Part shown: piece after piece, positions 1 through 36,440 of the stretch
How the letters are laid out: each line of letters begins with the position of its first letter
Numbering within the stretch: the stretch's first letter is position 1
Assembly: GCF_030064895.1 (NCBI RefSeq)
Contig: NZ_JASJEB010000087.1
Coordinates: 1-36,440, forward strand
DNA: 36,440 nucleotides
Direction of reading: 5' to 3'
Origin: Crocosphaera sp.
GTDB lineage: Bacteria > Cyanobacteriota > Cyanobacteriia > Cyanobacteriales > Microcystaceae
The notes under the pieces: generated by a model
Database searches by the model: none
Told to the model about the DNA's origin: nothing
What the model saw: only the letters and a program-made list of their open reading frames with translations
Position numbers and translations under genes: made by a program

Positions 1-83
1 GGGGCGGCGGGGGCGGGGGGGCGCGGGGGCGATGGGGAGGGGGGGGAGATGGGGAGATATATTAACTCCGAACTCCGAACTCA
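1..83 (-). repeat. Composite tandem repeat, G-rich end at window edge
   Basis: Read on the minus strand, 83-66 is a GAGTTCGG tandem, followed by an AGTTAATATATCT linker and a CTCCCCAT-type array that decays into an irregular G/C-only run at 1-30. The same order (GAGTTCGG tandem, AT-rich linker, CTCCCC array) is found on the plus strand at 2760-2976, so this is a second, inverted copy. The irregular start suggests poorly resolved sequence at a contig end rather than real biology. The TGA stop of the pseudouridine synthase (83-81) overlaps the first bases of the tandem. Confidence 0.75.
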
Positions 84-860
84 CATTTTTAGTTTTCCTT
101 TCGTTTCAATAATCAAATTGGCACGATGCTTAAGAAAATCAATTTCTGAAGGGGTCAGTAAACGATAATGGCCCCTGCGTAAACTGTTTTTATTAGCAGG
201 ATAGATAGTAAGCTTATCAATGGCAGTACGGTGGAGTCTGAGGACACGGAAACCCAGTTGTTCAACGATGCGACGAATCTGACGATTTCTGCCTTCAGTT
301 AAAATCACTTTTAGGTGAGTTTTTTGATCAGAACGACTTATTACTTCTACTTCAGCCGGTAAAGTCTTTTTGCCCATGAGCATAACACCCTCACGCCATT
401 GTTGTAGCGTTTTTTCTGGGGGATATCCTTTAAGCGAGACTTCGTAGGTTTTTGGTAAATGATAACGAGGGTGGGTTAATTTTAGGGTTAAGTCTCCATC
501 ATTGGTTAATAATAACGCTCCAGAAGAGTTAAAATCTAATCTTCCTACAGGGTGAATACCAGTACCTTGAGTTAACTTTTTCGGCAATAAATCCAAGACA
601 ATAGACCTATTTTCGGGGTCATCACAGGTAGAAACAACCCCCACCGGTTTATTGAGCAAAATATAGATTAATTGTGGTCGTTGATCGGGTTGAATGAGTT
701 TGCCATCTACTTCCAGGCGATCGCAACTCGGATCAGCCTTATCTCCTAAAGTGACTATTTTCCCATTTAACTTAACTCGTCCTGCCATTATCATATCTTC
801 TGCACGACGACGGGAAGCCACTCCCCATTGAGATAAAATCTTTTGTACCCGTTCAACCAT
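81..860 (-). CDS. RsuA/RluB-family rRNA pseudouridine synthase
   Basis: Predicted to isomerise a specific uridine in ribosomal RNA to pseudouridine. An N-terminal S4 RNA-binding domain (about residues 1-60, [20 protein letters not shown]) is followed by the catalytic domain with the signature [19 protein letters not shown]. The aspartate of GRLD (about residue 109) is the family's nucleophile. [10 protein letters not shown] near residues 189-198 is the conserved C-terminal family motif. About 259 aa is a normal length. I chose the ATG at 860, which gives the family-like MVERVQKIL; an in-frame TTG at 863 directly abuts the stop of pyk, so the gene is almost certainly co-transcribed and translationally coupled with pyruvate kinase. 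The stop lies inside a dispersed repeat, so the extreme C-terminus may vary between strains. Whether the target is 16S or 23S rRNA cannot be told from sequence alone. Confidence 0.9.
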
Positions 861-863
861 CAA

Positions 864-2639
864 TCAATTATCCCCGTTCTGATTACTCATAACCAGACCG
901 GAATAAACTTGGCCTTTTTCAGCATCAACCGTAATAATTGCCCCTTCTCTAATATTAGCCGTTGCCTCCTTAAAATCAACAATGACAGGAACACCCAACC
1001 GTAGGCCAATCACGGCCGCATGGCTTGTTAAACTCGCTTCTTCGGTAATAATACCCGACGCTTTACGCATCATTTCTACAAATTCTGCATTGGTTCCGGG
1101 AACCACTAAAATGTCCCCAGGTTCAAAATTGCCTAATTCCCTGGCATTCTGGGCAATTCTCGCCCTTCCACTGGCTGAACCCTGACCAACACCCACACCT
1201 TTGCCCAAAACCGCTTTGACCATTTCTACCTTAATCAAATCAGTGGATCCTGCAACCCCGGCAAGGGTTCCGGCAGTCATCACCACTAAATCCCCATCTT
1301 TGAGCCAATTATTTTCTTGGGCCACATTAACCGCCGATTGAAAGGTTTTCGTGGCTGAGGCTAAATCAAGCACCAGCAAAGGTTTAACCCCCCAAACTAA
1401 CTGTAACTGCCTAGCTACGTCTACATGGGGAGTCACCGCTATAATAGGGATCTGAGGGCGAAACTTAGAGACATTACGGGCAGTTGATCCCGTTTTTGTC
1501 AAAGACATAATTGCCGCCGCATCCAATTCTTGAGCAATATGACTAACTGCTGAGGAAATGGCGTTAGTGATGGACTGTTTCTCTTCTGAGAGAATTTTAG
1601 GGGTTGTGGGTTCTTGTTCGATCCTTTCCGCAATGGTGGCCATAGTAGCTACTGCTTCCACGGGATATTTGCCCACAGCAGTTTCATTGGATAACATCAC
1701 CGCATCGGTACCATCTAAAATAGCGTTAGCCACATCGGAAACTTCTGCACGGGTAGGGCGAGGATTATTGGCCATACTATCTAACATTTGCGTGGCCGTA
1801 ATTACAGGAATACCCAAACGATTAGCCGTAGAAATTAAGCGTTTTTGCAGGATAGGAACATCTTCTGGGGGTAACTCCACTCCTAAGTCTCCTCGTGCCA
1901 CCATTACGCCATTACACAAGGCGAGAATTTCTTCCATATCCTCAATGGCCTCGTGTTTTTCAATTTTGGCAATGACAGGAACATTTTTGCCGGCACTGGC
2001 AATCAATTCTTTAATTTCGAGAATATCTTGAGGATTTCTCACAAAACTCAAGGCTACCCAGTCCACCCCTTGGTCCAAACCAAACATTAAATCTCGTTTA
2101 TCTTTCTCCGTTAAAGCTTTTACCGATAAATAAACCCCCGGAAAATTTACCCCTTTGCGATCGGACAACACTCCCCCAACCACAACCCGACAATGAAGAT
2201 CCTTCTTGTCCTTATCTACTTTCTCCACTAGCATTTCTACTTTTCCATCATCCATTAAAATTCTGGCCTTCTCAGGCACTTCATCGGCCAGATATTCATA
2301 AGAGACATAACTAATGTTTTGATTGCATTCAACTTCGCGACTGGTCAGGGTAAAAATATCCCCTGGTTGAACGGTAATTGGTCCGTTGACAAATTGACCC
2401 AGACGAATTTTAGGACCTTGTAAGTCCTGTAAAATAGCAACCGGTTGGTTTAATTCAAAAGCAGTTTGACGAATGAGGCGAATAGTATGTTGATGATAGT
2501 CATGATCATTATGGGAAAAATTGAGTCGTAACGTAGTTGCCCCTGCTAAGATCAATTGCCGTAAAATTTCTTTATTTTGAGTAGCTGGACCAATGGTTGC
2601 CACGATTTTTGTGCGACGGGATATGGAAGAGGATGTCAT
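864..2639 (-). CDS. pyk: Pyruvate kinase with C-terminal PEP-utilising swivel domain
   Basis: Converts phosphoenolpyruvate and ADP to pyruvate and ATP, the last step of glycolysis. The N-terminal RRTKIVATIGPAT, KIEKHEAIEDMEEI (near 225-238), VMVARGDLGVELP (near 245-257) and TATQMLDSM (near 281-289) are the classic barrel motifs for substrate, metal and K+ binding. After the usual ~480 residues a further ~100-residue domain contains GIITEEASLTSHAAVIG with His540; this is the PEP-utiliser mobile domain, which in its relatives carries the phosphohistidine. At 591 aa it matches the longer of two pyruvate kinase types found in cyanobacteria. The role of the extra domain in such enzymes is unsettled. 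The gene is followed without a gap by the pseudouridine synthase, and its upstream region abuts a long tandem repeat. Confidence 0.97.
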   Translation of the reverse strand: MTSSSISRRTKIVATIGPATQNKEILRQLILAGATTLRLNFSHNDHDYHQHTIRLIRQTAFELNQPVAILQDLQGPKIRLGQFVNGPITVQPGDIFTLTSREVECNQNISYVSYEYLADEVPEKARILMDDGKVEMLVEKVDKDKKDLHCRVVVGGVLSDRKGVNFPGVYLSVKALTEKDKRDLMFGLDQGVDWVALSFVRNPQDILEIKELIASAGKNVPVIAKIEKHEAIEDMEEILALCNGVMVARGDLGVELPPEDVPILQKRLISTANRLGIPVITATQMLDSMANNPRPTRAEVSDVANAILDGTDAVMLSNETAVGKYPVEAVATMATIAERIEQEPTTPKILSEEKQSITNAISSAVSHIAQELDAAAIMSLTKTGSTARNVSKFRPQIPIIAVTPHVDVARQLQLVWGVKPLLVLDLASATKTFQSAVNVAQENNWLKDGDLVVMTAGTLAGVAGSTDLIKVEMVKAVLGKGVGVGQGSASGRARIAQNARELGNFEPGDILVVPGTNAEFVEMMRKASGIITEEASLTSHAAVIGLRLGVPVIVDFKEATANIREGAIITVDAEKGQVYSGLVMSNQNGDN

Positions 2640-2759
2640 GGAGATGTAAATTTAACGAAGAAGCAATTATTAATTTGAGGTTCTTCCTCTAGGGTCTCAT
2701 GAATGGTCACTATAGGTCGGAAAATTTGTTATTTTCTTAGGGATCTCTTGTAATAACTT

Positions 2760-2976
2760 GAGTTCGGAGTTCGGAGTTCGTAGTTAATATATCTGCCCAC
2801 ACTCCCCATCTCCCCATCTCCCCATCTCCCCATCTCCCCATCTCCCCATCTCCCCGTCTCCCCGTCTCCCAGTCTCCCAGTCTCCCCACACTCCCCACAC
2901 TCCCCACACTCCCCACACTCCCCATCTCCCCATCTCCCCGTCTCCCCGTCTCCCAGTCTCCCCAAACTCTCCACAC
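2760..2976 (+). repeat. GAGTTCGG tandem plus CTCCCCAT/CTCCCCACA tandem array
   Basis: 2760-2780 is a tandem of GAGTTCGG-type units, followed by an AT-rich linker (TAGTTAATATATCT), then about 180 bp of 8-bp units (ATCTCCCC, GTCTCCCC, GTCTCCCA) mixed with 9-bp units (ACACTCCCC). The order AC, AT, GT, GTCTCCCA occurs twice, giving a higher-order period. Apparent reading frames through it encode only low-complexity GDGEMGRWG-type peptide and are not genes. The array occupies most of the 432-bp gap between pyk and the decarboxylase gene. The rest (2640-2759 and 2977-3071) should hold the two divergent promoters, but I see no convincing -10/-35 pair. Confidence 0.9.
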
Positions 2977-3071
2977 TCACAAAGCAATAATGAATTTTAG
3001 ATCAAGGGGTTGGCCAAAACCGAAAGGAACGGTAAGTTAATATTAATTTCAACTTTGAACTTGTAGGCTGC

Positions 3072-4007
3072 ATGAGAATCTTAGTTACGGGTGGTGCTGG
3101 TTTCATTGGGTCCCATCTCATTGACCGCTTAATGGCACAAGGACATGAAGTCCTCTGCTTAGATAACTTTTATACTGGCGACAAACGCAATATTGTCAAG
3201 TGGATCGGTAATCCTTATTTTGAGTTAGTCCGCCACGATATAACGGAACCCATCCGTTTAGAAGTTGATCAAATTTATCATTTAGCTTGTCCTGCTTCTC
3301 CTATTCATTATCAATATAATCCCGTCAAAACCATTAAAGTTAATGTGTTAGGGACTCTATATATGTTGGGTTTAGCTAAACGGGTGAACGCACGTATCCT
3401 CTTAGCTTCTACCTCAGAAGTATACGGTGATCCTGATGTTCATCCCCAACCGGAAGAATATCGGGGTAACGTCAGTTGTACGGGGCCACGTGCTTGTTAC
3501 GATGAGGGAAAACGAGTGGCGGAAACCCTCGCTTTTGAATATCACCGAGAACATAAGACTGATATTCGAGTGGCACGTATTTTTAATACTTATGGGCCGA
3601 GAATGTTAGAAAATGATGGTCGAGTAGTGAGTAATTTCATTGTACAAGCTCTTAAAGGCATACCTTTAACTGTCTATGGGGATGGTTCTCAAACTCGTAG
3701 TTTCTGTTATGTTTCTGACTTAGTAGAAGGGTTAATGCGTCTGATGAATGGGGAACATATTGGCCCTATTAATTTAGGAAACCCTGGGGAATATACTATT
3801 TTAGAACTGGCTCAAATGATTCAAGGAATGATTAATCCTGATGCTGAGTTAGTTTATAAACCTTTACCCCAAGATGATCCTAAACAAAGACAACCTGATA
3901 TTACTAAGGCAAAAACTTATTTAGGTTGGGAACCAACTATTCCCCTAAAAGATGGGTTAGAATTAGCCATTAAGGATTTTGCAGAACGAGTCTCAAAAGA
4001 TAGTTAA
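3072..4007 (+). CDS. UDP-glucuronate decarboxylase (UDP-xylose synthase)
   Basis: An extended short-chain dehydrogenase/reductase that converts UDP-glucuronic acid to UDP-xylose through a bound-NAD oxidation, decarboxylation and reduction cycle. The NAD-binding motif [10 protein letters not shown] is at residues 7-16. The catalytic Tyr143 and Lys147 lie in the YDEGK motif, following TSEVYGDP near 114-121. At 311 aa it is the compact, soluble single-domain form without a membrane anchor. The next gene, UDP-glucose 6-dehydrogenase, makes its substrate; the two lie 118 bp apart on the same strand and probably form an operon. UDP-xylose would feed surface polysaccharide synthesis. A related dTDP-glucose dehydratase is less likely because the sequence has the PxxPxHYQxNP pattern of UXS enzymes and the partner gene supports UDP-GlcA as substrate. 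Confidence 0.92.
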
Positions 4008-4125
4008 ACTCTATGACTGACAACTTAGTTTTTAGTTTAAAATACTTCTAACTCAAAGAGTTGTGTTATTGTATCATCCCAAGAATACCTTGTTTTAAAC
4101 AATATAAATTTAGAGGATAAAAGTT

Positions 4126-5475
4126 ATGCGCGTTTGTGTCATTGGAACTGGTTATGTTGGTTTAGTAACTGGAGTTTGTTTATCTCATATTGGCCATCAC
4201 GTTATTTGTATCGATAATAACGAGGAAAAGGTTAAACTGATGAAGTCCGGTCAATCTCCTATTTATGAACCAGGACTTTCGGAATTAATGCACGGTTGTA
4301 TGGAAGCTGGCCGTTTGGAATTTACTTCTGATTTGGCAGCCGGGGTTAATCACGGAGAAATTCTCTTTATTGCGGTGGGAACTCCTGCTTTACCTACTGG
4401 AGAAAGCGACACCCGTTACGTTGAAGCTGTAGCTAGAGGTATCGGCGAAAATTTAAACGGTGGTTACAAGGTCATTGTTAATAAGTCTACGGTTCCTATC
4501 GGTTCTGGGGACTGGGTAAGAATGATTGTTATGGATGGGTTAGCCCAACGTGAAGATGCTCCTGCTAACGTGGAGTTCGATGTGGTTAGTAACCCAGAAT
4601 TTTTACGGGAAGGTTCGGCTGTTTTTGATACCTTTAACCCCGATCGCATTGTTCTCGGTAGCAACAATGACAAGGCGATCGCGATGATGCAACAACTCTA
4701 TCAACCTTTGGTAGATCGCAAGTTCGGTGATGATCAAAGTTTGCCTCCTGTTCCTGTGGTAGTAACGGACTTAAACTCGGCAGAAATGATTAAATACGCT
4801 GCTAATGCTTTCTTAGCGACTAAAATTAGTTTCATCAACGAAGTGGCTAATATATGCGATCGCGTGGGTGCTGATGTTACTCAAGTGGCCTCTGGTATTG
4901 GTTTAGATTCTCGTATCGGTAACAAGTTCTTACAAGCTGGTATTGGTTGGGGTGGATCTTGTTTCCCTAAAGATGTTTTGGCTTTGATTCATACTGCTAC
5001 TGATTATAATTACGAGACAGAGTTACTCAATGCTGCTGTTAATGTTAACAAGCGTCAACGATTAATTGCTGTTGAAAAGTTACAACAAGAACTGAAAATC
5101 CTCAAAGGAAAAACTATCGGTTTATTAGGTTTAACTTTTAAACCTGATACTGATGATATGAGAGATGCACCTGCTTTAATTATTATCGAACAGTTAAACC
5201 GTTTAGGGGCAAAAATTAAGGCTTATGACCCCATTGTTTCTCAGTCTGGTTTAAGTCATGGTTTATCTAATGTGATTATTGAAACCGATGCGGAAATGTT
5301 AGCTGATAGCTGTGATGCTTTGGTTTTAGTAACAGATTGGAAGGAATTTTTAAGCCTCAATTACGGTAAAATGGCTCAAGTAATGGCTAATCCTGTGATT
5401 ATTGATGGCCGTAATTTCTTGGATCGCTCTAAGTTAGAAATGGCTGGTTTCCATTATGTAGGTATTGGACGCTAA
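4126..5475 (+). CDS. ugd: UDP-glucose 6-dehydrogenase
   Basis: Oxidises UDP-glucose twice with NAD+ to UDP-glucuronic acid. The N-terminal Rossmann motif is GTGYVGLVTGVCLS (residues 7-20). VNKSTVPIGSG (near 118-128) and NPEFLREGSA (156-165) are family motifs. The catalytic Cys279 sits in GWGGSCFPKD. A C-terminal UDP-binding domain contains GLTFKPDTDDMRDAPA. The 449-aa length is typical of the bacterial family. A GAGGATAAAAG Shine-Dalgarno region precedes the ATG. It lies directly downstream of the UDP-glucuronate decarboxylase, so together they convert UDP-glucose to UDP-xylose. A clear intrinsic terminator follows at 5501-5544. Confidence 0.96.
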   Translation: MRVCVIGTGYVGLVTGVCLSHIGHHVICIDNNEEKVKLMKSGQSPIYEPGLSELMHGCMEAGRLEFTSDLAAGVNHGEILFIAVGTPALPTGESDTRYVEAVARGIGENLNGGYKVIVNKSTVPIGSGDWVRMIVMDGLAQREDAPANVEFDVVSNPEFLREGSAVFDTFNPDRIVLGSNNDKAIAMMQQLYQPLVDRKFGDDQSLPPVPVVVTDLNSAEMIKYAANAFLATKISFINEVANICDRVGADVTQVASGIGLDSRIGNKFLQAGIGWGGSCFPKDVLALIHTATDYNYETELLNAAVNVNKRQRLIAVEKLQQELKILKGKTIGLLGLTFKPDTDDMRDAPALIIIEQLNRLGAKIKAYDPIVSQSGLSHGLSNVIIETDAEMLADSCDALVLVTDWKEFLSLNYGKMAQVMANPVIIDGRNFLDRSKLEMAGFHYVGIGR

Positions 5476-5500
5476 TTAGTTTTTTTCAAAATTGAATGAG

Positions 5501-5544
5501 TGAGTAGGATATTTTTATTGTTAAGATATTCTACTCATTTTTTT
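5501..5544 (+). terminator. Rho-independent terminator after ugd
   Basis: GAGTAGGATAT (5502-5512) pairs with ATATTCTACTC (5526-5536), with one G-T wobble and a 13-nt loop, and is followed by a run of seven T at 5538-5544. It ends the UDP-xylose operon 26 bp after the ugd stop and could also serve the convergent DUF29 gene. Confidence 0.85.
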
Positions 5545-5572
5545 GTTTTTAATTACTATAGTTTACTCCGAT

Positions 5573-6031
5573 TTATTTATGTTGATTATCTTCCCAAAAC
5601 TTAGTATTTAATAATTCATCTACGTTACTGGGAAAAGGACAATCATCAGGAAAATCAGAATCATATTCAATTCGCATATTTTCCACTGCTTCCTCATAAC
5701 ATTTATCATAAATAGCAACCAAAAAATTGTGTAAACTAGGAGAATCTTCTAGAATATCTTTTAACTTAGACTGAGTCCTTTTTAAAGTTACTTCCCAACC
5801 TCTATAACAGTCATTTAGAGGAACATAATACCGTTTTAAAGCGTGTTCAAATAAAGTAATTAAACGGCTTTTCAATTCCCTTTTGTCTCGTCTTCCCAAA
5901 GATTCTACCTCCTCAATTAAATTGTCTAAATCTATCTGTGATAAATCTCCAGATTTTAGTTGCTTAACCGTTTCTTCTATCCATAAAGCAAAATCTTGCT
6001 CATAAAGTTGTTTGACTTTTACTAACGTCAT
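5573..6031 (-). CDS. DUF29 family protein
   Basis: A 152-aa soluble protein of the cyanobacterium-enriched DUF29 family. It shows the characteristic N-terminal LYEQDFALWIEETVKQLK, then LDNLIEEVESLGRRDKRELKSRL, and a second half with SPSLHNFL and YDKCYEEAVE. Predicted all-helical and charged, with no signal peptide or membrane segment. The molecular function of DUF29 is unknown. It is convergent with ugd and divergent from the STAND ATPase gene, whose start lies 264 bp away. A second, diverged DUF29 gene is at 28855-29307. The family is often multicopy in cyanobacteria, but I infer nothing about its role. Confidence 0.85.
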   Translation of the reverse strand: MTLVKVKQLYEQDFALWIEETVKQLKSGDLSQIDLDNLIEEVESLGRRDKRELKSRLITLFEHALKRYYVPLNDCYRGWEVTLKRTQSKLKDILEDSPSLHNFLVAIYDKCYEEAVENMRIEYDSDFPDDCPFPSNVDELLNTKFWEDNQHK

Positions 6032-6295
6032 TATTTTAATCTCCCATTAACAGTTGACAATTGATTCATTATTAATTTTACAACAATTTATGACTTTGTA
6101 TAACACTAGACATTATGGTTAGGAGGTTATGGAGATTCCTCGTACCTCGGAATGACAGCTAAGGATATGAAAAATGTCCTAACTAATTTTTGTACTGCTA
6201 TAACCCACTAATTTTAGTTCAATGAAATTAAAAGATTCTCTTAATTAGATAATCTCTTGTGTTAGTATATTGGCAGTTGGGGTTCACTGTAATCT

Positions 6296-9200
6296 ATGTT
6301 AAAACTTAGACTTATTATAGCTTCTCTGTTGTGTGCTACGGGAACATTCTATCCTGCAATATTGGGATCGGCAACGGCAACAGGAGTCGGAGTTTTATCG
6401 GGTATTATAGCAAATGATCTTGGTTCTATTTGGGATAAAATTGGCCATCGCTTACAAGACAATGGTCTTCTTCATAATCATGATTTAACTAAGGCTGTTG
6501 GTGTAGCGATCGCTGCTATTATTGCTAAAACGGCTAAGGATGAAACTAAAATAGATAGGGTTTATCGATCGCATCTTGAAAGCTTGGCAAAATATACAGA
6601 AAATAATTGGCTAAATTTTTGTATAAATGACTTGAATTTTTCAGAAAAAACTGAATTTAATTTACTAGAAGATAGTCAATTAACTAAACTATTCTTAACG
6701 TCACCAGACAATTTTAATGCGGTTAGAGTCTTTAATATTAATGATTTAGAAGCAGATAAAAAGATTTGGAGAGAGGAAATTATTAGGAAGTTAGTTAATA
6801 AAAATGATACTTTATCTAGTTTACAAGTAACAGAAAAAGAAAAAGAAGAAATTAATCAGATTATTGATGTTTTAAGTGAAGCATTATCCCAACAGTTTCC
6901 TCAAGCATTACGGGGAGTTTTAAAAGAGGATTGTGGGAAAGGCGGAAAAGCTTATGCTGGATTTAGTATTGATATGTTTGGCGTGATTCAGCAAGCTATT
7001 CAAACATCAAAGGATGAAATAATTGTTCGTTTAGAAAAAATTGAAAATAATTTACAAAACAATACTATTGCAAGTGATAACAGAGAATTGATAGAAAAGT
7101 TAGAAGCTATTTATAATCAGAAGTTTGATAATAGAGATGATTTGAAAAACATTATTCACCAAGCTAACAGAGATATTAATCAAGATTTTACTAACATTAA
7201 TCAACAGTTAGAAGATTTAAAAGCAAACAATAATCAAGAATTTATAAAGTTAGGGAACAAAATTCAATCGGGGTTTGATAATATTGAACAGTTATTAAAT
7301 AACTTAAGTGATAAAGTTGATAAAATTTTAAAGGAAGTTAAAGGAATAAAACGTATTCAAGAAAAACAACAAGAAAATAGTACAGCAATTATTATTACAG
7401 GAGGAAATGCACCGAAATTAATTAGTCATTGGCAAGGAAGAAAAGAAGAAATTGAACGTATAAAAACCTGCTTTAGTAATGCAAAAACTCCTCTTGTTGG
7501 TATTGACGGAGTGGGAGGAATAGGGAAATCTAGTCTTGCAGGAAAGTTATACGAAGAAACAAGAGAATTTGCTCAGAAATATTGGAGAGATGTTACCAAT
7601 GGGACGTTATTTACTGATATTGCTAGGGATGCAATCGCAGCATTTGGGGGAACTGTACCGCAACAGGAAACCTTGTTAGTTGATGGGTTGATTAAATGTT
7701 TACAGTCGGGACAATATTTATTAGTTATAGATAATTTAGAAAGTGTGTTAACTACGCAAAGAGAATGGAAAGATAGATTTTATGAACAGTTTTTTAACAC
7801 TTGGGTAGAGTATGGGAAAAATAGCATTGTTTTAGTAACAACTAGGGAACAACCACTCTTAAAAGGGATAGAATGGATCAATCTTGAAGGGTTACAAGCT
7901 GAAGAAGGGGCGAAATTACTAGAAGAATTAGGTATTACAGGGGAATTAGAAGATTTCTCCGCTTTGGTGGGGGGACATCCTTTGATGTTAAGGTTAGTAG
8001 CAGACTTACTCAAAGATGAGTATCCCCAAGATCCGGACTTAAGACGGTTAGACTCGTTAGGGTTAGGCAATTTACGACAAATATTAACCGATGAACGGGT
8101 TAAGGGACAACATCGCAGGGAAACAGTGGGAATGGTAGCGGTTTTGTCTGCTACGGTAGAAAGGTTAACTGAAGCGCAACGGGAATTATGGTGTAATTTA
8201 AGTGTCTATCGCAAACCCTTTGATAAAGTAGCAGCGAATTTTATCAGTAGAGAAGACTCGGAGACATTGGTAGAAGCAGAGTTAAGGAAACTGGTAAAAC
8301 GTTCTTTACTGCAAGAAAAGTTAACAGAAGATACTCGATACTTTGAATTTCAGCCGGTGTTACAAGAATATGCGTTGTACTGTGGGGGAGACTTCTCAGA
8401 CGCACATAAAAAGGCGATCGCTTATTATCAATCTATTGCTGAAGACGATCCCAACAGTAAAGAAACGGTACAACCCTATTTAGAAATTTTTTATCACTAT
8501 TGCGAAATAGAAGAGTATGAAACTGCTTTTGATGTTATTGCAGAAGTTAATGAGTTACTAAAGTTACGAGGATTGTATAGTAATCAGGTTGAGTGTTACA
8601 GTCGTTTAGTGAAAGCTTGGGAAAAGACAGCGATTAATAACTGGAAATATAGCGCATCTTTATGTGATTTAGGCAATGCTTCCCATTTTTTAGGACAATA
8701 CAAACAAGCTATCACCTATTATCAACAATCTTTGGACATCGCTAGAAGTATAGGAGATAGATACAGAGAAGGGAATTGTTTCGGCAATTTAGGAGTTGCT
8801 TATTATTCTTTAGGAGAATACAAACAAGCTATAACCTATCATCAACAATCTTTAGACATCGCTAGAGACATGGGAGATAGACAAGGAGAAGGTTATGCTT
8901 TAGGCAATTTAGGAGTTGCTTATTATTCTTTAGGGGAATATAAACAAGCCATAAACTATTATCAACAATCCTTAGAAATTGCTAGAGACATAGGAGATCA
9001 CAATGTAGAAGGGAATTGTTTAGGTAATTTAGGAGTTGCTTATAAGTCTTTAGGAGAATACCAAGAATCTATCACCTATCATCAACAATCTTTAGACATT
9101 GCTAGAGACATAGGGGATAGACGGGGAGAAGGGGGTGCTTTAGGCAATTTAGGAGTTGCTTATTATGATTTAGGAGAATACCAACAAGCTATAACCTATC

Positions 9201-9832
9201 ATCAACAATCTTTAGACATTGCTAGAGACATAGGGGATAGACGAGGAGAAGGGAATTCTTTAGGCAATGTAGGACTTGCTTATCATGATTTAGGAGAATA
9301 CCAGCAAGCTATAACCTATCATCAACAAAATCTAGATATCGCTAGAGACATAGGGGATAGACAGGGAGAAGGTAGTGCTTTAGGTAATTTAGGAGTTGCT
9401 TATTATGATTTAGGAGAATACCAACAAGCTATAACCTATCATCAACAATCTTTAGACATTGCTAGAGACATAGGGGATAGACGAGGAGAAGGGGGTTCTT
9501 TAGGCAATTTAGGACTTGCTTATAATTCTTTAGGACAATACCAACAAGCGATAAACTATGATCAACAATCTTTAGACATCGCTAGAGACATAGGAGATAA
9601 ACGGGGAGAAGCAAATGCTTGCTTTAATATAGCTGTAGCATTCACCAATGTCCAAAGAAACGATGATGCAATAGAAGCGTTTTCTAATGCGCGTAAGTTG
9701 TATCAAGATATGGGAATTAATAACATGGTAGAACGTTGCGACAATGAAATTAATGCTTTAGAGAGTGATGTTTCTTCTCCGCAAGGTTTCAGAGGATGGT
9801 TTAAGGGTTTGTGGAAATGGTTTAAGAATTGA
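6296..9832 (+). CDS. STAND ATPase: hydrophobic N-terminus, coiled coil, NB-ARC, TPR repeats
   Basis: A 1178-aa signal-transduction ATPase of the STAND class. Residues 1-80 contain hydrophobic stretches (RLIIASLLCATGTFYPAILG and a glycine/alanine-rich segment) that could be a membrane anchor or a buried effector domain. Residues 80-235 are an unrecognised helical domain ending in KGGKAYAGFSIDMFGVIQQ. About 240-355 is likely coiled coil. The NB-ARC module follows: P-loop GVGGIGKSS (405-413), Walker B LLVIDNLES (475-483), VLVTTREQP (512-520) and GGHPLMLRL (559-567). The C-terminus carries at least eight 40-residue TPR units, then a short tail ending in GWFKGLWKWFKN. By analogy with known STAND proteins, ligand binding to the TPRs would release the ATPase and let the N-terminal domain act. 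A defence role is plausible but unproven. The reading frame is intact; no clear Shine-Dalgarno precedes the ATG. Confidence 0.88.
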   Translation: MLKLRLIIASLLCATGTFYPAILGSATATGVGVLSGIIANDLGSIWDKIGHRLQDNGLLHNHDLTKAVGVAIAAIIAKTAKDETKIDRVYRSHLESLAKYTENNWLNFCINDLNFSEKTEFNLLEDSQLTKLFLTSPDNFNAVRVFNINDLEADKKIWREEIIRKLVNKNDTLSSLQVTEKEKEEINQIIDVLSEALSQQFPQALRGVLKEDCGKGGKAYAGFSIDMFGVIQQAIQTSKDEIIVRLEKIENNLQNNTIASDNRELIEKLEAIYNQKFDNRDDLKNIIHQANRDINQDFTNINQQLEDLKANNNQEFIKLGNKIQSGFDNIEQLLNNLSDKVDKILKEVKGIKRIQEKQQENSTAIIITGGNAPKLISHWQGRKEEIERIKTCFSNAKTPLVGIDGVGGIGKSSLAGKLYEETREFAQKYWRDVTNGTLFTDIARDAIAAFGGTVPQQETLLVDGLIKCLQSGQYLLVIDNLESVLTTQREWKDRFYEQFFNTWVEYGKNSIVLVTTREQPLLKGIEWINLEGLQAEEGAKLLEELGITGELEDFSALVGGHPLMLRLVADLLKDEYPQDPDLRRLDSLGLGNLRQILTDERVKGQHRRETVGMVAVLSATVERLTEAQRELWCNLSVYRKPFDKVAANFISREDSETLVEAELRKLVKRSLLQEKLTEDTRYFEFQPVLQEYALYCGGDFSDAHKKAIAYYQSIAEDDPNSKETVQPYLEIFYHYCEIEEYETAFDVIAEVNELLKLRGLYSNQVECYSRLVKAWEKTAINNWKYSASLCDLGNASHFLGQYKQAITYYQQSLDIARSIGDRYREGNCFGNLGVAYYSLGEYKQAITYHQQSLDIARDMGDRQGEGYALGNLGVAYYSLGEYKQAINYYQQSLEIARDIGDHNVEGNCLGNLGVAYKSLGEYQESITYHQQSLDIARDIGDRRGEGGALGNLGVAYYDLGEYQQAITYHQQSLDIARDIGDRRGEGNSLGNVGLAYHDLGEYQQAITYHQQNLDIARDIGDRQGEGSALGNLGVAYYDLGEYQQAITYHQQSLDIARDIGDRRGEGGSLGNLGLAYNSLGQYQQAINYDQQSLDIARDIGDKRGEANACFNIAVAFTNVQRNDDAIEAFSNARKLYQDMGINNMVERCDNEINALESDVSSPQGFRGWFKGLWKWFKN
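8701..9660 (+). repeat. Eight 120-bp tandem units encoding TPRs
   Basis: The TPR-coding part of the STAND gene is built of 120-bp units beginning at 8701, 8821, 8941, 9061, 9181, 9301, 9421 and 9541, with no length change between units. Similarity persists at silent positions. Positions 9146-9253 are identical to 9386-9493 over 108 bp, offset by exactly two units. This indicates recent duplication or gene conversion inside the array, which may expand and contract. Confidence 0.93.
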
Positions 9833-9839
9833 GAATTTA

Positions 9840-9965
9840 GGTGTAGGTTGGGTTAAGGAACGAAACCCAACAAAACCAAGTTTTAATACACTAAGATGGT
9901 GGGTTACGACAGATTATATATTCCTGTGATAACCTTAATTTTAGCTGTCTAACCCACCCTACTAG
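9840..9965. repeat. Dispersed hairpin repeat downstream of the STAND gene
   Basis: GTTGGGTT (9847-9854) pairs with AACCCAAC (9864-9871). Further on, GGTGGGTTA (9898-9906) pairs with TAACCCACC (9950-9958), enclosing an AT-rich loop. These GGTGGGTT-type palindromes resemble short repeats common between cyanobacterial genes. There is no T-run, so termination activity is uncertain. They fill the gap between the STAND gene and the convergent xisI-type gene. Confidence 0.7.
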
Positions 9966-10023
9966 ACTAACCGTTACAATTGTTTAATTGTTACTAATTA
10001 ATTATAAACCTTCTCTAATACAA

Positions 10024-10359
10024 CTAACCCACTGCAAACCCTGTATATTCTCTAACTAAAGGTTCATGAAATGCTAAAACAATATCTTCTTTGGGAACCC
10101 CTAAATCAACTAATTCATTAGCTATTCCAACTTCAGTACCATCATGTTGTATCCAAATTTTGCTATTTTTTATATCTAAATGTAAAACACAACCATGATA
10201 TCTTTTTCTATTTTCCCAACCGACATACATTAATTGATAATGATCCCCAACCGTATCAAAAATTAATTGTTGTTCAATAGGATCTTTTGATGAACCTAAC
10301 TGAGAGTATTCGGTAATAACTTGTTTAATATACTGACGATATTGTTCTAATTTTTCCAT
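10024..10359 (-). CDS. XisI-family protein
   Basis: A 111-aa protein with the XisI pattern: N-terminal MEKLEQYRQYIKQVITEYS, central DTVGDHYQLMYVGW, then KIWIQHDGTEVGIANEL and VPKEDIVLAFHEP near the C-terminus. XisI was named as a factor controlling excision of the nitrogenase fdxN element in heterocystous cyanobacteria, but most family members, like this one, sit far from any such element. Its start overlaps the 3' end of the XisH gene by 13 bp, so the two are co-translated. No recombinase gene is visible nearby, so a role in DNA excision here is doubtful. A small two-gene defence or toxin-antitoxin-like function is another possibility, without direct evidence. Confidence 0.9.
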   Translation of the reverse strand: MEKLEQYRQYIKQVITEYSQLGSSKDPIEQQLIFDTVGDHYQLMYVGWENRKRYHGCVLHLDIKNSKIWIQHDGTEVGIANELVDLGVPKEDIVLAFHEPLVREYTGFAVG

Positions 10360-10763
10360 TGCAGAATAACCTCCTGAATAGGATCGTAAATGATTAGATA
10401 AATTTGCAATCTTTGAATTACTGTTTGAATAAACCGCAACTCAAAAAAGCTAGAATAAATACCCAAAGGAACCGCTAAATATAACTGTCTTTTCGGTTGT
10501 TTTTCTTCTAAAGCAATACGATAATTTGAAAATTGTCCAATAGCTGTATGAAATTCTGAAATGCTTGATTTCCCAATAAAACTTTTAATTTCCACTGCTA
10601 TTTTTTCCGCTTCTTTTTCTGCTGCTAAAACTTGTTCTGCACCCAGATCAACATACATTTCAACATCACCCACTTCAATCCTTAAAGGGTCATCTGTAAT
10701 TAGCCAACCCTCTTTTTCTAATCCTCTCCTTACTGCATCATGAAAAATATCTCTAGCAGACAT
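10347..10763 (-). CDS. XisH-family protein (PD-(D/E)XK-like fold)
   Basis: A protein of about 138 aa of the XisH family: MSARDIFHDAVRRGLEKEGW at the N-terminus, then VEMYVDLGAEQVLAAEKEAEKIAVEIKSF and GKSSISEFHTAIGQFSNY. The spaced D and ExK residues (VDLGAE, then VEIKSF) fit the PD-(D/E)XK nuclease-like fold to which I understand this family is assigned, so a nuclease-type active site may be present. I chose the ATG at 10763, which gives the family-typical start; an upstream TTG at 10781 would add six atypical residues. It overlaps the downstream XisI gene, forming the usual XisH-XisI pair. Confidence 0.9.
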   Translation of the reverse strand: MSARDIFHDAVRRGLEKEGWLITDDPLRIEVGDVEMYVDLGAEQVLAAEKEAEKIAVEIKSFIGKSSISEFHTAIGQFSNYRIALEEKQPKRQLYLAVPLGIYSSFFELRFIQTVIQRLQIYLIIYDPIQEVILQWKN

Positions 10764-11151
10764 GAATCTTGGAATAAACAAGCATTATAGTTGTTGATCA
10801 TAGCACATAACATACTGTCGACTAGAGGTTGAATCATATAATCAATATTTTGTCAAGGTCACTGTTACATTTCAGCTTTGATTTAGTACATTAGCTCAAA
10901 TTACTAGGCGAAAATTGAGTATCCATGAACTGTTTTTAAGCGGTCGCAGAACAAGCAACAACGACACAATAGGAATACTTAGCCCTCTTTTAATTGTAGA
11001 AATAATGGCTACAGATTTTTATTCTTGATAATCATACCACAACCCAGTAGCCTCGTCCACTATTGATAATAATTCTCACACCTAAAGTTATGTAAAGAGA
11101 TGTAACTGATTGGTATTTTGTTGCTTTCTATGACAGTTAGATAAGTTTAAC
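10764..11151. other. 388-bp intergenic region, no gene seen
   Basis: AT-rich sequence upstream of the XisH gene and downstream of cruA. Neither strand carries a convincing open frame, tRNA or strong intrinsic terminator. The XisH promoter should lie in its left part. It could hold the decayed remains of a gene, but I recognise none. Confidence 0.5.
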
Positions 11152-13164
11152 TTAACGAGAAGGAGTCAAACTTCTTTGGAAACTCAACAACCGCAACCAG
11201 AAAGAAGGATATTGCTTTTGTAACTTGTCAGGGAGTTGTTTTAATAGTTGGTTAAACCAAGAAGCAAACAGCAAATTTTTCAAGCTATCACCAGTAAACT
11301 CAAAATAAGACCCTAACCAACGAATTAAGTCTTTATTTCCCGCCATTTCCCATATCCAAAGCAATAAAGCGGGATTTTTTCTGGCAGCTTTTAAAGCGAG
11401 TCGAGTAAACATTAACCAGGTTGTCCTATCTTTGATGAAGGTATCAGCGACTTCTGGGGGAGAGTCAGCTAATAAACCAAAAAAGGTGTTTAACATGGAA
11501 TTAATACGCTGTGGGGGTAAGGTTTTTCCTGTAGGAACCATCATTCCTTTAGAAAACAACCAAGTTACGGCTACATTACTCTGATAAGCCCGAATTCTGT
11601 TTAAATCTGCTGCTTTGAGTAAATCGTGTTTTAAACAAAAGTCTAATAAATAGGTTAATTTGTCTAAATTACGGACTAAAGAACCAAAACCAGTGAAAAT
11701 TAAGGGAGATTGTAAAGATGCTGCGTCTCCAATAGCTACCAGTCTATCAAAAGCGATTTTGCGATCGCCTTTACCCACACTAAAATGGCCAGGGATATAA
11801 CCAAAAGTTGGCTTTTTCCATGTCAATTTTTCTGGATCACAACGACGATATTCTGGCAAAATATTGAAGAAATCTTCATACATTTCCAATAAAGATCCAG
11901 GATTTTCAGGATGTACTTGATGGTAATGAAAGAGATAGAAAGTTAACTCATCTCCTTCTCCTGGAAACAACTCCCAGATTAATTGTCTACCACGAGAAAT
12001 ATCCCCATGAGAGTTTAAAACATCTCCATATTGACTATCCCAAACTTCAGTATCCATCCCTTCAATAACTGCACCAACTGTAGGACAAACACTATTAAAT
12101 GTTTGCTTACCATTTAGTTGCCAAGCAATAGGAGAAGCTGTTCCCATCGCATCTACTAATAAACGTCCGCGAACTTCTTTTGTTTCTTTTGTTTCTTTTG
12201 TTTCTAAATCAACTAAACTGACTGTTACTGCTTCTTGATCAATATCAGCTTTAATAAATTCAGTTCTTTCCCAAATATCTCCCCCTGCTTCTTGTAATTT
12301 TTCACCACATAATTTAAGTAATTTAGTGGTATCAATAGCAATATTTAAGACCGTTGGTGTATGTAAAATATCAGCTTTTAAATAAGAAGGATTATTCCCA
12401 TCAAAAAACTTATTAAAACCATCCACATATTCCGTAGCAATAATCGATTCAAACTCAGCCGATGTAAATAAACCCAAGTTAATTAAACTTTGAAACTCCG
12501 ACCGAGAAATATTCCACTCACGGTTCATGCGTCCAAACACCAACCGTTCCACCAAAAGTACCCGATAACCTAATCGTGCCATTACCGCAGCGTGAATGAC
12601 CCCTAAAGCACCGCCAATATAAATTAGGTCATATTTGGTCTGGGAAGATTGAGACGGCTGATCTTGTTCAAAAATGACTTGTTTGGGTTGTTGAGGATTT
12701 TTAACACTTTCTCGCCATCTTTTTTCCCACCAATAAACCCGTTGCAAATCTGTTTCTCCTTGGGGCATTTTACGAAAAAAATGCACCGTTTTTGGATAAT
12801 AAGCTTCTAAAGCGTCAAAAATTGAAGCAGAAGAAGTATCTAACTCAGGTAACTGAGGATATTCTTGAGGAAATGCCTTTCTAATCTCTTGTTCTAAGTG
12901 ACGACAAACCTTTGTTTCTGAGGGAAAAGGTTTCTTTCCCCAACGAAAAATTTTCAGATAAGTGGTTCGTTGTACTGACCAAACAAAGATGGATAATTCA
13001 GTCTCTCCTGGTGTCGAGGGAGAAACCCCAGAAATAACTTGTAAACGAACCCCATTTGCTGTAGGATTTTTTTTGCCCGTTGGAGGAGTCCAATGGGCTT
13101 GTAACCAGTGACAGACATCATCAGTGTTGGGGTTGGGAATTTCTAAATAAGTGATTTCCTTCAT
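11152..13164 (-). CDS. cruA: CruA-type lycopene cyclase (FAD-dependent)
   Basis: A 670-aa flavoprotein of the CruA/CruP class, which cyclises the ends of lycopene toward gamma- and beta-carotene at the membrane. Residues 1-170 are an N-terminal extension. The FAD-binding region follows as YDLIYIGGALGVIHAAVMAR (178-197), with a glycine pattern (GGALG) that departs from plain GxGxxG, as I recall for this family. GRMNREWNISR (211-221), LHTPTVLNIAIDTTKLL, RLLVDAMGTASPIAWQL and FTGFGSLVRNLDKLTYLL are family motifs. I prefer CruA over the paralogue CruP because of the FGRMNREWNISR and VLHTPTVLN segments, recognised from memory. Start is an ATG at 13164. A 9-bp tandem repeat inside the gene adds an ETKETKETKE run. 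Confidence 0.85.
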   Translation of the reverse strand: MKEITYLEIPNPNTDDVCHWLQAHWTPPTGKKNPTANGVRLQVISGVSPSTPGETELSIFVWSVQRTTYLKIFRWGKKPFPSETKVCRHLEQEIRKAFPQEYPQLPELDTSSASIFDALEAYYPKTVHFFRKMPQGETDLQRVYWWEKRWRESVKNPQQPKQVIFEQDQPSQSSQTKYDLIYIGGALGVIHAAVMARLGYRVLLVERLVFGRMNREWNISRSEFQSLINLGLFTSAEFESIIATEYVDGFNKFFDGNNPSYLKADILHTPTVLNIAIDTTKLLKLCGEKLQEAGGDIWERTEFIKADIDQEAVTVSLVDLETKETKETKEVRGRLLVDAMGTASPIAWQLNGKQTFNSVCPTVGAVIEGMDTEVWDSQYGDVLNSHGDISRGRQLIWELFPGEGDELTFYLFHYHQVHPENPGSLLEMYEDFFNILPEYRRCDPEKLTWKKPTFGYIPGHFSVGKGDRKIAFDRLVAIGDAASLQSPLIFTGFGSLVRNLDKLTYLLDFCLKHDLLKAADLNRIRAYQSNVAVTWLFSKGMMVPTGKTLPPQRINSMLNTFFGLLADSPPEVADTFIKDRTTWLMFTRLALKAARKNPALLLWIWEMAGNKDLIRWLGSYFEFTGDSLKNLLFASWFNQLLKQLPDKLQKQYPSFWLRLLSFQRSLTPSR
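12175..12204 (-). repeat. 9-bp in-frame tandem repeat within cruA
   Basis: On the plus strand TTCTTTTGT occurs three times in tandem plus a partial copy. On the coding strand it encodes a repeated Glu-Thr-Lys run (ETKETKETKE) in a likely surface loop before RGRLLVDAMG. Because the unit is 9 bp, slippage would change length without a frameshift. Confidence 0.85.
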
Positions 13165-13310
13165 TACGATATGTTAAGAAAAGCAAAAATAAGCCAAAGT
13201 ACAGATTCCATTTGGTTGAAAGTAAGCTAGACTTTCCGTTACTGTATTCTGAGAGAACCTTTAAAAAAGTTTACAAGTTGTGACCGATTTAGACAATTGA
13301 CGATAGCCTT

Positions 13311-13544
13311 ATGAATTATCCCATTCCAGCGAGTCCAGAAGAAATATTTGCCCTGCGTAGTAGACCAGTTGACGAAGAAATGATCGCCCTTGCTATTACT
13401 GGAGTGGTTAATCTTGCCCGTTCTCAGGGACAATCATTAGATGAGTTAACGGCCGAAGTTTTAGAAGATGATCCTTTGCTAGATAGGGTTCAACGTCGTT
13501 GGTTAAGTGATTTAATTCGCCAAGTATGGCAAGCTTTACCTTAA
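13311..13544 (+). CDS. Small conserved cyanobacterial protein of unknown function
   Basis: A 77-aa protein (MNYPIPASPEEIFALRSR..., ending IRQVWQALP), predicted to be soluble and helical, with many acidic residues (LDELTAEVLEDDPLLD). No known domain or catalytic motif is recognised. It lies 54 bp upstream of hisZ on the same strand and probably shares its transcript, and it diverges from cruA across a 146-bp gap. The reading frame has clean codon use and an ATG start, and the frame on the opposite strand is far less protein-like. I take it as a real gene; no function can be given. Confidence 0.75.
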   Translation: MNYPIPASPEEIFALRSRPVDEEMIALAITGVVNLARSQGQSLDELTAEVLEDDPLLDRVQRRWLSDLIRQVWQALP

Positions 13545-13598
13545 AATAATTTGAGTTGACCAGATATTTACAACTTGGGGTAATTCAAGAATAATTCT

Positions 13599-14810
13599 AT
13601 GATTCATCAACCACCAGCCGGCGCAAGAGACTTACTTCCCCTAGAAGTTGTTCAGAAAGCTTGGATTAATGATACTCTCCAGCAAGTGTTTGGACAATGG
13701 GGTTATCAACGTATTGTCACGTCTACTATCGAAAGATTAGATACCCTCAAAGCTGGAGGTGCGATCGAAGATGAGACGGTAATTCAACTTCATAATAATA
13801 GTGCGGGACAGTTAGGTTTAAGGCCAGAATTAACCGCTTCGGTTGCTCGTGCTGCGGTAACACGGATGACAGAGAATAGTTACCCTCAAAGACTGTGTTA
13901 TCGTGCCAATGTCTTTCGTAACCCTCCCAGTAGTCATCACGGTCGACAATTAGAATTTTATCAAGCTGGGGTAGAATTATTATTTTCTGGGGGAACTTTA
14001 GCTGATGCAGAAATTCTGCTTTTAGTGGCTGATTGTTTACAAAAATTACAAATTCCTAACTGGTATTTAATTTTAGGAGATGCAGGACTAACGAGATCAT
14101 TATTATCACCGTTTCCCGAAGGGTTACGGCAGGAAGTACGTAATTGTTTATCTACGTTAGATTATATTAAACTTGAAGGTTTAGACTATCCTAATGAGAA
14201 ACTAAAACAACGAGCAAAACTACTATTTAATTTACGAGGTAAACCCGAAGAAGTTGTATCAAAAGTATTAGATTTAAGTTTAGATGAAACAGGAAAAAGT
14301 TGTCTCAATAATTTAAAGTCGTTAATAGAGTTAGTTAATAATAGTGCTTCTCAAACATTACCTTTAACTTTAGATTTAAGTTTAATTCAAACATTTGATT
14401 ATTATACAGGCATTACTTTTAAAGTTATCCAAAAAACTAATAATCAACTACAAACTTTAGGACAGGGAGGACGTTACGATCAATTATTAGCAGTCTATCA
14501 TCCTCAACAAAAATCAGCACCAGGAATCGGTTTTTCCCTCAATGTAGGTGCTTTACATCGTTGTTTGTTATCAACAGATGTTTTACCCCAAAAGCCTAAT
14601 TTAATCGACTATTTAGTAGTAGCAAAAAACACAGAATCTCAATTAGAAGCTTTAAAATATGCCCAAAAATTAAGAGAGGATGATAACTTATTGAGAGTTA
14701 CTATTGATTTAGAAAAAAGGAACGATGAAGAAATTAAAAAATATGCTCAAGCAAATGGAATTAAAACTATTGTTTGGATAGAAAAAGGACAAGAACCTAT
14801 TATTAACTGA
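13599..14810 (+). CDS. hisZ: ATP phosphoribosyltransferase regulatory subunit HisZ
   Basis: A histidyl-tRNA-synthetase-like protein that partners the short form of HisG to form active ATP phosphoribosyltransferase, the first step of histidine synthesis. The N-terminal PPAGARDLLPLE, the LRPELTASVARA segment, the motif-2 region CYRANVFRNPP with GRQLEFYQAGVELL, and the C-terminal APGIGFSLNVGAL are typical of the class II synthetase fold in HisZ. At 403 aa it has the HisZ length, and the last ~80 residues lack a full anticodon-binding domain, which argues against a true HisRS. HisG is not in this window. The gene follows the small 77-aa gene by 54 bp. No clear Shine-Dalgarno precedes its ATG. Confidence 0.92.
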   Translation: MIHQPPAGARDLLPLEVVQKAWINDTLQQVFGQWGYQRIVTSTIERLDTLKAGGAIEDETVIQLHNNSAGQLGLRPELTASVARAAVTRMTENSYPQRLCYRANVFRNPPSSHHGRQLEFYQAGVELLFSGGTLADAEILLLVADCLQKLQIPNWYLILGDAGLTRSLLSPFPEGLRQEVRNCLSTLDYIKLEGLDYPNEKLKQRAKLLFNLRGKPEEVVSKVLDLSLDETGKSCLNNLKSLIELVNNSASQTLPLTLDLSLIQTFDYYTGITFKVIQKTNNQLQTLGQGGRYDQLLAVYHPQQKSAPGIGFSLNVGALHRCLLSTDVLPQKPNLIDYLVVAKNTESQLEALKYAQKLREDDNLLRVTIDLEKRNDEEIKKYAQANGIKTIVWIEKGQEPIIN

Positions 14811-15005
14811 GTTTGAATCGAGCAAAAATTTTATTAAGGATATAAGGTGATTGAATCAAACAGGAGTAATCTTAAGTTTAGTTGGTTTTCTTTTCAAGAA
14901 AAGTTAAGTTTTTTGAAAGACCAGTATGGGATCAGAAAATTGACAGTTAAGATAATTACACCGAAACTTTCTTAAAGTTATTTGTTACAATATTTGGAGA
15001 AGTGT

Positions 15006-15527
15006 ATGGATTTTACTTATCTAAAATATATCAAAAATGTTACGTCTTGGGATGGGAAATGGGCCTATAAGTATTGGAATAATTCTGATTTTCCGTTAAC
15101 TAAAAATTCTTACTTTCGCTTAAACTTTCATGCAATTAAAGATAAGGAAAATCAAGGGATAGAAAATCATACTAAGAACTTAGAAAAAGGTTCTTTGATT
15201 ATTCTTTCTCAGAATAAAAAAATCGAAAAACAAGAAAATCGCTATTTAATGCATATAGTAGAACTGGTTAATCAGGGATATGAAGATGAACCACAATGGG
15301 ATAAGAAGGAAGAAGATTGGAATATTTTTAGATGGGTTAAAGTTCATTGGATAGCTAATTTTAATAATATTAGTTCTATCCCTATTGATCAAGAGGTAAT
15401 GAAAGTAAATTGGAGTTGGTACAACACAAAAGCTAAATCATTGTCAGCTACTAACTTGATGAATGAGTGGGGTAATATTGACAACTTGAGAAATCATTTA
15501 GAATCAGTTTTTAAACCTCTTATGTAA
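15006..15527 (+). CDS. Hypothetical protein, 173 aa
   Basis: I do not recognise this protein. Beginning at the ATG at 15006 (MDFTYLKYIKNVTSWDGKW), preceded by a strong GGAGAAG ribosome site at 14995-15001, it encodes about 173 aa; an upstream TTG at 14982 is less likely. It is rich in Trp, Lys and Asn, without signal peptide or membrane segment. The middle (KGSLIILSQNKK, YLMHIVELVNQ, WVKVHWIANFNN) looks like alternating beta strands and faintly recalls small PUA/EVE-type beta-barrel folds; that is only an impression. It stands between hisZ and the DUF2283 gene, in a stretch of lower G+C than hisZ. This fits an accessory gene. Confidence 0.65.
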   Translation: MDFTYLKYIKNVTSWDGKWAYKYWNNSDFPLTKNSYFRLNFHAIKDKENQGIENHTKNLEKGSLIILSQNKKIEKQENRYLMHIVELVNQGYEDEPQWDKKEEDWNIFRWVKVHWIANFNNISSIPIDQEVMKVNWSWYNTKAKSLSATNLMNEWGNIDNLRNHLESVFKPLM

Positions 15528-15640
15528 TGTTATTAATTGAACGATCAAGAAAAAATAAAAAGACGTATTTCTTTAATAAATTCAGATTTTAAAGTATCCT
15601 TATGTTCAATTCAATTTAATATAAGAGGAAAAGACATAGA

Positions 15641-15703
15641 TTAACTAATAATGATTATAGATATAAGACAATTATTAGTATTATAAAAACTATTTAAAAA
15701 ATC
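15641..15703 (+). repeat. Direct repeat, copy 1, upstream of the DUF2283 gene
   Basis: TTAACTAATAATGATTATAG followed by a CAATTATTAGTATTATAAAA core. The same segment recurs with scattered changes at 16034-16100, downstream of the DUF2283 gene. The rest of 15528-15765 is very AT-rich; a 35-codon TTG-initiated frame ending at the start of this repeat is possible but not convincing. Confidence 0.7.
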
Positions 15704-15765
15704 CAACTTATTCAATAATCTAATACCTAAAAACACTACATTTTTTTTGATAGAGGGTATAAAAG

Positions 15766-16038
15766 ATGAATTTTCAGATTAATTATGATCAAGAAGTAGA
15801 TGCAGCTTATTTTCGTCTTGAGAATCAGACGGTTTTAGATTCTCAAGAAATTGCTGATGGGATTATTATTGATTATAATGAAGATAATAAGATAATAGGA
15901 ATTGAGTTATTAGGTGTAAAAACCATCAACTTGGAAAATTTATCTCTCCTTATTCCCCTTTTACCTGAATCATTTAAAGCACAAATTAAAGACTTTTTTT
16001 CCTTAGAGTTTAATAGAATAGAAGAAAGCGCACATTAA
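15766..16038 (+). CDS. DUF2283 domain protein
   Basis: A 90-aa protein with the DUF2283 pattern: MNFQINYDQEVDAAYFRLEN, then GIIIDYNEDNKIIGIELLGV. The fold is a small beta-rich domain. Members are often found beside small toxin-like proteins in putative toxin-antitoxin pairs, but no intact partner is visible here. A GAGGG ribosome site precedes the ATG. Directly repeated sequence flanks the gene, and the downstream copy overlaps its stop codon, so the unit may have arisen by local duplication with decay of one copy. The function is unknown. Confidence 0.85.
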   Translation: MNFQINYDQEVDAAYFRLENQTVLDSQEIADGIIIDYNEDNKIIGIELLGVKTINLENLSLLIPLLPESFKAQIKDFFSLEFNRIEESAH

Positions 16039-16100
16039 CGGATAATAATCATGGACATGGAACAATTATTAGTATTATGAAAACTATCTATAAAATCAAA
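16034..16100 (+). repeat. Direct repeat, copy 2, at the end of the DUF2283 gene
   Basis: The partner of 15641-15703, sharing the ACAATTATTAGTATTAT core and similar flanks. It begins at the DUF2283 stop codon. Downstream, 16100-16170 contains a short open stretch (translating as EDIEEYFSDVDEGLLPLNN) cut off from any start by a stop, which could be the remains of a decayed small gene. Confidence 0.7.
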
Positions 16101-16258
16101 TGAAGATATTGAAGAATATTTTTCTGATGTAGATGAAGGATTATTACCATTGAATAATATTGACTTATAATAGTGTCCCACATCTACTTACTAGACATTA
16201 ATATTCTCTAAAATTTTGGTTAAATATTCCACAAGAAAAATATTTCCAAAAATTTTAT

Positions 16259-17260
16259 TTAAGCTTGATTAACATTGTTAACCGTCTCTTTAAGAACATT
16301 AGGAGATGGGGCAAAATGTTCTAAAGTTAATTGTTCTGGATAAGTAGAAAACTCTGGTAATACTTCTTGAATAAACGCTTCTGCTGCCTTAGAACGATAA
16401 CGGTTAGGATTAATAATAACCGACAAAGTTCTTTTTACCTTAACTTCTTCAAGAGAAGCAACATAAATTTCTCCCATTTTCACCTCTTTTTCAATAGCAG
16501 TAATAGAGACAAATGCAGCACCCAAACCAGCTTGTACAGCATTTTTAATCGCTTCAATAGAATTTAATTCCATTTCAATAGTTAAGCGTTTGGTATCAAT
16601 ATTACACCGAGTTAAAACCTTATCAATTACCTTACGAATGGTTGATTGAGCATCCAAACTAATAAAATTAAGACGATATAAATCATCTTTTTGCACCTTT
16701 TCCTCTTGAGCCAAAGGATGATCAATTGGTAAAATTAAAGCCAGTTCATCCTCAGCATAGGGAATAATTTTTAAAGTATCTTGTAACTCCCCAGGAACTT
16801 CTCCCCCAATAATAGCCAGATCAACCTGTCCATTGGCAACTCCCCAAGAAGTGCGTCGGGTAGAATGAACCTGTAACTGTACCGCTACATCCGGATATTT
16901 TTGGCGAAATAAACCAATCATGCGAGGCAACAAATAGGTTCCCGTTGTTTGGGACGCACCAACAATTAATGTTCCCCCTTGAAGATTTTGTAAATCTTCG
17001 ATCGCACGACAGGTTTCTTGACAGAGGGTAATAATTTTTTCCCCGTAGGATAATAATAAATGACCCGCTTCCGTTAACTGTGCTTTACGTCCACCGCGAT
17101 CGAATAAAGGTACATTTAACTGTTTTTCTAAATTTTGAACTTGCAGACTAACAGCAGGTTGAGACACATATAATGTATCTGCGGCCCGTTTAAAACTTCC
17201 CTCAGTAGCGATCGCTTTGAGGATGCGCAATTGGTCTAAAGTGAAAGGAATATCTGACAT
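16259..17260 (-). CDS. rbcR: RbcR/Ycf30-type LysR transcriptional regulator
   Basis: A 333-aa LysR-family regulator of the RuBisCO-linked CbbR/RbcR/Ycf30 group. The N-terminal winged helix-turn-helix reads [20 protein letters not shown] and [17 protein letters not shown]. The effector domain starts near residue 95 with [20 protein letters not shown], which is strongly conserved in the RbcR group. In cyanobacteria and red-lineage plastids such proteins activate RuBisCO and carbon-metabolism genes in response to metabolites, which would bind the cleft between the two effector subdomains. The start [12 protein letters not shown] is typical. An 8-bp inverted repeat lies upstream at 17286-17347 and could be an autoregulatory site. 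NdhR/CcmR-type carbon regulators are close relatives, but the [20 protein letters not shown] start favours RbcR. Confidence 0.85.
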
Positions 17261-17285
17261 AAGTTTGTCATTAGGGATTTTATCG

Positions 17286-17347
17286 GTTATCGTTCATTAG
17301 TTACCACTGATCCGTTTTTTAGTTATGGTTTACTGCTTTACGATAAC
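17286..17347. promoter_or_regulatory. Inverted repeat upstream of rbcR
   Basis: GTTATCGT (17286-17293) and ACGATAAC (17340-17347) form a perfect 8-bp inverted repeat separated by 46 bp, between the rbcR start and the end of the next minus-strand gene. LysR regulators commonly bind dyads in their own promoters. This is a candidate only; the wide spacing is unusual for one dimer site. Confidence 0.35.
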
Positions 17348-17393
17348 TCTTACTTATCATGACAGTAACACAACAGGGGAATAAATTTACAAG

Positions 17394-20024
17394 TTAAGAT
17401 AAATTGTTTTCTCTAAGGGGATTTTCTGCTGCCAATAAAGCTTCTGCTTTGTCAATAGAAAGGGGACGAGAAAATAAATAACCTTGGCCATATTCACAAC
17501 TGAGAGACTCTAAAATGCTCATTTGCCCTTCTGTTTCAATACCTTCAGCAATGACATCCAGATCCAAATTATGACCTAAAGAAATAATAGTCCGCACAAT
17601 TGAAATGTATTTCTGACTGTCTTCTCCCTCTTCCATACCTGCAACAAAAGATTTATCGACTTTGAGGGTATCCACAGGAAAACGATGTAAATAATTCAAA
17701 GAGGAGTAACCTGTACCAAAATCGTCAATACTTAACCTTAAACCCAACTCTTTTAAACGATTAAGCATATAAATTGCCTCTTCCACATTATTCATTATCA
17801 TACTTTCGGTGATTTCTAATTTTAAGTGATCGCCTTCAACCCCTGCTGCATCGAGAATGCGTTTAATTTGTTTGACCAGGTTGGGTTCAGAAAATTGACG
17901 ACCGGATAAATTAACACTCATAATTAGAGCAGGATAGCGAGGAAAGCGTTCCTGCCAATGGCGAACTTGACGACACGCTTCTGTCAAGATCCATTCTCCC
18001 AAAGGAACAATTAACCCGGTTTCCTCGGCCACTGGAATAAAATCCCCTGGAGAGACAAACCCTCGAGTTTGAGAATTCCAACGTACCAACGCCTCAAAAC
18101 CAGAAATTTTCCCCGTTTTTAAAGAAAATATTGGTTGATAATATAACTGAAATTCTTGTTCTTCTAATCCCACCCGTAAATCCTTTTCTAAATGCCAACG
18201 TTGTACCGCTTGGGTATCCATCCCAGGTTCAAAGATTTGGGGACGACTAGAATTAATTTCTTTGGCCTTGTGCATGGAAATATCAGCGTAACGCAGTAAT
18301 TCGGGGCCATGAAAATTGCTACCTGTCTTTTCAAAAGAGATACCTATGGTTACAGTGAGATAAATTTCTTGTCCTTGCCAAAATAGGGGTTGACTTAACA
18401 CCTGTTGTAATTTTTCGGCAAAGTGGACTACTTCTTGCTTATCCGTGACTGGTTTTAACGAGATGGCAAACTCATCTCCTCCAACCCGTCCTAAATGATT
18501 GTCAGAATTAAGCTGTTCTTGAAGACGTTGGGAGGTGGCAATCAGTAAATAATCTCCTGCTTGATGGCCTAAACCATCGTTAATGGTTTTAAAGCGATTG
18601 AGATCAATAAATAAAACCGCTACTAACTCCGATGAGTCTGAATTGTTTTTCTGATTAAGTTGTTGTAATTTTTTCTCTAAGTTCCTTCTATTGGCTAACC
18701 CTGTCAGGGGATCATGATAGGATTGATAAACCGTTTTATAGGCTAAAACATAGGTTCCCGAGATCAAAAAACTTAGTAAAGGTGGGACAAAAGGAATCCA
18801 ACCGAACTGGGTGAATAGAAAGAAACATAAGAACCATAATCCGGCCACCGAAAGAATTACATTACACCCTAATATCCAGAGACGTTGCGATCGCCAGACC
18901 ACCACTCCTCCCAATATAGACCATAATCCAATCCACATCCATTCTACGGACTCGGACCAAAACCAAAAAGGTTTTTCTGTTTGCAAAATTGTTCCTAAAA
19001 CTTGACTGATAATTTGTCCATGAATTTCTACCCCTGACATTTCAAAGTTTGTGGTTGCTGTGGCACTATAAGGGGTGGGAAAGACATCTTTTTCAGTGGG
19101 AGTTGTTACCCCAATTAAAACTATTTTATCTTCTACTAAATCTCGAGTGAAATTACCATTAAGAACGTCGGTTAAAGAAATAATTTTAGCGATTTTTTGG
19201 GAACGATAGTTAATTAATATTTGCCAACCGAATGCTTCTGAGCCTCGTAACATATATCCCCCAGAATTTTGTTGCAAACGAGGTATTTTTTGAGAATTTA
19301 TTTCCAGGGCATCAGGGGTTACTTGAAAATCTGTATCTTGTTCTTTTTGCAAATATTTTAAGATAGTTTTTAAGGCAAAAGAATATTTTTTCAGTTTTCC
19401 CGAAGGAGACTCAACATACAAAAAACTGCGACGCACCACATTATCATGATCGATAGGTAAATCACTAAAACCTACTCTATCTTTAGGGAGGTTATTGGGA
19501 GGAGGAACCCCAGGACTATCTTTTGAAGGTAGTTCTTCAACAACAATAATATTATCTTTTGAGAGAGCTTTTTTTAACTTTTCAGTCCCAGGATAACGAG
19601 GAATATCTCTATATATATCAAGGCCAATTACTCTAGGATTATAATCTTGTAATTTATTTAAAACTTGAGCCATTACTTCATCAGACAAAGGCCATTGTTT
19701 TTGTTGTTTAATATCAGCTTCATCCACACCAACAATTAACAAACTTGGGTCGGCATTTTGAGAAGAATTAAGTCTTACTTTATGATCATAAGCAACTAAC
19801 TCAAGAAATTGTAAATTACCGTTTTGTCTAAGGGAAACAATTCCTCCAGTCACCACCAGACTAGAAAGAATAATAGAAGGTAAAGACAATAACCAAAGTT
19901 TTTGCCATTTTCTAGAAGGATTATTACTAAAATTAATAGTAGTTTTCTTAGTTTCTTGAGAATATGACTCGTTATTATGACTAACGAGAAAAGAACGAAT
20001 TACTTGATATAAATTAGTTAACAC
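17394..20024 (-). CDS. CHASE2-GGDEF-EAL cyclic-di-GMP signalling protein
   Basis: An 876-aa membrane sensor predicted to make and/or break down cyclic-di-GMP. A first transmembrane segment (about 43-63, LWLLSLPSIILSSLVVTGGI) leads into an extracytoplasmic CHASE2 domain (about 70-350; LVAYDHKVRLNS and RVIGLDIYRDIPR are typical). Three further membrane segments occupy about 360-430. The GGDEF domain follows (DPLTGLANRRNLE; intact GGDEF at 515-519), then the EAL domain (EAL at 644-646, with IDDFGTGYSSLNYL and KVDKSFV). Both catalytic signatures look intact, so either or both activities are possible. No I-site RxxD is obvious five residues before GGDEF. The start is a GTG at 20024 without a clear ribosome site; no in-frame ATG is nearby. 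It diverges from the DUF928 gene, a frequent CHASE2 neighbour in cyanobacteria. Confidence 0.93.
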   Translation of the reverse strand: MLTNLYQVIRSFLVSHNNESYSQETKKTTINFSNNPSRKWQKLWLLSLPSIILSSLVVTGGIVSLRQNGNLQFLELVAYDHKVRLNSSQNADPSLLIVGVDEADIKQQKQWPLSDEVMAQVLNKLQDYNPRVIGLDIYRDIPRYPGTEKLKKALSKDNIIVVEELPSKDSPGVPPPNNLPKDRVGFSDLPIDHDNVVRRSFLYVESPSGKLKKYSFALKTILKYLQKEQDTDFQVTPDALEINSQKIPRLQQNSGGYMLRGSEAFGWQILINYRSQKIAKIISLTDVLNGNFTRDLVEDKIVLIGVTTPTEKDVFPTPYSATATTNFEMSGVEIHGQIISQVLGTILQTEKPFWFWSESVEWMWIGLWSILGGVVVWRSQRLWILGCNVILSVAGLWFLCFFLFTQFGWIPFVPPLLSFLISGTYVLAYKTVYQSYHDPLTGLANRRNLEKKLQQLNQKNNSDSSELVAVLFIDLNRFKTINDGLGHQAGDYLLIATSQRLQEQLNSDNHLGRVGGDEFAISLKPVTDKQEVVHFAEKLQQVLSQPLFWQGQEIYLTVTIGISFEKTGSNFHGPELLRYADISMHKAKEINSSRPQIFEPGMDTQAVQRWHLEKDLRVGLEEQEFQLYYQPIFSLKTGKISGFEALVRWNSQTRGFVSPGDFIPVAEETGLIVPLGEWILTEACRQVRHWQERFPRYPALIMSVNLSGRQFSEPNLVKQIKRILDAAGVEGDHLKLEITESMIMNNVEEAIYMLNRLKELGLRLSIDDFGTGYSSLNYLHRFPVDTLKVDKSFVAGMEEGEDSQKYISIVRTIISLGHNLDLDVIAEGIETEGQMSILESLSCEYGQGYLFSRPLSIDKAEALLAAENPLRENNLS

Positions 20025-20122
20025 TATAGTTTGGATGAATAACTAAACAAAAAAATCAGACAGGGCTGCTTAACAAGACTTTCCTGTTATGATGAGATAA
20101 TAAGCTTAATAGAAAAAGTTGG

Positions 20123-20138
20123 TGTGATCATGATCACA
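20123..20138. promoter_or_regulatory. Perfect CRP-type binding site
   Basis: TGTGATCATGATCACA is a perfect palindrome matching TGTGA-N6-TCACA, the consensus of cAMP receptor proteins, including the cyanobacterial SyCRP1. It lies between the divergent CHASE2-GGDEF-EAL and DUF928 genes. Its centre (20130.5) is about 60 bp upstream of the transcription start predicted from the -35/-10 pair at 20154-20183, the spacing of class I CRP activation. Confidence 0.7.
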
Positions 20139-20153
20139 AATAGGATAAAAAAG

Positions 20154-20183
20154 TGGACACAGAACAAGATTCGAGAGTAGAAT
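20154..20183 (+). promoter_or_regulatory. Predicted sigma-70 promoter for the DUF928 transcript
   Basis: TGGACA (20154-20159) and TAGAAT (20178-20183) are separated by 18 bp and point toward the DUF928 gene. They lie just downstream of the CRP-type palindrome. Transcription would start near 20190. That is very close to the ribosome site of the 31-codon ORF at 20201, so the exact start decides whether that site is included. Confidence 0.5.
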
Positions 20184-20200
20184 AGCTTAGGAGTACGAGT

Positions 20201-20296
20201 ATGTTGAGTCTATTATCTGGATTATTGCTTCTAGTTTTAGATACTCAATATTTAACCCCAATTACTTCAGAAAATTTACATCATTATAGTAATTGA
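20201..20296 (+). CDS. Possible 31-aa hydrophobic leader peptide upstream of the DUF928 gene
   Basis: A short frame reading MLSLLSGLLLLVLDTQYLTP and ending HHYSN, preceded by TTAGGAG (20188-20194), six bases before the ATG. This is a better ribosome site than that of the following DUF928 gene, whose start is 16 bp after this stop. Translational coupling is therefore possible. The N-terminal half is leucine-rich, like a signal or membrane peptide. It could equally be chance in an AT-rich leader; no homologue is recognised. Confidence 0.4.
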   Translation: MLSLLSGLLLLVLDTQYLTPITSENLHHYSN

Positions 20297-20312
20297 CAAC
20301 AACATTGAAACC

Positions 20313-21176
20313 ATGTTTAACCAGAAACCAATTAAACTAACAACAGGAATAATAACTTTATCCTCCCTGATTCTACTGTCTTTTTCCAGTATGGGGGTGG
20401 CTCGAACCGAAACCAGTGGGAGTAATAACAATGAACCCGAAGAGTCCATCGCTGATAGTGTCCCCGATCGCCGTAGGGGTGGGGCGCGTCGGGGCATCAT
20501 AACTGTGGAAAATAGTCAAGACGAAGATAATTATAATCAAGAAATCCTTCAAGTCCCCGAAAGACGGAAACCAGCAGCCCATCGCAATAATAATCAGTGT
20601 AACTTTAAGCCTCAAGAGTTAACTGCCTTGATTCCCCAAAATAATATACCGGGAAAAACCACAGCTACCTCCCCCACTTTATACTTTTCTGTGCCAGCGA
20701 TTACAGCCAACATTGAAATTGAATTTGTTCTACGGGATCATCAAGATAAATTAGTCCAAAAACAAACTTTCTCAGGTAAAGGAAAAGCAGGAATTATGGG
20801 CTTAGAATTGCCCGCAGTTTCTCCTATTTCCTCCACTAATAGCAATAGTAGCTACCATTGGTATTTATCGGTTATTTGTAATCCTGGCGATCGAGCTTAT
20901 GATATTGTTGTGGAAGGATTACTACAACCAGTTCCCCTGGAAACTAATCTGGAAAAACAACTGGCAACAGCTACCCTTGAAGAAAAAATTAAACTCTATC
21001 AAACTCACGATCTCTGGCACGAAGAGTTAGAGACTTTAGCGACAATGAAGCGATCGCAGCCCCAAAATTCTCGCATATCTAAACAACTCGGACAGTTATT
21101 ACAATCGGTTAAACTGGACCCCAGCATCGGCCAACAACCCTTATTAGGAACACAACGCCTAAGTTTAAACCGTTAG
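20313..21176 (+). CDS. DUF928 family secreted protein
   Basis: A 287-aa protein with an N-terminal signal peptide (about residues 9-30, TTGIITLSSLILLSFSSMGV, then ART). A low-complexity charged linker (VPDRRRGGARRG) is followed by the DUF928 domain: LTALIPQNNIPGKTTATSPTLYFSVP, FVLRDHQDKLVQKQTF, YHWYLSVICNPGDRAYDIVVEGLLQPV, and a C-terminal helical part (LYQTHDLWHEELETL). It is probably periplasmic or surface-exposed. Its function is unknown. DUF928 genes recur next to CHASE2-domain genes in cyanobacteria, as here, which suggests a shared extracytoplasmic signal. Its stop overlaps the stop of the convergent glycosyltransferase gene by 2 bp. Confidence 0.87.
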   Translation: MFNQKPIKLTTGIITLSSLILLSFSSMGVARTETSGSNNNEPEESIADSVPDRRRGGARRGIITVENSQDEDNYNQEILQVPERRKPAAHRNNNQCNFKPQELTALIPQNNIPGKTTATSPTLYFSVPAITANIEIEFVLRDHQDKLVQKQTFSGKGKAGIMGLELPAVSPISSTNSNSSYHWYLSVICNPGDRAYDIVVEGLLQPVPLETNLEKQLATATLEEKIKLYQTHDLWHEELETLATMKRSQPQNSRISKQLGQLLQSVKLDPSIGQQPLLGTQRLSLNR

Positions 21177-21892
21177 CGACGATAAAACAGAGATGTGATA
21201 AAAAATTGCGGTAAAACCAACATTCTACGCCAACGCCAAGGTTCTTGATAGAGTCGGTATAGCCATTCTAAGTTATTGTTCCGTAACCAACCCGGGGCGC
21301 GGCTTTTTGTTCCCGACCAAATATCGAAACTACCTCCAACCCCCACCCAAATGGCCTGGGGACACAGATTTCTGTTTTCACGAATCCATACTTCTTGACG
21401 AGGAACCCCTAAACCCACCAAAATTAACCGAGGTTGTTGCGCTTTGAGGGTATTTTTCCAGGTTTCTTGTTCTTCCGATGACAAATAACCATGAGCAGTA
21501 ATAATATTAACTTTAGGTAGTTTAACGCGCCACTGAGTAGCGGCCGCTTCTGTGACCCCAGGTTTACCACCATAAAAAGCAATTAGATTACTTTGACCAT
21601 TGTTGGCCAACGCTTCAATTAAAGACTGGGCCAGTTCTATACCCGGACAACGTTGCTGTTGTTGTCCCCTCATCTTTAAATAGATAACCACACCGGCCCC
21701 ATCAGGGATAACTAAATCTGCTTCTTGAATAATTTGGGCCACCAGAGGATCTTTTTTGGCTAACATGGCCATTTCGGCGTTAATAGTGACGACATGAACC
21801 CCTTGATCTTTTGGGCGAGGTTCTAGTAACCAATTGGTATAGTTATGGGATAAATGAACCGGTAAACCGAGAACGGGAAAGGTTTTAGGCAT
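21173..21892 (-). CDS. WecG/TagA/CpsF family glycosyltransferase
   Basis: A 239-aa GT26-type transferase that moves a sugar (in known members often ManNAc or ManNAcA) from a UDP donor to a lipid-linked acceptor during polysaccharide assembly. Motifs are VVTINAEMAMLAKKDP (near 34-49), ADLVIPDGAGVV (near 58-69), FYGGKPGV, LILVGLGVPRQEVWI and VGVGGSFDIWSGTKSRAPGW, with the conserved C-terminal LEWLYRLYQEPWRWRRM. It is complete and soluble with a basic, membrane-binding C-terminus. Its upstream region is a G-rich tandem repeat, and two large membrane proteins of glycosylation type follow on the same strand further right. The donor sugar cannot be assigned. Confidence 0.93.
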   Translation of the reverse strand: MPKTFPVLGLPVHLSHNYTNWLLEPRPKDQGVHVVTINAEMAMLAKKDPLVAQIIQEADLVIPDGAGVVIYLKMRGQQQQRCPGIELAQSLIEALANNGQSNLIAFYGGKPGVTEAAATQWRVKLPKVNIITAHGYLSSEEQETWKNTLKAQQPRLILVGLGVPRQEVWIRENRNLCPQAIWVGVGGSFDIWSGTKSRAPGWLRNNNLEWLYRLYQEPWRWRRMLVLPQFFITSLFYRR

Positions 21893-21900
21893 GACTTTTT

Positions 21901-21963
21901 TGTGGGGGAGAGGGGGGAGACTGGGTGACGGGGAGAGGGGGGAGTGTGGGAAGTGTGGGGAGA
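21901..21963 (+). repeat. G-rich tandem array, same family as 2797-2976
   Basis: TGTGGGGGAGAGGGGGGAGA-type units, with GTGTGGGAAGTGTGGGGAGA at the right end, are the complement of the CTCCCC array seen at 2797-2976. It lies immediately upstream of the WecG-type gene, starting 9 bp before its ATG, so it replaces the normal ribosome-site and promoter region. The remainder of the 292-bp gap is described in the next entry. Confidence 0.85.
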
Positions 21964-22046
21964 ATGAGGCAATACATAATGTTTTCTCTTCTTATCCTTC
22001 AGCTTCTTCCCTATCTCTATCTCAACAGATAATTTCCAAAACCTAC

Positions 22047-22157
22047 CTAGTGCCGCTACGCGAAAGTCAAAAGGCAAAAGGCAAAAGGCAAAAGTATCGA
22101 TTGGTAAGGGTTTGAGGCTTTTGCGACTGGTGGGTTATTTCCACCACGCTGCACTAG
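22047..22157. repeat. Nested palindromic element with AAAAGGC tandem
   Basis: The outer ends CTAGTGC (22047-22053) and GCACTAG (22151-22157) are inverted. Inside are four AAAAGGC units (22069-22094), an inverted pair GCAAAAG (22088-22094) and CTTTTGC (22118-22124), and a hairpin GGTGG/CCACC (22129-22133 with 22141-22145). This looks like a small non-autonomous repeat. No open frame is present. Confidence 0.6.
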
Positions 22158-22184
22158 TATTGAGTGGAAAGTTTTCTAGGTATA

Positions 22185-24362
22185 TTACCTTCTCACTACT
22201 GCCTCCTGCTTCCTGTCTACTGCCTCCTGGTTGCTGCCTCCTTTATCCTTAAAACGGGGAAACTTAGGGAAAATAATCAGAGCAATTAACCCTAACCAAG
22301 CTAAGCTACTAATCCAGTTAGCCCAGGCTAAACCATGAAAGGTTGTCCGAATAGTATAAGTTCCCGGTTCGAGGTATAACCCGGTTAAATTATAGTCGTG
22401 ATGATGAACGGCAAAAGGCCTCTCAGAAGGTTGTCCATCCACCCAAACTTTTAACATATCGGGATAATACAACACTGGTAACTGGACAATTTTAGCGTCT
22501 TCTGAAACAGTAATTTCACAAACCGTACTTACTCCTTGTTGCTGACATTTCTCCTCGGTTTCGGTGACGGGAATGAGGGTATTTTTGGGTAACATCCCGT
22601 CAAAGAACAGTTGTTTGACGCGAATATTTAAGGGTTGTCCGTCACGGGTTGCTCCTTTGACCACAAATTTTAGGCCAAAATCATTCTTAGAGTCTGGAAG
22701 GGGTGGGAAGGGAACCTCACCTTTCAATTCACGGGAAACCAGGGGAAATGAACCCACAACCTTACCATCAATTTGCACTTCTAAGGTAGCGGTATCGGCA
22801 ATATTGTCTAAGGGAACCTCTCCCTCGATGAAAAGGACTGGTTTTTCTTCTTTTTCCCATGCCGGATAATATAATTCCGCTTCTAGGATTAAGGGATGAT
22901 TGACAAAGGTATTCCAAGTGCTGTACCCAGGAATCCAGTCAGGATGTAAAAGGGGTAATGGTGCTTTACCGTAGAGGGTTCTGATAGGGGTACGATAAAG
23001 ATAGTCTAAGGCCCCAGAATAGCGGAATAATGGTTCTTGTTTTAATTTATCAACTGTTAAGTTTCCTTTGGGTGCCGGAAGCCAAGGACTACTGGCTAAG
23101 ACAATAGCTAGGATACCAATAATTAAATGACGGCGATCGAGTCTTCGGCGAAAGATTAACACCGTTGCGTAGGCGGTTAATAAGGCTCCAGCCCACATTA
23201 CATGGGTGAGGAAACGGAAGGTAAACTGAGTTACCCACAGTTTACGGGGTAAAATATTCCAAATGTTGATCGGACTCCAGGTTAAAAATAAGGCAACTCC
23301 AAATACCCATAGTAAACCTAACATATAGGGACGAGTTTTCTGTAATTTGGGGGGTAAGGAGGGAGAAAAATAATAATAGTACATAGATACGCCCCAACCT
23401 GCCAGTAAAATCCATCCTACCGCCGGATGTAAGCCATAAGTGGTGGCTAAACCGCTTGGTGAGGGTTCAGCGGGTAGGGAAGTGGGAGATAGTAAGTTGG
23501 CAAGGGGTGTATAAAAGTTAGTACTAAAAGGGTTGATAACGTTGATTTGTTTACGAATGGAAAGGTAAGGAGAAATAAAGACAACTGGCGCTAAGAAATA
23601 AAAGCCCAGTAACCACCCTAAACCATAGCCTTGAAGAGGAGGTAATAAACGGGAAAAAGTGAAATCTTTTTTTCTGGTTTGAATAACAACAATTAAGGCT
23701 AAAATACCTATGAATAAGCTGCCGTAAACAAAGGTAATAATATGAGTTACCGCTAAACAAAACCAACTAATGGCACTGAGTATTAGATAACGTTTTTTTC
23801 CGGTTAGGTAAGATTGAATAACATAATATAAGGCCATTGGGAAAATTCCTTGAGCAATGGCTTCTGTAAAGGCTCCTCTTGCATGAATATTATTCAAAAA
23901 ATAAGGGGCAGACATATAAGCAATTCCGCCCAAAATTGCAGCAATACGGGATTGTGTTAGTTGAAAACCTAAGCGATAAATATAAAATGCACCGAGAATT
24001 AAAGCTAGTATGATTACTAATTTATAGGCTTCGTAGGGATTATCGGGTGTGACTAATGTATAAAAAAGACCTCCGATAAAATATGGAAGTTGACTATAAA
24101 ATTGAAAGCCTGGGTAACGCCAACCATTGTCTTCAAGAGGAGCAACTCTTAAAGGAAATTGTCCTTCTAAAATAGCAGTTCTTGCTTGGGCAATATAACC
24201 AACATGGGATGGGGTATCATTAATAGAAAAAATGATGTTTGATGAGGCCATTGGTGCCATTAATGACAAGGAAACAACGCCATATAAGACTAGGATTCCT
24301 AGTGCAATTCGATGCTTATATAGCCATTGATGGATAGATTTTATAATGTCTTTTGGAGTCAT
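22185..24362 (-). CDS. Multi-pass membrane protein, GT-C-like (6-pyruvoyl-tetrahydropterin-synthase-related type)
   Basis: A 725-aa integral membrane protein with about 10-12 hydrophobic helices in the first ~450 residues, then a large extracytoplasmic beta-rich domain (about 480-690) and a last helix (LAWANWISSLAWLGLIALIIF). The early loop SINDTPSHVGYIAQARTAIL, with an acidic residue after the first helix, and GWRYPGFQFYSQLP resemble bacterial GT-C glycosyltransferases and the proteins annotated as 6-pyruvoyl-tetrahydropterin synthase-related membrane proteins; that name is historical and implies no pterin activity. It probably transfers sugars from a lipid carrier. It follows the next membrane transferase by 14 bp, so they form an operon. 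The last ~15 residues (QEAVDRKQEAVVRR) come from a CTGCCTCC-type DNA repeat. Confidence 0.75.
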   Translation of the reverse strand: MTPKDIIKSIHQWLYKHRIALGILVLYGVVSLSLMAPMASSNIIFSINDTPSHVGYIAQARTAILEGQFPLRVAPLEDNGWRYPGFQFYSQLPYFIGGLFYTLVTPDNPYEAYKLVIILALILGAFYIYRLGFQLTQSRIAAILGGIAYMSAPYFLNNIHARGAFTEAIAQGIFPMALYYVIQSYLTGKKRYLILSAISWFCLAVTHIITFVYGSLFIGILALIVVIQTRKKDFTFSRLLPPLQGYGLGWLLGFYFLAPVVFISPYLSIRKQINVINPFSTNFYTPLANLLSPTSLPAEPSPSGLATTYGLHPAVGWILLAGWGVSMYYYYFSPSLPPKLQKTRPYMLGLLWVFGVALFLTWSPINIWNILPRKLWVTQFTFRFLTHVMWAGALLTAYATVLIFRRRLDRRHLIIGILAIVLASSPWLPAPKGNLTVDKLKQEPLFRYSGALDYLYRTPIRTLYGKAPLPLLHPDWIPGYSTWNTFVNHPLILEAELYYPAWEKEEKPVLFIEGEVPLDNIADTATLEVQIDGKVVGSFPLVSRELKGEVPFPPLPDSKNDFGLKFVVKGATRDGQPLNIRVKQLFFDGMLPKNTLIPVTETEEKCQQQGVSTVCEITVSEDAKIVQLPVLYYPDMLKVWVDGQPSERPFAVHHHDYNLTGLYLEPGTYTIRTTFHGLAWANWISSLAWLGLIALIIFPKFPRFKDKGGSNQEAVDRKQEAVVRR

Positions 24363-24376
24363 ATATTTTAAAAAAT

Positions 24377-26149
24377 TTAACTTATTTTATAAATAAAAAT
24401 AATGTCGTTACGGGAATAAATGGGTTGATTATTGATTAGAAATTTCCAATTTTCAGCAGCAATAGGATTAGTTTCTTTTTGTACATAAATTTGTTGTTTT
24501 ACGGTACTATCAATGAGAAGATACTGATGAGGAAGTTGAGTGATAGTTTCTGTTTCTGGATTAAATCTAGATTGAGCATAATAGGATTCGATATTGATAG
24601 GATATTCTTCTATCTTACTTAGTAAATCAAGATATTGGACAAAACTAATGTTAACACCAAAAAGTTGATAGGTAATGACATTGTCGTTATCCTTTGGTAA
24701 TAAGTTATGGGTTAGCAAATATTCTACTCCCGGTTGGGTTTCTTGTCCCCAGTTAATCGTTGAATCATCGGCTAATTTCCATTTTTCTTGGTTCCAAATT
24801 GGGTTGACATAACTCAAAGATTGAGGAATTCCTATGATCCCTAAGTAGACGTAAATTGTTAACCCCCCTAATAAGACGTATTTTTGCCATTTATGTTTCA
24901 ATAGGACTGTTAAACTTGCAATTAATAGGTAAACAAATAAGAGAATAGGATAAAAATATCGATAACCAATAATAAAGCGACTATCTTTTGTCAACCAAAA
25001 ATAAATCAGAGGATAAGCACTAGCTAAAATTATTAAAGGTAGGTTTTTTTTATTAACATAATCTTTAAGGTTTATCTTCTGAAAAATTAGTTGGTAAATT
25101 AAAACTAATATCAAAAATAATGCGATAATAAACAGTGCTGGATTTTCTTTAAACCAAAAAATTTTAGCCAAGTATTCTAAGGAGGTTATAGGGACAAATT
25201 CTCCGTTCCAAAAAGGCTCTCTAATGCCTCCTGCTGTACTTAAATTCATTTTAATTCCGTCAACATAAACCCATAAATTCTCAATGATAGATTGCTTTGT
25301 TAAATTTCTAAATGCCCATCTATACATCAATAATATCAAAATAAATTGTATAATTGAACTCATAAATGCCAGGAATAAAAGATAGATTAATCTTCTATTT
25401 TTATTTTGTTTAAATAGGACAATGCCTACCCAAATATAAGTAAATATAGTAATAGGTATTAGAATTAAATTACTAAATTTTGCACTAATAGCAATAAATA
25501 AACAGAGGGTAAAAATAAAAAAATGTATTTCTAAAAATTGCTCATTTTCTTTTATTAATGTCTGATAAATAATCATCAGAGTAAGGATAGATAATAACCC
25601 ATATACACCGACACTGACATCGAAAGCTATCAGAAAGTTATGACTATAAAAAATTGGTGCAAAAACATATAAAATAGCAAATATAACAGAAATTCTCTCA
25701 GGTATTTTCTTAAAAATAAAAGTATATAAATATAACCAGACAAAAATAAAACTATTAAAAAATAAATGAGGTAGCCGTAGAGTAAATAAGAGTTGATGAA
25801 AATTACTATACTTATCCATCAAGAGATTATATCCTAAATTAAAAGCAGCTAAACGAGCCTCGATACTTTCTTCACCACTGATAATATTAATGCTAGGAAC
25901 TTCTAGATTATAGTCAGAATAAAATATATTAAGAATGAGAGAATTAATTAACTTAAAAAAAAGAGGATGTTCTTGATTCAATCCTAACCCTTGGGTATAA
26001 GCATAAGCAGCACCAATATATGCAGATTCATCTGAAGTAATAGAAGTTTCAGTTATTAGGTAAAAACCAATTATATAATAAATGATTATTAACAATATAA
26101 ATAATAATTGTCGAGGAAATTGTTTAATAGTAAAATACTTCAACGCCAT
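24377..26149 (-). CDS. GT-C family integral membrane glycosyltransferase
   Basis: A 590-aa protein with about 11-12 transmembrane helices and a C-terminal extracytoplasmic domain of about 130 residues. The first loop after helix 1 holds the acidic pair in TSITSDESAYIGAAYAY (Asp40-Glu41), and NQEHPLFFKLI follows near 58-68. This is the arrangement of ArnT/PMT-like (GT39/GT83) transferases, which use polyprenyl-phosphate sugars. It has a good GAGGAT ribosome site. It is the first gene of a two-gene minus-strand unit with the 725-aa protein. The sequence is strikingly AT-rich and Ile/Leu/Phe-rich compared with its neighbour, perhaps from separate acquisition. Substrate and acceptor are unknown. 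Confidence 0.82.
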   Translation of the reverse strand: MALKYFTIKQFPRQLLFILLIIIYYIIGFYLITETSITSDESAYIGAAYAYTQGLGLNQEHPLFFKLINSLILNIFYSDYNLEVPSINIISGEESIEARLAAFNLGYNLLMDKYSNFHQLLFTLRLPHLFFNSFIFVWLYLYTFIFKKIPERISVIFAILYVFAPIFYSHNFLIAFDVSVGVYGLLSILTLMIIYQTLIKENEQFLEIHFFIFTLCLFIAISAKFSNLILIPITIFTYIWVGIVLFKQNKNRRLIYLLFLAFMSSIIQFILILLMYRWAFRNLTKQSIIENLWVYVDGIKMNLSTAGGIREPFWNGEFVPITSLEYLAKIFWFKENPALFIIALFLILVLIYQLIFQKINLKDYVNKKNLPLIILASAYPLIYFWLTKDSRFIIGYRYFYPILLFVYLLIASLTVLLKHKWQKYVLLGGLTIYVYLGIIGIPQSLSYVNPIWNQEKWKLADDSTINWGQETQPGVEYLLTHNLLPKDNDNVITYQLFGVNISFVQYLDLLSKIEEYPINIESYYAQSRFNPETETITQLPHQYLLIDSTVKQQIYVQKETNPIAAENWKFLINNQPIYSRNDIIFIYKIS

Positions 26150-26384
26150 AAAATCCTCATCACCAAAAATTACTGCATCTAGAATGTTAGAGATTACTTA
26201 TATCATAAGTTGATCCATTTGTCAAAAAAACTAACACAAGCAGACTGCTGATACAGGGTAGGAGTGGGTGTTCCTGTGAGTTACTCAAATCAATAGAAGA
26301 TATAAGGAACCTAGAACATAGAAATAAGAGTCATATATTTGAGACCTTGGCTGAACCTGTCCAAATAGGCAACCATTAGAAACT

Positions 26385-27260
26385 ATGGCAATTAAGGATT
26401 ATCTAATTAATAAACTACGTAGAATCTTAGGAATTATTGATATTTTAGCGGCACTTGATCAAGTTTTAAAAGATCAGAGGCGGGAGTTAATTAAAGAACT
26501 TCTCAATAAAATTAAACCAGGAAGTATTGTGGAATGTTGTATAAATGGTGTGGAACTTTTAGCACCTATTGAACCGTTACAAGTTTATCAGCATTGTGTT
26601 TTTCCAACTGCTGAAGAAAAACTTAATTTCTCGGTTGAAAATCATTGCGCACAATGGTTAAGTTCTCGTATTAACTATGGAGATACTATTCTAGATATTG
26701 GTGCTGCTTTTGGGGTGATTAGTTTTCCTTTAGCTAAAGCAGTGGGTAAAAAAGGTCATATTTATGCCTTTGAACCGGCTAAAAATACCCAAGATGTTTT
26801 ACAAAAAATCTTAAACTTAAATCACTTTTCTAACATTACTTTAGTACCTCAAGCTATTTCAGATAAATCTGGAGTAGCCGAATTTATTGAATATAGTAAA
26901 GATAATGACTCATCTTGGGCTTCAGATACTTCTACTTTAGCCTCAGATGATAATATTAAAGAACATAAAAATTTTATGACTTATGAAGTATCTGTGATTA
27001 CTTTAGATGAATATGTCGAGGAAAATTCTTTGGAACCATCAGCGATAAAAATGGATATTGAAGGCTTTGAATTTTATGCCTTACAAGGAGCTAAACAAAC
27101 CTTGAATAAATATTTACCTTATCTGTGTATTGATATTCATGCTGATGTTAAAACAGGAAAATCTGCCTTACTTAACGTTAAACCCTTCTTGCAATCTCTT
27201 GGCTATACTTTAACAATGGAAGAACATACGCTTTATGGTATTCCTCCTGAAAAATCATGA
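26385..27260 (+). CDS. FkbM family SAM-dependent methyltransferase
   Basis: A 291-aa class I methyltransferase. The SAM-binding motif is ILDIGAAFGVISFPLAK (about 102-118), with AFEP near 128-131 contacting the ribose. The family's second region ITLDEYVEENSLEPSAIKMDIEGFE gives the FkbM signature KMDIEGFE. FkbM enzymes O-methylate sugar or polyketide hydroxyls. The first ~85 residues, which lack a motif, may be a helical recognition region. It is 80 bp upstream of the sugar C-methyltransferase gene on the same strand and probably co-transcribed with it, suggesting a methylated glycan product. It diverges from the GT-C genes. Confidence 0.88.
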   Translation: MAIKDYLINKLRRILGIIDILAALDQVLKDQRRELIKELLNKIKPGSIVECCINGVELLAPIEPLQVYQHCVFPTAEEKLNFSVENHCAQWLSSRINYGDTILDIGAAFGVISFPLAKAVGKKGHIYAFEPAKNTQDVLQKILNLNHFSNITLVPQAISDKSGVAEFIEYSKDNDSSWASDTSTLASDDNIKEHKNFMTYEVSVITLDEYVEENSLEPSAIKMDIEGFEFYALQGAKQTLNKYLPYLCIDIHADVKTGKSALLNVKPFLQSLGYTLTMEEHTLYGIPPEKS

Positions 27261-27340
27261 CAAGATACAATGGGGAAAAATACAAAGAAGTGGTTTAATA
27301 ATTGAAGACATATTTAATTAACTAGGAGCGAAAATTAACC

Positions 27341-28549
27341 TTGGATACTATCTGTCGTGTTTGCGATTCAACTAATTTAGAATTAGCGATTGATTTAGGA
27401 CATCAACCCTGGTGTAATAATTTCTTGAAACCAGAAGAAGTTGGTAAAGAACCTTTTTATCCCTTGCGAGTTTTATACTGTCATGATTGTGGAACCGTAC
27501 AGTTAGATTATACGGTGAAAAAAGAGATCATGTTTGGAGATCATACCTATCTTTCTGGGGTGACAAAATCTTTAAGCGAACACTTTAAAAATGTTGCTCA
27601 TGAAATCGATGATCGCTTCTTTAAAGATACTCCTAATAAGTCGGTTTTAGATATCGGTTCTAATGATGGAACACAACTGAAACATTTTCAAGCATTAGGT
27701 TATGACGTTTTGGGGGTAGAGTCATCAAAAACTACCTCAAAAATAGCCCAAGACGCAGGGGTTCCTACTGTTAATGATTTCTTTAATTTAGATGTAGTAA
27801 AACGTCTTGATAGGAAATTTCATGCTATTAACGCAGCCGGTGTATTTTTTCATTTAGAAGAACTCCATTCCGTCACTGAAGGAATAAGAGAAGCATTAAC
27901 AGATGACGGTGTTTTTGTGGTGCAATTCCTTTATATGAAGCGAATTGTTGATAATTTGGCCTTCGATCAAATCTATCATGAACATCTTTTATATTATAAT
28001 CTTAACACTATTGAAGTGTTATTAAATCGTCATGGTTTATCCATGTTTGATGCTTATTTATCTCCTATTCATGGAGGATCAATTATTGGCTTTGTTACTC
28101 ATCAAGGACAGAAAGCACCAAGCGATCGCTTACAAAAAATGCGTCAAGCAGAAGTAGAAGAAAAAAGCAATGAATTCTCTACTTATTTAGACTTTGCTAA
28201 GCGCATTGAACAGATGAAAATTGATAATTTAGCCTATTTAGATAAAGCTAAACAAGAGGGGAAAAGCGTCTGGGGTTTTGGCGCACCAGTTAAGGGTAAT
28301 ACCATGTTAAATTACTTTGGTGTAGGAACAAATCACCTAGATTATTTAGTGGAAAAAAATGAACTAAGACGGGGACTATATTCTCCTGGAATGCACATTC
28401 CCATTGTCATTGAAAAAGAACTAACAGAACTTCCTGATATTTATTATGTGTTAGCTTGGAACTTCAAAAAAGAAATTTTAGCTAATAATCAACACTTAAT
28501 TGATAAAGGAATTGAGTTCTATTTCCCTGTTAATCCTCAAGAGATTTAG
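27341..28549 (+). CDS. NDP-sugar C-methyltransferase (zinc-binding N-terminus)
   Basis: A 402-aa methyltransferase with the three-part architecture of sugar C-methyltransferases such as those for branched deoxysugars. An N-terminal zinc-binding domain carries CRVC (Cys5, Cys8) and CHDC (Cys47, Cys50). The central SAM domain has SVLDIGSNDGTQLKHF (101-116) and FDQIYHEHLLYYNL. The C-terminal domain carries SVWGFGAPVKGNTMLNYFG. It would add a methyl carbon to an NDP-keto-sugar. The start is a TTG at 27341 with TAGGAG twelve bases upstream; an in-frame stop further up and no earlier ATG support it. Together with the FkbM gene it points to a methylated sugar in a surface glycan, but no dedicated NDP-deoxysugar genes are present in the window. 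Confidence 0.9.
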   Translation: MDTICRVCDSTNLELAIDLGHQPWCNNFLKPEEVGKEPFYPLRVLYCHDCGTVQLDYTVKKEIMFGDHTYLSGVTKSLSEHFKNVAHEIDDRFFKDTPNKSVLDIGSNDGTQLKHFQALGYDVLGVESSKTTSKIAQDAGVPTVNDFFNLDVVKRLDRKFHAINAAGVFFHLEELHSVTEGIREALTDDGVFVVQFLYMKRIVDNLAFDQIYHEHLLYYNLNTIEVLLNRHGLSMFDAYLSPIHGGSIIGFVTHQGQKAPSDRLQKMRQAEVEEKSNEFSTYLDFAKRIEQMKIDNLAYLDKAKQEGKSVWGFGAPVKGNTMLNYFGVGTNHLDYLVEKNELRRGLYSPGMHIPIVIEKELTELPDIYYVLAWNFKKEILANNQHLIDKGIEFYFPVNPQEI

Positions 28550-28571
28550 TTCAGTTTCTGGTGGGCAATAC

Positions 28572-28682
28572 TATAGCACTTCTCATACTTGTGAGGTACA
28601 GAGTTTTCTAGTTTTAGGAGTTCGGAGTTCGGAGTTCGGAGTTAGATATTAGGTGTACCTCATGAGTCCGAGAAAGGCTATA
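28572..28682. mobile_element. MITE-like palindromic element, copy 1 (111 bp)
   Basis: The left end TATAGCACTTCTCATACTTG leads to TGAGGTACA. The right end is GTGTACCTCATGAGTCCGAG followed by AAAGGCTATA. The ends are imperfect inverted repeats of about 30 bp (TATAGC...GAGGTACA against TGTACCTC...GCTATA). The interior contains a GAGTTCGG tandem (28617-28644). Copy 2 at 29427-29513 shares both ends but has a different interior. There is no coding sequence, so any transposition would depend on a transposase elsewhere. Confidence 0.75.
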
Positions 28683-28726
28683 TTAGGACATAATAATATT
28701 ATGTCATTACAAATAAGTTCTTGTAG

Positions 28727-28747
28727 GGGTTTAACAGTGTTAAACCC
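28727..28747. repeat. Hairpin repeat GGGTTTAAC-AGT-GTTAAACCC
   Basis: A perfect 9-bp stem with a 3-base loop, part of a TTGTAGGGGTTTAACA-type intergenic repeat. A diverged relative occurs at 33579-33600. It is followed by CTCTTCG rather than a T-run, so it is not a clear terminator. It lies upstream of the second DUF29 gene in the 305-bp gap after the C-methyltransferase; nothing else is seen there apart from the MITE-like copy. Confidence 0.7.
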
Positions 28748-28854
28748 TCTTCGTAATTTTCCCACAATCTAAACTTGATTGCCGTATTAACAAAACCTTC
28801 TAAATATTGCCCACCTAAATTTTATTGATTGTAACAATCCCAGGAAAAATAATT

Positions 28855-29307
28855 ATGGAAACAGTAAAAAATCTTTATGAGACAGACTTTAACCTTTGGT
28901 TAGAAGAAACTGCTAGATTGTTAAAAGAAAACAATTTTGAGCAATTGGATATTGAAAATTTAATCGAAGAAATAGAAGCAATAGGAAGAAGTGAAAAGAA
29001 AGGATTTCGTAGTAATCTAGAAATATTATTACTGCACCTTTTAAAATGGAAATATCAACAAAATAAACGGTCAGGTAGTTGGAAACGTTCTATTATTGAA
29101 CATCGAAATAGGATATTAGACGAATTACAAGACAGTCCCAGTTATAAACCATATTACGAGCAAATTTTTGATAAATGTTATAAAAACGCCAGAAAATATG
29201 CTGAAGCAGAAACAGGTTTATCTATCAAGACGTTTCCTGAAATTTGTCCCTTTTCTAAAATAGAAGTTTTAACCATTGATTATATTCCCCAAGATGACAA
29301 GAATTAA
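28855..29307 (+). CDS. DUF29 family protein (second copy)
   Basis: About 150 aa from the ATG at 28855 (METVKNLYETDFNLWLEETA), with AGGA at 28842-28845 as ribosome site; a TTG ten codons upstream is less likely. It shows the DUF29 landmarks LDIENLIEEIEAIGRSEKKG, HLLKWKYQQNKRSGSWKRSI and YYEQIFDKCYKNARKYAEAE, with the conserved central tryptophan. It is a clear but diverged paralogue of the protein at 5573-6031. Function unknown. It is bracketed by two copies of a MITE-like element, one on each side, which makes it a candidate for having moved or been exchanged as a unit. It is separated from mysA by a 539-bp gap. Confidence 0.85.
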   Translation: METVKNLYETDFNLWLEETARLLKENNFEQLDIENLIEEIEAIGRSEKKGFRSNLEILLLHLLKWKYQQNKRSGSWKRSIIEHRNRILDELQDSPSYKPYYEQIFDKCYKNARKYAEAETGLSIKTFPEICPFSKIEVLTIDYIPQDDKN

Positions 29308-29426
29308 AATGGTAATAATTGATAGCTTGCTTAATCAATATATACTCTATTCTTGCCCACCATTATCGATCTTTCTTATCACTTTCTAACTTAATTAGAT
29401 AGTAATTATAGTAAAGGAAGGAAATA

Positions 29427-29513
29427 TATAGCAGTTCCCATACTTGTAAGGTACACAGGTAATCGCTTTAAGGCAGGAGACAGGTGTACCTCATGAGTCC
29501 GAGAAACGCTATA
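29427..29513. mobile_element. MITE-like palindromic element, copy 2 (87 bp)
   Basis: The left end TATAGCAGTTCCCATACTTG leads to TAAGGTACA. The right end is GTGTACCTCATGAGTCCGAG followed by AAACGCTATA; its first 20 bases are identical to copy 1. The interior is unrelated to copy 1. ATATA is present on both sides and could be a target duplication. It lies in the 539-bp gap before mysA. Confidence 0.75.
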
Positions 29514-29594
29514 TACCTGGACTGTTTCTTGCTGCATACAATATTTTTCCTTTCAAAGCAAGAGATAAAATGACGAATAATAAAGTTTTTTTAA

Positions 29595-29622
29595 GTAAAA
29601 ATCCTGATTTTTACGTTTTTTT
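29595..29622 (+). terminator. Intrinsic terminator-like hairpin upstream of mysA
   Basis: GTAAAAATC (29595-29603) and GATTTTTAC (29606-29614) form a perfect inverted repeat with a two-base centre, followed by GTTTTTTT. It lies 288 bp after the DUF29 stop and 225 bp before mysA. It could end transcripts from the left, or act within the mys leader if the promoter lies upstream. A 31-codon frame (29570-29665) overlaps it. The remaining gap (29623-29846) should hold the mysA promoter, but no strong -10/-35 pair is obvious. AAGGA at 29837-29841 is the mysA ribosome site. Confidence 0.65.
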
Positions 29623-29846
29623 ATTTACAATGCTTCCAGTTATTAAGTATTTATCCCTAAAATAATCTAGATTGTTGAGCGGAGAAATACATTTTTCAAA
29701 TTTCGTCAAAAAACTTTACTTTCTTTTAACATTTTGTTACTGTGTGTATGTGACGACCTTAACTACAGGTTTGTTGTTTCTGATCATAAGAAACACAACT
29801 TTCTATCAATTTCATATAAACTATACGCGCATACGCAAGGATAACT

Positions 29847-31169
29847 ATGGTTCAAGCAAAACCGTTAAATGATAAAACTGCTTCTGAATCCAATCAGATT
29901 ATTCAGTTTAATCACCCTGTAAAATACCGCACGTCCGAGTGGTACACCGGACACGGTGAAATTGTTGCTAGTGGAGATAATCGTTCCTTTGAAGTATCAG
30001 CCAGTTATAACCTAAAAGCCACTGTTAAGTTGGTTAACGACGTATTAAACCCAGAAAATCCAACTTTAGCCGAAATTTATAGTAGTCTCGGCCGTTGTGT
30101 TGCCATTGTTGATCTCACCATTGATGAACTATACGGCGAAGCAATCCGTAAATATTTTGAGTATCACGAAATTTCTTTAGAATTATACCCTTGTCGTGCT
30201 TGGGAGTCCGATAAAACCCCCGAAACCGTCAATAAAATCCTTTCTTATTTAGGCAAAGATGGTTCCGATGTTTCCCGTAACGAACCCGTATTAGTCATGG
30301 GTGGTGGTGTTTTAAGTGATGTAGCCGGTTTAGCTTGTGCGCTGCAACACAGACGTACCCCTTATGTCATGATCGGAACAACGGTTATTGCTGCCATCGA
30401 TGCAGGACCTTCTCCTCGTACTTGTACCAACGGCAGTCAGTTCAAGAATAGTATGGGTGTGTATCATCCCCCAGTTTTAACTTTGGTGGATCGTACCTTC
30501 TTCCGTACCCTAGAAACCGGTCATGTCCGTCACGGGATGTCTGAAATTATCAAAATGGCGGTTACCGATGATCCCGTTTTGTTTGAATTAATGGAAAAAT
30601 ACGGGGCCCGTTTAGTAGAGACCCATTTTGCTACTTTAGTAGACGATGCAGAACTTTCTGAAATTGCCGATGAAGTAATTTATCGCGCTTTATTCTCCTA
30701 TATGAAGCACGAAGGGACAAATATGTTTGAGACCTATCAGGATCGTCCCCATGCTTACGGACACACCTGGAGTCCTCGCTTTGAACCCGCAGTTAAATTA
30801 ATGCACGGTCATGCAGTATCCATTGGTATGGCTTTCGGTGCCAGTTTAGCAGCAGAAATGGGTTGGTTATCAATAGCAGATCGCGATCGCATTATTGGCC
30901 TTTGCACCTCTATGGGTTTATCTGTTTATCATCCCATCCTCGAAGACATGGACATCATGTTAGAAGGACAGAAAAATATGCGTCGTAAGCGCGGAGAAGG
31001 TGGACTTTGGGCCCCCTTACCAACTACCATTGGCCAATGCGACTACGCCCAAGACGTTTCTTCTGGGTTGTTACAAAAAGCTGTGGAACACCATAAAGCA
31101 TACTGTACTTCTTTGCCATCGGGCGGAAAAGGCGAGGAAATGTATCTCAGCGATCTCGGTTTAGCGTAA
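29847..31169 (+). CDS. mysA: 2-epi-5-epi-valiolone-type cyclase, demethyl-4-deoxygadusol synthase (MysA)
   Basis: The first MAA enzyme, a sugar phosphate cyclase related to dehydroquinate synthase that acts on sedoheptulose 7-phosphate with NAD+ and a divalent metal. The NAD-binding glycine motif is VLVMGGGVLSDVAGLACALQ (148-167). The MAA-type substrate region is DAGPSPRTCTNGSQFKNSMG (185-204). Metal ligands probably come from RHGMSEIIK (Glu233), PHAYGHTWSP (His302/306) and MHGHAVSIG (His320/322). The GPSPRTCTNG pattern separates it from dehydroquinate synthase. At 440 aa, with an N-terminal part (about 1-45) before the Rossmann domain, it fits the family. It has a good AAGGA site and lies 12 bp before mysB. 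MAA synthesis is usually induced by UV or high light; no such site could be assigned here. Confidence 0.93.
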   Translation: MVQAKPLNDKTASESNQIIQFNHPVKYRTSEWYTGHGEIVASGDNRSFEVSASYNLKATVKLVNDVLNPENPTLAEIYSSLGRCVAIVDLTIDELYGEAIRKYFEYHEISLELYPCRAWESDKTPETVNKILSYLGKDGSDVSRNEPVLVMGGGVLSDVAGLACALQHRRTPYVMIGTTVIAAIDAGPSPRTCTNGSQFKNSMGVYHPPVLTLVDRTFFRTLETGHVRHGMSEIIKMAVTDDPVLFELMEKYGARLVETHFATLVDDAELSEIADEVIYRALFSYMKHEGTNMFETYQDRPHAYGHTWSPRFEPAVKLMHGHAVSIGMAFGASLAAEMGWLSIADRDRIIGLCTSMGLSVYHPILEDMDIMLEGQKNMRRKRGEGGLWAPLPTTIGQCDYAQDVSSGLLQKAVEHHKAYCTSLPSGGKGEEMYLSDLGLA

Positions 31170-31181
31170 GAAAAATTAATT

Positions 31182-32015
31182 ATGAGTCAATTATTAACTA
31201 CTCCTCCAGCAGCAAGACCGGTCACCCCCTTGGGTATTCTAGTGGAAAAACTAGAAAGTACCCTTAAATTAGCGGAAACTGAGGCTGTTTCACCCTTTTT
31301 ATTAACTGCCTTACAAGAGGTAGAAGCCTTAGCATCGGGTCTAGATCCGTACCTAGACGACTGTACCACAGAAGAATCAGCAGCTTTAGCCAACTTAGCC
31401 AAGAAAACGGCAGAAGAAGACTGGAGCAAGCGTTTTTCTGACGGGGAAACAGTACGTCAGTTAGAACAGGAAATGTTGTCCGGTCATATTGAAGGACAAA
31501 CCCTAAAATTCTTCATTTCCATGATGGGTGCAAAACGTATCTTGGAAGTGGGAATGTTCAGTGGTTATTCTGCTTTAGCGATGGCCGAAGCGTTACCGGA
31601 GGACGGTTATTTGCTCGCTTGTGAGGTTGATCAATATGTGGCTGACTTTGCTCGCACTTGTTTTGATCAGTCCCCTCATGGCAGCAAAATAGACATCAAG
31701 GTCGCTCCTGCCTTGGAAACTATGCAAGTCTTAGCAGAGACTCAAGAATGCTTTGATTTAGTGTTTATTGATGCTGATAAGGCAGGCTACATTGACTACT
31801 TCAAACTGCTGTTAGAGAGCAATTTATTAGCTCCTGGGGGCATTATCTGCGTGGATAACACCTTGTTGCAGGGACAACCCTATTTACCAGCGCAACAACG
31901 CACACTCAACGGAGAAGCGATCGCTCGTTTTAACCGTTTTGTGGCGGATGATGACCGTGTGGAACAGGTATTATTACCGTTGAGAGATGGTTTAACTCTG
32001 ATCCGACGCAAGTAG
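31182..32015 (+). CDS. mysB: O-methyltransferase MysB (4-deoxygadusol formation)
   Basis: A 277-aa SAM-dependent O-methyltransferase which, with MysA, converts the cyclised product to 4-deoxygadusol. After an N-terminal helical region of about 110 residues, the class I SAM fold shows motif I ILEVGMFSGYSALAMAEALP (120-139), the acidic ACEVD (about 146-150) at the ribose, FDLVFIDADKAGYIDYF (metal-binding aspartates) and GGIICVDNTLLQG. This is the caffeoyl-CoA-type family, in which a divalent metal positions the substrate hydroxyl. It begins 12 bp after mysA and so is co-transcribed with it. A perfect hairpin follows its stop, which may lower expression of the downstream genes relative to mysAB. 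Confidence 0.93.
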   Translation: MSQLLTTPPAARPVTPLGILVEKLESTLKLAETEAVSPFLLTALQEVEALASGLDPYLDDCTTEESAALANLAKKTAEEDWSKRFSDGETVRQLEQEMLSGHIEGQTLKFFISMMGAKRILEVGMFSGYSALAMAEALPEDGYLLACEVDQYVADFARTCFDQSPHGSKIDIKVAPALETMQVLAETQECFDLVFIDADKAGYIDYFKLLLESNLLAPGGIICVDNTLLQGQPYLPAQQRTLNGEAIARFNRFVADDDRVEQVLLPLRDGLTLIRRK

Positions 32016-32022
32016 TTGGATG

Positions 32023-32048
32023 AAACCCCGTTATTAACAACGGGGTTT
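32023..32048 (+). terminator. Perfect hairpin between mysB and mysC
   Basis: AAACCCCGTT (32023-32032) pairs completely with AACGGGGTTT (32039-32048) around a 6-base loop. The stem starts 7 bp after the mysB stop. Only three T follow directly, so it is either a weak terminator that lets some transcription through or an mRNA-stabilising processing site. Any effect on mysAB versus mysC dosage is inference. Confidence 0.55.
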
Positions 32049-32108
32049 AACAATTGACTCATGAATCACATCTAACACACTCCTCACACTCTTTTTTTTT
32101 CATCAGTG

Positions 32109-33434
32109 ATGATTGCTTTATTGAAGACTATCGCTACCTTGGGATTACTTTTGGTTGTTTTCCCAATTAATCTTTTGGTTGTTTTTCTATCCCTGATTAT
32201 TAGTTTTTTGATGGCACCTTTTTCTAAAAGAAAGGTAATCAAAAATCCTAAGAAAGTATTATTAACGGGGGGCAAAATGACAAAATCTTTACAACTTGCC
32301 CGTTGTTTTTATAATGCTGGACATGAGGTTATTTTAGTAGAAACGGATAAGTATTGGTTGTCTGGACACCGCTTTTCTAGAGCAGTTAAGGGTTTTTATA
32401 CCGTTCCTGCACCAGAAAAAGATCAAGAAGGATACTGTCAAGGATTATTAAATATTGTTCAACAAGAAAACATTGATATTTTTATTCCTGTCTCTAGTCC
32501 TGTTGCTAGTTATTATGATTCCGTTGCAGGTAACTTATTAGCCGAACATTGCGAAATTATGCACTTTCAACCTAACATTACTAAGATGTTAGATGATAAG
32601 TTTGAATTATGTGAACAAGCACACCTATTCGGTTTATCTGCACCCCAAGCTTTTCTAATAACAGATCCTCAACAAATTCTTGATTTTGACTTCAAAAATA
32701 ATCAAGGAAGAAAGTATCTTTTAAAAAGTATTAAGTACGACTCTGTTTCTCGCTTAGATATGACAAAACTTCCCTTTGAAGGGATGGAAAAGTATATTAA
32801 AAATTTGCCCATTAGTAAAGATAAACCTTGGGCAATGCAAGAATTTATTACAGGGAAAGAATATTGTACTCACAGTACAGTTAGGAAAGGAAAAATTAGG
32901 CTACATTGTTGTTCAGAATCTTCTCCTTTTCAAATAAATTACGAACATATTGATAAACCAGAAATTTACAATTGGGTAGAAAAATTTGTTAAAGAATTAA
33001 ACCTAAGTGGACAAATTTCTTTTGATTTTATTCAAGCAGAAGATGGTACAGTTTACCCCATCGAATGTAACCCTAGAACTCACTCAGCTATCACCATGTT
33101 TTACAATCATCCAGGTGTTGCTGATGCCTATCTAAAAGATGCTGAAAACGAAGAAAAAGCCATTACTCCATTAACTAATAGTAAGCCCACTTATTGGCTA
33201 TATCACGAGATTTGGCGGTTAACAGGGATTCGTTCTATATCAGATTTTCAAGCTTGGATCAAGAAAATTACCACAGGAACAGACGCTATTTTTCAACTTA
33301 ATGATCCCTTACCATTTTTAATGAATCCTCATTGGCAAATTAGTTTATTATTAATGCAAAATTTGCGCCCATTAAAAGATTGGGTAAAAATTGACTTTAA
33401 TATTGGTAAATTAGTGGAAATAGGTGGGGACTAA
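32109..33434 (+). CDS. mysC: ATP-grasp ligase MysC (mycosporine-glycine synthase)
   Basis: Joins glycine to 4-deoxygadusol, using ATP, to form mycosporine-glycine. The N-terminal ~38 residues are strongly hydrophobic (LLKTIATLGLLLVVFPINLL and VVFLSLIISFLMAPF), consistent with one or two membrane segments. A pre-ATP-grasp domain follows (VLLTGGKMTKSLQLARCFYN). The ATP-grasp core shows KYLLKSIKYDSVSRL, WAMQEFITGKEYCTHS and SFDFIQAEDGTVYPIECNPRTHSAI, where the Glu and Asn near the end bind Mg-ATP. I chose ATG 32109 over the GTG one codon upstream. No clear ribosome site is seen; a T-run precedes it. About 441 aa. The stop is immediately followed by a GAGTTCGG repeat. Confidence 0.92.
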   Translation: MIALLKTIATLGLLLVVFPINLLVVFLSLIISFLMAPFSKRKVIKNPKKVLLTGGKMTKSLQLARCFYNAGHEVILVETDKYWLSGHRFSRAVKGFYTVPAPEKDQEGYCQGLLNIVQQENIDIFIPVSSPVASYYDSVAGNLLAEHCEIMHFQPNITKMLDDKFELCEQAHLFGLSAPQAFLITDPQQILDFDFKNNQGRKYLLKSIKYDSVSRLDMTKLPFEGMEKYIKNLPISKDKPWAMQEFITGKEYCTHSTVRKGKIRLHCCSESSPFQINYEHIDKPEIYNWVEKFVKELNLSGQISFDFIQAEDGTVYPIECNPRTHSAITMFYNHPGVADAYLKDAENEEKAITPLTNSKPTYWLYHEIWRLTGIRSISDFQAWIKKITTGTDAIFQLNDPLPFLMNPHWQISLLLMQNLRPLKDWVKIDFNIGKLVEIGGD

Positions 33435-33435
33435 T

Positions 33436-33475
33436 CGGAGTTCGGAGTTCGGAGTTAGGAGTTCGGAGTTCGGAC
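33436..33475 (+). repeat. GAGTTCGG tandem immediately after mysC
   Basis: Five to six imperfect units of CGGAGTT/GGAGTTA (CGGAGTTCGGAGTTCGGAGT, then AGGAGTTCGGAGTTCGGA) begin 1 bp after the mysC stop codon. Same family as 66-83, 2760-2780 and 28617-28644. Confidence 0.9.
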
Positions 33476-33578
33476 TTAGAACTTTGTTAAGTAAAGACTC
33501 ACTATTTGAGACTTTTTATTTTGACAAGTTGTCTATAAATTTCCTTATATCGAACTCAGGTTGATAAAAAAATTTGTA

Positions 33579-33600
33579 GGGTTTTAATAATATTAAGCCC
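33579..33600. repeat. Hairpin repeat upstream of the symporter gene
   Basis: GGGTTTTAATA pairs with TATTAAGCCC with one wobble. The flanks (TTTGTAGGG...CCCCTAG) resemble the GTAGGGGTTTAACA repeat at 28727-28747. It lies 33 bp before the symporter start. Confidence 0.6.
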
Positions 33601-33633
33601 CTAGAAAAGACTAAATTTAACCCTAAAATAATA

Positions 33634-35061
33634 ATGGTCGAGCAACTGGGAATTATCATTACATTCATCTTTTTTCTGCTGTTGTTTACAGGGGTAGGAA
33701 CCTATTCAGCAACTCAGAAAAAAGCCACCACCACTGACTATTTATTAGCCAGTCGTAGCGTTAACCCTTGGTTAACCGCCCTTTCAGCTATGGCAACAGG
33801 GCAAAGTGGTTTATTATTCATCGGACAAGTGGGTTTTGCCTATAAAATTGGCATTTCCACTATCTGGCTAACCATAGGTTGGGCAATCGGTGATTATCTC
33901 GCCTGGTGGTTAGTTTTTCAACCCCTGAGACAGCTTTCTGAAGAAACCTCATCAGAAACAGTTTCAGCATTTCTCGCCCAAAATATCAAAGGATATCGCC
34001 TTATTTCCCTAATTTCTGCCCTTATTACCCTAGCATTTCTTGGTTCCTACGCCGCAGCCCAACTGGTAGCCGGTAGCAAAGCCTTAAATACAGTGTTTGG
34101 TTGGAATTATAACTTAGGCATTATTATCGGTGCTATTATTGTCGTTATTTATTGCTTTTCTGGGGGCATTCGTGCTTCAATCTGGACAGATGCCCTACAA
34201 GGAATATTAATGTTAGGTTCCCTATTACTGTTATTAGTGGTAGCAGTGGTTAAATGTGGTGGTTTTCCTAACTTATGGCAATCTTTAAACAATATTGACC
34301 CAAATTTAGTCAATTTTAGTCCTCAATCTCTACCTTTAGGCTTTATACCTTTCCTTATCGGTTGGATGGTTGCCGGGTTTGGAGTTATTGGCCAACCCCA
34401 TATTATGGTTCGGGCCATGGCCATCGACTCGGCCAAAAATCTTGGTTTTGCCCGCAACTTGAAAACCAGTTTAGGGTTGATCAACTCCTTCTCTGCGTTG
34501 GGTATCGGGTTAACCGCAAGGGTATTACTCCCAGACTTGGGTTCATCTGGTGATCCCGAGTTAGCTTTACCCTATCTTTCCTTGGAATTGTTACCAGTCT
34601 TCTTAGTCGGTTTGATCTTAGCCGGATTATTTTCTGCAACCATGTCCACCGCAGACTCTCAAATATTATCTTGTTCAGCAGCTTTGACACAGGATATTTT
34701 TCCCCAGATGTCTAAGTCCTATAATTTTGCCAAAATAGGAACTTTGAGTGTTACTGGGATTGTTTTAGTCATTGCCCTCGCTGGAGATAATAATGTCTTC
34801 GCCTTAGTTACCTTTTCTTGGTCTATCTTAGCCTCTGGTTTGGGTCCATTATTACTGGTGAAAGTCTGGCAACAGCCTATAAATACTGTAGGTGCGATCG
34901 CTATGATGATCGTCGGGATGACAACCGCTTTGACTTGGAAGTTAGTTCTTAACCTATCCGGTGTCATCTATGAAGTGTTACCCGGTATGGTTGCAGGAAT
35001 AGCTGTCTATGGGGTTTATAGATTGTTTTTAGGGGAACAGGGAATAGGCAACAGGCAATAG
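33634..35061 (+). CDS. PutP-like sodium:solute symporter (SSS family) inside the MAA cluster
   Basis: A 475-aa inner-membrane transporter with 12-13 hydrophobic helices. It is close to the PutP (Na+/proline) branch: FIGQVGFAYKIGIS, CFSGGIRASIWTDALQGILM, GQPHIMVRAMAIDSAK (252-267) and FSATMSTADSQILSCSAALTQDIF (333-356) align with PutP landmarks. The MST at 337-339 matches the Ser/Thr of the sodium site. The PutP Asp55 position (GASDMSGW in PutP) reads MATGQSGL here, so that aspartate is replaced by glycine (about residue 56). It lies between mysC and mysD, 199 bp and 83 bp from them, on the same strand. It may import an amino acid used by MysC or MysD, or move an MAA; neither is shown. The last ~9 residues (EQGIGNRQ) are encoded by a dispersed repeat. 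No clear ribosome site. Confidence 0.88.
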   Translation: MVEQLGIIITFIFFLLLFTGVGTYSATQKKATTTDYLLASRSVNPWLTALSAMATGQSGLLFIGQVGFAYKIGISTIWLTIGWAIGDYLAWWLVFQPLRQLSEETSSETVSAFLAQNIKGYRLISLISALITLAFLGSYAAAQLVAGSKALNTVFGWNYNLGIIIGAIIVVIYCFSGGIRASIWTDALQGILMLGSLLLLLVVAVVKCGGFPNLWQSLNNIDPNLVNFSPQSLPLGFIPFLIGWMVAGFGVIGQPHIMVRAMAIDSAKNLGFARNLKTSLGLINSFSALGIGLTARVLLPDLGSSGDPELALPYLSLELLPVFLVGLILAGLFSATMSTADSQILSCSAALTQDIFPQMSKSYNFAKIGTLSVTGIVLVIALAGDNNVFALVTFSWSILASGLGPLLLVKVWQQPINTVGAIAMMIVGMTTALTWKLVLNLSGVIYEVLPGMVAGIAVYGVYRLFLGEQGIGNRQ

Positions 35062-35129
35062 TATCGCTCTATTTTCCACACATTAGTTGATTTTTAATTA
35101 ATTATCCATTATCCATTGTCCATTATTAA
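35032..35129. repeat. Two short tandem repeats between the symporter gene and mysD
   Basis: 35032-35061 is a GGAACAGGGAATAGGCAACA-type tandem that supplies the symporter's final codons and stop. 35102-35129 is a TTATCCATTATCCATTGTCC-type tandem just upstream of the mysD ribosome site. Both types look like cyanobacterial dispersed intergenic repeats. With the GAGTTCGG tandem after mysC they enclose the transporter gene. Confidence 0.75.
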
Positions 35130-35144
35130 TCAGGAGATTTAACC

Positions 35145-36167
35145 ATGTCAGTTCTTCATATTCTTCATTTAGTAGGTTCGGCTGAAAATGAGTTTTATTG
35201 CGACTTATCTCGTCTTTATGGCAAAGAATGTGTTGAAGCAACCGCTAACACTTCCCGTTATCGTTTTTCTATTGCTTATGTGACTCCCGATCGCTTATGG
35301 CGTTTTCCCACATCCCTAAGCAGAGAAGATATTAACGCAGCCAAACCTTTATCCTTATCTCAAGCGATACAGTGGATCACAGAACAACATATAGACTTAG
35401 TGTTGCCTCAGATGTTTTGTCTAGCTGGAATGACTGAATATCGGGCATTATTTGACCTTCTCAACATCCCTTATTTGGGCAATAAAGCCGAGTTGATGGC
35501 TTTAACTGCACATAAGGCCAAAGCTAAGGCGATCGTTGCTTTAACGGGAGTTAAAACCCCTTATGGGGAACTATTGCGCAACAGTGACACCCCAAACTTG
35601 CGCCCACCAGTGATTATTAAACCTGCAAACTCTGATAACTCTTTAGGGGTAACATTGGTTAGAACAATGGATGAGTATGAGGCAGGGTTAAAAAAAGCTT
35701 TTCAGTATGCAGATGAAGTGTTAGTTGAGGAATATATTGAACTGGGAAGAGAGGTGAGATGTGGCACCATTGTTAAAGATGGTGAATTGATTAGTTTACC
35801 TTTAGAAGAATATGCAGTTAACAAAGAAAATAATCCTATTCGTAATTATGAGGATAAACTGAAAAGAGATAATACAGGAGAGTTAACCTATGCTGCAAAA
35901 GATAAGAAAAAAGCTTGGATAGTTGATATAAATGATCCAGCAACTAGACGAGTGCAAGAAATAGCTAAACAGTGTCATCAAGCGTTAGGTTGTCGTCATT
36001 ATAGTTTATTTGATTTTCGTATTGATTCCCAGGGACAACCCTGGTTTTTAGAAGCCGGTTTATACTGTTCTTTTTCTCCTAAAAGTGTAATCCCAATGAT
36101 GGCACAAGCAAAAGGTATTTCTCTAGATGAGTTATTAGAAATAGCCATTAAAGAAGCAATGAGTTAA
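35145..36167 (+). CDS. mysD: D-Ala-D-Ala-ligase-like MAA ligase MysD
   Basis: An ATP-grasp ligase that condenses mycosporine-glycine with a second amino acid (serine gives shinorine, threonine gives porphyra-334). The N-terminal SVLHILHLVGSAENEFYCDL and RYRFSIAYVTPDRLWRFP are MysD-like. The ATP-grasp core has PPVIIKPANSDNSLGVTLVR (Lys159 and the glycine-rich loop), EVLVEEYIELGREVRCG (191-207) and YSLFDFRID with FLEAGLYCSFSPKSVIPMMA, where Asp290 and Glu303 bind Mg. The GLYCSFSPKSV end replaces the NTMPG of true D-Ala-D-Ala ligases, so peptidoglycan function is unlikely. AGGAG lies 9 bp before the ATG. At 340 aa it is complete. It is the last gene of the cluster; a hairpin follows. Amino-acid preference cannot be read from the sequence. 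Confidence 0.92.
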   Translation: MSVLHILHLVGSAENEFYCDLSRLYGKECVEATANTSRYRFSIAYVTPDRLWRFPTSLSREDINAAKPLSLSQAIQWITEQHIDLVLPQMFCLAGMTEYRALFDLLNIPYLGNKAELMALTAHKAKAKAIVALTGVKTPYGELLRNSDTPNLRPPVIIKPANSDNSLGVTLVRTMDEYEAGLKKAFQYADEVLVEEYIELGREVRCGTIVKDGELISLPLEEYAVNKENNPIRNYEDKLKRDNTGELTYAAKDKKKAWIVDINDPATRRVQEIAKQCHQALGCRHYSLFDFRIDSQGQPWFLEAGLYCSFSPKSVIPMMAQAKGISLDELLEIAIKEAMS

Positions 36168-36171
36168 AACC

Positions 36172-36196
36172 GTAGGGTGGGCAATACCCACCTTAC
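36172..36196. terminator. GTAGGGTGGG hairpin after mysD
   Basis: GTAGGGTGGG (36172-36181) pairs with CCCACCTTAC (36187-36196), with one wobble, around the loop CAATA, 4 bp after the mysD stop. There is no T-run, so it is a repeat-derived hairpin between convergent genes and may still slow or end transcription. Confidence 0.6.
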
Positions 36197-36225
36197 TACT
36201 AGAAATCAGTCAAACTCTTCCTATA

Positions 36226-36440
36226 CTACAAAGTAGTGGTTTGATTTTCAACAGAAAAAATGTCGCCAAACCAATCACTAAACACCCCTTGTCTATCTTG
36301 CGCTCTTCCATAAATTCCATAGTCTCCTAACTGATAATTTTCTAAACTAAATTCTTGTGTAAAATCTCCATTTTCTTCAAAGGTTTCAATGGCAGAAAGA
36401 TTGCTCCAATTCCCATTAGGTTGTTGTAACCATAAGTCAA
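36226..36440 (-). CDS. 3' part of a gene encoding an Ig-like/surface-protein repeat domain (partial)
   Basis: The open frame enters from beyond the window end and stops with TAG at 36228-36226, giving at least 70 C-terminal residues (DLWLQQPNGNWSNLSAIETF and, later, GDYGIYGRAQDRQGVFSDWF). The pattern W...NW, DFTQEFSLENYQLGDYGIYGRAQDRQG resembles bacterial Ig-like repeats of large secreted or adhesin-type proteins, in which a GxYxxxxxAxDxxGxxS strand pattern is usual. This likeness is weak evidence; the full protein is needed for a firm call. It is convergent with mysD and unlikely to belong to the MAA cluster. Confidence 0.7.
   Translation of the reverse strand, partial: DLWLQQPNGNWSNLSAIETFEENGDFTQEFSLENYQLGDYGIYGRAQDRQGVFSDWFGDIFSVENQTTTL

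Follow-up and report, generated by a model that had tools for sequence, protein, structure and literature searches.

The MAA sunscreen gene cluster described here, from Crocosphaera sp., carries a sodium:solute symporter (SSS) gene between mysC and mysD, and symporters of the same clade, which we call SSS2, occurred, among the genomes examined, only in those with mys genes. We propose, with a probability of roughly 0.5, that SSS2 serves the MAA pathway as a dedicated, Na+-driven uptake carrier, whose cargo is most likely MAA lost by leakage or export, either mycosporine-glycine or the core shared by MAAs. This proposal builds on the SSS fold and clade of the protein, its Na+-site residues, the position of its gene in the cluster and its co-occurrence with mys genes.

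In the window (the whole 36,440-nucleotide stretch of contig NZ_JASJEB010000087.1 that was analysed), five intact ORFs lie in line on the + strand at positions 29847-36167, which confirmed the gene order given by the first-pass annotation:
29847-31169, + strand: mysA, desmethyl-4-deoxygadusol/DHQ synthase-like, 440 aa; DHQ synthase-like profile match
31182-32015, + strand: mysB, O-methyltransferase, 277 aa; profile match
32106-33434, + strand: mysC, ATP-grasp ligase, 442 aa; adjoins mysAB in relatives
33435-33633, + strand: mysC-SSS gap, 199 nt, with heptamer repeats at its start
33634-35061, + strand: SSS2-clade sodium:solute symporter (SSS), 475 aa; called from PF00474 (6e-68), fold and clade
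35145-36167, + strand: mysD, MysD-like ligase; D-Ala-D-Ala ligase C-terminus, same place in relatives

The window holds mysA, mysB, mysC and a second ligase, and we regard the locus as an MAA gene cluster. The mysA product matched PDB 5tpr, which we take to be the Anabaena enzyme of the mysA step, at 6e-93. In a profile search, mysC matched PRK06849 with 547 bits (cut-off 406); its start codon is GTG, and the next codon is ATG. From mysA to mysD, the successive intergenic gaps measure 12, 90, 199 and 83 nt. Promoter and terminator scans, which performed at chance level overall, showed no terminator-like site on the + strand in the mysC-SSS or SSS-mysD gap. SSS2 may be co-transcribed with the mys genes.

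The first-pass annotation had read repeats on both sides of the SSS gene as marks of its insertion into an ancestral mysABCD order. Repeats are indeed present near both gene ends, but the two sides differ in sequence: the left array (33434-33493), which begins where mysC ends, consists of heptamer units, and other sequences are repeated at the right end of the SSS gene and beyond it. Genome-wide, a 14-mer from the left array had 212 copies (118 + 94, with overlapping ones included), and the reversed 14-mer, used as a control, had none. The repeats are thus ordinary genome-wide heptamer arrays and are uninformative on insertion. Further, the mysC-SSS gap is as short as about 10 nt in other genomes. 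We therefore rejected an insertion marked by repeats.

We surveyed a sample of 388 genomes from the order of the window. An SSS match (E<=1e-100) was found in 72 genomes and mysB (E<=1e-80) in 170; these thresholds miss weaker or broken copies, such as the SSS2 pieces after mysC in one genome (G613, locus L160). A tree of 81 symporters and E. coli PutP separated SSS2 (67 rows; branch 99, SH-aLRT) from a sister clade, SSS1 (14 rows); both labels were coined in this analysis. Genes for mysB, mysC or a ligase lay near 50 of the 67 SSS2 rows and not near the other 17, the linkage of free SSS2 rows being judged only inside the fetched stretch, and near 0 of the 14 SSS1 rows. When ten rows were added in a second tree, a single branch (99) again split the two clades. 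The trees were quick, with SH-aLRT support only, several long branches and a very distant root (E. coli PutP). Broken, edge-cut or later-fetched copies were assigned to a clade by best match, with thin margins for L130, L132, L151 and L153 and for L183-L185, which fell into SSS1 in the second tree.

SSS2 was present in 63 of the 388 genomes, and 61 of these 63 possessed mysB; in the other two (G630 and G640), SSS2 lay at a contig end and came immediately after mysC. By comparison, mysB was found in 109 of the 325 genomes without SSS2 (base rate, 170/388; Fisher 8e-23 for the association, with kinship ignored). SSS2 was located in a mys context in 51 of the 63 genomes, mostly directly after mysC: at most 7 kb after mysB on the same strand in 46, one or two genes downstream of mysC in four (G505, G562, G630 and G640), and at a contig edge followed by EamA and ligase genes in one (G651). 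The remaining 12 genomes, in which SSS2 lay outside the mys cluster, all had mysB elsewhere. Among these 12, G529 had mysB and one of its SSS2 copies on a single contig, with SSS2 about 9 kb upstream, and in G392 (L022/L114) SSS2 followed a MysD-like gene (30%). SSS1 was found in 16 genomes, eight of which had mysB; seven of those eight also held SSS2, and among the nine SSS1 genomes without SSS2 only one had mysB. Thus, SSS1 shows no tie to mys genes.

The SSS gene in the mys cluster is therefore no local oddity. One condition that the first-pass annotation set for refuting its proposal, that no relative carries an SSS gene beside mys genes, fails, since such clusters occurred in the 51 genomes above. 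A dedicated SSS gene is part of this and many other MAA clusters and is under purifying selection, as described below. At the threshold used, 109 of the 170 mysB genomes of the order were without SSS2, indicating that the making of MAA does not need SSS2.

We then examined genomes outside the order. In a class sample of 388 genomes (E<=1e-130), 12 had a strong match and seven of these lay outside the order. It was predicted beforehand that three symporters with 63-66% identity would be SSS2 and accompanied by mysB, ideally adjoining mysC, and that four with 56-58% identity would be SSS1 and untied. Clade and mysB were as predicted in all seven genomes (three SSS2 with mysB and four SSS1 without); the four absences of mysB refer to one threshold (1e-60) and to genomes some of which are incomplete or contaminated, and three of the four SSS1 calls, for which the best-match margins were thin, depend on the tree. 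Contrary to our hope, SSS2 adjoined mysC in none of the three SSS2 genomes: in G827 it preceded mysA by about 1 kb, in G860 it was situated about 12 kb upstream, and in G715 it was on another contig.

A search of the genome collection for relatives yielded 21 loci, namely 18 cyanobacterial (64-92% identity) and three remote (26-32%). In 10 of the 18, SSS was in line with mysA, mysB and mysC. Of these 10, mysD is present at L019 and at seven loci from Crocosphaera, SU3 or BG0011; L017 has a divergent ligase (39% to mysD), and at L016, from Xenococcaceae, an NRPS-like gene takes the place of mysD. The genomes of the remaining eight (L011-L015 and L020-L022) all possess mysB, and three of them are among the 12 genomes with unlinked SSS2. 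The dN/dS of SSS was 0.075-0.124 against seven relatives; the values for mysC and mysD against one of these were similar, at 0.13 and 0.09. Thus, the SSS gene is under purifying selection. In G624 (89% complete), which belongs to the genus of the window, neither mysB nor SSS was detected at the thresholds used.

The anatomy of the clusters was compared in 48 linked loci (45 plus L103, L112 and L131) using ORFs of at least 100 aa, with family names of neighbours resting on one member per sequence cluster. The gene before SSS2 was mysC in 37 loci, EamA in five, a second methyltransferase in four, another gene in one and a contig edge in one. The gene after it was a D-Ala-D-Ala-type ligase in 19, EamA in 12, NRPS in four, another gene in 11 and an edge in two. 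The mysC-SSS gap, with the stop codon counted and the first possible start used, ranged from 10 to 1001 nt and was below 100 nt in 22 of the 37. Within 9 kb of SSS2, a D-Ala-D-Ala-type ligase was found in 31 loci, NRPS in 11 and EamA in 20. Neither kind of ligase was near SSS2 in 12 of the 48 loci, eight of which have at least 4.8 kb after SSS2. From these eight loci, SSS2 is tied to the pathway rather than to the second ligase; it follows mysC and the pathway, not MysD.

SSS-bearing mys clusters of other genomes often also hold EamA, PanD, a second methyltransferase or an NAD-binding dehydrogenase. EamA was present in 20 of the 48 linked loci versus one of 22 mys loci classed as SSS-free (L134-L142 and L155-L167), a rough count made by eye in which L160 holds the broken SSS2 pieces, several loci are cut short and L133 is omitted because its cluster is split. 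It was also present in two of six mys clusters of genomes with SSS2 elsewhere (L187-L192).

The SSS protein matched PF00474 (SSF) with 229.9 bits (cut-off 22.8; 6e-68), and this was the sole Pfam match in its 475 aa. Its AlphaFold model (pLDDT 84.8, pTM 0.86) matched SGLT2 (TMq 0.85), SiaT (TMq 0.81) and vSGLT in Foldseek, and the protein has the LeuT-type fold of the SSS/SSF family. We take A53 and A337 of PutP to be Na2-site positions. The Na2-site residues A54, A335, S338 and T339 are kept in the window SSS; the last three are present in 81/81 alignment rows, and the first position is A in 60, S in 20 and a gap in one. A Ser/Thr pair of PutP, S340/T341, belongs to the Na2 site according to a Helicobacter PutP paper (PMC3866251). 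These residues suggest that SSS2, like its family, would move its cargo inward with Na+.

The first-pass annotation called the symporter PutP-like, and this stood as kinship: the best NCBIfam score was that of TIGR02121 (PutP; SSS family, TC 2.A.21), and PutP shares with SSS2 the fold and the Na2-site residues. As a statement of function it is doubtful. The score (284.8 bits) is below the cut-off of 515.5, identity to E. coli PutP is 30%, and the two proteins differ by three extra residues in the cTMD6 region. Further, a review describes Asp55 and Tyr248 as crucial for the E. coli protein (PMC7918813); they correspond to G56 and V251 here, and Asp or Tyr occupies these positions in 0/81 rows. 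SSS1 is likewise without both residues, so their loss predates the tie to mys. The equivalents of PutP Ser57 and Tyr140, in contrast, are kept (S58 and Y139, each in 79/81 rows); Tyr140 is reported to be kept only in proline-type carriers (PMC3866251). PutP Trp244 aligns to W244, an alignment that hinges on the placement of a three-residue gap. Ten positions, each >80% conserved per group, distinguish SSS1 from mys-linked SSS2, and three of them lie in cTMD1 (G56, Q57 and L61); because these came from a scan of all columns, they are a description and not a test. In SSS carriers, the substrate is bound by residues of cTMD1 and 6 (PMC7918813).

SSS2 was found only in mys genomes, even where unlinked, and SSS1 was not so confined; the cargo is therefore best sought in the pathway, as the MAA or its glycine adduct. 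Since SSS2 is kept without MysD or MysE nearby and beside different ligases, its cargo should be common to all of these clusters. In the mechanism that we propose, mysABC(D) would make the solute, and SSS2 would keep MAA in the cell or bring it back from the periplasm, with an EamA-family transporter in the same cluster as the outward arm in some lineages. That SSS2 is specifically an MAA importer with which makers pump their sunscreen back, and that with EamA it forms a pair cycling MAA between the cytoplasm and the periplasm or sheath, is conceivable at slightly under even odds. The kept S58 and Y139 hint at an amino- or imino-acid cargo and speak against an MAA cargo. The proposal is also weakened by the 109 mysB genomes in which SSS2 was not detected, by the window genome, where no further close PutP relative was found although proline dehydrogenase is present, and by the three out-of-order SSS2 genes, none of which adjoins mysC.

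The main rival, which we consider unlikely, is that SSS2 imports an amino acid of the pathway, most plausibly glycine for MysC, and thereby feeds synthesis. The kinship to PutP, the kept equivalents of Ser57 and Tyr140, the position of mysC before SSS2 in 37/48 loci and the absence of another close PutP relative from the window genome, in which proline dehydrogenase is nevertheless present, all fit such a supply. However, a glycine or serine importer should serve non-producers too and should not be confined to MAA makers, even where unlinked, and cyanobacteria synthesise their own glycine. Import of the amino acid used by MysD, which the first-pass annotation had offered as a role, is improbable in general, being a misfit with clusters that have no second ligase nearby.

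It is improbable that SSS2 is an ordinary proline or osmolyte permease that stands in mys clusters by chance. In favour of this reading, no close PutP relative besides the window SSS was found in the genome, which encodes a proline dehydrogenase elsewhere. Against this, mys genes were present in 63/63 in-order SSS2 genomes, seven of these 63 hold an SSS1 copy too, and Asp55 and Tyr248 are replaced; co-occurrence and residues both make a plain proline permease less likely. Quite improbable, too, is that SSS2 carries MAA out of the cell or into a different compartment: 28 of the 48 SSS2 loci are without EamA and would need another exit if MAA leaves actively, but the conserved Na2-site residues suggest inward Na+-coupled flux, and the secretion of MAA envisaged by the first-pass annotation is unlikely for a Na+ symporter. 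We give very little credence to the idea that SSS2 serves the pathway chiefly by sensing, for instance osmolarity, or by regulation; some sensor kinases contain SSS domains (PMC7918813), but the 475-aa protein has the SSF domain as its sole Pfam match.

Recapture of a self-made solute by SSS2 would resemble other systems. The cyanobacterial glucosylglycerol carrier is of the ABC class and thus of another class than SSS2. Compatible-solute carriers of cyanobacteria, those for glucosylglycerol and glycine betaine among them, are reported to serve mainly in keeping solutes from leaking out, and one system for glycine betaine was confined to organisms that make it (PMC4390839); unlike that of SSS2, the cargo of these carriers is known. 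In Nostoc flagelliforme, MAAs act as osmolytes (PMC13131328).

The window shares the mysA-C order and following ligase with mysABCD and mysABCE clusters of the Nostoc/Anabaena type and differs from them by the symporter after mysC; SSS2 is tied to mys genes; in E. coli, putP adjoins putA. As far as the available text of each source goes, a transporter of unnamed type is reported in mys clusters of Brasilonema strains (PMC9918943) and Hyella patelloides (PMC8472315), clusters of Subsection V are described without a transporter (PMC4558948), and a survey covering 131 unique MAA cluster windows lists HAD and TauD genes and cites another study for 80 MAA clusters (PMC11888242). The word "symporter" is absent from the main texts of these four papers and of PMC7693272, PMC10510106, PMC12967839, PMC4675709, PMC8073705 and PMC13131328. 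No named MAA carrier was found among the papers listed by the literature searches, which covered few subscription papers, so that one may be reported elsewhere.

To our knowledge, little is known about the placement and retention of MAAs in cyanobacteria. A conserved, pathway-tied symporter is a gene to knock out, through which MAA retention and location become directly testable, and it could matter for industrial sunscreen production, in the loss of MAA to the medium or its recovery from the medium.

Finally, the salt marker TIGR02398 (glucosylglycerol-phosphate synthase) was absent from the window genome and from G587, and so its distribution only weakly backs a link of SSS2 to sodium-rich habitats. 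Among the 170 mysB genomes, it was present in 22 of 61 with SSS2 and in eight of 109 without (Fisher 5e-6, with kinship ignored).

Several further genes recur in mys clusters, as counted among the 48 fetched loci in which SSS2, the mys-tied clade of sodium:solute symporters, lies in the mys cluster (ORFs of at least 100 aa). Examples from other genomes (positions within each locus) are as follows:

L086:6149-7126, EamA/DMT-family transporter
L087:12592-12945, PanD-like aspartate decarboxylase
L088:4802-5854, COMT-type O-methyltransferase
L100:5985-7118, 3-hydroxyisobutyrate-dehydrogenase-like protein
L142:6783-7949, TauD-type oxygenase

The EamA/DMT-family gene was present in 20 of the 48 linked loci, where all copies belonged to one sequence cluster, and SSS2 often adjoined it. 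In the Brasilonema genome holding L015, the mys cluster (L187) possessed mysABC and a ligase, and neither EamA nor SSS2 was found within 13.7 kb. This cluster differs from the Brasilonema clusters with a transporter described in PMC9918943.

The PanD-like gene was detected in 9/48 linked loci, frequently in the mysB-mysC interval; the single member tested matched PF02261 (2e-47). The decarboxylase could supply beta-alanine for unusual MAAs. The O-methyltransferase and the dehydrogenase-like protein each recurred as mys neighbours in nine linked loci, and the TauD-type oxygenase in three.

Members of the sister clade, SSS1 (e.g., L116 and L118), are free-standing PutP-like symporters, and their core transmembrane segment cTMD1 carries Ala-His where Gly-Gln stands in mys-linked SSS2.

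Duplicated or broken genes were also observed. The mys clusters of L081, L082 and L093 contained a tandem pair of SSS2 genes or pieces, and in L160 (73-889), a locus of a relative within the same family, broken SSS2 pieces lay immediately 3' of mysC, where the contig ends. Further, a tandem pair of mysC-like genes occurred inside a single cluster in L162, L164 and L165.

Upstream of mysA, the window contains:

28825-29307, DUF29 gene

Repeat copies at 28569-28685 and 29427-29514 form inverted arms flanking this gene.
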